Origin: Microbacterium aerolatum | GTDB taxonomy: Bacteria > Actinomycetota > Actinomycetes > Actinomycetales > Microbacteriaceae | Assembly: GCF_007988825.1 (NCBI RefSeq) | Contig: NZ_BJUW01000010.1 | Coordinates: forward strand, 1 to 64,000 | Length of the DNA: 64,000 bases | Direction: 5' to 3' | Shown here: positions 1 to 64,000 of the stretch, one piece after another | Position numbering within the stretch: the first letter of the stretch is position 1 | Layout of the letters: every line of letters starts with the position of its first letter | Notes under the pieces: generated by a model | What the model was told of the DNA's origin: nothing | The model's database searches: none | The model's input: the letters and a program-made list of their open reading frames with translations, nothing else | Made by a program: the position numbers and the translations under genes

Positions 1-1
1 C

Positions 2-2488
2 GGTCTCGACGCGACGATCCTGGATGCGACGCGCCACCTCACCCGCCTCGCCTCGCTTCCGACGCCGCCGTCCACGACCGCGCGGCTGAGCTTCGACACG
101 CTGCGAAGGCTCTCGACTGGGCGCAGCGAGGCCGCCGCGGCGCTGGTGCAGGCCGCACGCCTCGGAGAGTTCCGCTTCGGACCGAACGACTCGCCCTGGT
201 ACGGAGTGAACTTCCGCAGCACGCAGGATGCCCGTTCCGCTCACGACCTCGCAGGCAGACTGCACTCGACGAGCGTCCCCGCACTCCTCGAACGCGGGTA
301 CGCCTTGATCTCGCAGACGCGGATGCGTCCGTTCGCCACGATCGACGAGCTCGGCGAGTACCTCCGCCTGCTCGAGGGCATCCGCGATTCCCTCGACCGG
401 TTCAGCCCCACCGTGTTCGAGCGTCCCCTGGGCGAACTGATCCAGGCGCACGGCTCCCGTCGGGACTCGCCGGCGATGTCCAGTGCGAATCGCCGCAGGC
501 TGCGCAGGCTCGCCAAGGAGTACGTCCGCCCCGGCGTGCACATCTCCGAGATGCACGAGGCCCTGCTGCGCATCCAGCAGCAGCGCACGCAGTGGCAGCG
601 GTTCGTCGACGCCGGCGTCGCGCCCGAGATCCCGCTCGGCATCGGCGAGGTCTACGCCTCATGGCAGCGGGTGACCGCCGAGCTGGCCGAACTCGACGCC
701 GCTCTCGGCCGGCGCGAGCCCCTCGCGAACCTGCCGGTGGAGCGTCTCGTGCGCACCCTCGCCGGTCTCGCCGCCAAATCCGACGTGTTCGACAACCTCG
801 TCGAGCGCGCGACGATCCGCGACAAGCTCGCGACCCTCGGCCTGGAGCCGTTGCTGGCAGAGCTCTCGGTCCGCCACGTCGCCGAGGACCAGGTCGCAGA
901 AGAACTCGAGTTCGCCTGGTGGCAGTCGCTGCTGGAGCGGGCCCTGCAGGACAACCGTGCGCTGCTCGGCGCGAACACCGCCGTCGTCGACCGGCTCGAG
1001 CGCGACTTCCGCCTGGTCGACGAGGCGCATGCGGCGATGGCAGGTCCGCTGCTGGCCTGGCAGCTCGCGAACCAGTGGCGCATCGCGATCGTCGACGAGC
1101 CGACCGAGTCGAAGAACCTCCGTCGCGCGCTGACGCAGGGGACGCCGAGCACCGCCGAGATCGTCTCCGCCGCGCCGATGCTGATGGACGTGCTCGCGCC
1201 CGCGTGGATCTCGTCGCCCTATCTGGTGCCGGAGATCCCGGACTCGGTGGAGTTCGACACCGTGCTGCTGGTGGATGCCGCCGCCATCAACCTCGCCGAG
1301 GCCGCCCCCGCGATCCGCCGCGCGCGGCAGGTGGTCGCCTTCGGCGACCCGGTGACTCAGCGCCCGACCCCGTTCGAGATGGCCGTGGACGCCGGCGACG
1401 ACTGGGACGTAGAGGTGCCGTTCGACGAGACCAGCGTGTTCGAGCGCCTCGCCGAGCTGCTGCCGGTGATGACGCTGACGCGCAGTTACCGCGCCGGGGG
1501 CGAGGACCTCGCCGAGCTCATCAACGACGCCTTCTACGGCGGAGAGATCGTCTCACTGCCGTGGGCCGGCTCATACCTGGGCCGCGGCAGCCTGACCGTC
1601 GACTACGTCGAGGGCGGCGTCGGCGCTCCTGACCCCGTCTCGGGTGCCGTCGAGAGCCCGGACGCCGAGGTCGCTCGGGTCGTCACGCTCGTCGTCGAGC
1701 ATGCCGTGCATCGCCCGTCCGAGTCGCTCATGGTCATCACGGCCAGCGCCCGTCACGCCGAGCGCGTGCGCGCCGCTGTCACGACGGCCTTCGCCGGACG
1801 GTCGGACGTCGCTGACTTCGTCGGCCGCGACACGGCCGAACCCTTCGCCGTGCTCACGCTCGAGGAATCGGTGGCCGAGAGCCGCGACCGCGTGATCTTC
1901 TCGCTCGGCTACGGCCTCACCAAGCACGGCCGCGTGCTCAGCGACTTCGGCGACCTCTCCACCCCGGACGGCGAGCGGCTGCTCACGGTCGGCATGACCA
2001 GGGCGCGCCGGTCGATGGTGCTGGTCTCCTCCATTCGTCCGTCGTCTTTCGACGATGGACGGCTCGCGCACGGCGCATCCACGCTCATGTCGATCCTCGG
2101 CGGCCTCGCGGCGCGGGGGAGGGACTCGCGTCTCGAAGACCTCGCCGATCCGCTGACGCTGGCACTGGCGCGCGAACTGCGCCGCCTGGGGGCTTCTGTC
2201 GACGTCGACTACCGCGGTCTGCTGCCTCTGGTCGCGCAGCACAACGGCAAGGCCGTCGTCATCGAATCCGATCCCGAGACCATGGGGGAGTCGCTGCGCG
2301 AGACGCTGCGACTGCGACCGCACGTCCTGCGGCGGCTGGGCTGGCACTACGTGCGCGTGCACGCCTTCGACCTGTACAGCGACCCGGTGACGGCGGCATC
2401 CCGGATCGCAGCCGTACTGGGAATCTCGGCCGACGCGGTGCGCGCCGAGAACGACACCCAGCCGATCGACTTCTCGGGCGATGTCTGA
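2..2488 (+). CDS. C-terminal part of a large SF1 (UPF1/Dna2-like) helicase-family protein, 5' truncated
   Basis: The reading frame is open from the first bases of the window, so this is the last 828 residues of a longer protein whose start lies upstream. The visible part carries helicase core remnants: an aspartate-containing motif II (VLLVDAAAI, about 1262-1288) followed by a motif III-like VVAFGDPVTQRPTP, then motif IV/V segments around 1470-1920 and a motif VI VGMTRARRSM near 1990. The last 100 or so residues look like the endonuclease-fold tail often fused to such helicases (VVIESD, then RRLGWHYVRVHAF). The family consensus at motif II is DEAS or DEAA; here it reads DAAA, so the catalytic glutamate seems replaced by alanine. 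It probably acts on nucleic acid in the cytoplasm. The specific role is unknown, and the Walker A motif would be upstream of the window. Confidence 0.8.
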   Translation, partial: GLDATILDATRHLTRLASLPTPPSTTARLSFDTLRRLSTGRSEAAAALVQAARLGEFRFGPNDSPWYGVNFRSTQDARSAHDLAGRLHSTSVPALLERGYALISQTRMRPFATIDELGEYLRLLEGIRDSLDRFSPTVFERPLGELIQAHGSRRDSPAMSSANRRRLRRLAKEYVRPGVHISEMHEALLRIQQQRTQWQRFVDAGVAPEIPLGIGEVYASWQRVTAELAELDAALGRREPLANLPVERLVRTLAGLAAKSDVFDNLVERATIRDKLATLGLEPLLAELSVRHVAEDQVAEELEFAWWQSLLERALQDNRALLGANTAVVDRLERDFRLVDEAHAAMAGPLLAWQLANQWRIAIVDEPTESKNLRRALTQGTPSTAEIVSAAPMLMDVLAPAWISSPYLVPEIPDSVEFDTVLLVDAAAINLAEAAPAIRRARQVVAFGDPVTQRPTPFEMAVDAGDDWDVEVPFDETSVFERLAELLPVMTLTRSYRAGGEDLAELINDAFYGGEIVSLPWAGSYLGRGSLTVDYVEGGVGAPDPVSGAVESPDAEVARVVTLVVEHAVHRPSESLMVITASARHAERVRAAVTTAFAGRSDVADFVGRDTAEPFAVLTLEESVAESRDRVIFSLGYGLTKHGRVLSDFGDLSTPDGERLLTVGMTRARRSMVLVSSIRPSSFDDGRLAHGASTLMSILGGLAARGRDSRLEDLADPLTLALARELRRLGASVDVDYRGLLPLVAQHNGKAVVIESDPETMGESLRETLRLRPHVLRRLGWHYVRVHAFDLYSDPVTAASRIAAVLGISADAVRAENDTQPIDFSGDV

Positions 2489-2678
2489 GCCGGAGGGCGA
2501 TGAGCCGCAGCGCCAGCGGGTCGAGAAGGTTCCGGGGCGCCGCCGCGCGCGCCTGACTCCCGCCCCGGGCACCGATCCGTCGCCTGAGGTCGCGCCCAAG
2601 GCCGAGCGCCCTCCACGCACGACGGGGCGCGGCCCGAACGACGACCAGCTGCTGCGCGACGTCCCGCCGCACTACTGA
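2481..2678 (+). CDS. Small hydrophilic protein downstream of the helicase
   Basis: This encodes 65 residues rich in Pro, Arg and Glu, with no membrane segment and the C-terminal sequence LLRDVPPHY. The ATG overlaps the helicase stop by 8 bp, so the two are probably translationally coupled. It is likely intrinsically disordered. I do not recognise a characterised family. The coupling and the coding-like codon bias argue that it is real, but nothing in the sequence gives a function. Confidence 0.65.
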   Translation: MSEPEGDEPQRQRVEKVPGRRRARLTPAPGTDPSPEVAPKAERPPRTTGRGPNDDQLLRDVPPHY

Positions 2679-2696
2679 GGTCTCTCTCAGAAGCTT

Positions 2697-2753
2697 CGAG
2701 AGGGCAGTTCGGCACGGTGCGACGTGCGCGGACCGTGCGCAATTGCCCTCTCG
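2697..2753. repeat. Hairpin element family A, copy 1 (about 22-bp arms, 13-nt loop)
   Basis: The left arm 2697-2718 (CGAGAGGGCAGTTCGGCACG plus GT) pairs imperfectly with the right arm 2732-2753, leaving a 13-nt loop. The same arm sequence recurs at 3792-3850 and 15430-15486, and a diverged relative lies at 9038-9104. There is no T-run after it, so it may be a repetitive extragenic palindrome that also ends transcription. It fills most of the 154-bp gap between the small gene ending at 2678 and the next gene. Confidence 0.8.
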
Positions 2754-2832
2754 CTCAGAGGGCGTGAGACGGGGCGGGCACGTCTGTGGACAGTTTCTGC
2801 GGAGATGGCCTCGGCTGCTGGATGCTCTGTCC

Positions 2833-3771
2833 ATGACTGCGCGCCGACCCCTGCCGTACTTCCTGGCGAAGGGTGCGTTCGCGACTTCTCGCGCCGGCGA
2901 GCACGGAATCTCTCGGAGCAGAATGCGGGCCGCCGACCTGGAGACGCCGTTCCGCGGCGTGCGCTCGGCTGGGCTCGACCTCGGTGACCTCGTGCAGCGC
3001 TGCCGTGCCGCCGAAGTGTTCATGGATGACGGAGAGGCGTACAGCCACAGCACGGCGCTCCGGCTCTGGGGTGCGCCGCTGCCTGCACAGTTCGGTGCGG
3101 CGGGTGCCGCACTGCACATCGGCACGCCCGGTGCCACCCGCAGGCGGCGCGTCGGTGTCATCGGTCACAGGCTTGCTCCGGGCACGCCGATGCGTCTGAG
3201 TCCTGACGGACTCCGGACCGTTGCGCCCGCGACCGCGTGGTGCCAGTTCGCGTCGCAGCGCGATGATCTCTCGGACGACGAGATGCTCGTGGCGCTGGTC
3301 GCGGTCGCCGACTGCCTCATCACCGGACGTCGCACAAAGGGCATCCGGGGTGATCCGGCGTGCACACCCGAGGAGATGCGCGCCGCCGTGATAGCCCACG
3401 GCTCCGGTCGGGGTGCGCGGATGCTCGCAGCGGCACTCTTACTCATGCGCGTCGGTGTCGACTCGCCGAAGGAGACCGAGTTGCGACTGCTGCTGCACAG
3501 GGCCGGGGTCGCCGAACCCACGATCGGTCATATCATCCCGACCCGTCTCGGACCCCTCACACCCGACCTGGCCTACCCCGCCAAACGTGTGCTGATCGAG
3601 TACGAGGGCGACGCGCATCGAGAGAATCGGCGGCGATGGCGCGGCGACTTCGAACGGGTGCGGGCGTTCCAGCAGGCGGGATGGACGGTGATCCGGGTGA
3701 ACGCCGATGACCTCACTGACGAGGCGCGTCGCAATGCGCTCATCGCGCAGCTGCGGCTGCTGCTCGCCTGA
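2833..3771 (+). CDS. DUF559 / Vsr-like endonuclease-fold protein with AbiEi-like N-terminal region
   Basis: The product has 312 residues if the ATG at 2833 is used; an upstream in-frame ATG at 2743 lies inside the preceding hairpin and is unlikely. The C-terminal 60 residues form a very-short-patch-repair-type nuclease core: DLAYP, then EYEGDAHR (residues 256-263), then D..R...F...GWTVIRV. This places the acidic residues and lysine-equivalent region of the PD-(D/E)XK fold. The first 200 residues resemble the winged-helix plus linker arrangement of actinobacterial proteins often labelled AbiEi-like antitoxin (GEAYSHSTALRLWGAPLP). No partner toxin or methylase gene adjoins it. It is bracketed by two family A hairpins. 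The substrate is unknown. Family membership is fairly sure; nuclease activity is inferred. Confidence 0.8.
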   Translation: MTARRPLPYFLAKGAFATSRAGEHGISRSRMRAADLETPFRGVRSAGLDLGDLVQRCRAAEVFMDDGEAYSHSTALRLWGAPLPAQFGAAGAALHIGTPGATRRRRVGVIGHRLAPGTPMRLSPDGLRTVAPATAWCQFASQRDDLSDDEMLVALVAVADCLITGRRTKGIRGDPACTPEEMRAAVIAHGSGRGARMLAAALLLMRVGVDSPKETELRLLLHRAGVAEPTIGHIIPTRLGPLTPDLAYPAKRVLIEYEGDAHRENRRRWRGDFERVRAFQQAGWTVIRVNADDLTDEARRNALIAQLRLLLA

Positions 3772-3791
3772 GCTCGGTGCCCTGGAATGCG

Positions 3792-3850
3792 CCGAGAGGG
3801 CGATTCAGCACGGTGCAGAACGCAACGACCGTGCCGAATCGCCCTCTCGG
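3792..3850. repeat. Hairpin element family A, copy 2, between convergent genes
   Basis: Arms 3792-3814 and 3828-3850 match at all but one of 23 positions, with a 13-nt loop. The core arm is CGAGAGGGCGATTC followed by an (A/G)GCACGGT end. It lies between the convergent stops at 3771 and 3875, so it could act as a bidirectional terminator. The sequence identity to copies 1 and 3 is more than a terminator needs. Confidence 0.85.
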
Positions 3851-3874
3851 TGAGCGATCAGACGAGCGTGGCGA

Positions 3875-4300
3875 TCAGGCGCTTGTGCCGGCATCCTTGC
3901 GCAGAAGATCGCGGATCTCGATGAGCAGTTCCTGCTCGCTGGGCAGGGTCTCCTCCTCGACCGCGGGGTTCTTCGCGGCCTGGTGCTCCTTGTATTTGTT
4001 CATCGGAACGACGAACACGAAGTACACGATGAGAGCGACGGCGATGAAGCTGATGATGGCAGAGATCAGTTCGCCGATCGGGAAGGTGACTTCCTGGCCG
4101 TAGATGCCGGTCATCTGAATGCCGATCTCGCCTGTCGCGCCCGCGTCGAAGAACAGCGAGACGAGCGGGGTGATGATCGCCGAGACGACCGCGTTGACAA
4201 TGGCCGTGAAGGCACCGCCGATGACGACGGCGACCGCGAGGTCGATGACATTGCCCTTGGTGATGAACTCTTTGAAGCCCTGGAACACGGGAACCCCCAT
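3875..4300 (-). CDS. mscL: Large-conductance mechanosensitive channel MscL
   Basis: The 141-residue product has the standard MscL layout. A short amphipathic N-terminus (FKEFITKGNVIDLAVAVVIG) leads into TM1, then a periplasmic loop, TM2 (about residues 78-100, IISFIAVALIVYFVFVVP) and a charged cytoplasmic helix (EQELLIEIRDLL). It forms a homopentameric pore that opens under membrane tension during hypo-osmotic shock. The gene lies just downstream of the fmdB-type gene at 4313 (12-bp gap) and the cyclo-ligase gene, so all three may share a transcript. This gene combination is common in actinobacteria. Confidence 0.97.
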   Translation of the reverse strand: MGVPVFQGFKEFITKGNVIDLAVAVVIGGAFTAIVNAVVSAIITPLVSLFFDAGATGEIGIQMTGIYGQEVTFPIGELISAIISFIAVALIVYFVFVVPMNKYKEHQAAKNPAVEEETLPSEQELLIEIRDLLRKDAGTSA

Positions 4301-4312
4301 CTGTCGATCGCC

Positions 4313-4585
4313 TCAGCTCGAGGCCGGAGTCGCAGCGGGCGCCGGGCTGGCGCTCGTCGACGATTCCGTCTTCGATGATGCCGAGGAACCGCTCTTCGCG
4401 CCACCGCCACTCCGCGAGTCCGTGCGATAGAAGCCGGATCCGTTGAACGTCACCCCGATCGAGCCGTACTGCTTGCGCAGCGATCCGCCGCACTCGGGGC
4501 AGAGGGTGAGGGCGTCGTCGGTGAAGGACTGGACTGCGTCGAAGGCGTGATCGCACGACGTGCAGACATAGGCGTAGGTGGGCAT
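4313..4585 (-). CDS. FmdB-family zinc ribbon protein
   Basis: The 90-residue product starts MPTYAYVCTSCDHAF and carries two Cys-X2-Cys knuckles (CTSC near residue 8 and CPEC near residue 33), the signature of the FmdB/CxxC_CxxC_SSSS putative regulatory protein family. After the ribbon comes a GFYRTDSR stretch and a low-complexity Ser/Ala/Pro tail. Zinc binding is very likely, but the biological role of the family is not settled. It sits in a tight minus-strand series with the cyclo-ligase gene (16-bp gap) and mscL. Confidence 0.9.
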   Translation of the reverse strand: MPTYAYVCTSCDHAFDAVQSFTDDALTLCPECGGSLRKQYGSIGVTFNGSGFYRTDSRSGGGAKSGSSASSKTESSTSASPAPAATPASS

Positions 4586-4601
4586 GTGCTTCTCAGTGTG
4601 T

Positions 4602-5198
4602 TCAGGGTCGCTCGTGCGACAGATGGAGCGTGCGAGTGGGCGTAACGACGCCGGTCACCGGCTGATCGTGGAGCTCTCGCGGGAGGGAGTCGAGTACCTC
4701 GGAATCATAGGTCACGGCGTACACAGGAGGGCAGTTCTCCATGGACCCGATGGTCTTGTCGAAATAGCCCCGGCCCCAGCCGAGTCTGGTGCCCTCGGCA
4801 TCCACTGCGGCCGCGGGGATGATCATGAGGTCGACGTCGTTGACGGCGATCGGGCCGAGCACCTCGCCGGTGGGCTCGGGCAGACCGAACAGCCCCTCTG
4901 CGACGTCGTCGGTGTCGTCGGCGACGGCCCAGTCGAGCAGACCGTCCGCCCGTGTGATCGGCAGCAGTACTCGGATGCCGCGGCGCACAGCGCCGATGAT
5001 GAACTCGCGGGTGTCGGGTTCGGTGGTCGTGGAGAGGAAGCACGAGATCGAGCGGGCGTCGTGAGCGGCGACCAGCTCGTCGAGCTGTGCGGTGATGCCG
5101 GATGCCGCGACCTCGCGCTGCTGCTCCGACAGCAGCTGGCGGCGCTCGCGCAGTTCTGCGCGCAGCGCGCGCTTGGCGTGTTCGACGTCGGGCGACAT
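4602..5198 (-). CDS. 5-formyltetrahydrofolate cyclo-ligase
   Basis: The 198-residue protein converts 5-formyl-THF to 5,10-methenyl-THF using ATP, returning this inhibitory folate to the one-carbon pool. The N-terminal basic helix (KRALRAELRERRQLL) and the C-terminal signature GWGRGYFDKTI (about residues 141-151) are typical of the family. It is divergent from galU, with a 51-bp gap that must hold both promoters. Length and motifs fit the family well. Confidence 0.95.
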   Translation of the reverse strand: MSPDVEHAKRALRAELRERRQLLSEQQREVAASGITAQLDELVAAHDARSISCFLSTTTEPDTREFIIGAVRRGIRVLLPITRADGLLDWAVADDTDDVAEGLFGLPEPTGEVLGPIAVNDVDLMIIPAAAVDAEGTRLGWGRGYFDKTIGSMENCPPVYAVTYDSEVLDSLPRELHDQPVTGVVTPTRTLHLSHERP

Positions 5199-5249
5199 GC
5201 TGCGATTCTACGTGGCGGTCCTGCGGGTGACCCCCAGTAAGCTGGCCGA

Positions 5250-6137
5250 ATGGGAAAGCAGTCAATCAAGGCAGTCATTCCGGCAGCGGGTCTGGGCACT
5301 CGGTTCCTGCCCGCCACGAAGGCGATGCCGAAGGAGATGCTGCCGGTCGTGGACAAGCCCGCGATCCAGTACGTCGTCGAAGAGGCCGCATCGGCTGGCA
5401 TCGACGACATCCTCGTGATCATCGGCCGCAACAAGAACATGATCTCCAACCACTTCGACTCGGTGCCCGAGCTCGAGGTCAAGCTCACCGAGAAGGGCGA
5501 CATGCAGCGCCTGGAGCGGGTCATGAAGTCCAGCGACCTCGCTGACATCCACTACCTCCGCCAGGGCGAGCCGAAGGGCCTCGGCCACGCGGTGCTGCGC
5601 GCCAAGACTCACGTCGGCGACAGCTCGTTCGTCGTCATGCTCGGCGACGACCTCATCGACGACCGTGACGAGCTGATCACGACGATGATGGCCGAGCACG
5701 AGCGCACCGGCGCGACCGTCGTGGCCCTCATGGAGGTCGACCCGTCGCAGATCCACATGTACGGCGCCGCGGCGGTCGAGGCGACCGACCAGGACGGCAT
5801 CGTGCGCGTCACGGGTCTCGTCGAGAAGCCGGCCCAGGAGGACGCTCCCTCGAACCTCGCCATCATCGGCCGCTACGTGCTGCCGCCGGCGGTCTTCCCG
5901 ATCCTCGAGCGCACCGAGCCTGGCAAGGGCGGCGAGATCCAGCTGACGGATGCGCTGCAGGAACTCGCGGCCGACTCCGACGGCCCCGGTGTCGTCGGCG
6001 TGATCTTCCGCGGACGCCGCTACGACACCGGCGACCGCGTCGACTACATCAAGGCGATCGTCCAGCTCGCGACCGATCGCGACGACCTGGGTGCAGACCT
6101 TCGCCCGTGGCTGAAGGAGTTCAGCGCGGGCCTCTGA
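5250..6137 (+). CDS. galU: UTP--glucose-1-phosphate uridylyltransferase
   Basis: The 295-residue enzyme makes UDP-glucose from UTP and glucose-1-phosphate for envelope glycans and glycolipids. The nucleotide-binding signature GLGTRFLPATKAMPKEMLP is near residues 12-30, followed by VDKPAIQYVVEEA. The sugar-nucleotide metal-site motif GDD lies in MLGDDLIDD, and the EKP lysine is in GLVEKPAQED. The C-terminal GGEIQLTDALQ segment is also characteristic. A frameshifted acetyltransferase gene follows 22 bp later on the same strand. Confidence 0.97.
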   Translation: MGKQSIKAVIPAAGLGTRFLPATKAMPKEMLPVVDKPAIQYVVEEAASAGIDDILVIIGRNKNMISNHFDSVPELEVKLTEKGDMQRLERVMKSSDLADIHYLRQGEPKGLGHAVLRAKTHVGDSSFVVMLGDDLIDDRDELITTMMAEHERTGATVVALMEVDPSQIHMYGAAAVEATDQDGIVRVTGLVEKPAQEDAPSNLAIIGRYVLPPAVFPILERTEPGKGGEIQLTDALQELAADSDGPGVVGVIFRGRRYDTGDRVDYIKAIVQLATDRDDLGADLRPWLKEFSAGL

Positions 6138-6159
6138 GCTCGCGGACTGCGGGGATCGC

Positions 6160-6790
6160 ATGGAACTGCTGCAGGGACACAGTCACGGCCCGGTCGAGCT
6201 GAGGCTCATCCGGTCCCGTGACGCGCGCGTCCTGCAGCAGGAGCTGCTGGACAATCGCTCGTGGCTGCAGCGCTGGGAGGCGACGATCCCCGGCGGCGCG
6301 ACGGGCTTCGACATGCGTCTGAGCATCCGCAGGCTCCTGCAGCAGTACCGCGACGGCGGCGGATACCCGTTCGTGATGCTGTACAACGGCGAGATCGCCG
6401 GTCAGCTGAACGTGTGGGGGGGTCGCCCGCGGTTCGCTGTGCTCTGCGACCATCGGCTATTGGGTCAGCGAGCGGTTCGCGGGGCACGGCATCACACCGA
6501 CCGCTGTCGCGCTCGCGACCGACGCCTGCTTCAGCGAGTACGGTCTGCACCGCATGGAGATCTGCATCCGGCCGGAGAACGCGGCGAGCCTGCGGGTCGT
6601 GCAGAAGCTCGGCTTCCGCTACGAGGGGTTCCGGCGCCGTTTCATCCACATCGACGGGGACTGGCGAGACCACTACGCATTCGCGCTGACGCGAGATGAC
6701 GTCCCCGAGGGCGTGCTGTCGCGCTGGCTGAGCGGCAACGCCCCGCAGGATGCGGCCAGCATCCCTCCCTCGGATCGCCTTCCGATCTGA
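6160..6790 (+). pseudogene. RimJ/RimL-type GNAT acetyltransferase interrupted by a +1 frameshift
   Basis: The first 85 codons (ending at GEIAGQLNVWG) read in one frame; the rest, beginning VARGSLCSATIGYWVSERFAG and running to a stop at 6788-6790, is in the next frame. Joined, they make a complete protein of about 209 residues with the GNAT acetyl-CoA loop and the RPENAASLRVVQKLGFRYEG segment. The switch falls in a run of seven G at 6416-6422, where six would restore the frame. This may be a real frameshift, a phase-variable tract or a sequencing error. The family acetylates protein N-termini or small molecules. It probably lies in the galU transcript. Confidence 0.85.
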
Positions 6791-6864
6791 ATTTCCCGCG
6801 TGTCGGATCCGACACGCGTCGGAACTGAGGGGCGCAGACCGCGCTGTCGCATACCGTTGAGGCT

Positions 6865-7737
6865 ATGAATGGGCCGGTGCTGAGTGGGGGCGTCATCGTC
6901 CTCGTCGCGGTGCTGCTCTGGATGCTGTATCTGCTGCCCTCGTGGCGAGGCAGGTATCAGTACAACGCCTCCGAGCGGAACGCCGTGCGCCTGAACCAGG
7001 CGCTGCGCGTTCTCGCCGAGACCAGTGAGACGCCGGACGAGGTCCGCCTCGAGCTCAACGCCCGCACCGCGCTCGCGCAGCAGAAGCTCGCAAAGCGCCT
7101 CCAGTCCGAGAAGGAGGCGAGCGAGCTCATCCGCCTCCGGGCCGAACTCGCCGCAACACGGGCGGACCCGATGCTGCGCCAGGCGCGCGCGCGCCGCCGC
7201 GTGCGCGTGGTCGCTGCATCCGTCCTGATCCTGGGGCTCTCGATCGCCGGGCTCGGCGTGTGGCAGCTCGTCAGCGGCGGTGCACAGGCGCTGATCTGGA
7301 TCGGCGGGGCTCCGGCGGTCGTCGCTGCGGTCGCGCTGCAGAAGATGGCTTCCGTCGCCCGCCGCAGCCTGAGCCGCCCCGCAGCGGAGGTTCTGCCGGA
7401 GCCGGCGCCGCGCGTTTCGCCGCCGCTGCACGACCAGGGGCGAGCGTCGTGGACCCCGCGCCCGCTGCCGGCGCCCATGGCGCAGGTCAGCGGATCACTC
7501 GCCCACACGGCCCGCGCCGAGATCGAAGCCGCGCAGGAACTGCGCCGTGCCGAGCGTGTCGCCGAGCTTCGCCGGCGTGCGGCGCAGATGGCTCCGCCCG
7601 AGCCCGTCGCGCTTCCCGCCCCGCCCGCTCCCGCTGCTGCGGAGGAGCCTTCGCCGTACTCGCGGATGGGATTCGTGGATGACGCGGAGATCGAGCAGCA
7701 CGTGCGTCAGATGCTGCAGCGCCGTGCCGCGGGTTGA
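6865..7737 (+). CDS. Membrane-anchored protein with central coiled-coil and two further TM helices, function unknown
   Basis: The 290-residue product has an N-terminal TM helix (about residues 6-25, GGVIVLVAVLLWMLYLLPSW). A charged, helix-prone region (residues 35-105) follows. Two more TM helices lie near residues 112-132 and 138-158. A long, Pro/Ala/Arg-rich cytoplasmic tail contains heptad-like ELRRAERVAELRRRAAQM. I do not recognise a characterised family. Similar proteins are found in actinobacteria upstream of tRNA genes, but no role is established. The start is supported by a weak purine-rich region before ATG 6865. Confidence 0.75.
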   Translation: MNGPVLSGGVIVLVAVLLWMLYLLPSWRGRYQYNASERNAVRLNQALRVLAETSETPDEVRLELNARTALAQQKLAKRLQSEKEASELIRLRAELAATRADPMLRQARARRRVRVVAASVLILGLSIAGLGVWQLVSGGAQALIWIGGAPAVVAAVALQKMASVARRSLSRPAAEVLPEPAPRVSPPLHDQGRASWTPRPLPAPMAQVSGSLAHTARAEIEAAQELRRAERVAELRRRAAQMAPPEPVALPAPPAPAAAEEPSPYSRMGFVDDAEIEQHVRQMLQRRAAG

Positions 7738-7791
7738 GCAGCGCCTCGGCGCATCGGGCCTTTCGGGCGTGATAATCTAGCTGAGGTTCAC

Positions 7792-7867
7792 GGGCCTATG
7801 GCGCAGTTGGTAGCGCGCCTCGTTCGCATCGAGGAGGTCAGGGGTTCGAATCCCCTTAGGTCCACCA
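7792..7867 (+). tRNA. tRNA-Ala (anticodon CGC), CCA end encoded
   Basis: The 73-nt body plus encoded CCA folds into a standard cloverleaf. The acceptor stem is GGGCCTA / TAGGTCC. The D-arm contains AGTTGGTAGC. The anticodon stem is CCTCG / CGAGG with loop TTCGCAT, so the anticodon is CGC and reads GCG alanine codons. The T-arm is GGGGTTCGAATCCCC. A GATAAT hexamer at 7771-7776 is placed as a -10 box. Confidence 0.97.
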
Positions 7868-7870
7868 CCA

Positions 7871-7906
7871 GAGGGAAGCCCCGGGCATCTGCCCGGGACT
7901 TCCCTC
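7871..7906 (+). terminator. Hairpin terminator after tRNA-Ala
   Basis: Two 17-nt arms (7871-7887 and 7890-7906) pair with a single G-U-type mismatch around a 2-nt loop. The hairpin starts 3 nt after the encoded CCA and ends with only a weak TCATT tail. Its position suggests termination of the tRNA transcript. Confidence 0.8.
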
Positions 7907-7939
7907 ATTCCAACCGCTCGTCCGGCGTAAGCTCCGAGC

Positions 7940-9022
7940 ATGAACGCGCGAGCACTGCGGGGCATCGCCGTGGCGGCGACCGCCGCGCTGCTGCTCACCG
8001 CGTGTGCGGCTCCGGAGGAGCCCCCGCCCCGCGTGAGTACGACGACAGCACCTCCGGGATCGCCGCAGCCGACTGCCGCCGTCTCGGTCATCGCCGCTGG
8101 CCTCGACGTGCCGTGGTCGGTGGCCTTCCACGACGGCATCCCGCTGGTCAGCGAACGCGACAGCGCACGCATCCTCGAGCTCGACGAGAGCGGCGCAGCG
8201 CGCGAGGTCGCGGTGATCGATGGAGTGCAGCCATCGGGAGAGGGCGGCCTGCTGGGGATCGCAGTCCACGACGACCACCTCTACGTGTACTTCACGGCGG
8301 CGGATGACAACCGGATCGAGCGCTTCCCCTTCAGCGGAGACGCCGGAGGCCTGGCGCTCGGCGATCCGCAGACGGTGCTCGACGGCATCCCGAAGTCCGG
8401 CAATCACAACGGCGGGCGCATCGCATTCGGCCCAGACGGGATGCTGTACGCGACCGCCGGCGATGCCGGCGACGGCTCCGCCGCGCAGGACCTCGACAGC
8501 CTCGCCGGCAAGATCCTGCGTCTGACGCCCGCGGGTGACATTCCCGACGACAACCCGTTCCCCGGCTCGCCCGTGTACAGCTACGGCCACCGCAACCCGC
8601 AGGGCATCGCCTGGGACGATTCGGGCGCGATGTACGCGTCGGAGTTCGGGCAGAACACGTGGGACGAGCTCAACGTCATCGAGGCGAGCGGCGACTACGG
8701 CTGGCCGGAGGTCGAAGGGATCGCCGGGGACGACCGATACATCGACCCCGTCCAGCAGTGGCGCCCCGCGGACGCGAGCCCGAGCGGCATCGCGATCGCC
8801 GACGGCAGCATCTTCATCGCGAACCTGCGCGGTGAGCGACTGCGCGAGGTTCCGCTCGACGATCTCGCCGCATCCACCGAGCACTGGGTGGGGGAGTACG
8901 GTCGTCTGCGCGATGTCGTCGTGGCGCCAGACGGCGCACTCTGGGTGCTGACGAACAACACCGACGGTCGAGGCAGCGCCGGGCCGGATAGCGACCGCAT
9001 CCTGCGCCTCGGGGCTCCTTGA
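7940..9022 (+). CDS. Lipoprotein PQQ-dependent sugar dehydrogenase (GSDH/sorbosone dehydrogenase family)
   Basis: The 360-residue protein begins with a lipoprotein signal peptide whose lipobox LTAC ends at about residue 22, followed by a Pro/Thr-rich linker, so it is anchored outside the cytoplasmic membrane. The rest is a six-bladed quinoprotein propeller of the soluble aldose dehydrogenase family. Key segments are SGNHNGGRIAFGPDGMLYAT, GDAGDGSAAQDL, YSYGHRNPQGIAW and SEFGQNTWDELN, which hold the family's cofactor and Ca sites. It probably oxidises aldose sugars and passes electrons to the respiratory chain. The acceptor and real substrate cannot be read from the sequence. No PQQ biosynthesis gene is in the window. 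Confidence 0.88.
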   Translation: MNARALRGIAVAATAALLLTACAAPEEPPPRVSTTTAPPGSPQPTAAVSVIAAGLDVPWSVAFHDGIPLVSERDSARILELDESGAAREVAVIDGVQPSGEGGLLGIAVHDDHLYVYFTAADDNRIERFPFSGDAGGLALGDPQTVLDGIPKSGNHNGGRIAFGPDGMLYATAGDAGDGSAAQDLDSLAGKILRLTPAGDIPDDNPFPGSPVYSYGHRNPQGIAWDDSGAMYASEFGQNTWDELNVIEASGDYGWPEVEGIAGDDRYIDPVQQWRPADASPSGIAIADGSIFIANLRGERLREVPLDDLAASTEHWVGEYGRLRDVVVAPDGALWVLTNNTDGRGSAGPDSDRILRLGAP

Positions 9023-9037
9023 CCCGCGTTCACTCGC

Positions 9038-9104
9038 CGAGACGGGCTTTGCAGCACGAGACGGCGGCTGCCAGCACCCGTCTCGTGCGGCAAACCCCGT
9101 CTCG
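9038..9104. repeat. Hairpin element related to family A (27-bp arms, 13-nt loop)
   Basis: The left arm 9038-9064 (CGAGACGGGCTTTGCAGCAC and on) pairs with the right arm 9078-9104 with two mismatches around a 13-nt loop. The arm shares the CGAGA..GGGC..TT..AGCACG skeleton and the loop length of the family A elements at 2697, 3792 and 15430. It lies between the convergent stops at 9022 and 9129, and probably also terminates both transcripts. Confidence 0.75.
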
Positions 9105-9128
9105 AGGTGCGACTGTAGGGCGGCGGGT

Positions 9129-10034
9129 CTACGGCGCGAGTGACTCCGCCGGGTCCACCGGCCGGCCGGCATCGCGGATGATGTCAGCCACGACATCCGC
9201 GTCGAAGTGGAAGACGAGGTCATCCGGCGCGAGGCGCTCCAGGAACGGCACGACGCGCACACGATCTTCCTCGATTGTGACCACGGACCCTCCGTAGCCG
9301 TTCACCGCGGCCTCCTCGGCCGGGTCGCCGAAGGCGCACGAGAGGTTCGTCACGCCGGGCGCCACGGTCACCGGCACACCCGCCACGTACTCCGTGACCG
9401 GCAGATGGTAGTGACCGGCGAGGATGACACGTACATCCGTGCCGCGCACGATGTCGATGAGCTCGTGGGCGTCCTGCTCGTCCAGCGCGAGCGCCTGCAG
9501 CAGATCCGTCTGCGCGCGCACCGGCGGATGGTGCACGACCACGACGGTGCCGCGCTCCGCGGGCGTCGCGAGCGACTCGCGGAGGAACTGCTTCTGCTCC
9601 GCCTCGAGGTCGCCGTAGCCGACTCCCGGGATCGAGCTGTCGAGCACGATCACTCGCCAGCCGTCATGCTCGACGACGGATGCCACTGGACGATCCAGAT
9701 CCACGCCAGGCAGCTCCTGCTCACCGGCATCCGGCTGTCCGCCCCCGAGCACCGTGCGGAACGAATCGCGCCGATCGTGATTGCCCATCGCGAAGACCAC
9801 TCGCGCGCCGCGCGCCTGCGCCCACGGGTCGAGCTGCTCCCGGACGCTGCGATACGACTCCTCGGTGCCGTCCTCGCTGACGTCGCCCGAGACGACCACC
9901 AGGTCGAACAGCAGATGCCCGACGTGCGCGAGCGCACGGCGAAGGTGCTCGGCTGTGTCGACCACACCGTAGTGGCGCCCGCCGTCGCCCGAGAAGTGCG
10001 TGTCGCTGAGATGAAGGATGCGCAGACCGCTCAT
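9129..10034 (-). CDS. Calcineurin-like metallophosphoesterase (CpdA-like)
   Basis: The 301-residue protein has all the dinuclear metal motifs in order: D11-X-H13 in LSDTHF, GD at 50-51, GNHD at 84-87, HH at 168-169 (VVHHPP) and GHYH at 207-210. This layout fits class III cyclic nucleotide phosphodiesterases such as CpdA and Rv0805, which hydrolyse cAMP or other phosphodiesters. The substrate cannot be decided from sequence. It is a cytoplasmic protein with no signal peptide. The AEC transporter gene is 30 bp upstream on the same strand. Confidence 0.9.
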   Translation of the reverse strand: MSGLRILHLSDTHFSGDGGRHYGVVDTAEHLRRALAHVGHLLFDLVVVSGDVSEDGTEESYRSVREQLDPWAQARGARVVFAMGNHDRRDSFRTVLGGGQPDAGEQELPGVDLDRPVASVVEHDGWRVIVLDSSIPGVGYGDLEAEQKQFLRESLATPAERGTVVVVHHPPVRAQTDLLQALALDEQDAHELIDIVRGTDVRVILAGHYHLPVTEYVAGVPVTVAPGVTNLSCAFGDPAEEAAVNGYGGSVVTIEEDRVRVVPFLERLAPDDLVFHFDADVVADIIRDAGRPVDPAESLAP

Positions 10035-10064
10035 GCGTTCACTCTGCCAGAAAGCTACGACATC

Positions 10065-10985
10065 TCACCCGAGAATCAGCGTCGCCGTGAGCAGCACTGG
10101 GATGCATCCGATCGTCGTGATGAACACCGTGTCGCGCGAGATCGATTCGCCGATGTCGTAGCGCTGCGAGTAGTTGAAGACGTTCTGCGCGGTGGGAAGC
10201 GCCGCCAGCACGACCACGATCAGCACCTCGTGCGCCGACAGGCCGAACACGAACTCCGCCACGACCCACGCGAGCACCGGCATCACCAGCAGCTTCAGCG
10301 TGCTCGCCAGCAGCACATCCCGCCGGTGCCCCGAGGTGCCGAGGACCCGCTGTCCGAACAGGGAGATACCGTAACTGATCAGCAGGACCGGCACGCACGC
10401 GTTCGCCAGCAACGTCGCCGGCTCCATGACGATGGGCGGCAGCTCGACACCCAGCACCGACACGAGCGTCCCGAGCGCGGACCCCAGGATGATCGGGTTC
10501 GTCGCCGTGCGCACGAACGTGCGCCACACCGAGGTGCGTCCGCTGGTGACGGTGTCGAGGATCGTCAGCGAGATCGGCGTGAACACCAGAAGCTGCATCA
10601 GGATCACCGGCGCGGGGTAGGCGGCGCTGCCCAGCAGATACAGCGACAGCGGGATGCCGATGTTGTTCGAGTTCACCTGGCCTGCAGACAGTGCGCCGAT
10701 CACGGTCTCGCCCACGTCGCGCTTCCAGACCAGCTTCGCCACCAGCGCGTAGGCCGCGATGACGGCGATCGCGGCGATCGCCGAGACCGGCAGGAGCGAC
10801 GAGAACAGCACCCGCGCGTCGGCCTGCGCGAGCACGGTGAACAACAGGAACGGGGACAGGACGAAGAACGTCAGCCGGCCCAGCACGTGGCGCGCATGCG
10901 GGCCGAGCAGATCCATGCGTCCGATGATGTACCCGACGGCGATGGCGAGTCCCACCACGGCGAATCCGGTGAGAGTCTCGAGCAC
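10065..10985 (-). CDS. AEC-family (auxin efflux carrier-like) transporter
   Basis: The 306-residue integral membrane protein has about ten TM helices in two halves. The conserved GQVNSNNIGIPLSLYLLGS segment (about residues 102-120) of the AEC family lies at the crossover helix of the first half, and ALPTAQNVFNYSQRY is at the equivalent point of the second half. AEC proteins export or import small organic acids such as malate or malonate, or auxin in plants. The substrate here is unknown. The start is GTG at 10985. Confidence 0.9.
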   Translation of the reverse strand: MLETLTGFAVVGLAIAVGYIIGRMDLLGPHARHVLGRLTFFVLSPFLLFTVLAQADARVLFSSLLPVSAIAAIAVIAAYALVAKLVWKRDVGETVIGALSAGQVNSNNIGIPLSLYLLGSAAYPAPVILMQLLVFTPISLTILDTVTSGRTSVWRTFVRTATNPIILGSALGTLVSVLGVELPPIVMEPATLLANACVPVLLISYGISLFGQRVLGTSGHRRDVLLASTLKLLVMPVLAWVVAEFVFGLSAHEVLIVVVLAALPTAQNVFNYSQRYDIGESISRDTVFITTIGCIPVLLTATLILG

Positions 10986-11056
10986 TTTCCGAGCCTAGCG
11001 CTCGCGGTTCGGCGACCCGCCCCGACAGAGCAGTTTTTTCCTTCTCACCGGGAAAT

Positions 11057-11084
11057 TTGACTTCCCTATGGAACCGGCTATGGT
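11057..11084 (+). promoter_or_regulatory. Candidate sigma-70-type promoter for the 44-residue protein gene
   Basis: TTGACT at 11057-11062 and TATGGT at 11079-11084 are separated by 16 bp, a good match to housekeeping promoter spacing. The start codon follows 45 bp after the -10 box. This is the most AT-rich stretch in the gap after the AEC gene. Confidence 0.5.
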
Positions 11085-11129
11085 CAATGGCACACCCGCC
11101 AGCCGATACGAGAGGGGAAGCGAGTCCCG

Positions 11130-11264
11130 ATGGCAGGAAAGACGCCGACAGCAAAGACCGGGAAGAAGACTGCGCAGCTGACGCTCAAGGAGAAGCGAGC
11201 AGCCAAGCGCGCCAAGCAGGAGCCGGAATCCTTCATCAAGCCACGCAAGGGTGCGGCCGGCTGA
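11130..11264 (+). CDS. Short, strongly basic protein (44 residues)
   Basis: The product begins MAGKTPTAKTGKKTAQ and contains LTLKEKRAAKRAKQEPE, with about a third of its residues Lys or Arg and no hydrophobic segment. A purine-rich site (GAGAGGGGAAGCGAG) lies just upstream of the ATG, with a good promoter further upstream and a strong hairpin downstream, so this is a complete transcription unit. The composition suggests an RNA- or DNA-binding or ribosome-associated peptide. I do not know a named family. It is short enough to be missed by length-filtered gene callers. Confidence 0.7.
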   Translation: MAGKTPTAKTGKKTAQLTLKEKRAAKRAKQEPESFIKPRKGAAG

Positions 11265-11292
11265 CCAGTTGAAGGACCGGCCCCTGAGGGGT

Positions 11293-11327
11293 GGGGGAGT
11301 CGCAGGCGGGTGACCTGCGGCTCCCCC
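11293..11327. terminator. Terminator between the small basic gene and the IclR regulator gene
   Basis: A 14-bp stem (GGGGGAGTCGCAGG with CCTGCGGCTCCCCC) with a 7-nt loop is followed by TTCCTCG. It lies between convergent stops at 11264 and 11338 and can serve both directions. Confidence 0.85.
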
Positions 11328-11337
11328 TTCCTCGTCT

Positions 11338-12102
11338 CTAGCGCAGGCGCCGCTGCAGCTCCGCCGCGGTCTCGGTCACGGCAGTCGCGGCATCCGCTTC
11401 GCTCGGTCCCGTGTCGATCGACCAGGTCACGGCGACGGCCGCGATCGGCCATCCGGATGTGTCGAGCACGGCCGCACCCACCGAGCGTGTTCCGTCCGTG
11501 ATCTCGCCGTCCTCCGACGCATGGCCTGCCGCGCGGATGCTGCGCAGCAGCTCGCGCAGCTCGCTGGGCCTGCCCGGTCCGAGACCGGTGCGCGTCGAGA
11601 ACGCCGATGCGCTCGGGTACAGCGCCCGCACCTGCTCGCGCGGCAGGGCCGCGAGCATCGCCCGCCCCGTGGCGGTGAGGTGCGCGGGCAGGCGGACGCC
11701 CACTTCCGTCACGAGCGCCGGTCGCCGCGGCGCGCGTTCCTCGACGATGTAGACCACATCGGATCCGCTCAGCACACCCAGGTGCGTGCTCTCGCCGAGG
11801 CGGTCTGCGAGCGCTGCGACGAGCGGACGGCCGAGCCGCGCCAGTGGCTGCTGCCGCGCGAAGCCGCCGGCGAGTTCGGATGCCGCGGTGCCCAGTGCCC
11901 ACCGGCGTTCCTCGCGCAGGTGCAGGACGAACCCGTGCTCGGCCAGGGTGTTCAGCAGATGGTGGACCGTCGAGCGGGGGAGGCCCAGCTCGCGCGCGAT
12001 GGCGGCTGCCGCCACAGGGGCGGGACGCGTGGCCAGATGCCGCAGGATCCGCAGAGTCTGGTCTGCGGCGGGCACCTGCGGGTTGTCTGTGATCACAGAC
12101 AC
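11338..12102 (-). CDS. IclR-family regulator, probable repressor of the hut genes
   Basis: The protein has about 254 residues. An N-terminal winged helix-turn-helix (ARELGLPRSTVHHLLNTLAEHGFV) is followed by the IclR effector domain, with the conserved LTATGRAMLAALP segment and a C-terminal AAVAVTWSID strand region. It is divergent from hutH, so control of histidine catabolism is the natural guess; urocanate is the usual hut effector. The start is uncertain: GTG at 12102, 12096 or 12075 and ATG at 12132 are in frame, and none has a clear ribosome-binding site. An 18-bp palindrome overlaps the start region, which suggests autoregulation. Confidence 0.85.
   Translation of the reverse strand: MSVITDNPQVPAADQTLRILRHLATRPAPVAAAAIARELGLPRSTVHHLLNTLAEHGFVLHLREERRWALGTAASELAGGFARQQPLARLGRPLVAALADRLGESTHLGVLSGSDVVYIVEERAPRRPALVTEVGVRLPAHLTATGRAMLAALPREQVRALYPSASAFSTRTGLGPGRPSELRELLRSIRAAGHASEDGEITDGTRSVGAAVLDTSGWPIAAVAVTWSIDTGPSEADAATAVTETAAELQRRLR
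12084..12101. promoter_or_regulatory. Perfect 18-bp palindrome, candidate hut operator
   Basis: The sequence TGTCTGTGATCACAGACA is its own reverse complement. It lies 54 bp upstream of the hutH start and over the 5' end of the divergent IclR gene. IclR proteins bind short palindromes in such divergent regions. A site here could shut off both genes. Confidence 0.65.
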
Positions 12103-12154
12103 AGGATGCCACGCGACCCTGTCCGCCGCCACCGGCCGGGTGTGGAATCAAGAC

Positions 12155-13702
12155 ATGCCCCATCCCATCCGCATCGGCGCCGACGTCCTCACCCCCGCAG
12201 AGGTCGTCGCGATCGCGCGTCACGGTGCACGGATCGAACTCGCCGACGAGGCGCTCGACCTGATCGCCGAGACGCGCGGCGTCATAGACGGCCTCGCCGC
12301 CGACCCGCACCCGCACTACGGCGTCTCCACCGGCTTCGGCGCACTCGCGACGACCTTCATCGCCCCGGAGCGACGCCGTCAGCTGCAGGCGAGTCTCATC
12401 CGCTCGCACGCGGCCGGTACGGGCGCCGAGGTCGAGACCGAGGTCGTGCGCGCGCTGCAGCTGCTGCGTCTGCAGACCCTCGCCACCGGGCGCACCGGGG
12501 TGCGCACCGTTGTCGCCGAGACCTACGCCGCCATGCTGAACGCCGGCATCACCCCGGTCGTCCGCGAGTACGGGTCGCTGGGGTGCTCCGGCGATCTCGC
12601 CCCGCTCGCGCATGTCGCGCTCGCCGCGATGGGGGAGGGCGATGTGCGCGTCGAAGGCTCTGGATCGGTCGCTGAGCCTGTCGAAGCGTCCGCGGCGCTC
12701 GCCGACGCCGGCATCCAACCCCTCATCCTCGAAGAGAAGGAGGGGCTCGCGCTCATCAACGGCACCGACGGGATGCTCGGGATGCTGCTGCTCACCCTGC
12801 ACGACCTCGAGACGCTCATCACGACGGCTGACCTCGCAGCGGCCATGTCGATCGAGAGCCAGCTCGGAACGGATGCCGTCTTCGCCGCCGACCTCATGGC
12901 GATGCGCCCGCAGGTCGGGCAGGCGGCGTCCGCCGCCAACGTGCGCGCCTTCCTCGCCGGATCCCCCATGGTCGCCAGCCACCGCGGACCGGAGGACGGC
13001 CGCGTGCAGGACGCGTACTCGCTGCGCTGCGCGCCGCAGGTGCACGGCGCGGCCCGCGACACCATGTCGCACGCCGCGACGATCGCGTCGCGAGAACTGG
13101 CGAGCGTGATCGACAACCCGGTCGTCACGGTGGACGGGCGTATCGAGTCCAACGGCAACTTCCACGGGGCGCCGGTCGCGGCCGTGCTCGACTTCCTCGC
13201 GATCTCGATCGCCGACGTCGCCTCTGTGTCGGAGCGCCGCACCGACCGGGCACTTGACCCCGCGCGCAGCCACGGCCTGCCGCCGTTCCTCGCGCACGAG
13301 GTCGGGGTGGACTCCGGACTCATGATCGCCCAGTACGCCGCCGCCGGGATCGTCTCCGAACTCAAGCGCCTCGCAGTGCCGGCATCCGTCGACTCCATCC
13401 CGTCCTCGGCGATGCAGGAGGACCACGTCTCGATGGGCTGGGCGGCAGCGCGGAAGCTGCGCCGCGCCATCGACGGGCTCGCCCGGGTGCTCGCGATCGA
13501 GGTGATCACCGGCGCACGCGCGCTCGACCTGCGTGCACCGCTGCTCGCAGGCCCCGCGACGGGTGCGGTGCGCGATCTCGTCCGCACCGTGGCTGCCGGT
13601 CCAGGGCCCGACCGGTACCTATCGCCCGAGATCGAAGCCGTCACCGAACTCGTCCGATCGGGCGCGATCGCCCGCACCGCCAAGGAGAACGCTCATGTCT
13701 GA
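12155..13702 (+). CDS. hutH: Histidine ammonia-lyase
   Basis: The 515-residue enzyme removes ammonia from L-histidine to give urocanate. Key segments are [10 protein letters not shown] near residue 51 and the MIO cofactor site [14 protein letters not shown], where the autocatalytic tripeptide is Cys144-Ser145-Gly146 instead of the textbook Ala-Ser-Gly. [14 protein letters not shown] and [12 protein letters not shown] follow in their usual places. Residues 168-181 ([14 protein letters not shown]) come from an inserted short interspersed repeat at 12667-12688, in a surface loop after the MIO site. The gene overlaps hutU by 8 bp. Confidence 0.96.
12667..12688. repeat. Short interspersed repeat B inside hutH
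   Basis: The sequence GGTCGCTGAGCCTGTCGAAG plus CG is nearly identical to the copy inside hutU at 14222-14243. It is related, with the CCCTGAGCCGGTCGAAGGG variant, to copies at 13733, 19389, 24816 and 52266. It is read in frame as part of SVAEPVEAS. Confidence 0.9.
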
Positions 13703-15419
13703 CACCGCTGCTTCGGGTACTGCCGTGCCGGGCCCTTCGACCGGCTCAGGGACCGGGGATCGTTCCGTTCGCGCGCCACGCGGTCCGGAGCGCACCGCCA
13801 AGAGCTGGGGCGCCGAAGCCGCCAAGCGGATGCTGATGAACAACCTCGATCCTGAGGTCGCCGAGCATCCCGAGGACCTCGTCGTGTACGGCGGCACCGG
13901 CCGCGCAGCCCGCAGCTGGAAGGCGTACGACGCGATCGTCCGCACGCTCGACGAGCTCGAGCCCGACGAGACGCTGCTCGTGCAGTCCGGCAAGCCGGTC
14001 GGTGTGTTCCGCACGCACGAGTGGGCGCCGCGGGTGCTCATCGCCAACTCCAACCTCGTCGGTGACTGGGCGACGTGGCCCGAGTTCCGCCGGCTCGAGT
14101 CGCTCGGGCTCACGATGTACGGGCAGATGACGGCCGGGTCATGGATCTACATCGGCACGCAGGGCATCCTCCAGGGCACGTACGAGACGTTCGCGGCCGT
14201 CGCGCGGTCGCTTCCAAGAGCGGTCGCTGAGCCTGTCGAAGCGTCGCTGGCCGGAACGCTCACCCTCACCGCCGGCGCCGGAGGGATGGGCGGCGCGCAG
14301 CCGCTGGCCGTGACGATGAACGGCGGAGCGGTGCTCATCGTCGACGTCGACGAGACGCGTCTGGCCCGCCGCGTCGAACACGGATACCTCGACCGCCACA
14401 CGACCGACCTGGATCAGGCCGTCACAGATGTCCTCGCCGCCAAAGACGCCGGCGAGGCGCTCTCAGTGGGGGTCGTCGGCAACGCCGCCGACGTGTTCCC
14501 CGAGCTGCTGCGCCGCGGCATCCCGATCGACATCGTCACCGATCAGACCAGCGCGCACGACCCGCTCGCCTACCTCCCGCAGGGCGTCTCGGTCGCCGAG
14601 TGGAAGACGGAGGCCGAGCGCGATCCGGAGGAGTTCACCCGCCGCGCACGCGCGTCGATGGCAGAGCACGTCGCCGCGATGGTCGGATTCCAGGATGCCG
14701 GTGCCGCCGTGTTCGACTACGGCAACTCGATCCGCCGCGAGGCCGAGCTCGGTGGGTTCGAGCGGGCCTTCGCGTTCCCCGGGTTCGTTCCCGCGTACAT
14801 CCGGCCGCTCTTCGCCGAGGGAAAGGGGCCGTTCCGCTGGGTCGCGCTCTCCGGCGACCCGGCCGATATCGCCGCGACCGACCGTGCCGTGAAGGAGCTG
14901 TTCCCTGAGGACGCGGCGCTGCACCGCTGGCTCGACCAGGCGGCGGAGAAGGTGCACTTCGAGGGGCTGCCGGCCCGGATCTGCTGGCTCGGCTACCAGG
15001 AGCGCCACCTCGCAGGACTGAAGTTCAACGAGATGGTCGCGTCGGGTGAGCTGAAGGCGCCGATCGTGATCGGCCGCGACCACCTGGACGCCGGATCCGT
15101 CGCCTCGCCGTACCGCGAGACCGAGGCGATGGCCGACGGCTCGGACGCGATCGCCGACTGGCCGCTGCTGAACGCACTGCTGAACACGGCATCCGGGGCG
15201 TCGTGGGTGTCGCTGCACCACGGTGGCGGGGTCGGGATCGGCCGCAGCATCCACGCCGGTCAGGTCACCGTCGCCGACGGGACGGCGCTTGCGGCGGAGA
15301 AGCTCGAGCGCGTGCTCACCAACGACCCTGGCACCGGCGTCATGCGCCACGTGGATGCCGGGTACGAGCGCGCTCGCGAGGTCGCCCGCGACCGTGGCCT
15401 GAAGGTGCCGATGCTGTGA
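13695..15419 (+). CDS. hutU: Urocanate hydratase
   Basis: The 574-residue NAD-containing enzyme converts urocanate to 4-imidazolone-5-propionate. Family signatures include [64 protein letters not shown] and the catalytic-cysteine segment [10 protein letters not shown] near residue 430. [16 protein letters not shown] lies near the C-terminus. Two repeat-derived insertions are present, at residues 13-20 (GPSTGSGT, N-terminal extension) and 176-183 (AVAEPVEA), just before [10 protein letters not shown]. The ATG overlaps the hutH stop by 8 bp (ATGTCTGA). A family A hairpin separates it from hutI. Confidence 0.96.
13733..13754. repeat. Short interspersed repeat B in the 5' end of hutU
   Basis: CCCTTCGACCGGCTCAGGGA plus CC is the reverse complement of the GGTCCCTGAGCCGGTCGAAG type copies at 19389 and 52266. 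It is translated as part of GPSTGSGTG in the poorly conserved N-terminal extension. Confidence 0.85.
14222..14243. repeat. Short interspersed repeat B inside hutU
   Basis: This is the same 22-bp core as in hutH (GGTCGCTGAGCCTGTCGAAG plus CG), in the same orientation and read in frame as AVAEPVEAS, between conserved hutU blocks. Confidence 0.9.
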
Positions 15420-15429
15420 TGCTAGAAGT

Positions 15430-15486
15430 CGAGAGGGCGGTTCGGCACAGTGTCGGGGGTGGGCACCGTGCTCAAGCGCCCTTTCG
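15430..15486. repeat. Hairpin element family A, copy 3, inside the hut operon
   Basis: Arms 15430-15452 and 15464-15486 form an imperfect 23-bp stem with an 11-nt loop. The left arm CGAGAGGGCGGTTCGGCACA matches copies 1 and 2. It lies in the 91-bp gap between hutU and hutI, so it could attenuate or process the operon transcript. Confidence 0.8.
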
Positions 15487-15510
15487 ACGCTCGACGGAAG
15501 GCGGATGCCG

Positions 15511-16665
15511 ATGCGCACTCTGATCACGAACATCGGTGAGTTGACGACGAACACGGAAGCCGGTGTGGTTCGGGACGCCGCTGTGATCATCGAGAACGAA
15601 AGATTTGCGTGGGTCGGGTCGGCCGACGATGCTCCCCCGGACCCCGCGGGATACGCGGAGGTGGATGCCGAAGGGCGTGCCGTGATCCCCGGGTTCGTCG
15701 ACAGCCACAGCCACATCGTGTTCGGCGGCGACCGCGCGACGGAGTTCGAGGCGCGCATGGCGGGGGAGAAGTATGCCGCCGGCGGCATCCGCTCGACCGT
15801 CGCCGCCACACGAGCCGCTACGGATGACGAGTTGCGGGCGCGGCTGCGCGGATTCATCGACGAGATGCGCGCGCAGGGCACCACGACGGTCGAGATCAAG
15901 AGCGGCTACGGGCTCGACGTCGAGACGGAGAAGCGCCTGGTGCGCCTGGCGGCCGAGGTCACCTCGGAGGTGACCTTTCTCGGCGCGCACGTCGTCCCGG
16001 CGGAGTACGCCGAGGACCCCGACGCCTACGTCGATCTGGTCACGGGCCCGATGCTGGATGCCTGCGCCCCCCACGCTCGCTGGATCGATGTCTTCTGCGA
16101 GACCGGCGCCTTCACCGTCGCGCAGTCCCGCAGGGTGCTCGAGGCAGGCGTCGCGCGCGGACTCGCTCCGCGCGTTCATGCCGGCCAGCTCGGCCCCGGT
16201 GACGGTGTGCGGATGGCAGTCGAGCTCGGTGCGGCATCCGTCGACCACGGCACCTATCTCTCCGACGACGACGTCGCGGCGCTCGCGGCCTCCGACACGG
16301 TCCTCACTCTGCTCCCCGGCGTGGAGTTCTCGACGCGCCAGCCCTACCCGGATGCCCGGCGTCTCATCGACGCGGGCGTGACCGTCGCGATCGCGTGCGA
16401 CACGAACCCCGGGTCGAGCTTCACCTCGTCCATGCCTTTCTGCATCGCCGTCGCCGTGCGCGACATGGGCATGACACCGTCCGAGGCGCTGTGGGCGGCG
16501 ACCGCCGGGGGAGCGGCGGCACTGCGCCGCGACGATATCGGCGTGATCGCGCCTGGCGCCCGCGCCGACCTCGTGCTGTTGGACGCACCGAGCCACGTGC
16601 ACCTGTCGTACCGCCCTGGCGTCCCCCTTGTGCGTGCGGTGTGGAAGGACGGCGTGCGCGTCTAG
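15511..16665 (+). CDS. hutI: Imidazolonepropionase
   Basis: The 384-residue amidohydrolase opens the ring of imidazolone-5-propionate to give N-formimino-L-glutamate. The metal-binding H-X-H is in [17 protein letters not shown], followed by [27 protein letters not shown] and the [15 protein letters not shown] aspartate segment of the family. I prefer ATG 15511 over ATG 15505 because the GGAAGG at 15496-15501 is then correctly spaced. The stop codon overlaps that of the convergent gene at 16662 through a CTAG. Confidence 0.95.
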
Positions 16666-17078
16666 AGGAGAGACCCGGCGACCGGAGCCACCGGCACCGC
16701 CGACCATTCGATCACGGCACAGATCACCAGTCCGAGAAGCGCGATCGCGGCGATGGCGATCATCAGCCCCGCCATGAGGCGCAACCGCCGTTCGCGGTCG
16801 CCCACCGCCCACCGGCTCACCACCAGCGCCGCGTACAGGCCGATCACGAGAATGGCTGTGACCCAGGCGACCGGCGCGGACGAGCGCGGGTCGATGACGG
16901 TGAGAAGACTCAGCGGGATCAGGCAGATCAACACGAACAGTCCGGCGACCACGATCCAGATCGTGCCGTCCGACGACCGGAGCGCGGGCTGATTCGCCAT
17001 CCGCGTGGGGTCGCGCCTCGCCTGCGCTCGTGACACCTGCGCCCGTGACACCTGCGCCCGTGACATCCGTGCCGACAT
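16662..17078 (-). CDS. Small membrane protein with three predicted TM helices, function unknown
   Basis: The product has 138 residues from ATG 17078, which follows AGAGGAGGCGGCGAC, a good ribosome-binding site. The N-terminus contains three tandem SRAQ-type pentapeptides, then TM helices near residues 43-63, 75-92 and 110-132. I do not recognise a named family. It lies between hutI and hutG but on the hutG strand. It could be co-transcribed with hutG, whose stop is 69 bp upstream. Confidence 0.7.
17022..17066. repeat. Three tandem 15-bp repeats coding for [15 protein letters not shown]
   Basis: Units 17022-17036, 17037-17051 and 17052-17066 differ at only one or two bases each (CTGCG(T/C)(C)CGTGACA type). 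Being a multiple of 3, the copy number can vary without a frameshift. They encode the cytoplasmic N-terminus of the membrane protein. Confidence 0.85.
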
Positions 17079-17146
17079 GTCGCCGCCTCCTCTGTGATGC
17101 AGCCATCCTCGGCGTGCCGGTGCGGCGGGGCGAGGGGGTGGCGTCG

Positions 17147-18085
17147 TCAGTGCGGTGGGCGTACCCTCGTCGCTCCGCCGGTGCGCTCGGCGACGCCGGC
17201 CAGCAGCTCCAGCACGCACAGCGCCGCAAGGCGCACGGTGCGTCCGTCCTCGGCATCCGCGGTGGCATCCACCTCGGCGATGTCGGCGCTGACGACCCGG
17301 TCATCCGCTGCGACGGCACGGGCGAGCGCCCGCAGCTCCCACGCGTGAAGGCCCCCCGGCACGCTCGCCGGGCAGCCCGGTGCGACAGAGCGATCGCACA
17401 CGTCGACGTCGATGTCGAGGTGGATGCGGCCGGATCCCGCCCCGGCGACCTCGAGCGCCTCCGCCACGACGTCGTCGACACCGCGTCGCCGCACCTCGTC
17501 GAGCGTGATCACACGGATGCCCCAGTCGGCCGCGCGCTGCGCATAGGCGGCGGAGTTCGCGAAGTCCGCGATCCCGATCTGGACGATCCGCCGCGGATCG
17601 ATCCGTTCGGTGGGCACCGTCGCAGCGGCCGGGACATCCTCGATGAGCCGCCGCACGGGGGTGCCGTTCGAGATGCCGTCGCGCAGGTCGAAGTGGGCGT
17701 CGAACGTGATGAGACCGGATGCCGCGGCGCCCAGCGCGACCGGATATGTCAGCGAGTTGTCGCCGCCGAGCGCGATGACGAAGGCGGGGGACAGCTCGCG
17801 CACTCTGGCGATCGTGGCGGCTTCACCGTCATCGCCGTCGGGCTCTTCGATGTCACCGGCATCCCGGATCGCCAGGACGGCATCGAGATCGACAGCCGGC
17901 GGCCCCATCAGCGTCGGGCTGTACCGCTGCAGCGCCTCGCGCACCGCGCGCGGGGTCGCGTGGGCCCCGGTCGGCGACAGCGACGTGCGCCAGGTGGGTA
18001 CGCCGAGCAGCACGGCATCCGCCTCGCCTTCGAATGCCGGCCAGGCACCGGCGCGCGGCCACAGCGGGTCGTGGGAGAGAGCCAT
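17147..18085 (-). CDS. hutG: Formimidoylglutamase (ureohydrolase/arginase family)
   Basis: The 312-residue enzyme hydrolyses N-formimino-L-glutamate to glutamate and formamide, completing the hut pathway. Metal-site segments of the ureohydrolase fold are present: FDAHFDLRDG, HLDIDVDVCD and SADIAEVD. The first histidine ligand of the canonical GG(D/G)H motif is Asn here (LGGDNSLTYP), a change worth noting. The ATG at 18085 has a GGAG 8 bp upstream and follows the DUF445 gene by 2 bp, so the two are coupled. Agmatinase activity is an alternative, but the hut context makes HutG most likely. Confidence 0.88.
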   Translation of the reverse strand: MALSHDPLWPRAGAWPAFEGEADAVLLGVPTWRTSLSPTGAHATPRAVREALQRYSPTLMGPPAVDLDAVLAIRDAGDIEEPDGDDGEAATIARVRELSPAFVIALGGDNSLTYPVALGAAASGLITFDAHFDLRDGISNGTPVRRLIEDVPAAATVPTERIDPRRIVQIGIADFANSAAYAQRAADWGIRVITLDEVRRRGVDDVVAEALEVAGAGSGRIHLDIDVDVCDRSVAPGCPASVPGGLHAWELRALARAVAADDRVVSADIAEVDATADAEDGRTVRLAALCVLELLAGVAERTGGATRVRPPH

Positions 18086-18087
18086 GT

Positions 18088-19374
18088 TCACACTCCGGGG
18101 ATCAGGGCGTGCGCGACGGAGAAGATCGCGAGCCCGGCCAGGGCGCCGACGACTGTGCCGTTCAGGCGGATGTACTGCAGGTCGCGGCCGACCATCAGCT
18201 CGATCTTCTCGGTGGTCTCGGCGGGATCCCACCGCTCGACGGTGTCGGTGATGATCGAGGCGATGTCGTGCCGGTAGCGATCGACGAGGAACACGGCGGC
18301 GTCGGACACCCACGAGTCGACGCGGCGCTGCAGTGCGGCGTCGGTCGTCAAGCGCTCGCCGACCTCTTCGATGGCCCGCACTGCGCGCACACGCAGGCTG
18401 CTCTCGGGGTCGGCCAGCGATCGGATCAGCCCGTTCTTGGCGGTGTTCCACGCCTCGGCGGCCAGTGCGCCGACGCGCGGACTGTCGAACAGCGACGCCT
18501 TGGCGTTCTCGAGCTTGCGCCGGGTGACCGGATCGTTCTGCAGGTTGTCGGCGAGCCGGCCGAGATAGCCGTCGATCGCGAGGCGGGCAGGATGCCGCGG
18601 GTCGGCGCGCACAGCATCCACGAACTTCACGGCCTCGTGGTAGACGGTGTCGTCGACGAACCGGTGCGCGAGGCGCGGCACCCACGCCGGCAGGCGACGC
18701 GAGACGAGCCCGGAGAACGCCTCGGCGTTGGCGTCCAGCCAGGTGGCGATGCTGTCGGCAGCGAGATCGACGGCGCCGTGATGCGCGTCGGACTCGACGA
18801 TCTTCTCCAGCCAGGCGCCCGCCGGCGGACCCCACTCGGGCTGCACGAGATGCTCACGGGCCAGGTCGGTGATGAGATCGCGGACGTCATCATCGCTGAG
18901 CGCATTCAGCACGGCCGTCGCGATCGTCGAGGCCTCGGCCGCGACGCGTTCGGCGTGGTCGCGGTGACGCAGCCACTCGCCGGCACGCTTGGCGATCGCC
19001 GTGGAGGCCAGCTTGGTGCGCACGACGTCGGCTGCCAGGAAGTTCGTCTCGACGAACTCACCGAGGGTGCGGCCGATCTCGTCCTTGCGGTTCGGGATGA
19101 TCGCGGTGTGCGGGATCGGCAGCCCCAATGGGCGGCGGAACAGCGCGGTCACCGCGAACCAGTCGGCCAGCGCGCCGACCATGCCGCCCTCCGCAGCGGC
19201 GCGGACGTAGGCGAGCCATGGATGCTGCGCCTGCAGCCAGAACGCGATCACGAACACGATCGCCATGAAGACGAGCGCGCCGAGGGCGATCGCCTTCATC
19301 ACGCGCAGGGCGCGCAGGCGTTCCTGATCGGCCGGGGAGAGCAGAGCCATCGGAGTGCGCGGCATGTCTGTCAT
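18088..19374 (-). CDS. DUF445 family membrane protein
   Basis: The product has about 428 residues from ATG 19374 (ATG 19365 is an alternative). An N-terminal TM helix (AIALGALVFMAIVFVIAFWL) precedes the hallmark EGGMVGALADWFAVTALFRRPLGLPIPHTAIIPNRKDEIGRTLG block of DUF445. A long helical region follows, and a C-terminal TM helix (GTVVGALAGLAIFSVAHAL) anchors the end. The function of the family is not known. It is divergent from a CsoR-like repressor gene and lies 2 bp upstream of hutG, so it may be under either control. Confidence 0.92.
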   Translation of the reverse strand: MTDMPRTPMALLSPADQERLRALRVMKAIALGALVFMAIVFVIAFWLQAQHPWLAYVRAAAEGGMVGALADWFAVTALFRRPLGLPIPHTAIIPNRKDEIGRTLGEFVETNFLAADVVRTKLASTAIAKRAGEWLRHRDHAERVAAEASTIATAVLNALSDDDVRDLITDLAREHLVQPEWGPPAGAWLEKIVESDAHHGAVDLAADSIATWLDANAEAFSGLVSRRLPAWVPRLAHRFVDDTVYHEAVKFVDAVRADPRHPARLAIDGYLGRLADNLQNDPVTRRKLENAKASLFDSPRVGALAAEAWNTAKNGLIRSLADPESSLRVRAVRAIEEVGERLTTDAALQRRVDSWVSDAAVFLVDRYRHDIASIITDTVERWDPAETTEKIELMVGRDLQYIRLNGTVVGALAGLAIFSVAHALIPGV

Positions 19375-19388
19375 CCTCGCACGCACTC

Positions 19389-19410
19389 GGTCCCTGAGCC
19401 GGTCGAAGGG
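19389..19410. repeat. Short interspersed repeat B between divergent genes
   Basis: GGTCCCTGAGCCGGTCGAAG plus GG lies in the 48-bp divergent gap between the DUF445 and CsoR-like genes, so it probably overlaps promoter DNA for one or both. Confidence 0.85.
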
Positions 19411-19422
19411 TAGCCTCGATTC

Positions 19423-19695
19423 GTGATCGAAGACATCAAGAAGCGTGCGCTGCACCGCACGAGCATCCTCGAGGGTCAGCTGCGCGGCGTCGCGCGCATG
19501 ATCGAGGGCGAGGAGTACTGCATGGATATCATCACGCAGTCCCGCGCCATCCAGAAGTCGCTCGAGTCACTGAACCGCCTGCTGCTGGAGAACCACCTGC
19601 GCACGCACGTCACGCACATGTTCGAGGAGGGCGGCGACGAGCGTGAGCAGGCCGTCGACGAGCTGCTGAAGGCGTTCGACTTCGAGCGGAAGTAG
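19423..19695 (+). CDS. CsoR/RcnR-family metal- or formaldehyde-responsive repressor
   Basis: The 90-residue all-helical protein belongs to the DUF156 family of tetrameric repressors. The sensor residues align as Cys33 (EEYCMDI), His58 (ENHLR) and His62 (THV), where copper sensors of the CsoR type have Cys-His-Cys. The Cys-His-His pattern is that of RcnR-like nickel/cobalt sensors, but the N-terminal His3 of RcnR is missing, so it could sense another metal or an aldehyde. The start is GTG 19423, with no strong ribosome-binding site. The divergent DUF445 gene is a possible target; no obvious metal exporter adjoins it. Confidence 0.9.
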   Translation: MIEDIKKRALHRTSILEGQLRGVARMIEGEEYCMDIITQSRAIQKSLESLNRLLLENHLRTHVTHMFEEGGDEREQAVDELLKAFDFERK

Positions 19696-19842
19696 GTCGC
19701 GGCGTCGGAGGTTGCTTTCGAGTCGAGCGGCAGTAAAGTCGCGGCGGCGGAGGGAGCTTTCGAGTCGAGCGGCAGTAAAGTCGCGGCGGCGGAGGGAGCT
19801 TTCGACTCGAGCGGCAGTAAAGTCGCGGCGGCGGAGGGAGCT
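19675..19842. repeat. Four tandem 42-bp repeats beginning in the 3' end of the CsoR-like gene
   Basis: Units 19717-19758, 19759-19800 and 19801-19842 are almost identical (TTCGA(G/C)TCGAGCGGCAGTAA and so on). Unit 19675-19716 contains the last codons and stop of the CsoR-like gene and matches imperfectly. The array seems to have grown by duplicating the gene's end. It then runs into the large inverted repeat at 19843. It is neither a CRISPR array nor obviously coding. Confidence 0.85.
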
Positions 19843-20011
19843 TTCGACTCGCTGCGCTCGCTCAAGCCGTTTCGTCTTCGCGGCCTTCGGCCGCTTCGCT
19901 CAACGACCCGCATACCGCCCGCTGCACTCGACTCTCGGCGAACCCTTCTGCGGGTCGTTGAGCGAGCGCAGCGAGACGAAACGGGGTGAGCGAGCCGAAG
20001 GCGAGTCGAAG
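19843..20011. repeat. Large inverted-repeat element C (MITE/REP-like), copy 1
   Basis: The left arm 19843-19912 (TTCGACTCGCTGCGCTCGCT ... CAACGACCCGCA) pairs with the right arm 19949-20011 (TGCGGGTCGTTGAGCGAGCG ... CGAGTCGAA) around a 36-nt centre. The same element occurs at 62086-62261, and a half copy lies inside hrpA at 51038-51107. With the tandem repeats it fills the whole 323-bp gap between 19695 and 20019, where I see no gene. Confidence 0.85.
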
Positions 20012-20018
20012 CCGCGGT

Positions 20019-21191
20019 TCAGCCCTCGAGTGGCCCGAGCAGCGCGCTCGCCGCGGTGGAATGCGCCGACTCCGGGTCGGACGGGTGGAACATGCCCGCC
20101 AGCACGTCGCGGTACAGCCGGGAGAGCTCGTTCGACGAGAAGTACGAGCCACCGCCCGCGGTGAGGATCGCCTGGTCGACGACGTGCTTGGCCATCACGA
20201 CCGCACGGTGCTTGGTGCCCGACAGCAGTGTGAACCAGCGTGCGCCGTTGTCGACCTGTTCGTCGACATCGCGCGCCAGGGCGGCGATCTGCGGCGGCAG
20301 GGCGTCGTAGGCGAGGCTCATGTCGGCGATGCGCCAGCGGATGTCGGGATCCTGGCTGTACGCCAGGCCGGTCTTCTTCGAGGTCCGCTTCTGCACGGTC
20401 GCCACGGCGAGATCGAGTGCGCGCCGCGCGATGCCGGTGTATACCGAGGCGAGCAGCAGTTCGAAGACGCTGAAGATGCCGAAGATGATCGGGTCCGGCG
20501 AGGGTCCAGGGTCGATGCGGCGCACGACCTGGGAAGCGGGTGCGATCGCGCCGTCCAGCCGCGTCGTGCGGCTCTGCGTCGCGCGCATGCCGAGTGTGTC
20601 CCAGTCGTCGCTGGTCGTTACGACATCCGTCCTGTCGACGAAGGCGAACACGAGTTTCGGGGCGTCGTCGCTGGTCGTGTCGAGGCCGTGCAGGCCGAGC
20701 TTGGTCCACACCGGTGCGAGCGAGGTGAAGATCTTCGTCCCCGTGAACGCGTACGACCCGTCGGGGTGAGGGACGGCATCCGTATCGCTGCCGAACAGCA
20801 CGAGGTCGTTGCCGCCCTCGCTGATCCCGAACGCGAAGACCTCACCGGCGACGGCACCGTCCTGCACGAACTCGAGCCCCGGCACGCCGCGGTCGCTGAA
20901 CACCTTCGCGACCCCGGTCCACACCAGGTGCATGTTGATCGACAGCGCGGTGGCCGGGGATGCCGTCGCCAGCCGCTGCTGCAGGATCGCGGCCTGCTCG
21001 AGGCCGAGACCCGCGCCGCCGCGTTCGGCGGGAACGAGGATCTTCAGGTATCCGGCATCCCGAAGCTCGGCGAGATCCTGCTCGGGGAACGTGTTCTCCC
21101 GGTCATGGATCGGCGCGCGCTCGCGGATTCGGTCGAGCAGATCGTCGGGCAGGTGGGCGGCGGGGTCGAAACCGGCGGGATCGGAACTCAT
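20019..21191 (-). CDS. Acyl-CoA dehydrogenase-family flavoprotein
   Basis: The 390-residue product has the acyl-CoA dehydrogenase fold. An N-terminal helical domain (DLAELRDAGYLKILVPAERGGAGLG) is followed by a middle beta domain (GEVFAFGISEGGNDL, YAFTGTKIFTSLAPV) and a C-terminal four-helix domain ending in GGGSYFSSNELSRLYRDVLAGMFHP. The usual catalytic Glu is not evident, so it could be a dehydrogenase or a flavin monooxygenase of the DszC/SfnC branch. Its ATG overlaps the stop of the alpha/beta hydrolase gene (ATGA), so both are translated together. Confidence 0.85.
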   Translation of the reverse strand: MSSDPAGFDPAAHLPDDLLDRIRERAPIHDRENTFPEQDLAELRDAGYLKILVPAERGGAGLGLEQAAILQQRLATASPATALSINMHLVWTGVAKVFSDRGVPGLEFVQDGAVAGEVFAFGISEGGNDLVLFGSDTDAVPHPDGSYAFTGTKIFTSLAPVWTKLGLHGLDTTSDDAPKLVFAFVDRTDVVTTSDDWDTLGMRATQSRTTRLDGAIAPASQVVRRIDPGPSPDPIIFGIFSVFELLLASVYTGIARRALDLAVATVQKRTSKKTGLAYSQDPDIRWRIADMSLAYDALPPQIAALARDVDEQVDNGARWFTLLSGTKHRAVVMAKHVVDQAILTAGGGSYFSSNELSRLYRDVLAGMFHPSDPESAHSTAASALLGPLEG

Positions 21192-21943
21192 GACAGTGCC
21201 TCCAGCAGCTGGCGGATGGTGTCTTCTGGTTTGTCGCGGTGCGGCGAGTGGCCGGCACCGGCGACGATCGACATCGAGATGTTCTCGTTCGAGGTCAGCA
21301 CTTCCTCGGCGACCTCTCCGGTGAACAGGCTGTAGACCTCGGGGTCGGCGCCGATGACGTGCGTGGGAACCGTCAGGCGCGCGGCATCCGCCCGAACATC
21401 CCACGGCTGGTTCTGCGCGCTGGTCTGTTCGACTGCCCAGCGGCTGCCGCGCGCGACGGCGTCGATCTTGAGCTCGTGGTCCTGCGGGTGCCAGTGCGGA
21501 TGCTCCGCCTGCACGACCTCGATCCGGTTGTCCGCGAACGCCCGCTCCTGGCTGCGGCGCACGATCGAGGCGTCGCGCCCGTCCACGAGGATGGCCGGGT
21601 CGATGAGGATGAGCTGCTTCGTCCAGTCGGGGGAGGATGCCGCGGCCACCGTGCTCGAGGCACCGCCGAGCGAGTGCCCGATGACGGCATCCCATGCGCC
21701 GCCACGGTCCGGGTGCGTGCCGATGAGGTCGTCGCCGTATGCGCCGACCGTGTAATCCATGGCTCGCGGGGCGTCGCCGTGGCCGCGCAGATCGATCGCG
21801 ACAGCGTGCCATCCGGCGTTCGCGAGGGCGTCGCCGAGCCGCCACATCAGCGCTCCGGACGAGCCGAGCCCGTGCACGAGCAACGCCGTCTTCTCGGATG
21901 CGGGATCGCCCCATGAGATGCGGGGCAGAGTCACAGCGGTCAC
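21188..21943 (-). CDS. Alpha/beta hydrolase
   Basis: The 251-residue enzyme has the core of the alpha/beta hydrolase fold: LLVHGLGSSG oxyanion region, nucleophile elbow GHSLGG (serine near residue 90) and a late histidine in GAGHSPHRDKPE. The likely acid is in TVPTHVIGADPE. It probably cleaves an ester or thioester. The substrate is unknown, but the ATGA overlap with the acyl-CoA dehydrogenase gene suggests one acyl compound is handled by both. Confidence 0.9.
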   Translation of the reverse strand: MTAVTLPRISWGDPASEKTALLVHGLGSSGALMWRLGDALANAGWHAVAIDLRGHGDAPRAMDYTVGAYGDDLIGTHPDRGGAWDAVIGHSLGGASSTVAAASSPDWTKQLILIDPAILVDGRDASIVRRSQERAFADNRIEVVQAEHPHWHPQDHELKIDAVARGSRWAVEQTSAQNQPWDVRADAARLTVPTHVIGADPEVYSLFTGEVAEEVLTSNENISMSIVAGAGHSPHRDKPEDTIRQLLEALS

Positions 21944-22089
21944 GAGATCAGCCTAAGAGTGCGGGCGGTCGCGGCGCTTGGAAAACCCGGACCATCTGGC
22001 GTGTCGGCGGCGCGTCGCACGGTGACGCGCCGGTGCGGGCCGTGTTGCGCTCTGTTTTCCGATCGGGAGCGCGGGAGAAGCTCGCGCAG

Positions 22090-23001
22090 TCAGTCCAGTG
22101 GCGGCATATCGGCGGCGATCGTCAGCACGCGGGCTGCGGACTCGTGACCGGCCTGCAGGCGTGCGCCGAGCGGTGGGCCTTCGAGCGTCGCGGCGAGGAA
22201 GCCCGCGGCGAATGCGTCGCCGGCACCGACGGGCTCGACGACCTCGACGGTCGGGGCGGGGACGAACACCGGCTCGGCGTCGCCGTCGAAAGCGGTGGCG
22301 CCGACATCTCCGTCCTTGACGACGAGCAGCGCGCAGTCCGGCAGGAACGTCCGGATCTCGGATGCCGTGGCGGTGCCCCACACGCGCTCTGCCTCATCGC
22401 GGCCGACGAACGCGATGTCGGCGGCGTTCGCGAGACGGGCAAGGGTGGCCGCGGCATCCTCGATCGACCACAGCGCGCGGCGATCGTTCACGTCGAACGA
22501 CACCAGAGCGCCCGCGCTGCGTGCGTCGTCGAACAGCTGATCGACCATCGCGCGGCAGGAGGGCGAGAGTGCCGGCGTGATCCCGGTGGTGTGCACGATC
22601 CGGACGCCGGCGAGACGCTCGGCCGGCAGGTGGCCCGGGGACATACGGGATGCCGCGGAGCCGCGCCGGTAGTAGTAGACGGAGGAGCCTTCGGCACCGG
22701 GATCCTTGAACATGACCCCGGTCGGCGCGTCCGCGTCGCGTTCCGCCCACACCTGGATGCCGCGACGGGACAGCTCGGACGAGATCCGGATGCCGAGCGG
22801 GTCGTCGCCCAGTCGCGAAGTCCAGGCTGCGCGGCGGCCGGCGGCGACGAGGCCCGCGGCGACGTTCGACTCGGCGCCGGCCAGGCTGATCGTCGCAGCG
22901 TGCGCGTCTGCGAGTGCGGCATCCGTCGGCGTCAACAGCGCCATCGTCTCGCCGATGCAGACGATCTCGGGAAGGGTGGTCTCAGGCGTGGCAGAAGTCA
23001 T
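22090..23001 (-). CDS. PfkB-family sugar kinase (2-keto-3-deoxygluconate kinase-like)
   Basis: The 303-residue ribokinase-fold protein opens with IVCIGETMALLTP and has AGAESNVAAGLVAAGRRAAWTSRLGDDPLG (signature 1 region). The C-terminal VEPVGAGDAFAAGFLA is the PfkB signature 2 with the catalytic Asp. The start fits KdgK-type kinases better than fructokinases, so 2-keto-3-deoxygluconate is a reasonable substrate guess. It is preceded by an MFS transporter gene with a 4-bp overlap, which fits uptake followed by phosphorylation of a sugar acid. Confidence 0.87.
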   Translation of the reverse strand: MTSATPETTLPEIVCIGETMALLTPTDAALADAHAATISLAGAESNVAAGLVAAGRRAAWTSRLGDDPLGIRISSELSRRGIQVWAERDADAPTGVMFKDPGAEGSSVYYYRRGSAASRMSPGHLPAERLAGVRIVHTTGITPALSPSCRAMVDQLFDDARSAGALVSFDVNDRRALWSIEDAAATLARLANAADIAFVGRDEAERVWGTATASEIRTFLPDCALLVVKDGDVGATAFDGDAEPVFVPAPTVEVVEPVGAGDAFAAGFLAATLEGPPLGARLQAGHESAARVLTIAADMPPLD

Positions 23002-24212
23002 GTGGGAGTGATCGTCGTGACGGGTTCGGTGTCGGGGTACGGGCTCGGGTCTCGGTCGCGCAGGTCGGGCAGATACCGCACGAATGCGATCGAGACGATG
23101 ACACCGACGATAGCGAACAGCACGGCGGCGAGGTACGCGCCCTGCGGGCCGCCCGTGCCGTCGACGAGGAATCCGGCGATCGCCGAACCCGCGGCGGCGC
23201 CGATCAGCTGTCCCGTGCCCGCCCATCCGAAGGCCTCGGCGGTCTCGCTGAACTTCACGCTCGCGGTCGTGATCGCGAACAGCACGGCGAGGGCGGGAGC
23301 GATGCCGAGCCCCGCGATGAGCAGCGCACCGCCGAGCCAGAAGATGTTGAGCGCGAACATGGTCAGGGTCAGGCCGACCGTGAGGATCAGCATCCGCCGG
23401 GCGATCGCCCACGGTCCGATCGGGATGTGGCCGAACGAGAGGCCACCGACCAGGCTCCCCACCGCGAAGATCGCGAGCACGAGGCCGGCCTCGAGGCTTC
23501 CGTGATCGAACGCGGCGACGACGCCGACCTCGACCGCCGAGCAGGCGCCGATCAGGAGGAACCCGATGACTGTCGCCAGCATCACAGGAGGCTTGAGCAG
23601 CACCTTGCCGAGACTGCGGCGGCTGCGCGGGATACGGACGCGCCCCAGCTCAGGCGCTGCGATGAACCAGCCGCAGCCGAGCACCAGGATGATCGCGACC
23701 AGGAGCAGGCCTTCGGTGGTGCCGACCTGGGTGGAGACGAGCGTGATGACCACAGGGGCGAGGATCCAGATGATCTCCTGCAGCGAGGCGTCCAGCGAGA
23801 ACAGAGGTGTCAGCTGCGAGGAGTTGACCAGCTTCGGATAGATGGTGCGCACCGCCGACTGGATGGGCGGTGTGGAAAGGCCGGCGAGCATGCCGAACGC
23901 CATGTAGCCGGGAACGTTCAGGGGGAGCACGCCCAGAGCCAGGACGGCGAGCGTGCACACGAGCGCCGTGAGGGTGATGACCCGGCGCATGCCCCACACG
24001 CCCATCCACCGGCTGGTGACCGGGCCGGCGACGGCCTGCCCGATCGAGGTCGCGGCGAGAACGAGGCCGGCGGCACCATAGGAGCCTGTCTGCTGTTCGA
24101 CGTGCAGCAGCACGGCCAGTGAGGTCATGCCACTGGGGAAGCGCGCCGTCAGCTGAGAGGCGATCATGCGCCCCACGCCAGGGGTGCGAAGAAGGTCCCG
24201 ATATCCCGCCAC
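22998..24212 (-). CDS. MFS transporter
   Basis: The 404-residue protein shows twelve predicted TM helices and an MFS loop-2/3 region (GPVTSRWMGVWGMRRVI). The product is most like the single-component drug/sugar efflux and uptake branch of the family, and nothing in it identifies a substrate. The stop overlaps the start of the kinase gene (ATGA), so the two form an operon. The promoter must lie in the 370-bp gap shared with the divergent nrdHIEF operon. Confidence 0.9.
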   Translation of the reverse strand: MAGYRDLLRTPGVGRMIASQLTARFPSGMTSLAVLLHVEQQTGSYGAAGLVLAATSIGQAVAGPVTSRWMGVWGMRRVITLTALVCTLAVLALGVLPLNVPGYMAFGMLAGLSTPPIQSAVRTIYPKLVNSSQLTPLFSLDASLQEIIWILAPVVITLVSTQVGTTEGLLLVAIILVLGCGWFIAAPELGRVRIPRSRRSLGKVLLKPPVMLATVIGFLLIGACSAVEVGVVAAFDHGSLEAGLVLAIFAVGSLVGGLSFGHIPIGPWAIARRMLILTVGLTLTMFALNIFWLGGALLIAGLGIAPALAVLFAITTASVKFSETAEAFGWAGTGQLIGAAAGSAIAGFLVDGTGGPQGAYLAAVLFAIVGVIVSIAFVRYLPDLRDRDPSPYPDTEPVTTITPT

Positions 24213-24289
24213 GAGACAACGCTACTGGGCCGCGATCGTCGTGCGCACGCGGGGGTGCGATCCGACACGCCGCGACACGCCGAGGCGCA

Positions 24290-24433
24290 CTTTCCACAGG
24301 AAATCGGACGTCGGAACCCCCGCGTAGCGTGCGACCTGTGGATGGATCCGCGAGCGGCTCCGCAGAACCGCGAGATCATGCGCTTCGCGAGCTTGGAAAT
24401 CAGGTTGCGATCTGTGGATGAAATGGTGGACAA
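24290..24433. promoter_or_regulatory. Cluster of four DnaA-box-like 9-mers upstream of nrdHIEF
   Basis: Near-consensus sites occur at 24290-24298 (CTTTCCACA), 24337-24345 (TGTGGATGG), 24413-24421 (TGTGGATGA) and 24425-24433 (GGTGGACAA). They match the TGTGGA(T/C)AA pattern, or its complement TT(A/G)TCCACA, at 7-8 of 9 positions. They lie 150-290 bp before nrdH. E. coli nrdAB is a known DnaA-controlled RNR operon, so a similar link is plausible. This is the first half of the only large unassigned non-repeat gap (24213-24580). Confidence 0.45.
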
Positions 24434-24480
24434 CCTGTGTTGTAACCAGTGGAGAACGGTGGAAAACTACACGGATGTAA

Positions 24481-24528
24481 CTACTAGCCCTTGTGGTCAC
24501 TCCTAATGTCCGTCCCCATATGTAGTAT
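24481..24528 (+). promoter_or_regulatory. Two candidate NrdR boxes, 32 bp apart
   Basis: CTACTAGCCCTTGTGG (24481-24496) and TCCCCATATGTAGTAT (24513-24528) match the NrdR consensus ACACWATATMTWGTGT at 10 and 11 of 16 positions. Their centres are 32 bp apart, about three helical turns, which is the usual spacing. nrdH begins 52 bp further on. Each box alone is weak; the pairing and location make them credible. Confidence 0.4.
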
Positions 24529-24580
24529 TGAGATCCCGGCGGGGGTCTGTCGGAAAAACTTTGGATCTGAGGGGAAAGAA

Positions 24581-24814
24581 ATGTCGATCACGGTCTACAC
24601 CAAGCCTTCGTGCGTGCAGTGCAACGCGACCTATCGCGCGCTCGACGCGAAGGGCATCGAATACGAGATTCACGACCTCTCCGAGGACGCTGCGGCGCTC
24701 GAGCAGGTCAAGGCGCTCGGCTACATGCAGGCACCTGTCGTCGTCACCGACGCGGGGCACTGGTCGGGCTTCCGTCCCGACAAGATCGACGAGCTCGCAG
24801 CCCGTCTGGCGTAA
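24581..24814 (+). CDS. nrdH: Glutaredoxin-like NrdH-redoxin
   Basis: The 77-residue thioredoxin-fold protein has the redox motif CVQC at residues 11-14 ([14 protein letters not shown]) and the C-terminal [12 protein letters not shown] block that identifies NrdH. It supplies electrons to class Ib ribonucleotide reductase. GAGGGGAAAG before ATG 24581 is a strong ribosome-binding site. It is the first gene of nrdHIEF. Confidence 0.97.
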
Positions 24815-24815
24815 G

Positions 24816-24838
24816 CCCTTCGACACAGCTCAGGGAGC
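24816..24838. repeat. Short interspersed repeat B between nrdH and nrdI
   Basis: CCCTTCGACACAGCTCAGGG plus AGC is a diverged reverse-orientation copy of the repeat found in hutH, hutU and hrpA. Its purine-rich 3' end (CAGGGAGCGGGG) lies 10 bp before the nrdI ATG and may serve as its ribosome-binding site. Confidence 0.75.
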
Positions 24839-24848
24839 GGGGTGGACA

Positions 24849-25301
24849 ATGCGTACAGTCGCGACGGCTGCGCCGCTCCTGGTCTACTTCTCCAGCACCT
24901 CGGGCAACACAGCCAGATTCATCGAGAAGCTCGGCCTGCCGGCGCAGCGCATCCCGCTGCTCCGTGCAGACGAGCCGCTCGTCATCGATGAGCCGTTCGT
25001 CCTCGTCACTCCCACCTACGGCGGAGGCCAGGGTCGGGGTGAGGAGAAGGGGGCGGTTCCCAAGCAGGTGATCCGGTTCCTCAACGACGAGCGAAACCGT
25101 CGTCACCTTCGCGGAGTCATCTCCGCAGGAAACACGAACTTCGGCGACTCCTTCGGCGTCGCCGGCGACATCATCAGCCGCAAGTGTCATGTGCCGCACT
25201 TGTACCGCTTCGAAGTATTCGGCACGCAGGACGACGTAGATCGCGTGAGCGACGGATTGGAGCGATGGTGGGTATTGCAGTCGAAGAGCATGACGCAGTG
25301 A
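24849..25301 (+). CDS. nrdI: Flavodoxin-like NrdI, class Ib RNR activation factor
   Basis: The 150-residue flavodoxin-like protein binds FMN through the [14 protein letters not shown] loop near residue 15. It generates the oxidant that assembles the Mn(III)2-tyrosyl radical of NrdF. Typical segments [22 protein letters not shown] and [14 protein letters not shown] are present. Its stop overlaps the preferred nrdE start as GTGA, so translation is coupled. Confidence 0.96.
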
Positions 25302-27442
25302 CCGAGCAGGTGGCGTTCAAGGCGAACCCGGCATACGAGGGTCTCGACTATCACGCCCTCAACGCGATGCTGAATCTTTACGACGCGAACGGCAAGATCC
25401 AGTTCGATGCCGACAAGCGGGCCGCGCGGGAGTACTTCCTGCAGCACGTGAACCAGAACACGGTGTTCTTCCACTCCCTCAAGGAGCGCCTCGACTACCT
25501 CGTCGAGAAGGAGTACTACGAGGGCGACCTCATCGCGAAGTACTCGCTCGAGTTCATCCAGAAGCTCAACGACCTCGCCTACTCGAAGAAGTTCCGCTTC
25601 GAGACCTTCCTCGGCGCGTTCAAGTACTACACCAGCTACACGCTGAAGACGTTCGACGGCAAGCGCTACCTCGAGCGCTTCGAGGACCGCGTCGTCATGA
25701 CCGCGCTCGGTCTCGCCGACGGCGACGAGCAGGTCGCCATCGACCTCGTCGAGGAGATCATCTCCGGCCGCTTCCAGCCGGCCACCCCGACCTTCCTCAA
25801 CTCGGGCAAGGCCCAGCGAGGCGAGCTCGTCAGCTGCTTCCTGCTGCGCATCGAAGACAACATGGAGTCGATCTCGCGCGGCATCAACTCCTCGCTGCAG
25901 CTCTCCAAGCGCGGTGGTGGCGTGGCACTGCTGCTGTCGAACATCCGCGAGTCGGGTGCGCCGATCAAGCAGATCGAGAACCAGTCCAGCGGCATCATTC
26001 CTGTCATGAAGCTGCTCGAAGACAGCTTCAGCTACGCCAACCAGCTGGGTGCCCGTCAGGGCGCAGGTGCGGTGTACCTGAACGCGCACCACCCCGACAT
26101 CATGCGCTTCCTCGACACCAAGCGTGAGAACGCCGACGAGAAGATCCGCATCAAGACGCTGTCGCTCGGCGTCGTCGTCCCCGACATCACCTTCGAGCTC
26201 GCCAAGAACGGCGAGGACATGTACCTGTTCTCCCCGTACGACGTCGAGAAGGTCTACGGCGTACCGTTCGGCGACATCTCTGTCACCGAGAAGTACCGCG
26301 AGATGGTCGACGACCCGCGCATCAAGAAGACCAAGATCAACGCGCGCGAGTTCTTCCAGACCATCGCCGAGATCCAGTTCGAGTCGGGCTACCCGTACAT
26401 CATGTTCGAGGACACGGTGAACAAGGCCAACCCGATCAAGGGCCGGATCAACATGTCCAACCTCTGCAGCGAGATCCTGCAGGTGAACACGCCGACCACG
26501 TACAACGAGGACCTCTCGTACGACCAGATCGGCAAGGACATCTCCTGCAACCTCGGCTCGATGAACATCGCACTCGCGATGGACGGGGGAGACCTCGGCG
26601 CCACCGTCGAGACCGCCATCCGCGGCCTCACCGCGGTCAGCAACCAGAGCCACATCTCCTCGGTGCGCTCGATCGAGGACGGCAATGACCGTTCGCACGC
26701 GATCGGTCTCGGCCAGATGAACCTGCACGGGTACCTGGCACGCGAGCACGTGTACTACGGCTCGGAAGAGGGCATCGACTTCACGAACATCTACTTCTAC
26801 ACGGTGCTGTTCCACGCGCTGCGCGCGTCGAACAGGCTGTCGATCGAGCGTGGAGTGGCCTTCGACGGGTTCGAGGAGTCGAAGTACGCCTCCGGCGAGT
26901 ACTTCGACAAGTACATCGATCGCGCATGGGAGCCCGAGACCGAGAAGGTCAAGGAGCTCTTCGCCGGCCACCACATCCCCACGCAGGCGGACTGGGCCGA
27001 GCTGAAGGACAGCATCCAGAAGCACGGCATCTACAACCAGAACCTGCAGGCCGTCCCGCCGACCGGCTCGATCTCGTACATCAACAACTCGACGTCCTCG
27101 ATCCACCCGATCGCGTCGAAGGTCGAGATCCGCAAGGAAGGCAAGCTCGGTCGCGTCTACTACCCGGCGCCGTTCATGACGAACGACAACCTGGAGTACT
27201 ACCAGGACGCGTACGAGATCGGCTATGAGAAGGTCATCGACACGTACGCCGCCGCCACGCAGCACGTCGACCAGGGCCTGTCGCTGACGCTGTTCTTCAA
27301 GGACACCGCCACCACGCGCGACATCAACAAGGCGCAGATCTACGCATGGCGCAAGGGCATCAAGACGATCTACTACATCCGTCTGCGTCAGCTCGCCCTC
27401 GAGGGTACTGACATGACCGAGTGCGTCAGCTGCATGCTTTGA
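25298..27442 (+). CDS. nrdE: Class Ib ribonucleoside-diphosphate reductase alpha subunit
   Basis: The 714-residue catalytic subunit reduces ribonucleoside diphosphates to deoxyribonucleotides. The first active-site cysteine is in [12 protein letters not shown] and the radical cysteine in MSNLCSEI. Radical-transfer tyrosines lie in the [10 protein letters not shown] region, and the C-terminal ECVSCML tail holds the shuttling CXXC pair that NrdH reduces. I chose GTG 25298, which overlaps the nrdI stop and yields the usual (M)[10 protein letters not shown] start. ATG 25265 would add 11 residues. Confidence 0.97.
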
Positions 27443-27470
27443 TGCATGTGAATATAGTTTTGGTGATTGA

Positions 27471-28463
<993 letters not shown>

Positions 28464-28512
28464 TGCGAACGTCCCGGTATCCTGGACGGAGCATTCACAA
28501 CAGGAGGCAGCC

Positions 28513-28722
28513 GTGATTCTCAGTTTCATCATCTTCTTGGCCCTTTTCATCGGAGGCATGTGGGTGATGGGCATCTCCTTCGAGATCACCGGCTTCGAGG
28601 CGCTCCTGTTCTGCACGGGGCTCGCCATGTTCTGCCTGTCGATGGCGTGGATCATGCGCGCCACCCGTAGCGGAGCCACCCGCCGTTCGAACAACTGGGA
28701 TGGCGGCCCCGCTACCAACTGA
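28513..28722 (+). CDS. Small two-TM membrane protein downstream of nrdF
   Basis: The 69-residue product starts at GTG 28513, 7 bp after AGGAGG. It contains two TM helices (about residues 2-20 and 28-48) and a polar C-terminus (RSNNWDGGPATN). It probably shares the nrd transcript, whose terminator follows. No named family is recognised. Confidence 0.75.
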   Translation: MILSFIIFLALFIGGMWVMGISFEITGFEALLFCTGLAMFCLSMAWIMRATRSGATRRSNNWDGGPATN

Positions 28723-28735
28723 CGCGAGTCGACCG

Positions 28736-28777
28736 ACGCCGCGCGGACCCCGGACCTGCTCCGGGGCAGCGCGGCGT
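28736..28777 (+). terminator. Terminator of the nrd operon
   Basis: The stem ACGCCGCGC...CCCCGGA / TCCGGGG..GCGCGGCGT has a small internal bulge and a 5-nt loop, and is followed by TCTGCGTTTCTCC. It lies 13 bp after the stop of the small membrane protein gene. Confidence 0.8.
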
Positions 28778-28909
28778 CTGCGTTTCTCCTCCGAGCCGTG
28801 GTTTGCCACCTGGCTGTCGAGCATCGTGCAACAGACGGCAATCGCTTGTTGCCCTGCGCGGCAACGGCCAGGCTTGCGGCGCACGCTAACCGTTCGAAGG
28901 AGAACTTTG

Positions 28910-31030
28910 ATGAGTGGATTCTCACGCAGGGCACGTCGTCGAGGAATAGCGGCGGTTGCGCTCGCCGTTCCGCTGACGCTGGCGATGAGTGTGGGCGCCG
29001 TGGCAGCCGAGCCGCAAGCCGCGGACGCTGATCGGGCGGCCACCTCCGTGACCGGCAAGGGCCAAGGAAAACGGCCACGGCCACGGCCACGGAAACGGCA
29101 ACGGCCATGGCAACGAGGGCAACCACGGCAAGCCGCCGGTGCTCGAGGCGACCGTCAAGTCACTGATCAAGGTGAAGGGGCGCCACTTCAAGGACCTCAA
29201 CGCCAACGGCAAGCTCGACGTCTATGAGGATTGGCGCAAGCCGGTCGAGGATCGCGTCGCGAACCTCGTGGATCAGATGACGCTCGAGGAGAAGGCCGGC
29301 CTCATGCTCATCGACACCCTGAACGCGGCATGCGACCCGGCATCCGGCGAGTTCGGCACCGTCCCGGAGCTCGCCGACGACTTCATCGGCGAACAGCAGA
29401 TGCACCGCTTCATCTTCCGCAACGTCGTGGCCGCCGGAGACCGCGGGGCTTGCGAGCCGTCCGGCGGGGGATTCTCGACGAACGTCGTGGTCACCCCCCC
29501 CGAGAGGCCGCGGAGTTCATGAACGCGATCCAGGAGAAGAGCGAGGCGACGCGTCTCGGCATCCCGGCGCTGTACAAGTCGAACGCCCGCAACCACATCG
29601 ATCCGCAGGCCCGTGCCGGCATCAACGAGTCGGCCGGTGCGTTCTCGCCGTTCCCGAAGGAGGCCGGCATCGCCGCCGCCGCCCTCGGCGAGCAGGCGCT
29701 GAACGACGGCGAGGCCACCGACGGCGACATGTCGGTCGTCGAGGACTTCGCCGAGGTGATGGGCGACGCGTTCGGGTACCACCTGAAGCCCTTCGAGGCA
29801 GCCATCGAGGCCGGCGTCTCGTCGATCATGCCCTACTACGGTGTGCCGGTCGACGTCACCTACGAGGGCGTCGACTACGAGGAGGTCGGCATGGCGTTCT
29901 CCGACCAGATCGTCAACGGTCTGCTGCGCGACCAGATGGGCTTCGACGGCTACGTCAACTCCGACACCGGCATCATCAACGAGCGCGCCTGGGGTCTTGA
30001 GGATGCCACGGTTCCCGAGCGCGTCGCTGCGGCCATCAACGGCGGCACCGACACCCTCTCCGGCTTCAACGACGTCGCGACGATCACGGATCTCGTCGAA
30101 GCCGACCTGGTGAGCGAAGAGCGCGTGACGCTCGCCGCCGAGCGCCTGCTGACGCCGATGTTCCAGATGGGACTGTTCGAGAACCCGTACGTCGACCCCG
30201 AGGTCGCCACCGAGACCGTCGGCAGCGACGAGAACCTCGCCACGGCCCTCGACCTGCAGCGCAAGTCCACCGTCCTGCTGCAGAACGAGGACTCGCTCCT
30301 CCCGCTCAAGGGCGGGGAGACCGTCTACGTGCTCGGCAACGTCGACGCGGCGGAGGTCGCAGCATCCGGCTTCGACGTCATCGACGGGAACAACCCCGAC
30401 GAGCAGCGCACCGCGGCAGACGCCGATGTCGCGCTCATCTCGATGACGGCGCGCAATGTGAACACCGGCAGCTACGTCAGCAACGATCCGGCCAGCGGGC
30501 TGAACCCCGAGCACACCAACCCCAGCGTGATCGACGGCTTCGCAGGGCTCGACGGGCAGAGCCCGTACGGTGCCGCCGACGCCTGCGTCGCGACGGGTGC
30601 AGCGGCGTGCACCGACAACGGTCTGCGCTTCGGTGGATCGCTGCCGTGGGAGTCGAGCGTGATCGACTTCTCCGGCATGTCCGAGGCGGAGTCATGGGAG
30701 GTCACCCCTGGCCTGGACACGGTGCAGCAGGTGATGGCAGAGGTGGGAGCCGAGAACACCGTTCTCGACATCTACTTCCGTCAGCCGTTCGTGCTCGACG
30801 AGGAGAGCGGCCTGCGTGACGCAGGCGCGATCCTCGCCAACTTCGGCAACACCACCGCGTCGCTGATGGACATCGTCTCGGGCGAGTTCAACCCGCAGGG
30901 CAAGCTCCCCTTCGCGCTCGCCGGGACGCCCGAGGCCATCCTCGAGCAGAACAGCGACACTCCTGGATACGAGGAGACGACCGACGGGGCGCTGTTCCCG
31001 TACGGATTCGGCCTCAGCTACCAGGACTGA
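28910..31030 (+). pseudogene. Secreted GH3 beta-glucosidase-type protein, broken by two frameshifts and apparently an internal deletion
   Basis: The 5' end encodes a signal peptide (MSGFSRRARRRGIAAVALAV to about residue 34). The frame is lost at an A4 run (29068-29071) inside a Gly-His-Asn-rich linker. The GH3 N-terminal region (LIKVKGRHFKDLNANGKLDV) then continues in the next frame until a C8 run (29494-29501), after which the original frame resumes at REAAEFMNAIQEKSE and stays open to 31030. The two shifts compensate. The joined protein has the catalytic Asp region GYVNSDTGII and a GH3 C-terminal domain. Around residue 280, MGDAFGYHLKPFEAAIEAG seems to skip the 100-odd-residue segment with the KHFPGGG-type substrate motif that I expect in this family. 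So this looks like a decaying gene, not only an assembly error. Confidence 0.8.
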
Positions 31031-31042
31031 CGACAGCACGAA

Positions 31043-31078
31043 AAGGCGCCGCCCGGGGACGAACCCGGGCGGCGCCTT
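31043..31078. terminator. Strong bidirectional terminator
   Basis: A perfect 15-bp stem (AAGGCGCCGCCCGGG with CCCGGGCGGCGCCTT) and 6-nt loop sits between the GH3 pseudogene and the convergent flavodoxin-like gene. The A- and T-rich ends suit termination on both strands. Confidence 0.92.
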
Positions 31079-31085
31079 CATGCGT

Positions 31086-31700
31086 TCAGGACGACACCGG
31101 ATACCGCTGTTCGCGCAGCAGCTGCGCCAGGTGCGCGGCGTTCGCGGTGGCCGTCATGGTCGACTGGGCCACCTTCTCCGGCGTGCTGTCGAGATCCTTG
31201 TAGTCGGTGCCGTGCATGGCCTCGCCGTTCCAGTACACGACCCCCTGCGCCGGGATCGTGAACCCGACATCGCCCAGCGCCTGGTACAGGATGCCGGTGA
31301 TGTGATGCGCACCGTCCTCATTGCCCACGATGCCGGCGATCGCGACCTTGTCGAACAGCGTCGGGCGTCCCTCGTCGTCCGTCTCGCTGAGCTCGGCGTC
31401 CAGTCGCTCGAGCACCCGCTGCGCGACGCTGGAATGCTGGCCGAGCCACGTCGGCGTCATGAACACGATGATGTCCGCTCCCAGCACCAGCTCGCGGAGC
31501 TTCGGCCACTCATCGCCATCGCCCATGTCCGCCTGGACGCCTGGCCTGATGTCATGGTCGATGGCACGGATGCTGTCGATGCCGACACCATGGCCGGCCA
31601 GGGCCGACAGGATCTGCCGTCCCAGCAGATCGGAGCTGGACTCGGCAGGGGACGGCTTGAGAGTGCAGTTGATCATCAGTGCGGTCAGTTGTGTGTCCAT
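31086..31700 (-). CDS. Flavodoxin-fold NAD(P)H-dependent FMN oxidoreductase family protein
   Basis: The 204-residue protein has the flavodoxin-like FMN loop in LMINCTLKPSPAESSSD (residues 8-24), the second flavin segment IIVFMTPTWLGQHSS, and GIVGNEDGAHHITG further on. It resembles the NADPH-dependent FMN reductase/flavodoxin_2 group, which reduces flavins, quinones or azo dyes. The partner is unknown. It is a single gene between a strong terminator and another minus-strand gene. Confidence 0.87.
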   Translation of the reverse strand: MDTQLTALMINCTLKPSPAESSSDLLGRQILSALAGHGVGIDSIRAIDHDIRPGVQADMGDGDEWPKLRELVLGADIIVFMTPTWLGQHSSVAQRVLERLDAELSETDDEGRPTLFDKVAIAGIVGNEDGAHHITGILYQALGDVGFTIPAQGVVYWNGEAMHGTDYKDLDSTPEKVAQSTMTATANAAHLAQLLREQRYPVSS

Positions 31701-31770
31701 ACCCGCACGGTAGGACAGGTCCCTCTGGGCGCAGAGGGGGTTTCGCGAGGCGAGCCGAAGGGGTAGTGGA

Positions 31771-32385
31771 TCAGCGCCGCTTCGCCAGCCGCGCTTCCAG
31801 GTTCGCCTTGACGGCGGGCCATTCCGGCTCGATCACCGAGTACTCCACGCTGTCGCGCAGGGCGCCGTTGCGGTAGCGCGAGATGGCGCGCATGACTCCG
31901 TCCTGTTTGGCGCCGAGCCGCTCGATCGCCGTGCGGGACTGGAAGTTCACCCACTGGGTGGTGAACCCGACGCGATACACGCCCAGGACCTCGAACGCGT
32001 GCCTCATCAGCAGCAGCTTCGACTCGGCGTTCGTCCCCGTGCCGTGTGCGGACGGCCGGTTCCACGTGTACCCGATGTGAAGCCGCGGCACGGAGCCGTC
32101 GAGGTCGTAGTACGTCGTCATCCCGATCGCGCGTCCAGCGGCGTCGAACGCGGTGAAGGGCACCATCTCGCCCTTCTCGCTCAAGGCGAGGCGCCGCTCG
32201 ATCTCGTCGGCGACTCCGTCTGGCGCCGGCACCGACGTGTACCAGGCGCTCTGCCAGAGGTCTCCCTCCTGCACGGCGTCGACGAGGCCGCCGCGGTGGC
32301 TGCGATCGAGAGGTCGCAGTTCGACGAACTCACCGGTCAGGACGAGAGGGGCAGGAGGAGTCAGAAAAGCCACGTGCCCATTCAA
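31771..32385 (-). CDS. RimJ/RimL-type GNAT acetyltransferase
   Basis: The 204-residue protein has the GNAT fold typical of this subgroup: GEFVELRPLDRSHRGGL at the N-terminus, HIGYTWNRPSAHGTGTNAESKLLLMRHAFE (acetyl-CoA loop and following helix) and VNFQSRTAIERLGAKQDGVMR. Acceptor groups in this family range from ribosomal proteins to antibiotics. TTG 32385 gives the longest frame; GTG 32373 is an equally good start and neither has a clear ribosome-binding site. Confidence 0.88.
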   Translation of the reverse strand: MNGHVAFLTPPAPLVLTGEFVELRPLDRSHRGGLVDAVQEGDLWQSAWYTSVPAPDGVADEIERRLALSEKGEMVPFTAFDAAGRAIGMTTYYDLDGSVPRLHIGYTWNRPSAHGTGTNAESKLLLMRHAFEVLGVYRVGFTTQWVNFQSRTAIERLGAKQDGVMRAISRYRNGALRDSVEYSVIEPEWPAVKANLEARLAKRR

Positions 32386-32409
32386 TCAGTGCTCGTCTAC
32401 GCTGAGAGC

Positions 32410-32781
32410 ATGCCGTTCGTCTCGCTCCTCATCCTCGCCCTGATGATCGGCGCGCTGATCGACGTGATCACCCGCGACCAGTCCCAGGTGAAGCACCTCC
32501 CGAAGATGGTCTGGGTGATCCTGGTCGTGCTGATCCCTCTGATCGGCAGCATCCTGTGGTTCACCCTCGGGCGCGAGTACGGCGAGGGCGGCGTATCCCT
32601 CCCGCGGATGCCGCGCCGCCAGGCCCGCGCGAGCGCACCACGGCCCGCAGCGGCGCAGTGGGCCCCGCCGGCCGATGCGCGCACGACCGAGCAGCAGATC
32701 GCCGACCTCGATCGCGAGATCGAGGAGTGGCGGCTGCGCGAGGAGATCGCCAAGCGCAAGCGCGAGGACGGCGCGGTCTAG
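32410..32781 (+). CDS. PLDc_N-domain membrane protein
   Basis: The 123-residue product has an N-terminal TM helix (residues 2-18), the KHLPKMVWVILVVLIPLIG loop and second TM helix typical of the PLDc_N (phospholipase D nuclease N-terminal) family, then IGSILWFTLGR. A charged coiled-coil-like tail (QQIADLDREIEEWRLREEI) ends it. There is no catalytic PLD domain. The role is unknown, perhaps envelope-associated. The stop overlaps that of the convergent epimerase gene at CTAG 32778-32781. Confidence 0.85.
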   Translation: MPFVSLLILALMIGALIDVITRDQSQVKHLPKMVWVILVVLIPLIGSILWFTLGREYGEGGVSLPRMPRRQARASAPRPAAAQWAPPADARTTEQQIADLDREIEEWRLREEIAKRKREDGAV

Positions 32782-33740
32782 GCGCTCTCGGCGTCGAAGG
32801 ACTCGCGCAGCGCCGGCTCGAGCGTCGGATAGGCGAACTCGAACCCCGCGTTCGTGAGCTTCTCCGGGAGCACCCAGCGGCTCTTGAGGATGAGTTCGGT
32901 CTCCGTGCGGATGCCGATGGCACCGATCTCCAGCATCCATCGCGGGGTCGGCGGGCCGAAGCGCACGCCGAGAACGCGCCGGACCGTCGCCATGAACGTG
33001 CGGTTGTCGACCGGGTCCGGCGATGCCGCGTTGATCGGGCCGTCGAGTTCCGGATGCTGTTCGACGAAGTCGATGATGCGGGCGACGTCGTCGATGTGCA
33101 CCCAGCTGAAGCGTTGCGTACCGCGCCCCGCGCCGGGGTCATGGGCGGTGCCGGCTGCTCTGCGCGCACGACTGACCGGCCACCAGCCGTCGTACTGCGC
33201 TCCGCCGAGACCGATCCGGGCGAGGTTCTTCAGCGGCCCGAGGACGCCGCCGTGGCCGAGCACGATCGTGCTGCGCAGGGCCACCCGGCGGGTGCGCGGC
33301 AGTTCGTCGGCGAACAGCGCCTCCTCCCACGCCTTCGCGACCTCGACCGAGAACCCCGCGCCGATCTCGCCGTTCGACTCCGTCTGAGGCCTGTCCTCGG
33401 CGTGACGGTAGATCGTCGCGGTCGACGAGTTCAGCCACAGCGCCGGCGGATTGGCTGCCGCCGCGATCGCCTGGCCGAGAGAGGCGGTGGTGTCCAGGCG
33501 CGAGCGGAAGATCTCCGCGCGATTGCGTGGCGTGTACCGGCAATTGACGCTCTTGCCGGCGAGCCCGATCACAAGGGCTGCGCCATCCACCGCTCGCTCG
33601 ATGCCGGCCTGGTCGTCCCAGGTCAGATCCGCACCCGAGCGCGAGATCGTGATGACCTCGCGTCCTTTGTCACGGTACTTCTGCTGCAGTCTCCGCCCCA
33701 TGAATCCGGACGATCCGCCGATGACGACCCTGCCGCTCAT
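32778..33740 (-). CDS. TIGR01777-family NAD-dependent epimerase/dehydratase
   Basis: The 320-residue SDR-fold protein has the nucleotide-binding GGSSGFMGRRL (residues 8-18), NSSTATIYRH active-site strand, and the C-terminal DUF1731-like segment PPTPRWMLEIGAIGIRTETELILKSRWVLPEKL. Around residues 196-210 it has an unusual Arg/Ala/Gly-rich insertion (RARRAAGTAHDPGAGRG). Members are cytoplasmic and of unproven substrate. Its ATG shares one base with the stop of the NYN gene (TGATG). Confidence 0.87.
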   Translation of the reverse strand: MSGRVVIGGSSGFMGRRLQQKYRDKGREVITISRSGADLTWDDQAGIERAVDGAALVIGLAGKSVNCRYTPRNRAEIFRSRLDTTASLGQAIAAAANPPALWLNSSTATIYRHAEDRPQTESNGEIGAGFSVEVAKAWEEALFADELPRTRRVALRSTIVLGHGGVLGPLKNLARIGLGGAQYDGWWPVSRARRAAGTAHDPGAGRGTQRFSWVHIDDVARIIDFVEQHPELDGPINAASPDPVDNRTFMATVRRVLGVRFGPPTPRWMLEIGAIGIRTETELILKSRWVLPEKLTNAGFEFAYPTLEPALRESFDAESA

Positions 33741-34711
33741 CAGCGGTCGCGCAGCCTGACCAGTCGCTCGTGCCCGGTCTCCTCGAGTTCGGCGATCTGC
33801 TCGCGGGACTTCAGGAAGTCGGAGAACGAGCGGTAGCCGAGAGCCTTCTCGCTGAAGGACGGATCCATGCGGCGCATGTGGGTCTTCACCGCAGAGCTGT
33901 GCAGCCACTCGTCGGCGTCGGACTTGTCGTGCCCGAGGCGCAGGGCGCGCTGCAGCAGGGCGGTGGCTTCGTCCTGCTCGCTCAGCGGCGTCGCCTCGGT
34001 GTCGGCCTCGGCCGGTTTCGCGCTCTTCTTCGCGCGGCTGCGGGTGGCGGTCTTGGTCTTGGCCGGGGTTTCGGTGTCGGTGGCCGCGGTCGCATCCGCC
34101 TCGGCAGTGGCCGGGGCCGGGGCTGCGGTCTTCTTGGCCGCAGGACGCGCGACGCCGGGCAGCGAGTCATACGATTCGAACTCGTCGCACGCGGCGGCCA
34201 GCGATTTCGCCGTGGAGCCGGCGACGCCGACACCGATCACGTAGCGCCCCAGCCGCTTGCAGCGCTGAGCGAGGGGGACGTAGTCGCTGTCCCCGGCGAC
34301 GAGGACGACGTGGGTGAGGTCGGACAGCCGGAACATGTCCTCAACCGCATCCACCGCGAGCCGGATGTCGGCGCCGTTCTTCGCGTACGCCGCGGCGGGG
34401 AACAGCTGCACGAGGTCGACGGCACGGGCGACGAGCTGCGAGCGGTACTCGGCGTTGACGGGCGACGACCAGTCGGCGTAGGCGCGGGTGAGCACCAGCG
34501 TGCCGAACGAGGCGGCGTAGTCGATGATGGCGCCGACCTCGATCATGGCGTCCTTCAGCCGCTCGGCGACCTCAGGGTCATGCGGGTTCTCCGCGATGCG
34601 CTGACGATCCTTGCCGTACGCGTTGCGGCCGTGCACGCGGTCGTACCAGGAGATGACGATGTTGTCGAAGTCCAGGTAGACGGCGACGCGGGCCTCCTGG
34701 GTGTCAGCCAT
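33740..34711 (-). CDS. NYN-domain (PIN-like) protein with C-terminal OST-HTH/LOTUS domain
   Basis: The 323-residue protein has an N-terminal NYN nuclease domain (VAVYLDFDNIVISWYD near residue 10, and ADIRLAVDAVEDMF, LVAGDSDYVPLAQRCKRLG), keeping the clustered aspartates needed for metal binding. A long Ala/Thr/Lys-rich linker (about residues 185-240) follows. A LOTUS-like winged helix ends it (VKTHMRRMDPSFSEKALGYRSFSDFLKS). Such proteins are thought to be RNA-processing nucleases. The gene overlaps the Gfo/Idh gene by 8 bp. Confidence 0.88.
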   Translation of the reverse strand: MADTQEARVAVYLDFDNIVISWYDRVHGRNAYGKDRQRIAENPHDPEVAERLKDAMIEVGAIIDYAASFGTLVLTRAYADWSSPVNAEYRSQLVARAVDLVQLFPAAAYAKNGADIRLAVDAVEDMFRLSDLTHVVLVAGDSDYVPLAQRCKRLGRYVIGVGVAGSTAKSLAAACDEFESYDSLPGVARPAAKKTAAPAPATAEADATAATDTETPAKTKTATRSRAKKSAKPAEADTEATPLSEQDEATALLQRALRLGHDKSDADEWLHSSAVKTHMRRMDPSFSEKALGYRSFSDFLKSREQIAELEETGHERLVRLRDR

Positions 34712-35699
34712 TGCTGCGCTCCTCACTCGGGTACCGGACGCCGATCTGCGCCCGGATCTCGTCGAGCGTCCCCATGATCGCCACGCTCTCGGCGAGCGGC
34801 AGGATGTCACCGGCGAGGATGCCGTCACGCACGAGCCGCTCGGCCGCCTGCGCCTGGTACTGCATGCCGCGGCCGTCGACGTGCGACTCGTAGCTCTCGC
34901 GCACCTCGCCGTCCGGCGCGACGACCCGGAAGGAGGTCGGTGCGTACCAGATGCGATCGATCTCGATCCGCGCCTCGGTGCCGATGATCGCTGCCGTGTT
35001 GGGGCCTGCGGCTCGCGAGGACGACAGGCTGGTCGAGATCGCGCCCCCTGCGTGGGTCATGATCGTCGCGACCTCGGCGTCGGCTCCGGTTTCAACGAGG
35101 CGGGCGGTGGCCTGCACAGTCTCGGGGGCGCCCAGGATGTCCCAGATGAACGAGATCGGGTAGATGCCCAGATCGAGCAGCGCCCCGCCACCGAGTTCGA
35201 GTGCGTTCAGACGGTGCGCGGGGTCGGAAGAGAGCTTCTGGGTGTGGTCGGCGGTGAGCGCGCGGATCTCGCCGAGCGCGCCGCTGGAGACGATCTCGCG
35301 GATGCGCACCATGTGCGGCAGATAGCGCGTCCACATGGCCTCCATGGCGAGCAGCCCGCGCTCGGTCGCGATGCGCTGCAGGTCCTCGGCCTCGGCCCGG
35401 TTGACCGTGAAGGCCTTCTCGACGAGCACGTGCTTGCCGTGCTCGAGGGCGAGCTTCGCGCCGGCATGATGCATCGGATGCGGCGTGGAGACGTAGATGA
35501 TGTCGACGTCGGGATCTGCGACGAGAGCCTCGTAAGAGGCGTGCGCGCGGGGGATGTCGAACTTCGCCGCGAACGCATCGGCGGACGCCTGGGAGCGCGA
35601 GCCGACGGCGACGAGATCGAGTCCTGCGGTGCGCAGATCGGAGGCGAAGGCGGATGCGATGCCGCCTGTGGCGAGGATTCCCCAGCGAAGACCAGTCAT
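34704..35699 (-). CDS. Gfo/Idh/MocA-family oxidoreductase
   Basis: The 331-residue NAD(P)-dependent enzyme begins GLRWGILATGGIASAFASDL with a Rossmann glycine motif, followed by IYVSTPHPMHHAGAKLALEHGKHVLVEKAF, which contains the conserved EKAF lysine. The C-terminal domain includes GALLDLGIYPISFIWDILG. Members oxidise sugars, inositols or trans-dihydrodiols. The substrate is not clear. It starts 4 bp after the flavin monooxygenase gene and is likely co-transcribed. Confidence 0.9.
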   Translation of the reverse strand: MTGLRWGILATGGIASAFASDLRTAGLDLVAVGSRSQASADAFAAKFDIPRAHASYEALVADPDVDIIYVSTPHPMHHAGAKLALEHGKHVLVEKAFTVNRAEAEDLQRIATERGLLAMEAMWTRYLPHMVRIREIVSSGALGEIRALTADHTQKLSSDPAHRLNALELGGGALLDLGIYPISFIWDILGAPETVQATARLVETGADAEVATIMTHAGGAISTSLSSSRAAGPNTAAIIGTEARIEIDRIWYAPTSFRVVAPDGEVRESYESHVDGRGMQYQAQAAERLVRDGILAGDILPLAESVAIMGTLDEIRAQIGVRYPSEERSNG

Positions 35700-35703
35700 G
35701 CTC

Positions 35704-36762
35704 TCAGCGTAGAGCAGACGTGAGCGCCTCCTGCGGCACGAGCGGGAAGACCTGCTCTGCGATGCGCTCCAGCTCCTCATCGAGCGGCGACGCCTGGATC
35801 AGCAGCAGCGTGATTCCGGCATCCGCATAATCGTGGATGCGCTCGGCGACCTGCTCCGCGGTGCCGACGAGGTTCGGGCGCAGTCCGCGTGTGCCGACCG
35901 AGTACTCCCGACGGCTGACCTCGAGAGAGAGCTGCGAGTTGCGGCGGAACTGTTCGAACGAGGCGTACCCGGGGGAGTTCTCGTCGACCGTCGTGATCCG
36001 CTCGAGCTCGCGCTGCGCCTCGGCCTCGGTGTCGCGGACGATGACGTACGCCGGCATCCCGAACTCTGCGATGGGGCGGCCGTGCAGTCGCTCTGACCGC
36101 GCGTTCATGTCGGTGACGTTGCTGCGCACTTCGTCGAGCGTGCCGCCATGCATGACGTAGGCGTCGGCGAAGTCTGCGATCGCCTCCCGACCGGCCTCGC
36201 TCTCACCGCCGGCGAACACGACGGGGTGCACAGACGGTTTCGGCTCGACGATCGTCTCCTCGAACTCGTAATGGTCGCCGCTGAAGGTGAACGGGGTCTG
36301 CGACCACAGGCCGTTCAGCACCTCGACGAACTCCTTGGCCTGCGCGTACCGGGCATCATGCGCCGGGAAGTCGCCGCCGAATTGGCGCGCCTCCTCGGCC
36401 CACCACGCGGCCACCACGTTGAGGGCGACGCGCCCCGGGGCCACGCTGTCGAGCGTGCTGACGGTCTTCGCCAGGACGGCGGGGAGGTGGAATCCGGGCC
36501 GGACCGCGGTCATCACGCGCAGCTGCTCGGTGACGGCGAGGATCGCCGCCGACAGCGACCACGCCTCCAGGCTCGGTGCGTCGGTGCCCTTGCGGTCGTT
36601 GAGGTAGAGCTCGGGCACGAGCGTGGTGTGGAAGCCCAGCCGGTCGGCCGTCGTTGAAACTTCGCGGATGTACTCCCAGGTGGCGGCCATCCGCCCTTCT
36701 TCGGTGACGTTGCGGAGGAATCCGCCGTAGACGGGGGTCCAGTATCCGAGGTTGATGCCCAT
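35704..36762 (-). CDS. LLM-class flavin-dependent monooxygenase (SsuD/SfnG-like)
   Basis: The 352-residue TIM-barrel protein has the luciferase-like monooxygenase features: NLGYWTPVYGGFLRN, RVMTAVRPGFHLPAVLAKTVSTLDSVAPGRVALNVVAAWW, HYEFEETIVEPKPS and PVVFAGGESEAGREAIADFADAYVMHG. This resembles alkanesulfonate and dimethylsulfone monooxygenases, which use reduced FMN to break C-S bonds. It lies 10 bp after metY, which could assimilate the sulfide formed later. FMNH2 must come from a reductase elsewhere (53794 is a candidate). Confidence 0.9.
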   Translation of the reverse strand: MGINLGYWTPVYGGFLRNVTEEGRMAATWEYIREVSTTADRLGFHTTLVPELYLNDRKGTDAPSLEAWSLSAAILAVTEQLRVMTAVRPGFHLPAVLAKTVSTLDSVAPGRVALNVVAAWWAEEARQFGGDFPAHDARYAQAKEFVEVLNGLWSQTPFTFSGDHYEFEETIVEPKPSVHPVVFAGGESEAGREAIADFADAYVMHGGTLDEVRSNVTDMNARSERLHGRPIAEFGMPAYVIVRDTEAEAQRELERITTVDENSPGYASFEQFRRNSQLSLEVSRREYSVGTRGLRPNLVGTAEQVAERIHDYADAGITLLLIQASPLDEELERIAEQVFPLVPQEALTSALR

Positions 36763-36772
36763 GATGCTCCGG

Positions 36773-38086
36773 TCAGATGCGCGCGAGGGCGCGGTCGAGG
36801 TCGGCGATGAGGTCGGCGGGGTCTTCCAGACCGGCACTCAGTCGGATGGTGGTCAGCGAGATGCCGGCGGTGGCGCGCTGGGCGGCGTTCAGATGCGAGT
36901 GCGTCATGGATGCCGGGTGAGAGACGAGGCTGCGCGCATCGCCGATGTTCGCCACCAGTCGGAAGACCTCCAGGGCGTCGACGACGCGTGCGACCCGGGC
37001 GTGCACATCGGCTGTGCCGCCGGCGTCGTCCTCGGTGAGGTCGAAGGAGAAGACCGACGGGACTCCGCGCGGCAGGTAGCGCTCGGCGAGGCCGTGCCAA
37101 CGGTTGCCAGGGAGGCCGGGGTGGTGGACGGCGGCGACCTTCGGATGCTGCGCCAGGTGCTCCGCGAGGGCGAGCGCCGTCGCGGACTGCCGTGAGACGC
37201 GAAGATCGAGCGTCTCGATGCCCTGGAGGATCTGCCATGCGTTGAAGGGCGAGAGCGAGGGGCCGAGGTCGTGGACGTACTTCGTCTTCACAAGCGCCGC
37301 GAACGCCTGCCCGATCCCGAACCGCTCCCACAGCACGAGGTCGCCGAACCGCGGGTACGGGGCGGTGAACTGCGGCCAGCGCTCGGGGTCGGCGCCGAAG
37401 TCGAAGGTCCCCTGGTCGACGACCACGCCGCCGAGCGAGGTGCCGTGCCCGGCGAGGAACTTCGTGGCTGAGTGCACGACGAAGTCGGCCCCGTGCTCGC
37501 CGGGGCGCACCAGGTGCGGCGTGCCGACGGTGTTGTCGATGACGACCGGGACGCCGGCGTCGTGCGCGATCTGCGCCACGGTCTCGAAGTCGAGCACCTG
37601 TGCGATCGGGTTCGCGATCGACTCGGCGAACACGGCGCGTGTGGTGGGCCGGATCGCGGAGCGCCAGGCATCCGGGTCGTCCTGATCGACGAAGGTGACC
37701 TCGATGCCGAAGTCGGCGAAGGTGTCCTGGAACAGGTCGACGGTGCCGCCGTAGAGCTGGTGGGCCGACACGATGTGGCCGCCGCGGCCGGCGAGCGCCA
37801 GCAGCGTGACGGCGACCGCGGCCTGTCCGGAGGCGACGGCGACGGCGGAGGTGCCGCCCTCGAGTGCGGCGACGCGCTGCTCGAGGATCAGCTGCGTCGG
37901 GCTGGAGCTGCGGCTGTACAGATTGCCGATCTGGCGCAGTGCGAAGATGTCGGCCGCGTCGGCGAGAGAGGCGAATTCGTACGCAGCCGTCTGGTGGATC
38001 GGCGGAACCGCGCTGTTCTGGGGCGTGCTGGAGTCGTAGCCGGTCTGCACCTGCGCGGTGGAGAAGCCGCGGGTGGGCTCCGTCAT
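36773..38086 (-). CDS. metY: O-acetylhomoserine sulfhydrylase (O-acetylhomoserine aminocarboxypropyltransferase)
   Basis: The 437-residue PLP enzyme of the Cys/Met metabolism family forms homocysteine from O-acetylhomoserine and sulfide. The PLP lysine is in HSATKFLAGHGTSLGG, the substrate loop is in IGNLYSRSSSPTQLILEQRVAALEGG, and VSHPASMTHSHL is close to the C-terminus. ATG 38086 overlaps the stop of the preceding hydrolase gene (ATGA). Its position beside flavin monooxygenase genes suggests use of sulfur from organic sources. Confidence 0.93.
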   Translation of the reverse strand: MTEPTRGFSTAQVQTGYDSSTPQNSAVPPIHQTAAYEFASLADAADIFALRQIGNLYSRSSSPTQLILEQRVAALEGGTSAVAVASGQAAVAVTLLALAGRGGHIVSAHQLYGGTVDLFQDTFADFGIEVTFVDQDDPDAWRSAIRPTTRAVFAESIANPIAQVLDFETVAQIAHDAGVPVVIDNTVGTPHLVRPGEHGADFVVHSATKFLAGHGTSLGGVVVDQGTFDFGADPERWPQFTAPYPRFGDLVLWERFGIGQAFAALVKTKYVHDLGPSLSPFNAWQILQGIETLDLRVSRQSATALALAEHLAQHPKVAAVHHPGLPGNRWHGLAERYLPRGVPSVFSFDLTEDDAGGTADVHARVARVVDALEVFRLVANIGDARSLVSHPASMTHSHLNAAQRATAGISLTTIRLSAGLEDPADLIADLDRALARI

Positions 38087-38766
38087 ACCGGTGCTCCCTG
38101 GCGGTGCGGCCGTACGACGGGCTCGCGCACGTCGCCGGTGCGCAGGCGCTCCAGCCACAACACGATCGTGGCGGCCACGCTGCGGTGCGACTGGTCGTTG
38201 AGCGCGTCATGCAGCCCGTCGACCGTCTCGATGAGTTCGAGATCCGGCACTGCGCTGAGCACGGCGGCTGCTTCGACGATGGGAGCGACCGGGTCTGCAG
38301 CGCCGTGGAAGGCGAGCACCGGCACCGAGACGGCGGCCAGGTCGGCGGCGTCCGGGACGGCTTCTGCCGCGACCGCATTCGTGCGGGACTCCGGCGCACC
38401 GAGCACCCCGAGGTGCAACGGGCAGGCGGTGCGCTCGGCGTCGGCGGGCTGCGCGGCTGCAGCGTCGACGGGCGTGCCGGCGAGGAGCGCGGCGTCCGCC
38501 TCCGCTCCCTGTGCGAGCGCCCGAAGAATCGATGCCGCGCCGGTGTCGGAGCCGGCGAGGACGCGGGGCGCGTCGGCAGCGGAGATCCAGGATGCCGCGG
38601 CATCCGCGTCCGCCTCGAAGATGGCGACCGTGTATCCGTCCGCGCTCAGGCGACGGCCGAAGCGCTCGTAGACGGGGGCCAGCTCGCCGCGTCCTGTGAC
38701 GAGCGCGATCGTGCCGCGCACGCGGGCGGCTGGCCAGACGGCGGCGGGGGACAGGTCGGTGGTCAT
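38083..38766 (-). CDS. Alpha/beta hydrolase with a non-canonical nucleophile elbow
   Basis: The 227-residue protein has strands and a late His (DGLHDALND) and Asp (HGAADPVAP) that fit an alpha/beta hydrolase. The region where GXSXG is expected reads LAGSDTGAAS, so the serine is there but the upstream glycine is displaced. ATG 38766 is chosen because GAGG precedes it by 9 bp; ATG 38775 has it adjacent. It is the first gene of the block hydrolase-metY-monooxygenase and may release a thiol or acyl group. Confidence 0.8.
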   Translation of the reverse strand: MTTDLSPAAVWPAARVRGTIALVTGRGELAPVYERFGRRLSADGYTVAIFEADADAAASWISAADAPRVLAGSDTGAASILRALAQGAEADAALLAGTPVDAAAAQPADAERTACPLHLGVLGAPESRTNAVAAEAVPDAADLAAVSVPVLAFHGAADPVAPIVEAAAVLSAVPDLELIETVDGLHDALNDQSHRSVAATIVLWLERLRTGDVREPVVRPHRQGAPV

Positions 38767-38830
38767 GCGGTCCATCCTCGGGGCGGGGTGCGGGGGCTGT
38801 CTGCGATGTGTCGAACTGTTGCAGTTGAGG

Positions 38831-39667
38831 TCACGATGTGAAGCTCTCCAGCGCGACGCGCAGCTCTCTTCTTCGTTCTCTGTCAGCGCCCGGCTTGGCC
38901 AGAGTCGGCGCGGACTCGATGAGCAGTTTCGTGTACGGATGCCGGGGCTCTTCGAGCACCTGAGCGGTGGGTCCGTCCTCGACGATCTCGCCGCGGTACA
39001 GAACGATCAGCCGATCGGTCACACCGGCGACTGAGCCGAGGTCGTGTGAGATGAACAACTGCGACATCCGTCGTTCGTCTGCGACGAGTCGGAGCAGGTC
39101 GAGGATCTGCACACGGCTCGATGCGTCCAGCGCGCTGACCGGCTCATCGAGGATGAGCAGCTGCGGTGACAGCACCAACGCCCTGGCCAGCACGATCCGT
39201 TGCCGCTGCCCGCCAGACAGTTCGCCGGGGAACCGCTTGCGCAGAGACGGATCCAGTCCTACGAGCCGGATGGCGTCATCGACCGCCTGGCGGACTTCAT
39301 CCGTCGACAGCTCTGCACGAATCAGCAGTCCCTCCGCGATCGACGCGGATACCTCGACATCTGGGTCCAGGCTTCGCAACGGATCCTGATAGACGTACTG
39401 CACGACTCCCGATCTCCGGAACGCACGCAGCGTTCTTCCCCGCAGGGACGCGAGGTCAGTTCCGTCCACGCGCACGCTGCCGGAGAACACCGTGGTGAGC
39501 CCGAGCAGGCTGCGTGCAAGTGTGGATTTGCCCGAGCCCGTCTCACCGATGAGTCCGACGCGTTCATCGATGCCGATCGTGAGCGAGATGTCACGAAGCA
39601 CTGCGTGTCCTCGAGAGCGGCCGCCGTAGCCGAGCCCGGCTTTCTCGATTCGCACCAGGTCAGACAC
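38831..39667 (-). CDS. ABC transporter ATP-binding protein, second (DppF-like)
   Basis: The 278-residue ATPase contains Walker A GETGSGKST, signature LSGGQRQR and Walker B LLILDEPVSALD, plus the C-terminal RHPYTKLLIESAP stretch characteristic of oligopeptide/nickel (Opp/Dpp) ATPases. It completes the five-gene importer encoded from 43921 down to here. Its start overlaps the preceding ATPase gene by 8 bp. Confidence 0.93.
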   Translation of the reverse strand: MSDLVRIEKAGLGYGGRSRGHAVLRDISLTIGIDERVGLIGETGSGKSTLARSLLGLTTVFSGSVRVDGTDLASLRGRTLRAFRRSGVVQYVYQDPLRSLDPDVEVSASIAEGLLIRAELSTDEVRQAVDDAIRLVGLDPSLRKRFPGELSGGQRQRIVLARALVLSPQLLILDEPVSALDASSRVQILDLLRLVADERRMSQLFISHDLGSVAGVTDRLIVLYRGEIVEDGPTAQVLEEPRHPYTKLLIESAPTLAKPGADRERRRELRVALESFTS

Positions 39668-40472
39668 GGGCGGCCTCCTGCCGGTGGAACCGATCGAGTC
39701 CGTACTCGGCGTGCGCGGTCACGAGCGAACGCGTGTAGGGGTGAGCCGGCGCGTTGAGCACCTCACCGGGTGTGCCGTGCTCCACCACTCGGCCGTGTTG
39801 CATCACATGGATGCGATCGCACAGCTGAGACACGACGGGCAGATCGTGCGAAACGAACAGCACGGCAAGGCCGGTGTCAGCGCGAAGTCCCGCGATCACG
39901 TCGAGCACCTCGGCCTGAACGGTGACATCGAGCGCTGTCGTCGGTTCGTCGGCTATCAGCAGCTCCGGGGACTCAGCGATGGCGATGGCGAGCAGCACCC
40001 GTTGCAGCATCCCTCCGCTCAGTTCGTGCGGGAGCCGCCGTGCGACACGCTCAGGAGCGGTCAGCCCCAGGTCGCCCAGACCGTTGACCGCTGATGCCCA
40101 GGCTTGCCGGCGACGCTGACCCTTCTTGACCCAGTGAACCTCGGCCAGTTGCCTTCCGACACTGAGCGAGGGATTCAGGTACGCTCCCGGGTCCTGGAAC
40201 ACCGCGCCGATACGAATTCCACGGATCCGGCGCCACTGCGATTCGGTCGCAGACCGCAGGTCGGTCCCGTCGAAGTCGATCCGCTCGGCTGTCACGTCCA
40301 GCGACGCGGGCACGATGCCGAGGACTGCTCGGCAGGACAGCGACTTGCCGCTGCCGGACTCCCCGACGATGCCGAGAGCCTCGCCGCGCTCAAGCTGGAA
40401 GGAGACGTCGTCGACGAGTGGACGACCGGTTGCGGTCGTGATCGTCAGATGGGAGACCTCGAGCAGAGTCAT
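39660..40472 (-). CDS. ABC transporter ATP-binding protein, first (DppD-like)
   Basis: The 270-residue ATPase has Walker A GESGSGKSLS, signature LSGGMLQR and Walker B LLIADEPTTALDVTVQAEVL, with the DppD-type ending APAHPYTRSLV. It pairs with the ATPase at 38831 to power the importer. Its start overlaps the DppC-type permease stop by 4 bp. Confidence 0.93.
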   Translation of the reverse strand: MTLLEVSHLTITTATGRPLVDDVSFQLERGEALGIVGESGSGKSLSCRAVLGIVPASLDVTAERIDFDGTDLRSATESQWRRIRGIRIGAVFQDPGAYLNPSLSVGRQLAEVHWVKKGQRRRQAWASAVNGLGDLGLTAPERVARRLPHELSGGMLQRVLLAIAIAESPELLIADEPTTALDVTVQAEVLDVIAGLRADTGLAVLFVSHDLPVVSQLCDRIHVMQHGRVVEHGTPGEVLNAPAHPYTRSLVTAHAEYGLDRFHRQEAARV

Positions 40473-41329
40473 GCGGGTACCTCCTGCGGTGTGGATGAGT
40501 CGGCGCGTTCGGAGCTGCGATGCGTCTCCGCGTCGCGCAGCGCGTCTGCCAGAGCATTGAAGGCCCAGACGGTCGCGACGATGAGCGCTGCCGGCGCGAC
40601 AGGCCCCAGCGGGCGCTGATACAGGTACTTCAGATCGCTTGCGAGAAGACCGCCCCAGGTCGGTTCAGGCGGGACGACGCCGATCCCGAGGAAGGTGAGG
40701 GAGGCGACGATGACGAGCGCAGCCCCGGTGAGCCCTGCAGCGGTGACGGTGATCGCCGGCAGCACCTGCCGCCACACGTGTCTGCGCAGGATCCACATCG
40801 TCGACGCGCCCATCAGATCGGCCGCTTCGACGTACTGCGATCGTGATGCCGTGAGGGCGGCCGCGCGAGTCACTCGGAAGAATGCCGGAGAGATGAGGAT
40901 GCCGACAGCACCCATGGCCTGAGGAACTCCGTTGCCCAGCAACGAGGTCATCGCGATCGCGAAGACGAGGAAGGGCAGCGTCATGAGCGCGTCCGTCAGC
41001 CGGAGCGCGAACCACTCGAAGGTTCTGGACAGCTGGATCGACAGCAGTGCTGGGATCACGCCGAGGAAGAGCCCGATGGCGACGGCCATGAGAGCGGAGA
41101 GGAAGGACACCGGCGAACCGGTGAGCAGTCTGCTGAACACGTCTCGCCCCAACTCGTCGGTTCCGAGCAGATGCGCCGCGCTCGGCCCCTGCAACATCGC
41201 CGCGGTGTCCTGCGCGTATGGATTCTGCGGCGCGAGCAGCGGGCCGAACGCGGTGAGCAGAACCACGATGACGAGGACTGCCAGCGCGACCTTCGCGCTG
41301 GTCGGGCGGATGATGGCCGCGAATTTCAT
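40469..41329 (-). CDS. ABC transporter permease (DppC-like)
   Basis: The 286-residue permease has an N-terminal TM helix, a periplasmic start region PLLAPQNPYAQD, and LLGTDELGRDVFSRLLTGSP, a signature of DppC/OppC. Five further TM helices surround the ATPase-coupling loop EAADLMGASTMWILRRHV. It overlaps neighbouring genes by 4 bp on both sides, which supports one operon. Confidence 0.93.
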   Translation of the reverse strand: MKFAAIIRPTSAKVALAVLVIVVLLTAFGPLLAPQNPYAQDTAAMLQGPSAAHLLGTDELGRDVFSRLLTGSPVSFLSALMAVAIGLFLGVIPALLSIQLSRTFEWFALRLTDALMTLPFLVFAIAMTSLLGNGVPQAMGAVGILISPAFFRVTRAAALTASRSQYVEAADLMGASTMWILRRHVWRQVLPAITVTAAGLTGAALVIVASLTFLGIGVVPPEPTWGGLLASDLKYLYQRPLGPVAPAALIVATVWAFNALADALRDAETHRSSERADSSTPQEVPA

Positions 41330-42360
41330 GTCGTGGCCCTCCGAGAGCCCGGCTGAAGCGCGTTCAACGAGACGTTCACCAAGACGTTGAACGCCAGCAC
41401 CAGGACGATGGCGACGACCAGTGTGCCCTGGACAACAGGTACATCGCCGCGCAGTGCTGAGTCGGCGGACAGGAGACCGAATCCCGGCATGTTGAAGATC
41501 GTCTCGGTGACCACGGCGCCCCCGAGCAGCGCGGGGATCTTCATCCCGAGCACGGCGACCGCGGGGCCCGCGCCATTGCGGAGTGCATGGACGACGAGGA
41601 TCCGGCGCGGATGAAGCCCCCGAACGACCGCACCGGTGATGTACGGCTGCGCCAGCGTATGGACCAGGCCGGTGCGAAGCTGGCGGGCCAGATCCGCGGC
41701 GGGGTCGAGGCTCAGTGCCACGGCAGGCATGATGATCAGCTGGAACCAGAGACCGGGATTCTCGCCGAAAGGGACGTATCCAGAGGACGGCAGCAGATGG
41801 AGCCAGACGCTGAAGATCACGATCAAACCGATCGACACGACGAACGGCGGGAGGGTTGAGACCACGGTGGTGACCGCTGTGATCGCACGGTCGATCGGTC
41901 GTCCCTGGTTGACCGCGGCGACGATGCCCAGCAGCACCCCGACGGAGACTCCGAGCACAAGGGCGACCGACACGATCGAGGCGGTCACCGCCAGACGCTG
42001 ACCGATCAGCTCGGACACGCTGAAGCCGTTGTACCAGCTGACGCCGAGGTCACCGGTGAGCAGGGAGCCCATCCAGTTGAGGTAGCGCAGGATCAGCGGC
42101 TGGTCGATGCCCAGCTCAGCGTTGATCTGCGCGATGCGTTCTGGTGTCGCCTCGTCACCCGACAGCGAGGCGGCGGGGCTGAGTCCGCTCACGGCTCCCA
42201 GAAGGAACGTGATGAGCGTCGCGAAGATGAACACGGGCACGACGATCAGGACAGTGCTGCCCAGCAGTCCGGCCAGCCGTCCACCCCAGGCTCGCGGGGT
42301 GGACGGCTGCGGCGAGGTCGTCGCTGTAACCGGTGCGGTGGCGGGAGCCAGTGTCACCAT
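41326..42360 (-). CDS. ABC transporter permease (DppB-like)
   Basis: The 344-residue permease has six predicted TM helices. The PERIAQINAELGIDQPLILRY motif of DppB-type permeases follows the first TM, and the coupling loop lies around VVRGLHPRRILVVHALRNG. TETIFNMPGFGLL near the end is also typical. It starts 19 bp after the substrate-binding protein gene. Confidence 0.93.
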   Translation of the reverse strand: MVTLAPATAPVTATTSPQPSTPRAWGGRLAGLLGSTVLIVVPVFIFATLITFLLGAVSGLSPAASLSGDEATPERIAQINAELGIDQPLILRYLNWMGSLLTGDLGVSWYNGFSVSELIGQRLAVTASIVSVALVLGVSVGVLLGIVAAVNQGRPIDRAITAVTTVVSTLPPFVVSIGLIVIFSVWLHLLPSSGYVPFGENPGLWFQLIIMPAVALSLDPAADLARQLRTGLVHTLAQPYITGAVVRGLHPRRILVVHALRNGAGPAVAVLGMKIPALLGGAVVTETIFNMPGFGLLSADSALRGDVPVVQGTLVVAIVLVLAFNVLVNVSLNALQPGSRRATT

Positions 42361-42379
42361 GACGCTCGGGTCGGCGGGA

Positions 42380-43921
42380 TCAGCCGCTGACCTCCACTCC
42401 TTCCCAGCGAACCTGCGATGGAAGCAGATTGAGGTCGCTCACGGTGGAGCGGGAAACGAACACCCACGGACTGCTGTAGAGGTAGTTCGTCGGCGACTGC
42501 TCGACTCCTACGCGCACCGCGTTCCAGAGTGTCTCCTGGTACTCCGGAGAATCGATCGGGGTCGCACGTACGGCATCCAGAGCGGCGAGGAACTCGTCGG
42601 ATGAGTGCGGACCGCTGAGGTTCATGATCCCCTCGGGGCCGTACGTTGCCAAGAGATTGGCAACCGGCGACTCGCGGCCGATGGTTCCGTCGAGAGCGAG
42701 CTGCGGAGACTTTGCGACGTAGACCTCGTCCTGCCAGGTGGTGGAACCGGCCGGCACCAGGCTGATGGTGGAGCCGATTCCGATGTCCGCCAGCTGCGAC
42801 TGGGTGAGCTGCGCGTCGATCTCGCTGCCGGCATGGGCAGTGATCTCGATGCTGAGCTCACCGTCTTCGTACCCGGCATCGCCGAGGATCTGACGGGCCT
42901 TGTCCGGGTCGTAGCTCCAGATGTCCTCGATCTCAGGATTGAAAGCGACGTACCCCTCGGGGAACGGCTGGTGGGTGATCGTGCCCGTGCCCGCTGTGAC
43001 CGCGTCGACGAACGCCTGACGATCGAATGCGTAACGAAGGGCTTCGATCACGGCAGGATCGTCGAGCGGTGCCTTGTTGAGGTTGAGCGACGCGTCGCTC
43101 GCCGCGAGGGTTCCGGCGACGGTCACGGTCAGTCCGGCGCCCTCGGCCTGCTCGATCTGAGTGGCAGGCAGACGTGCGACGTCGACCGAGCCGGACTGCA
43201 CGGCGGAGACGACCGTTGCAGCGTCCAGTGCTGTCGTCAGCTCGAACTTGTCGATGTGGATGTTGTCGGCATCCCAGTAATCGTCGTTCTTCACGAACGT
43301 CGCGTGAGACTCGGCTACGAACTCCGTCAGCACGAAGGGGCCGGCCCCGACAGGGGCGACGGCGAGCTTCGTCGGGTCTTCGGCTGCGGTGGGGCTGGCG
43401 ATCGCGCCGGTGCGCCCGGCGACCAGGTATGGGATCTGATAGTCGACGTCGCTCAGGTGCAGGGTGACTTCCGTCTCGGAGTCGGCGGTGACGCTCTCAA
43501 GACCGGCAAGCTGATCGCGCAGATGCGAGTCGGCCTGCTCCTTGCCTCGTTCGAAGTGAGCCTTCACGGCCTCGGCATCCAGAACAGTGCCATCGCTGAA
43601 AGTGAGGTCGTCCCGAAGGGTGAACGTGATCGCGGTGCCGGTCTCGTCATACGCCCACGACTCGGCGAGGCTCGGTTCTACATCACCGTCCGCGTCCAAG
43701 CGAGTGAGCGATGCGTACGGGAGGCTGATAGTGTTGATGTCGAACCCTGTGCGGCTCGTGACCGGATCCCAGGACGTCGGGAGTCCGAGCGACCACCGGA
43801 GTACAGATTCACCGTCGTTCGACGCCGGATCGCTGCCGTCCCCGCCGGCGCAGGCAACCATGCCGGCGGTGAGGGTCACTGCGAGGGCTGCTGCGGCGAA
43901 GGGGCGCCAGGATCTGGTCAC
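42380..43921 (-). CDS. Lipoprotein substrate-binding protein of an Opp/Dpp-type ABC importer (SBP family 5)
   Basis: The 513-residue protein starts at GTG 43921 with a lipoprotein signal peptide; the lipid-modified Cys is residue 24 in GMVACAGG. The mature part has the family 5 signatures ESWAYDETGTAITFTLRDDLTFSDGTVLDAEAVKAHFE and APLDDPAVIEALRYAFDRQAF. Family 5 proteins bind peptides, nickel, opines or other small molecules. The neighbouring monooxygenase suggests that the ligand here may be a sulfur or amine compound to be oxidised. Confidence 0.92.
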   Translation of the reverse strand: MTRSWRPFAAAALAVTLTAGMVACAGGDGSDPASNDGESVLRWSLGLPTSWDPVTSRTGFDINTISLPYASLTRLDADGDVEPSLAESWAYDETGTAITFTLRDDLTFSDGTVLDAEAVKAHFERGKEQADSHLRDQLAGLESVTADSETEVTLHLSDVDYQIPYLVAGRTGAIASPTAAEDPTKLAVAPVGAGPFVLTEFVAESHATFVKNDDYWDADNIHIDKFELTTALDAATVVSAVQSGSVDVARLPATQIEQAEGAGLTVTVAGTLAASDASLNLNKAPLDDPAVIEALRYAFDRQAFVDAVTAGTGTITHQPFPEGYVAFNPEIEDIWSYDPDKARQILGDAGYEDGELSIEITAHAGSEIDAQLTQSQLADIGIGSTISLVPAGSTTWQDEVYVAKSPQLALDGTIGRESPVANLLATYGPEGIMNLSGPHSSDEFLAALDAVRATPIDSPEYQETLWNAVRVGVEQSPTNYLYSSPWVFVSRSTVSDLNLLPSQVRWEGVEVSG

Positions 43922-43979
43922 GGTCGTTCTGCTTTCTGTGCGGGTTCGGGGGACGTGGATTTGGATGTTTCAGTAAGTG

Positions 43980-45362
43980 TCAGCGGACGGCACTCAAGGT
44001 GTCGTCCGCGATCGTCTCCACGACCGTCGACGCTGCGTAGCGGTTCGCGGGGAAGGGGAGCCCGAGGTGCTCGCGCAGGGTTTTGCCCTCGTACTCGGCG
44101 CGGTGCACACCGCGCTCCTGCAGGATCGGCACGACCTCATCGACGAAACGACGGAACTGTGCGGGATGAGACACATAGACGTTGAAGCCGTCGACGGCAC
44201 CGGACTCGAACCACTCCTGCAGTCGATCGGCGACCGTGGATGCCGTGCCGACGAACGGTGAAGGGCGGAAGGCCGAGAGTCGTTCGACCACCTGGCGAAG
44301 CGTCAGAGAATCCTTCTCTGCGAACGCCACGATCGATTCGGCGTTCGTGCGGAAGCTGCGCTGCGCGAGGTGCAGAACATCCGGGAACGGGGCATCCAAG
44401 TCGTACTGGGTGAAGTCATGCCAGCCGAACGGGCGCCCCAGCTCCGCCAACGCGATATCGAACGAGTTGCTCAGCTCATGCTGTGCGCGTTCGATCGCCC
44501 GGGCCTCGTCATCGGTGTCTCCCACTACGATTCGAGCACCAGGAAGGATCAGCACGTGTTGCGGGTTGCGGCCGGCTGCGGCCGCGCGTGCCCTGATGTC
44601 CTCGGCGAAGGCGAGACTGTCGCGGATGTTCGATGCGTGGGTGAATATCCCGTCCGCGTAACGGCCTCCGAGGTCCCTGCCGTCGTTGCTGTCTCCGGCC
44701 TGGAAGATCACGGGTTGCCCCTGGGGGGAGCGCTGGATGTTCAGCGGTCCGGCCACCCGGAAGAACTCGCCGTCATGGTTGATCTGATGCTGCCGTTCGG
44801 GGTCGAGGAACACTTTCGTCTCGCGGTCGCGCGGGAACGCATCGTCCTCGTAGCTGTCCCACAGCGCCTGAGACACCTCGATGTGCTCGGCCGCGCGGCG
44901 ATACCGGGTCGGGTAGTCGAAGTGCTCGTCCAGGCCGTAGTTGGTCGCGGTTCCGGCGTCTCCGCTGGTGACGACGTTCCACCCCGCGCGGCCCCGGCTG
45001 ATGAGGTCGAGTGAAGCGAAACGGCGGGCCAGGTTGTACGGCGAGTTGTAGGACGTCGTCGCCGTACCGACCAACCCGATGCGCTCGGTCGCGACCGCGA
45101 GCGCCGACAGCAGCGTCAGCGGCTCGAGGCGATTGAGATAGTGAGGAGGTGAGTGTGGGGTGATGAACTGGCTATCGACGATGAAGACGAGATCGAACTT
45201 CGCCCTCTCCGCGAGGCGGGCGTACTCGATGTACCAGTCGATGTCGACGCTGGCGTCTCCGGGGATCTCCGGGTCGAGCCACCGGAGCTGGTCGCCCGGG
45301 CCGCCGGTACCCGTCAGGATCGCCCCGAATTTGATCTGACGTCGATCTGCCGCGTTTGCCAT
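43980..45362 (-). CDS. NtaA/SnaA/DszA-family flavin-dependent monooxygenase
   Basis: The 460-residue enzyme has the long form typical of this family. It begins with KFGAILTGTGGPGDQLRWLDP, has FDLVFIVDSQF, the flavin region LVGTATTSYNSPYNLARRFASLDLISRGRAGWNVVTS, the PERQHQINHDGEFFRVAGPLNIQRSPQGQPVIFQAG block, and ends SAVR. Members oxidise nitrilotriacetate, dibenzothiophene sulfone, pristinamycin and others with FMNH2. The ribosome-binding site (GAGAGGAATC) is strong. It is the first gene of the operon with the ABC importer. Confidence 0.93.
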   Translation of the reverse strand: MANAADRRQIKFGAILTGTGGPGDQLRWLDPEIPGDASVDIDWYIEYARLAERAKFDLVFIVDSQFITPHSPPHYLNRLEPLTLLSALAVATERIGLVGTATTSYNSPYNLARRFASLDLISRGRAGWNVVTSGDAGTATNYGLDEHFDYPTRYRRAAEHIEVSQALWDSYEDDAFPRDRETKVFLDPERQHQINHDGEFFRVAGPLNIQRSPQGQPVIFQAGDSNDGRDLGGRYADGIFTHASNIRDSLAFAEDIRARAAAAGRNPQHVLILPGARIVVGDTDDEARAIERAQHELSNSFDIALAELGRPFGWHDFTQYDLDAPFPDVLHLAQRSFRTNAESIVAFAEKDSLTLRQVVERLSAFRPSPFVGTASTVADRLQEWFESGAVDGFNVYVSHPAQFRRFVDEVVPILQERGVHRAEYEGKTLREHLGLPFPANRYAASTVVETIADDTLSAVR

Positions 45363-45473
45363 GCTCGATTCCTCTCATCGTGCTTTCGACGATTCTGAGG
45401 GGAGCGAACGGACCTATGGGCTACGTGTCATTCTGTGTGGCAACGTGACGCCAGATGACGTCGAAGTTTTGCG

Positions 45474-45487
45474 GCACGATATCGTGC
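45474..45487. promoter_or_regulatory. Perfect 14-bp palindrome upstream of the monooxygenase-importer operon
   Basis: GCACGATATCGTGC is a perfect palindrome at about 112 bp upstream of the 45362 start, in the 188-bp gap where the operon promoter must be. It is a candidate operator; the rest of the gap (45363-45550) shows no gene. Confidence 0.4.
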
Positions 45488-45550
45488 GTCGCTGCCAACC
45501 ACCGCCGACAGCGACGAGGAGGCGTGGGCGACTGACGCGGCGCGGAGGAC

Positions 45551-46588
45551 TCACGCGCGGGCGAGCAGCAGCCTCTCCACCCGCGGCTTCACCTCGGTGG
45601 CCAGCAGTGTGAGCGACTCGAGCAGGTGCTCCTGCGGCAGCCCGCCGAGATCCATCTGCAGGAAGTGACGCATGTGCCCCATGTAGCCGTGCAGGTGGAC
45701 GATGCGCTCCGCGACGTCGTCGGGGTCTCCCACGTAGTACGCGCCCGGCGCGTGCGCCTGCGCGTAGTAGTCGTCGTCGCTGGGCGTTGCCCAGCCGCGT
45801 AGCTTGGCCATCGACGCGTTGAGGTTGCGCCAGCCGGGGTAGAAGCGCTCGAGGGCCTCGTTCTTGGTTGGAGCGACCAGGCCCAACGCGGCGACGGAGA
45901 CCTTGATCGCTGAGCCGGTGTGGCCCGCCTTCGCGGCGCTGGCCCGGTAGAGCTCGGCGAGCGGCGCGAATCGATGAGGTGCACCACCGATGATCCCGTA
46001 GCTGATCGGCAGGCCGAGTCGGCCGGCGCGAGCGGACGAAGGCGCGCTGCCGCCGGTTCCGAGCCAGATCGGCAGCGACCCGTTCAGCGGGCGAGGCACG
46101 ACCGGAAGATCGTCAAGTTCGGGTCGGACCGTGCCGTGCCACGTGACCCTCTCTGAGTCGTTGATCCGCGTCAGCAGATCGAGCTTCTCCTCGTACAGCC
46201 GGTCGTAGTCGCGCAGGTCGTATCCGAACAGCGGGAACGACTCGACTGATGAGCCGCGGCCGGCAGTGATCTCGACCCGCCCGCCCGAGATCCCATCGGC
46301 GGTGGCGAACTGCTGGAACACCCTGACCGGGTCATCCGTGCTGATCACGCTGACACCCGAGCCGAGCCGGATCTGCGTCGTCGCGCCCGCGGCGGCGGCG
46401 ATCATCGCGCCGGGGGAGGACGCCGGCATCTCGAACGTGTGGTGCTCGCCGACCGCGAAGTAGTCGAGCCCCGCGCGATCGGCGTGCACGATCGCCTCGA
46501 AGAGGTTGGCGATCGCCTCGGAGGTCGAGCGGAGGGTGCCGTCCGCGTCGCGTTGCGTGTCGCCGAAGCTGTAGGCGCCGAGTTCCAT
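45551..46588 (-). CDS. LLM-class flavin-dependent oxidoreductase (bacterial luciferase family)
   Basis: The 345-residue TIM-barrel protein starts MELGAYSFGDT and contains HADRAGLDYFAVGEHHTFEMPASSPG, IRLGSGVSVISTDDPVRVFQQFATADGISGGRVEITAGRGS, the typical flavin-binding core. PLNGSLPIWLGTGGSAPSSARAGRLGLPISYGIIGG continues it. The substrate is unknown. It follows an F420-reductase-like gene by 29 bp in the same operon, opposite an HxlR regulator gene, a set seen in actinobacteria for oxidative stress or catabolic functions. Confidence 0.9.
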   Translation of the reverse strand: MELGAYSFGDTQRDADGTLRSTSEAIANLFEAIVHADRAGLDYFAVGEHHTFEMPASSPGAMIAAAAGATTQIRLGSGVSVISTDDPVRVFQQFATADGISGGRVEITAGRGSSVESFPLFGYDLRDYDRLYEEKLDLLTRINDSERVTWHGTVRPELDDLPVVPRPLNGSLPIWLGTGGSAPSSARAGRLGLPISYGIIGGAPHRFAPLAELYRASAAKAGHTGSAIKVSVAALGLVAPTKNEALERFYPGWRNLNASMAKLRGWATPSDDDYYAQAHAPGAYYVGDPDDVAERIVHLHGYMGHMRHFLQMDLGGLPQEHLLESLTLLATEVKPRVERLLLARA

Positions 46589-46617
46589 GGTGGTCTCCTG
46601 TGTAGTGAGGGTCGGGT

Positions 46618-47259
46618 TCACAGCGCGACTTCGTGGGCCGGGAGCGCGGCTTCGAGTTCGCCCGCGGTCAGGATGCTGTTGAAGATGTGTGTGCCCGGAC
46701 CGAAGGCCCGGCCGGCGCGGAGCGGTCCCGCGTAGACGGCGTCGAATCCGAAGCGGTCGATCATGGTCGCCACGAGCCGCGCGGCATCCTCGTCGTCGCT
46801 CGCCACGGCGAGGGCGCGTCGCCCCGGGGCGCCGACGTCTACGCCGTGCTCCTCGAGGTCGTGGTAGCCGATGTGATTGAGCGTCTTGACGAGTCGAGCG
46901 CCGATGAAGTGCTGTGCCACGACCTCGCTCGTGCGGGTGTCGTCGTGCTCGAACTCTTCGCTCTCGCCATCGACGGGCGTCCACCAGTTCATGGCGTCGA
47001 TCACCACCTTGCCGGCCAGGGGAGCCGGGTCGACGGAGTGATGCTTGTGCAGCGGCACCGCGACGATGACGATGTCCGCATCGCGGACGGCATCTGCTGT
47101 CGTCATGGCGACGGCTCCAGGAATGACGATCTCGGCGATCAAGGCGATGTCCTCCGCGGGGCCGGAACCCGCGACGCGGACGTCGAAGCCCGCCCGCAGC
47201 GCCGTGCGCGCCACCGCCGACCCCACTCGCCCGACACCCAGAACTGCAACCGTCGTCAA
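46618..47259 (-). CDS. NADPH-dependent F420 reductase-like (NpdG-type) Rossmann protein
   Basis: The 213-residue protein opens with TVAVLGVGRVGSAVARTALRAGFDV, a nucleotide-binding Rossmann motif, and continues with IVIVAVPLHKHHSV, VVIDAMNWWTPVDGE, LVKTLNHIGYHDL and GRRALAVASDDEDA, the plan of F420:NADPH oxidoreductase-like proteins. Whether it uses F420, FMN or only NADP is unclear. The start is TTG 47259, with GAGGAG 6 bp before it. It pairs with the downstream monooxygenase. Confidence 0.87.
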   Translation of the reverse strand: MTTVAVLGVGRVGSAVARTALRAGFDVRVAGSGPAEDIALIAEIVIPGAVAMTTADAVRDADIVIVAVPLHKHHSVDPAPLAGKVVIDAMNWWTPVDGESEEFEHDDTRTSEVVAQHFIGARLVKTLNHIGYHDLEEHGVDVGAPGRRALAVASDDEDAARLVATMIDRFGFDAVYAGPLRAGRAFGPGTHIFNSILTAGELEAALPAHEVAL

Positions 47260-47323
47260 TGTGACTCCTCATCCGTCGTACGCGACCCGTTTCTCAAGTC
47301 TGTGGCGCCGATTCTGAAGTCGC

Positions 47324-47359
47324 TAGTTGGTGATAAGCTGCTTACTATTAGTTAGTTGG
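47324..47359. promoter_or_regulatory. Candidate HxlR operator in the divergent region
   Basis: Two TAGTTGG direct repeats (47324-47330 and 47353-47359) flank the short inverted repeat TAAGCTGCTTA (47334-47344). This AT-richer patch lies in the 117-bp gap between the HxlR gene and the divergent NpdG-like gene. Confidence 0.45.
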
Positions 47360-47376
47360 GCCGGAGGGGGGCCACG

Positions 47377-47733
47377 ATGGATTCGCAGCACATCGACGAC
47401 GAACTCTGCCGAGCGTTCCGTCAGTCAGCAGAGCTGGCAGGCAAGAAATGGAATGCTGCGATCCTGCTGGCACTGTCCCGCGGCGCCGACCGATTCTCGA
47501 GCATCATCGGATCCGTCGATGGCCTCTCAGACCGTCTGCTCGCCGCTCGACTGCGTGAGCTGGAGTCCCATGGGCTCGTGGCCCGCGAGGTCGTCCCGAC
47601 GGTGCCCGTGCAGATCCTGTATCGACTCACCCCGGCCGGCAGCGATCTGATCGAGATTCTTCACCCGCTGGTGCAGTGGTCCCAGAAATGGGAGCAGACT
47701 CCGGCGAGCGCGATCACGACCGCCAATCGATGA
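47377..47733 (+). CDS. HxlR-family winged-helix regulator
   Basis: The 118-residue protein has the HxlR winged helix (KKWNAAILLALSRGADRFSSIIGSVDGLSDRLLAARLRELESHGLV) and C-terminal YRLTPAGSDLIEILHPLVQW. A cysteine near residue 11 (DELCRAF) is at the position where many HxlR proteins sense thiol-reactive stress. The start at 47377 follows GGAGGGGGGCCACG. It probably controls the divergent NpdG-like/monooxygenase pair. Confidence 0.92.
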   Translation: MDSQHIDDELCRAFRQSAELAGKKWNAAILLALSRGADRFSSIIGSVDGLSDRLLAARLRELESHGLVAREVVPTVPVQILYRLTPAGSDLIEILHPLVQWSQKWEQTPASAITTANR

Positions 47734-47743
47734 CGGCGGTGCC

Positions 47744-48688
47744 TCACGGCACGAGCGTGATCTTGCCGCGTGCCTCGTGCGCCTCGATCAGCCGGTGCGC
47801 CTCGGCGGCTTCGCTCAGCGGCAGCTCGGCGCCCAGTTCCACCTGGAAGTCGCCGCTCGCGATCAGATCGATCGCGACGGCGACGCCCTCGGCGCGCCAG
47901 GCGATCTCCTGCGCGGTGAGCGGCTCGGGCGATCCGCCGCTGAACGCGCGGATGCCGAAGTCGGCGGCATCCGGTCCGCGCACGATCGTGGCGATCCGGT
48001 TCCGGTCGGCCACGAGCTCGAGCGAGGTCTCGATGGCCTCGTCGGTGCCCGCGCAGTCGAGCGCGACGGTGATATCGCCGTCGACCGCCTCGCGGACGCG
48101 GTCGGTCAGGCCCTCGCCGTAGGCGACCGGAATCGCGCCGAGCTCGCGCACCTGCTCGTGGCGCGAGGGGCTCGCGGTGGCCACGACCGTCGCTCCCCAT
48201 GCGACGGCGAACTGGATCGCGGCCTGACCGACGGCACCGGAGCCGGCGTGAACGAGCAGGATGTCTCCCTCGCCGACCTCAAGCGAGCGCAGGCACTGGT
48301 AGGCGGTGCCGACCGGGATGGCGAGTCCGGCCGCCTCGGCTGCGGTCACCGAATCGGGGAGCGGGTACAGGCGGTCGGCGGCGATGGCGATGTGCGTCGC
48401 GTACGTGCCGACGGCGTCACGGATCGCCACGCGGTCTCCGACGGCGAACCCGGTCACGCCGTCGCCAAGCGACTCGACCACACCGGCGCCGTCGAACCCG
48501 ACGCGGCGCGGCTCGGTGATCGGAGGCATCGGCCGCCTGCCGCTGCGCCGTTTCGCATCGAGCGGATTCACCCCCGCCGCCTCGATGCGGACCACCACCT
48601 CGCCCGGACCAGCGACGGGGTCCGGGATCTCCACGAGCTGGAGGACGTCAGGGGAACCGAGTTCTGTGTAGACGATCGCGCGAGCCAT
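47744..48688 (-). CDS. Zinc-independent MDR quinone oxidoreductase (QOR-like)
   Basis: The 314-residue NADPH-dependent enzyme has the medium-chain fold: GVNPLDAKRRSGRRP, GFDGAGVVESLGDGVTGFAVGDRV, VHAGSGAVGQAAIQFAVAWGATVVATAS and a C-terminal HRLIEAHEARGKITLVP. It lacks the zinc-ligand pattern of alcohol dehydrogenases, so it fits quinone or enone reduction. It converges on the HxlR gene with only 10 bp between stops. Confidence 0.9.
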   Translation of the reverse strand: MARAIVYTELGSPDVLQLVEIPDPVAGPGEVVVRIEAAGVNPLDAKRRSGRRPMPPITEPRRVGFDGAGVVESLGDGVTGFAVGDRVAIRDAVGTYATHIAIAADRLYPLPDSVTAAEAAGLAIPVGTAYQCLRSLEVGEGDILLVHAGSGAVGQAAIQFAVAWGATVVATASPSRHEQVRELGAIPVAYGEGLTDRVREAVDGDITVALDCAGTDEAIETSLELVADRNRIATIVRGPDAADFGIRAFSGGSPEPLTAQEIAWRAEGVAVAIDLIASGDFQVELGAELPLSEAAEAHRLIEAHEARGKITLVP

Positions 48689-48812
48689 GCCGCCAGGCTA
48701 CCCGCGCCCCTCGCGCCGCGCACAACTTCGGCTGCCGCGCCCGACACGCTGAGCTGTGCAGGTCACGAGGCGGCGTGTTGGCGCTGTGATCCGAAGTCGT
48801 GCACGGGGAGGG

Positions 48813-53702
<4,890 letters not shown>

Positions 53703-53733
53703 GACATCGCTCTCCGAGACGCTGCATTGCGTT

Positions 53734-53776
53734 CGATGACGCCCTGTGTCGCTGCATGCGACGCAGGGCGTCATCG
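53734..53776. repeat. Long intergenic hairpin (19-bp stem, 5-nt loop)
   Basis: Arms CGATGACGCCCTGTGTCGC and GCGACGCAGGGCGTCATCG pair with one mismatch. It fills the gap between the aldo/keto reductase and FMN reductase genes, ending 17 bp before the latter's ATG. It may be a terminator, an RNA structure over the ribosome-binding site or a REP-type element. Confidence 0.75.
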
Positions 53777-53793
53777 TCGCTAGCGTCGCCTGC

Positions 53794-54360
53794 ATGACAG
53801 CTCCGTACCGCATCGTCGCCGTCTCCGGTTCGCTCCACGAGCCCAGCAAGACGACCGCACTGATCCGCGCGATCGCGGACGCCGTCGCCGAGCGCGCCGA
53901 CGCCGAGGTGCAGCTCATCGAACTCACCGCGATCGGCCCCTCGCTCGCCGGTGCTCTGCAGCGCGACGGGCTTCCGCCGCACGTGGAGGAGCAGCTCGTC
54001 GCGATCGAGCAGGCCGACCTGCTGATCGTCGGCAGCCCGGTCTACCGTGCATCGTTCACTGGGCTGTTCAAGCACCTGTTCGACTTCGTCGGGCAGTACG
54101 ATCTCGTCGGCAAGCCGGTGCTGCTCGCGGCGACCGGCGGAGGGGAGCGGCACGCGCTGATGATCGAGCACCAGCTGCGGCCGCTGTTCGCGTTCTTCCA
54201 GGCGCTGACGCTGCCGGTCGGCGTCTACGCCAGCAACACCGACTTCGACGGGTACCGGGTGAACTCCGAATTGCTCGAGGCCCGCATCGCGCTCGCGGCC
54301 GACCGCGCGCTGCCGCTGGTCGGCTACGCCGCATCGCGCTCGGTGGAGGCCCTGGTCTGA
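53794..54360 (+). CDS. NADPH-dependent FMN reductase (SsuE/MsuE-like)
   Basis: The 188-residue flavodoxin-fold protein has the flavin loop AVSGSLHEPSKTTALI (residues 9-24) and the second segment LLIVGSPVYRASFTGLFKHLFDFV that marks this family. SsuE- and MsuE-type members deliver FMNH2 to two-component monooxygenases. The three flavin monooxygenase genes in this window have no reductase beside them, so this product could serve them. ATG 53794 is preceded by a long hairpin. Confidence 0.9.
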   Translation: MTAPYRIVAVSGSLHEPSKTTALIRAIADAVAERADAEVQLIELTAIGPSLAGALQRDGLPPHVEEQLVAIEQADLLIVGSPVYRASFTGLFKHLFDFVGQYDLVGKPVLLAATGGGERHALMIEHQLRPLFAFFQALTLPVGVYASNTDFDGYRVNSELLEARIALAADRALPLVGYAASRSVEALV

Positions 54361-54372
54361 GACGCGGCGCAC

Positions 54373-54390
54373 CGTGCGTCGGCACGCACG
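54373..54390 (+). terminator. Short GC hairpin after the FMN reductase gene
   Basis: CGTGCGT and ACGCACG form a perfect 7-bp stem with a 4-nt loop, 12 bp after the stop. There is no T-run, so termination is only possible. The rest of the 126-bp gap to 54487 shows nothing else clear. Confidence 0.35.
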
Positions 54391-54486
54391 CGGGATGCTT
54401 TCCGTCGATCACACCGCGCTCAGAACCAGCTGAACTCGTCCAGCACGGGCGGGCGACCAGGTCCCGACGCGCGTAGCGTGTCGGGC

Positions 54487-56289
54487 ATGACCAATCGCCT
54501 CGCCGAGACGCTCAGCCCGTATCTGCGCGCGCACGCCGACAACCCGGTCGACTGGTGGCCGTGGGGAGCGGATGCGTTCGCAGAGGCGCAGCGCCGGGAC
54601 GTGCCGCTGCTCATCTCGATCGGATATTCGACGTGTCACTGGTGCCACGTGATGGCGCGCGAGTCGTTCTCATCGCCGGAGATCGCTGCGGAGATCAATG
54701 CGAAGTTCGTTGCGGTCAAGGTCGATCGGGAGGAGCATCCCGACGTCGACGGCGCATACATGGCGGCGGCATCGGCGTTCACGCAGAATCTCGGCTGGCC
54801 GCTGACGGTGTTCGCGACGCCGCAGGGGCGCACGTTCTACGCCGGCACATACTGGCCGCCGGAGGCGCGCGGCCCGATGCCGGGCTTCCCAGACGTGCTC
54901 GCCGCCGTGCAGGAGGCCTGGACGATGCGCCGCGAGCAGGCGATCGAATCGGCGGATGCCGTCGCCGCAGCGCTCGCGCAAGCCGCCGAGACCACGCCCT
55001 CCGATCTGCCGACCGCCGCGTCGCTGGCGGGCGCCGCGGAGGCGATCGCCGCCCGCGAGGATGCCATGTTCGGCGGCTTCGGAGGAGCGCCGAAGTTCCC
55101 TGTGGCGACGACGCTCGGCTTCCTGCAGCAGCCGGCTGTGCGCCGCGAGGCACCGGACGCCGCGGCCGCTTCCGAACGCGCGCTGAAGGCCATGGCGGCC
55201 TCGGATCTGCGCGACGCGGACGGCGGCTTCTTCCGCTACGCGACGCAGCGGGACTGGACCGTGCCGCATTACGAGCGGATGCTGACCGACAACGCGCAGC
55301 TGCTCGATGTCGCGCTGCGGGCCGGCGACGAAGGGACGGCGCGGGGGATCGCGGACTTTCTGCTCGACGTGCTTCGGCGGGACGGCGCGGGTTTCGGTGC
55401 CGCACAGGATTCCGAATCGGTGATCGACGGGGCGCGAAGCGAGGGCGGCTACTACCTGCGACCGGTTCCTGAGCGGGCAGGTCTCGAGCCGCCGGTGGTC
55501 GACGGCAAGGTCATCACCGCCTGGAACGGTCTCGCGATCGCTGCGCTCGCGCGGGCGGGTGCCGCGCTGGGGGAGGATTCGTGGGTGGCTGCTGCCGCCG
55601 AGGCCGCGAACTTCGTGCTGCGGGTGAACCGGTCGCAGGAAGGGCGGCTCGTGCGATCTTCGCTCGACGGGCAGGCGTCCGCTGCAGTGGCGACGCTGGT
55701 CGATCTGGGATTGCTGGCGGCCGGTCTGTTCGCGCTCGCCGTGGCGACCGGGGATGCGACGTGGGCCGTGGAGGGTCGTGCGATCCTCGACGACCTGATC
55801 GCCTCAGGCGCCGAGGGTGATCCAGTGCTGGCCGCGCACGGCGTCGTCGCCGCCCCAGACCAGACGGATGGCGACCTGCCGTCCGGAGTCTCCGCGCTGG
55901 CCGTCGCCGCCCTCACCGCCTGGCGGCTGGGCGCGGGTGAGAGTTATCGCGCCGCCGCCGAAGAGCAGGTCCGGGCGCACGCGGCATCCGCTCTGCAGCA
56001 TCCGTTCGGGCACGGCTCTCTACTGGGCGTCGCGGCGGGTCTGGCGGAGCCACCTCGCCAGGTAGTCGTGGTGACGGAAGATCGCGCGAGTGCGCTCGCC
56101 GCGGCATCCCGACGGCTGGATGCCGATGTCATCGCGGTCGTCTCTCCCGCGCAGGCGCAGGCGTTCGAGGATGCCGGGTTCGAGCTGTTCGCCGGGAAGT
56201 CCGCCGCCGCGGAGCTGGCGTACGACTGCCGGGCATTCGTGTGCCGGCTGCCGGTTGCGGCTGCCTCGGAATTGACGCGCCGGCGCTGA
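54487..56289 (+). CDS. DUF255 thioredoxin-fold / six-hairpin glycosidase-like protein (YyaL/SSP411 family)
   Basis: The 600-residue protein has the N-terminal DUF255 thioredoxin domain: [28 protein letters not shown], then STCHWCHVM (about residues 47-55) and [16 protein letters not shown] helical (alpha/alpha) domain follows with GGAPKFP and NARQLLDVAL-like repeats. The family is found widely and its biochemical function is unproven. ATG 54487 is preferred to GTG 54478. The short C-terminal domain may bind a ligand. Confidence 0.93.
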
Positions 56290-56295
56290 GACCGG

Positions 56296-56748
56296 TCATC
56301 GCGGGGTGCGTGTGCGTGCACGTTGCTCGAGTTTGGCCCGGCGAATCGATCCGCGCACCTCGAGGATCGCGCAGCTCAAGTCCCACTGATCTATCAGGCG
56401 CCAGGAGATCAGCTGAGCGGAGAGCGCCTCGGCGAAGCGCAGCTGAACGTCGCGATCGATGCGGTCGGGTAACAACCATGGTTCGGACACGTAGATGCCG
56501 AGCGCGAACAGCAGATCGTCGGCGAACATCGTTCGGGCGAAGGCGCTCTCCGGACTGATCTCTTGCTCGAGCTCGAGCACGGACCGGTCGCCGTCGGTGA
56601 GGATACGGTGACCGTCGGTCTCCATGCAGCGGCGCAACTGCACTTCGGCCGTGACGATTCGTCGTCGGCGCAGCCCCGTCTTGTTCTTGAGCTGCGCGCT
56701 CAGGAAAGCGGTCAGGATCTCGTCGATGTGCGGTCGCTGCGTGCTCAT
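56296..56748 (-). CDS. Hypothetical protein, 150 residues
   Basis: The product is soluble and largely helical, with RRRIVTAEVQLRRCMETDG, DRSVLELEQEI and SAQLISWRLIDQWDLSCAILEVRGSIRRAKLEQRAR. It has a basic C-terminus and no TM segment. It is divergent from the HNH gene at 56860 with a 111-bp gap. I do not recognise a family. Confidence 0.7.
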   Translation of the reverse strand: MSTQRPHIDEILTAFLSAQLKNKTGLRRRRIVTAEVQLRRCMETDGHRILTDGDRSVLELEQEISPESAFARTMFADDLLFALGIYVSEPWLLPDRIDRDVQLRFAEALSAQLISWRLIDQWDLSCAILEVRGSIRRAKLEQRARTRTPR

Positions 56749-56859
56749 GCGTTCATGATCCTGAGTGCCTCCGACATCGAGGACGATTCTCGGAATTTCT
56801 TCCTTGATCGGCCCGAAAATGCGGCTCGTAATGTCGGTGGCCCCCTGTTGAATGGAGGT

Positions 56860-58371
56860 ATGAACAGCATCGTCGCTCAGCTGAGAGAGATCGAGGAGAA
56901 CCTTGACTCAGCAGCGTGCGATGCCTTCGCCGACGAAGCGATCCCCGAGCTGTCCGCTGTCGAGATCGCCGACGTGCTGGCGACGACTGGGCGCATTCAG
57001 CGGCGTCTGGAGGGGGTGCAGATCGAGGCGACGGTGCAGGTGCGCGACCGCTCCGAAGGCATGTGCGACGACAAGATGACGTTGGCCTACGGCTGCTCGC
57101 GGCCCGCCGATCTCGTACGGATGCTGATCGGCTCCGACTCTCGGCAGGCCACGCAGTTGGTGAAGGCGGCAGGACACGTGCGCCGCGACAGGAGCTTCAC
57201 CGAGGGGTCGTTCCTCCCCGCGCGCTATCAGGCTCTGCGCGACGCTCTGGTCGGCGGCGAACTCGGTCTTGCCGGTCTGGTCGCGGCGACCGATCCGATC
57301 GAGCGCTCCGCGCGACGCCTCACCGCAGACGCGCGCGTCGAAGCGGACCGGCAGCTCGCGGACCTCGCCTGCGGAGTGGAGGCTGACGCTGTGCCCGAGG
57401 CTGCGCCTCGCCCGTTGCCGCTTCCGGAAGACCTTCGCGTGTTCGCGCAGGTGATCGCCGCCTACCTCGACCCCGACGGCGCCGAGCCCACCGACGACAT
57501 CGCGATGTGCGGACGATCGTTCACGATCGGGCGGGTTCGCGCCGACGGGCTCGCACCGGTTCACGGCGGTCTGCTCCCGGAGGTCGCCGGCCAGCTCAGT
57601 CTGCTTCTCGACTCCATTCTCAATCCCCGCGTGGAGGGTCCGGAGAATCCCGAACAGACCGGCGTGCGGTTCGAGCCGTCGCACGAGCTCGACCCCGATC
57701 GGCACTGCGGTGCCGGCACCCATTCAGAGGATTGTGCCTGTGGGCTCGCGGTGGATCATGCACCCGACGACCTCGAGTTCAGAGATACGCGCACCCGCGC
57801 GCAGAAGCAGCATGACGCGCTGGCGTCGATTCTGAACACCGCAGCTCGCACCGATCTGTTCCCGCACCTCGGCGGTGCGGCGCCGACGCTCGTCATCTCG
57901 ACCGCCCCAGAGGACTACGCCTCCGGTACGGGGTGGGCGCAGGTCGCTCACACAGGCGACCTGATCCCGCAGCGGGTCGCGGCGCAGACCGCATGCGCGG
58001 GTGGTGTCCAGCGCGTGTTGTTCGACGAAAACGGCCGCATCGTCTCGATCGGCACGACCGGTCGCATCTTCAACGCGCTGCAGCGCCGCGCGATCACCGC
58101 CCGTGACGGCGGATGCATCATTCCCGGTTGCACGATCCCCGCGACGTGGTGCGAGATCCATCACGTCGACGAGCACGCGGACGGCGGTCCGACTCATACT
58201 GACAACGGCGTGCTGCTGTGCTGGTTCCATCACCGCACACTTCATCTGACCGAGTGGGTGGTCCGCATGAACCGTGGTGTGCCGGAAGTGCGGGGCCCGG
58301 CGTGGTGGGACCCCCACCAGCACTGGCACCGAACGCGAAGTCCGCACCGGCGACCAACTGTGCCCGGTTGA
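56860..58371 (+). CDS. DUF222 (13E12-type) HNH endonuclease-family protein
   Basis: The 503-residue protein has the N-terminal DUF222 region (SAVEIADVLATTGRIQRRLEGVQIEATVQVRDRS) and a C-terminal HNH domain: GCIIPGCTIPATWCEIHHVDEHADGGPTHTDNGVLLCWFHHRTLH, with zinc cysteines and the catalytic HH. These genes are abundant and often multicopy in actinobacteria, and their origin may be mobile. GGAGG lies only 1 bp before ATG 56860, so the start is uncertain. The native substrate is unknown. Confidence 0.93.
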   Translation: MNSIVAQLREIEENLDSAACDAFADEAIPELSAVEIADVLATTGRIQRRLEGVQIEATVQVRDRSEGMCDDKMTLAYGCSRPADLVRMLIGSDSRQATQLVKAAGHVRRDRSFTEGSFLPARYQALRDALVGGELGLAGLVAATDPIERSARRLTADARVEADRQLADLACGVEADAVPEAAPRPLPLPEDLRVFAQVIAAYLDPDGAEPTDDIAMCGRSFTIGRVRADGLAPVHGGLLPEVAGQLSLLLDSILNPRVEGPENPEQTGVRFEPSHELDPDRHCGAGTHSEDCACGLAVDHAPDDLEFRDTRTRAQKQHDALASILNTAARTDLFPHLGGAAPTLVISTAPEDYASGTGWAQVAHTGDLIPQRVAAQTACAGGVQRVLFDENGRIVSIGTTGRIFNALQRRAITARDGGCIIPGCTIPATWCEIHHVDEHADGGPTHTDNGVLLCWFHHRTLHLTEWVVRMNRGVPEVRGPAWWDPHQHWHRTRSPHRRPTVPG

Positions 58372-58377
58372 GCCCGA

Positions 58378-58968
58378 TCAGGCGTCGATGCCGAGGATCC
58401 GCAGCGCGGTTCGAAGGTCTGGCGCCCCGCGAAAGTGATGCGTCGGCATGCCCAGCGCCTCTGCTCCCGCGAGCTTGCTCGGCGAGTCATCCGTGAAGAA
58501 GACCTCGGCCGCAGGCAGTTCGAGCCTGTCGAGTACACGCTGGAACGCTCGCCTGTCAGGTTTGGCGAAGCCGAGTCGAGCCGAGTTGAACACATGATCG
58601 AAGTACGGCGTCAGCCCGAGCGCGTCGACCTCTGCCTCCACGGTGTCGGTGCCGTTGGTCAGGATCGCAGTACGCCATCCTGCCCCGCGAATCTTCTTCA
58701 CGACGCGGATCATCTCCCAGTCGACTTCGGACGGCGTCCGACCCCACTCGACTGCGGCGCGGGCATTGCCGAGATGCGCGCCGATCTGCTCGATCCAGGC
58801 CGCACGCGTGACTACGCCGGTGATGACAGGCTCGAGCACGTCGTCTGCGAACGCGAATCGTGCGATGGTTCCCGGTTCGATGCAGTGGCGCTGCTCGACC
58901 GCCGCGATGTGATCGGTTGCAAAGTGCCGGATCACGCCATCGAGGTCGAAGAGTACGGCTCGGAGCAT
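58378..58968 (-). CDS. HAD-superfamily hydrolase (phosphoglycolate phosphatase-like)
   Basis: The 196-residue enzyme has all four HAD motifs: DLDG in MLRAVLFDLDGVIR, TNG in AILTNGTD, the Lys in GFAKPDRRAF and DD in VFFTDDSPSKL. The cap region is small and helical, as in subfamily IA. Substrates in this group are small phosphorylated metabolites. It converges on the HNH gene with 6 bp between stops. Confidence 0.92.
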   Translation of the reverse strand: MLRAVLFDLDGVIRHFATDHIAAVEQRHCIEPGTIARFAFADDVLEPVITGVVTRAAWIEQIGAHLGNARAAVEWGRTPSEVDWEMIRVVKKIRGAGWRTAILTNGTDTVEAEVDALGLTPYFDHVFNSARLGFAKPDRRAFQRVLDRLELPAAEVFFTDDSPSKLAGAEALGMPTHHFRGAPDLRTALRILGIDA

Positions 58969-59003
58969 GGGTCGATGATCTCAGGTTCGGCGCGCGACGT
59001 GCG

Positions 59004-60554
59004 CTACACCCAGGTCGGCAGCCAGTTGTGGATGAGCCAGAACTCGTACGGCACGCTCATGCCCGTCCAGACCGGGTAGAAGAACGCCGAGACCAGCACG
59101 ACGGCGACGAGGAACACCATCACGGTGCGTTCGCCGGCCTGCCGACGGTACAGCGGATCGTCGCGGCGGCCGGCGACATCCCGCAGCGCGAGCACGAGCG
59201 CCAGCACGAGGAACGGCACCATCACCACCGTGTAGAACTGGAAGATCGTGCGTTCCGGGTACAGCAGCCACGGCACGTATGTGACACCGAGGCCGACCAG
59301 CGGGAGACCGTACGTCCACGGCATCGGCCGGCGTTCGATGAGCCCGCGCACCAGCCGGTACAGCAGGTAGATCGCCGCGGCGACGCCGGCGTACCAGATC
59401 AGCGGATTCGGCACGGTGGAGATCACCGACATGCAGTGGCCGGTGCCGCAGCTCGGGTCGTCGCCGACCCACACGGCGGTCGGACGGACGAGGAACGGCC
59501 ACTGCCACGCCGGGCTGGAGTAGGTGTGCCCAGAACTGAGACCGACGTGGAACCCGTAGATCGACTCGTGATAGTTCCACAGCGCGACGAGCGGGTTGGC
59601 GTCGGACCGCCTGTCATAACCACCGGCGGTCACGAGCCAGCCGGTCCATGAGGCGAGGTAGGTGATGAAGGCCACCGGCACCAGCAGCAGGAACGAGACC
59701 ACGCCCTGCCTGGCGACGGCATCCATCGGCCAGTACGCGACGCCGGCACGTCGCCGGGCCAGCGCGTCCGTGACCACGAGGTAGATGCCGAGTCCCGCCA
59801 GCGCGTACAGTCCCGACCACTTCACGGCGGTCGCCGCGCCCAGCGCGACACCTGCCGCGATCACCCATGGGCGGCGCCAGACGATGCGACCCCACAGGTA
59901 CTCCCGATCGTCGTCGGGCGCGCGTTCCACCAGCGGAATCGAACGCCGCCGGTCCAGGAGGATGAAGTGGAATCCCAGCAGGATGAAGAACGTGAGGATG
60001 CCGTCGAGCAACCCGATACGGCTCATGACGATGCTCAGGCCATCGATCGCGAGCAGAAGGCCTGCGACGCTCGCCGCGACGATCGAACGGGTCAGCTCCT
60101 TGGCGACGAAGTAGACCAGGAGCACGGTCGCCGTGCCGATCAGCGCCACCGGCAGTCGCCATGCGGCGCTGTTGCCCATACCGAACGCGCCCATGCCGAG
60201 CGCGATCAGCCACTTGCCCAGCGGCGGGTGCACCACGTAGCTGCCGGCATCGCTCAGCGTGCTCGTGTCGCCGGTCATGAACGCCTCGTTCGCGCCGTCG
60301 GCCCAGGTTCCCTCGTAGCCGAGAACCCAGAGCGACCAGGCGTCCTTGACGTAGTACGTCTCGTCGAACGCCAGGGTCTGCGGGTGCGCCAGATTCGCCA
60401 GCCGCAGCACGGCAGCGAGCGCCGTGATCACCAGCGGCGCGAGCCAGCGGATGACGCGGCTCCACTCCGGATCGAGCAGGACCCGGTCGCGTACCCGCCC
60501 CCATACCGTCAGGCGCGTCTCCGGAGGCGGCAGCAGAGGCACGGGCGCAGACAC
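59004..60554 (-). CDS. Protein O-mannosyltransferase (dolichyl/polyprenyl-phosphate-mannose--protein)
   Basis: The 516-residue integral membrane glycosyltransferase of the GT39/PMT family has about ten TM helices. The first extracytoplasmic loop carries the acidic catalytic motif in FDETYYVKDAW, followed by VHPPLGKWLIALGMG. It transfers mannose from polyprenyl phosphate mannose to secreted proteins. The gene starts with GTG 60554 and is divergent from rsmI (70-bp gap), an arrangement common in actinobacteria. Confidence 0.93.
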   Translation of the reverse strand: MSAPVPLLPPPETRLTVWGRVRDRVLLDPEWSRVIRWLAPLVITALAAVLRLANLAHPQTLAFDETYYVKDAWSLWVLGYEGTWADGANEAFMTGDTSTLSDAGSYVVHPPLGKWLIALGMGAFGMGNSAAWRLPVALIGTATVLLVYFVAKELTRSIVAASVAGLLLAIDGLSIVMSRIGLLDGILTFFILLGFHFILLDRRRSIPLVERAPDDDREYLWGRIVWRRPWVIAAGVALGAATAVKWSGLYALAGLGIYLVVTDALARRRAGVAYWPMDAVARQGVVSFLLLVPVAFITYLASWTGWLVTAGGYDRRSDANPLVALWNYHESIYGFHVGLSSGHTYSSPAWQWPFLVRPTAVWVGDDPSCGTGHCMSVISTVPNPLIWYAGVAAAIYLLYRLVRGLIERRPMPWTYGLPLVGLGVTYVPWLLYPERTIFQFYTVVMVPFLVLALVLALRDVAGRRDDPLYRRQAGERTVMVFLVAVVLVSAFFYPVWTGMSVPYEFWLIHNWLPTWV

Positions 60555-60624
60555 GGCATAAGCCTAAGGCGTGCCGCTCATCCTCCCGCCGGCTCAGGAC
60601 GAGAGCCACGCCTAAGCTGAACAC

Positions 60625-61446
60625 GTGATCATCCTCGCGGCGACCCCGATCGGAAACCTCGGCGACGCGTCCCGCCGTCTGATCGAAGTGCTCGAGAACG
60701 CCGAAATCGTCGCCGCAGAGGACACCCGCACGACTCAGCGCCTGCTGCAGGCGCTGAAGATCGAGAACCGGCCGCGGCTGATCGCCCTGCACGACCACAA
60801 CGAGAAGCACAAGGCCGCAGAACTCGCCGCGCTCGCGGTCGACGAAGACATCGTCGTCGTCAGCGACGCCGGGATGCCGGCGGTCAGCGACCCCGGATAC
60901 GGTCTTGTCGCGGCGGCCGTGGAGCTGGGGGTGACGGTCACGGCGATCCCCGGTCCGAGCGCCGTGATCATGGCGCTCGCGATCTCGGGGCTGCCTACCG
61001 ACCGGTTCACGTTCGAGGGATTCCTGCCGCGCAAACCGGGGGAGCGGCGTTCAGCCCTCCGTGCAGTGGCTGCCGAGCCGCGCACCATGATCTTCTTCGA
61101 GTCCCCATCGCGGCTCGCCTCTGCGCTCGCCGACATGGGCGCGGCGTTCGGAGACGAGCGTCGCATCGCCGTGTGCCGCGAGCTGACCAAGTTCTATGAA
61201 GAGGTGCGCCGCGGGACGGCATCCGAACTTGTGGAGTGGGCGGAAGCCGGCGTCAAGGGCGAGATCGTCATCGTCGTCGAGGGCGCAGCCCCCATCACGG
61301 CATCCGCAGAGGATGCCGGCGCGCAGGTGCAGGCGCTGGTCGAGGGCGGTATGCGCCTGAAGGACGCCTGCGCCGAAGTCGCCGCCGCCACCGGCCTCAG
61401 CTCCCGCGACCTCTATCAGCAGGCGCTCGCGTCACGCTCGCGATGA
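60625..61446 (+). CDS. rsmI: 16S rRNA (cytidine(1402)-2'-O)-methyltransferase
   Basis: The 273-residue SAM-dependent enzyme methylates C1402 of 16S rRNA. It has ILAATPIGNLGDASRRLIEVL, AEDTRTTQRLLQALKI, HDHNEKHKA and VVSDAGMPAVSDPGYGLV, the tetrapyrrole-methylase fold of this family. It starts with GTG 60625. It overlaps the next methyltransferase gene by 4 bp (ATGA). Confidence 0.96.
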   Translation: MIILAATPIGNLGDASRRLIEVLENAEIVAAEDTRTTQRLLQALKIENRPRLIALHDHNEKHKAAELAALAVDEDIVVVSDAGMPAVSDPGYGLVAAAVELGVTVTAIPGPSAVIMALAISGLPTDRFTFEGFLPRKPGERRSALRAVAAEPRTMIFFESPSRLASALADMGAAFGDERRIAVCRELTKFYEEVRRGTASELVEWAEAGVKGEIVIVVEGAAPITASAEDAGAQVQALVEGGMRLKDACAEVAAATGLSSRDLYQQALASRSR

Positions 61447-62054
61447 CGTCCGCGTCGATCGGCGCGGCCTACGACGCACGCGCCGCGGAGTACGTCGAAC
61501 TCGCCGGCGACGTCGAGCAGATGGATGCCGCAGACCGATCGCTGATTTCACAGTGGCGGGATGCCACGCCCGGTCGGCTGCTGGACGCAGGTTGCGGCCC
61601 GGGACTGTGGACCGACTTTCTCGACGATGAGAACCGGGACGTCATCGGCCTCGACATCTCGGAAGAGCTTCTCGCCGCCGCGCGCAGCCGCCATCCGCAC
61701 CTGCGCCTCGAGCAGGGCTCCTTCTATGCGCTTCCGGTCGCAGACGCATCGCTCGGCGGCATCCTCGCCTGGTACTCGCTTATTCACACCCCGCCCGCCG
61801 AGCTCCCCGCAGTGCTCGAGGAGTTCGCACGCGCGGTCGCTCCCGGCGGCTCCCTCCTCATCGGCTTCTTCGACGGGCCGCCGCGCCAGCCGTTCGCGCA
61901 CGCGGTGACCGAGGCCTACTTCTGGTCAGCGGAAGCGCTCTCCGACCTCCTCGCGCCCGCCGGTTTCACGGTGTCGCACCAGGAGCGTCGCGAACGCGCA
62001 TCCGATGAAGTCAGCATCCGCCCCCACGGCGCACTGATCGCGACTCGTCACTGA
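61443..62054 (+). CDS. Class I SAM-dependent methyltransferase
   Basis: The 203-residue protein has the Rossmann SAM site LLDAGCGPGLWTDFL (about residues 46-60), then DVIGLDISEELLAAARSRHP, and the methyltransferase_11/25-type region LAWYSLIHTPPAELPAVLEEFARAVAPGGSLLIGF. The substrate is unknown. ATG 61443 overlaps the rsmI stop, so translation is coupled. Confidence 0.92.
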   Translation: MTSASIGAAYDARAAEYVELAGDVEQMDAADRSLISQWRDATPGRLLDAGCGPGLWTDFLDDENRDVIGLDISEELLAAARSRHPHLRLEQGSFYALPVADASLGGILAWYSLIHTPPAELPAVLEEFARAVAPGGSLLIGFFDGPPRQPFAHAVTEAYFWSAEALSDLLAPAGFTVSHQERRERASDEVSIRPHGALIATRH

Positions 62055-62085
62055 CGGGCGCGCTCGCTCGACACAGGTTCAAAGG

Positions 62086-62261
62086 CTTCGACTCGCTTCG
62101 CTCGCTCAGCCCGTTTCGTCACTTCGACTCGCTTCGCTCGCTCAGTACATCGCTTCGGCGGCTCCGCCGCCTCCGCTCAACGACCCGCAACAGCTGTCCG
62201 CACGGGTCGTTGAGTGAGCGGAGCGAGACGAAACGGGGTGAGTGGAGCCGCAGGCGTCGAG
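62086..62261. repeat. Large inverted-repeat element C, copy 2
   Basis: The left arm 62086-62187 contains a duplicated CTTCGACTCGCTTCGCTCGC motif (62086 and 62122) and ends CTCAACGACCCG. The right arm 62203-62261 begins CGGGTCGTTGAGTGAGCGGA and ends GCGTCGAG. It occupies most of the 259-bp gap between the methyltransferase gene and metG, with no gene in it. Confidence 0.85.
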
Positions 62262-62313
62262 ACAGCACGACACACGAATGGCCGACCCGCCCATCCGGCC
62301 TAGAATCGAAGCC

Positions 62314-63891
62314 ATGCCCGCAGGCGATTCCTTCTACATCACCACGCCCATCTACTACCCCTCCGATGTGCCGCACATCGGCCACGGGTACACGTCGGTG
62401 GCGGTCGACACGCTCGCCCGCTGGCACCGCCAGGCAGGCGATGACACCTGGATGCTGACGGGCACGGACGAGCACGGGCAGAAGATGCTCCGCGCCGCCG
62501 CGGCGAACGACGTCACCCCGCAGCAGTGGGTGGACAAGCTCGTCTCGGAGAGCTGGTTCCCGCTGCTGGAGACGCTAGACGTCGCCAACGACGACTTCAT
62601 CCGCACCACCCAGGAGCGGCACGAGAAGAACGTGCAGGTGTTCTTCCAGCGCCTGTACGACGCCGGCTACATCTACGCCGGTGAATACGAGGCGCTGTAC
62701 TGCGTGGGCTGTGAGGAGTTCAAGCCGGAGTCCGAGATCGTCGACGGCACCGGCCCCTTCGAGGGGCTGAAGGTCTGCGCGATCCACTCCAAGCCCCTCG
62801 AACTGCTGCAGGAGAAGAACTACTTCTTCAAGCTGAGCGAGTTCCAGGACCGCCTGCTCGAGCTCTACAAGAACGAGCCGGACTTCGTCCGCCCGCACTC
62901 CGCCCGCAACGAGGTCGTCTCGTTCGTGAGCCAGGGCTTGAAGGACCTCTCCATCTCGCGCTCCACCTTCGACTGGGGCATCCCGCTGCCGTGGGACGAG
63001 TCGCACGTCATCTACGTCTGGGTCGACGCGCTGCTGAACTACGCCACTGCGGTCGGCTACGGCAGCGACGACGAGAACTTCCAGCGGCGCTGGCCCGCGT
63101 ACCACGTGGTCGGCAAGGACATCCTCCGCTTCCACGCCGTGATCTGGCCCGCGCTGCTGATGGCCGCCGGCGTCGAGGTGCCCAAGGGCGTCTTCGCACA
63201 CGGCTGGTTGCTCGTCGGCGGCGAGAAGATGTCGAAGTCGAAGCTCACGGGCATCGCGCCGACCGAGATCACCGACGTCTTCGGCTCCGACGCGTACCGG
63301 TTCTACTTCCTCTCCGCGATCGCGTTCGGACAGGACGGCTCGTTCTCCTGGGAGGACCTGTCGGCCCGCTACCAGGCCGAGCTCGCGAACGGCTTCGGAA
63401 ACCTCGCCTCGCGCACCGTGGCGATGATCGAGAAGTACTTCGAGGGTGTCGTCCCCGAGCCCGCCGCGTACACCGAGCAGGATCTCGCGATCCAGAAGAT
63501 CGTCGCGGATGCGGCCACAGCAGCGGATGCCGCGATCGAGAGCTTCCGCATCGACGAGGCGATCTCGTCGATCTGGACCATCGTCGACGCCCTGAACGGC
63601 TACATCACCGAGAACGAGCCGTGGGCGCTGGCCCGCGACGAGCAGCAGCGCGGCCGCCTCGGCACCGTGCTGTACACCTGCGCCGAAGGACTGCGCGCGC
63701 TCAGCGTGCTGCTGTCGCCGGTGATGCCGCAGTCGACCTCGAAGCTCTGGTCAGCGCTCGGTGCGACCGAGACGCTCGGCGCCCTGCAGGAGCAGCCGAT
63801 CCGCGAAGCCGGCACCTGGGGCGCGCTGCGCCCCGGCACCACTGTGCACGCGCTTGCCCCGCTGTTCCCCCGTGTGGAATCCCAACCTTGA
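62314..63891 (+). CDS. metG: Methionyl-tRNA synthetase
   Basis: The 525-residue class I synthetase charges tRNA-Met. HIGH (DVPHIGHGYTSVAVD) and KMSKS (GEKMSKSKLTG) signatures are present, with the YCVGCEEF zinc-knuckle-like region and DGSFSWEDLSARYQAELANGFGNL before the anticodon-binding helices. It lacks the C-terminal dimerisation domain, as in other actinobacterial MetG. A TAGAAT hexamer 8 bp before the ATG suggests a short or leaderless 5' end. Confidence 0.96.
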   Translation: MPAGDSFYITTPIYYPSDVPHIGHGYTSVAVDTLARWHRQAGDDTWMLTGTDEHGQKMLRAAAANDVTPQQWVDKLVSESWFPLLETLDVANDDFIRTTQERHEKNVQVFFQRLYDAGYIYAGEYEALYCVGCEEFKPESEIVDGTGPFEGLKVCAIHSKPLELLQEKNYFFKLSEFQDRLLELYKNEPDFVRPHSARNEVVSFVSQGLKDLSISRSTFDWGIPLPWDESHVIYVWVDALLNYATAVGYGSDDENFQRRWPAYHVVGKDILRFHAVIWPALLMAAGVEVPKGVFAHGWLLVGGEKMSKSKLTGIAPTEITDVFGSDAYRFYFLSAIAFGQDGSFSWEDLSARYQAELANGFGNLASRTVAMIEKYFEGVVPEPAAYTEQDLAIQKIVADAATAADAAIESFRIDEAISSIWTIVDALNGYITENEPWALARDEQQRGRLGTVLYTCAEGLRALSVLLSPVMPQSTSKLWSALGATETLGALQEQPIREAGTWGALRPGTTVHALAPLFPRVESQP

Positions 63892-64000
63892 CCGAGAACC
63901 CCAGCCAGTACGTTCGGGAGCGGGCGACCGAGGGCCGCAAGGACCTCCGATATCCGCCCGCTCCCGAACCGCTGACCGTGCCCGTGTACGACAACCATGC
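63888..64000 (+). CDS. Start of a TatD-family metal-dependent hydrolase gene (truncated by window end)
   Basis: The first 37 residues are visible. They start at TTG 63888, which overlaps the metG stop (TTGA), and run through RYPPAPEPLTVPVYDNHA. The end is the metal-binding VYDNHxHLE motif of TatD-type DNases, here cut after the His. The metG-tatD order is common in actinobacteria. Confidence 0.85.
   Translation, partial: MTENPSQYVRERATEGRKDLRYPPAPEPLTVPVYDNH

Follow-up and report, generated by a model that had tools for sequence, protein, structure and literature searches.

A nuclease gene bracketed by its own palindromes in Microbacterium aerolatum: a probable REP/RAYT-like selfish element with an unrelated enzyme

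Dispersed palindromes with a dedicated enzyme have previously been known for the RAYT transposases. These are IS200/IS605-related tyrosine transposases, and the REPs associated with them are 20-40 bp long, often GTAG-tagged, and inverted around the RAYT gene. According to the parts of PMC7319586 drawn on here, antitoxins of the AbiEi family recognise paired inverted repeats that precede the antitoxin genes; the AbiEi-like protein Rv2827c binds paired 23-bp inverted repeats with a 13-bp gap, i.e. 59 bp in all, and AbiEi itself binds repeats 3 bp apart. The homing endonuclease I-Bth0305I, as presented in the portion of PMC3943268 used here, acts as a dimer on a target of nearly 60 bp.

We analysed a stretch of 64,000 nucleotides from Microbacterium aerolatum (contig NZ_BJUW01000010.1, positions 1 to 64,000; hereafter the window), in which a nuclease-type gene lies between two palindromes of one family. 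Followed through the genus and the order, the pattern has the look of a self-spreading genetic element of a type not yet described. No comparable system was found in the open-access literature, most subscription papers lying outside that search.

The window unit and its predicted protein

The initial annotation had described a DUF559/Vsr-fold gene between two hairpins with common arms and 13-nt loops, and a solo copy of the same hairpin within the hut genes. Gene and hairpins were all recovered at the coordinates it gave:

2697..2753, + strand: left cognate palindrome, with 22-nt arms and a 13-nt spacer, 80 nt before the nuclease start
2833..3771, + strand: nuclease gene, 312 aa, predicted AbiEi-like half plus Vsr/EDxHD-type nuclease domain
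2836..3450, + strand: AbiEi-like part, residues 2-206; top fold match AbiEi antitoxin 6y8q (Z 10.2)
3463..3768, + strand: nuclease domain, residues 211-312; fold matches I-Bth0305I 3r3p (Z 9.2) and Vsr 1cw0 (Z 7.3)
3792..3850, + strand: right cognate palindrome, between the convergent nuclease and mscL genes
15430..15486, + strand: solo copy of the window palindrome family, between hutU and hutI

Upstream of the nuclease gene lie a helicase-like gene and then a 66-aa frame, and downstream the convergent mscL gene. The helicase-like gene (146-2488) has a C-terminal MTES_1575-type nuclease domain of its own, a weak Pfam match under the cut-off. No AbiEii toxin gene was recognised beside the window nuclease, in a scan of the window unit that left out the 66-aa frame. 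The palindromes have stable predicted folds and match no Rfam family, the single window match at the gathering threshold being a tRNA.

The hairpin at 9038-9104, given by the initial annotation as a diverged relative, does exist (67 nt). It has 33-nt arms, lies between two convergent genes, is longer than the window family and scores 28 bits against the family model; it was not among the whole-genome model matches, the first stage of that search being able to miss weak ones. It may be a member of another palindrome family.

An AlphaFold2 model was computed for the window protein with 22 homologues in the alignment (mean pLDDT 88.7). Residues 2-206 align with 6y8q at an rmsd of 6.5 over 179 residues (VIA-align), so that the fit of the whole domain is loose, and the same half matches 1zel with Z 6.7 (VIA-align). 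Residues 211-312 align with the I-Bth0305I catalytic domain at an rmsd of 3.0 over 96 residues (VIA-align). E214, D245, E256, H262 and D272 are invariant in 23 members, their correspondence to I-Bth0305I being one of residue types. Foldseek alone gave no match below E = 0.09 and ranked 3r3p first, and a sequence profile gave weak matches to 3hrl (E 0.0055) and 3r3p (E 0.15). In the window protein the Pfam DUF559 and MTES_1575 matches are weak, both below the curated cut-offs; among the 23 members DUF559 matches 17 and MTES_1575 matches 8. A PADLOC AbiEi model matches residues 13-155 of the window protein, and PADLOC AbiEi models match other members too. On the model, the two-part architecture of an AbiEi-like half and an EDxHD-type nuclease is predicted to be intact.

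Matched palindromes at related nuclease genes

The bracketing test was made without the window hairpin: any inverted repeat in the 300-bp flanks of a gene was taken, and left and right stems were compared, a match being a local score of at least 12. This threshold was chosen after viewing set 1 and kept unchanged for sets 2 and 3. Set 1 comprised 55 homologues from 24 genus genomes, of which 51 had both 300-bp flanks; hairpins were present on both sides in 23/51 and the stems matched in 18/51. Set 2 comprised named loci in GTDB genomes, after exclusion of six loci already in set 1 and of the short match L272; two of its 65 loci lacked flanks, and among the 63 scored, which contain the close pairs L248/L249 and L266/L269, 24 had matched left and right stems (Fisher p = 7e-12). 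Set 3 was order-wide, with two of 30 loci excluded (the window itself and G034a). Matched stems were found in 16 of its 28 loci, 13 of these 16 outside the genus, and every gene with hairpins on both sides (16/16) had matched stems. L334 of this set has the same protein and hairpin as L232 of set 2, so that 15/27 are new. Matched units are present in Rathayibacter, Plantibacter and Pseudoclavibacter records, and nuclease homologues in 95 of 119 order genomes; on plasmids only two distant matches were found, both in Arthrobacter, and in phage records one.

Control genes and gene contexts were obtained with a simple purpose-made gene caller, and gene names given without a family search are readings of the sequence. 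Matched stems were seen at 5/276 controls in set 1. All five were recognised afterwards as outer homologues of the nuclease family, which leaves 0/271, a remainder that may still include unmatched outer homologues. In set 2 the figure was 4/166, all four adjoining a nuclease gene, and in set 3 it was 0/28. Left and right hairpins taken from set-1 genes of different genomes matched in 12/490 pairings. Enrichment of the palindromes at DUF559 genes, which the initial annotation had set beforehand as a check, is thus borne out by matched brackets in three sets that are rare at controls, and chance bracketing is rejected on that scarcity. The association of these nuclease genes with palindromes of their own is near certain. 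Homologues without a matched pair (33/51, 39/63 and 12/28) may have lost it, or it may have decayed or escaped detection. The brackets of G013, G151 and G238, described below, are absent from the set-1 count, some of their hairpins being below the hairpin-finding threshold.

The stems differ from unit to unit. Across 60 matched units, the hairpin has a median length of 59 (quartiles 57-61) and the loop a median length of 13 (quartiles 7.75-17); the distance from the end of the left palindrome to the beginning of the protein match has a median of 84.5 bp, and the two palindromes are direct in 29 units, inverted in 7 and undecided in 24. The hairpin length agrees with the 23-13-23 repeat of Rv2827c and with the target of about 60 bp of I-Bth0305I. 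This agreement is a strong hint, short of proof, that two protein molecules recognise the palindrome in double-stranded form, each taking one arm.

The palindrome also changes with the protein. Covariation was computed on 58 of the 60 matched units, G092 and L226 being excluded for a stop or an unclear residue and the L232/L334 duplicate being included; the pairs are non-independent. In pairs below 70% identity, the more alike two nucleases are, the more alike their hairpins (rho 0.24, with 0/2000 permutations as high); when the two parts of the protein are taken separately in the same pairs, the AbiEi half shows the stronger correlation (rho 0.28) and the nuclease half the weaker (0.15). The trend below 60% identity was reached by 1/2000 and 1/1000 permutations; below 50% identity the covariation was not significant (165/2000 and 99/1000 permutations). 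Among pairs for which no homologous neighbour was found, a comparison spanning flanks of about 1.5-2.5 kb, related hairpins occur in 24/49 at 60-70% identity, 25/247 at 50-60%, 5/131 at 40-50% and 14/1164 at 20-40%. Related nucleases at unrelated loci thus tend to keep related palindromes, which suggests that gene and palindromes travel together.

Three further observations were made at these loci. Firstly, L189, L192, L197, L199 and L201, outer AbiEi/DUF559 members that align weakly, are also bracketed by matched hairpins, mostly longer ones of 68-84 nt. Secondly, an identical 30-nt hairpin, GACCCCCGCCGAATCGGGTCGGCGGGGGTC, adjoins several nuclease genes (L244, L246, L254, L256, L257, L158 of G021b and L145 of G146b); it is perhaps the terminator of one conserved neighbour, and so marks a common insertion site. 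Thirdly, some bracketed nuclease genes look broken while their palindromes are still there (G146 C44 14524-15391, G243 C2 811147-812060 and G092 C1 1200833-1201740), the matches being split across two frames and G146 having a deletion.

Dispersed copies, empty sites and turnover

In the 3.23-Mb genome from which the window comes, the arm pattern CGAGAGGGCNNTTCNGCACGGT has five forward and five reverse matches at up to two mismatches, and a reversed-pattern control has none in either direction. They correspond to five copies, two bracketing and three solo; three of the five lie in the window, within 13 kb of each other, and the remaining two on contigs C1 and C2. A covariance model built from the five recovers them on both strands at 47-81 bits, a match by construction, and the next-best match in this genome scores 17.6 bits. 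Most arm columns are invariant between the copies and nearly all spacer columns variable; in a covariation test on these five sequences only, 190/500 shuffles attained the score. Gene calls made by eye place three of the five copies, including those on C1 and C2, between convergent genes.

Across 247 genus genomes the model has a match at E <= 0.1 in 53. Strong matches are confined to a few lineages, among them the sister genomes G121 (five copies) and G146 (six); bracketing at the window locus in G000, G121 and G146 is a single inherited case, not three. Related hairpins with different outer arms were found in G238/G243, G013, G014, G151 and G194, and in G013, G151 and G238/G243 some of them lie on both sides of a nuclease gene of this family, at loci with no relation to the window locus. 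In G013 the bracketed gene has an HTH gene and a lipoprotein gene as neighbours, and in G238 and G243 a kinase-like and an aroG-like gene (names read from the sequence); in G151 the neighbouring genes are a different set, and the hairpin on the right scores a weak 17 bits. The window nuclease is 30% identical to that of G013, 39% to that of G238 and 34% to that of G151, in local alignments over most of the length. G014 has related solo hairpins at 11 places, and the two nuclease homologues examined in that genome carry another stem or just one hairpin.

One G121 copy (contig C1, 2367054-2367114; L093 3055-3115) falls, in frame and stop-free, within an open frame of 1,105 codons whose flanks are not hut genes. 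We read this frame as hexosaminidase-like; the copy is an apparent intragenic insertion that the frame survives. Elsewhere two to four palindromes follow one another in tandem, with a period of about 80-112 bp, in arrays that resemble those of REPs:

L101 5325-5465 and 6604-6748: tandem arrays
L102 2830-3188: tandem array
L117 2957-3176: tandem array
L115 3128-3260: tandem array
L126 2899-3032: tandem array

The palindrome family of G021a is lineage-specific. G021 contains 17 of its hairpins, including the pair that flanks the nuclease gene, with 16 forward and 17 reverse arms in all; in 20/23 other genomes there is no match, and in 3/23 a single one-arm match with three mismatches. Context was inspected for 15 of the 17 hairpins: among the 13 solo copies, three lie between divergent, six between co-directional and four between convergent genes, and none lies in a called gene. 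Copies between divergent genes show that the palindromes are not simply terminators, and the prospect raised by the initial annotation, that copies would sit only at convergent gene ends, fell away with these contexts and with the G121 copy inside an open frame. The arms are conserved and the spacers variable in G021 as in the window genome, and covariation among 13 aligned G021 copies is weakly positive (5/500 shuffles), one pair being changed on both sides. All 17 hairpins (L277-L303) lie at 0.18-2.03 Mb of the 3.48-Mb contig C1 and none in its remainder, a clustering on about half of the chromosome that possibly reflects a link to replication or recent local spread.

Empty sites were sought in 78 genus genomes, 59 of which had any match, the flanks being taken as paired when there was a match on each side, on one contig, among the matches listed. 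In each of the 45 genomes with both flanks paired, the helicase-mscL interval lacks the entire window unit. In 19 of these the matches reach the site and leave a gap of 25-176 bp, where the window has 1,203-1,321 bp between the same points; in the other 26 the matches stop at a greater distance and the gap is 224-553 bp, as against at least 1,404 bp in the window. Eleven of the empty sites were read as sequence, and the one in G001 contains a different, ordinary-looking hairpin. Solo copies vary as well: one G021 copy is missing from six relatives, and the interval between a diacylglycerol-kinase-like gene and a lipoprotein gene holds a copy in G000 and G146 and none in G121; G121 has one beyond the lipoprotein gene instead, at a position that is empty in G000. 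Neither clean insertion boundaries nor a target-site duplication were found at the sites compared, the solo insertions carrying extra flanking bases, and since the ends are not clean no target-site duplication is claimed. Empty sites, which the initial annotation had asked for, exist for the whole unit and for solo copies, but their ends are not precise to the base.

Candidate mechanism and comparison with known systems

We consider it probable (about 0.66) that the window unit is a palindrome-linked nuclease element, selfish in the manner of REP/RAYT systems and based on an enzyme of another kind; the causal role of the nuclease in the spread is read from the pattern of matched bracketing, lineage-specific families with solo copies, empty sites and covariation. 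One unit would consist of a palindrome, the nuclease gene and a second palindrome. The palindrome, typically 57-61 bp, would most likely be targeted in double-stranded form by a pair of nuclease molecules, whose AbiEi-like halves would recognise the arms and whose EDxHD halves would cut the palindrome or DNA close to it. The whole unit could then be moved or copied when such cuts are repaired, or when palindromes recombine with each other, and solo palindromes would be left behind, analogous to the action proposed for RAYTs on REPs. Nuclease and palindrome would change together in each lineage, giving rise to lineage-specific families. Binding, cleavage and enzyme-driven spread are what we infer here.

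The palindromes might instead be operators, bound by the AbiEi-like half to repress its own gene, with the nuclease otherwise employed, for example in phage defence. The binding of AbiEi-family antitoxins to paired repeats upstream of their genes (PMC7319586, in the parts drawn on above), the position of the left palindrome close before the protein match and the PADLOC AbiEi matches of family members all speak for such a role, but it leaves unexplained the second, matched palindrome downstream, the solo copies between unrelated genes, including those at convergent ends, and the lineage-specific amplification to 17 copies, and we regard it as unlikely as a full account. Marginally less likely still is that another recombinase or host recombination moves the unit, the palindromes being its targets and the nuclease a passenger. 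Neither a transposition intermediate nor a target-site duplication was seen, and the prevalence of direct repeats around the gene would permit loss or gain by host recombination. Against this, matched brackets go with one protein family, with which the palindromes vary, and more so with its AbiEi half; hairpins were sought within 300 bp of the gene, which leaves no room for another sizeable gene; and RAYTs, the one transposase family searched for, are absent from the 24 genomes tested. Ordinary bidirectional terminators that bracket the gene by chance, the alternative put forward in the initial annotation, are refuted as the sole explanation and highly improbable despite the stable folds and the three convergent copies in the window genome, given the rarity of matched brackets at control genes, the divergent and co-directional G021 copies, the G121 copy in an open frame and the different hairpin in the G001 empty site; some copies may nevertheless act as terminators.

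If a nuclease-driven palindrome element is the right reading, it would be a second, unrelated solution to the pairing of dispersed palindromes with a dedicated enzyme, in a group whose 24 tested genomes have no RAYT. It would offer a function for many uncharacterised DUF559 proteins, account for the lineage-specific long palindromes of these genomes and provide dozens of natural protein-target pairs, of about 59 bp, from which targeting rules could be learned. We lean, with less assurance, towards a broader proposal: an order-wide selfish class in Actinobacteria, whose one-gene unit uses an AbiEi-type module as the targeting half of an EDxHD endonuclease, recognises a palindrome of about 59 bp (two arms of about 23 bp and a spacer of about 13 bp) and spreads it as a non-autonomous repeat, the target diversifying with its reading head.

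Each of the known systems shares part of this organisation. With the Vsr/DUF559 nucleases the window enzyme shares the nuclease fold and the DUF559 matches; Vsr acts at T-G mismatches, and nothing in these units points to mismatch repair. The AbiE type IV toxin-antitoxin systems resemble it in the fold of residues 2-206 and, through the 23-13-23 geometry that the consulted part of the literature gives for Rv2827c, in the target, but in the window unit no AbiEii toxin gene was recognised and a nuclease domain is fused instead, and the palindromes lie on both sides of the gene and are dispersed. I-Bth0305I, an EDxHD homing endonuclease, is similar in the fold of the catalytic domain, in having a target of about 60 bp, as far as the excerpted source describes it, and in the invariant E, D, E, H and D. 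Unlike that enzyme, the window protein has an AbiEi-like DNA-binding half, no intron was seen, and the gene lies between two palindromes, both intact, and does not interrupt a target.

The likeness to RAYT-REP systems, as far as the portions of PMC2817692 and PMC3733652 used here describe them, lies in a nuclease-type gene between two palindromes that are also dispersed in the genome, in the existence of several lineage-specific families and in the arrays. A gene flanked by two palindromes of a dispersed family was found here too, the dispersal applying to the window family, its model relatives and G021a, which the genome-wide copy counts cover. The enzymes differ, the window protein being an AbiEi-EDxHD fusion and not a tyrosine transposase. 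A search for the RAYT family PF01797 found it in 0/24 genomes (the same search was positive in 5/14 control genomes), and a RAYT is on this ground rejected as the mobiliser. The elements are also longer than REPs, at about 57-61 bp, and mostly direct where orientation could be decided, and no GTAG tag was seen at the ends of the 13 aligned G021 copies or of the five copies in the window genome. The link between nuclease and palindrome that the initial annotation had likened to RAYT-REP is therefore upheld in its bracketing and empty sites, with another enzyme and with movement as the inferred part: the transposase being absent, the orientation mostly direct and the tag not seen, the window unit is RAYT-REP-like and not a RAYT-REP element.
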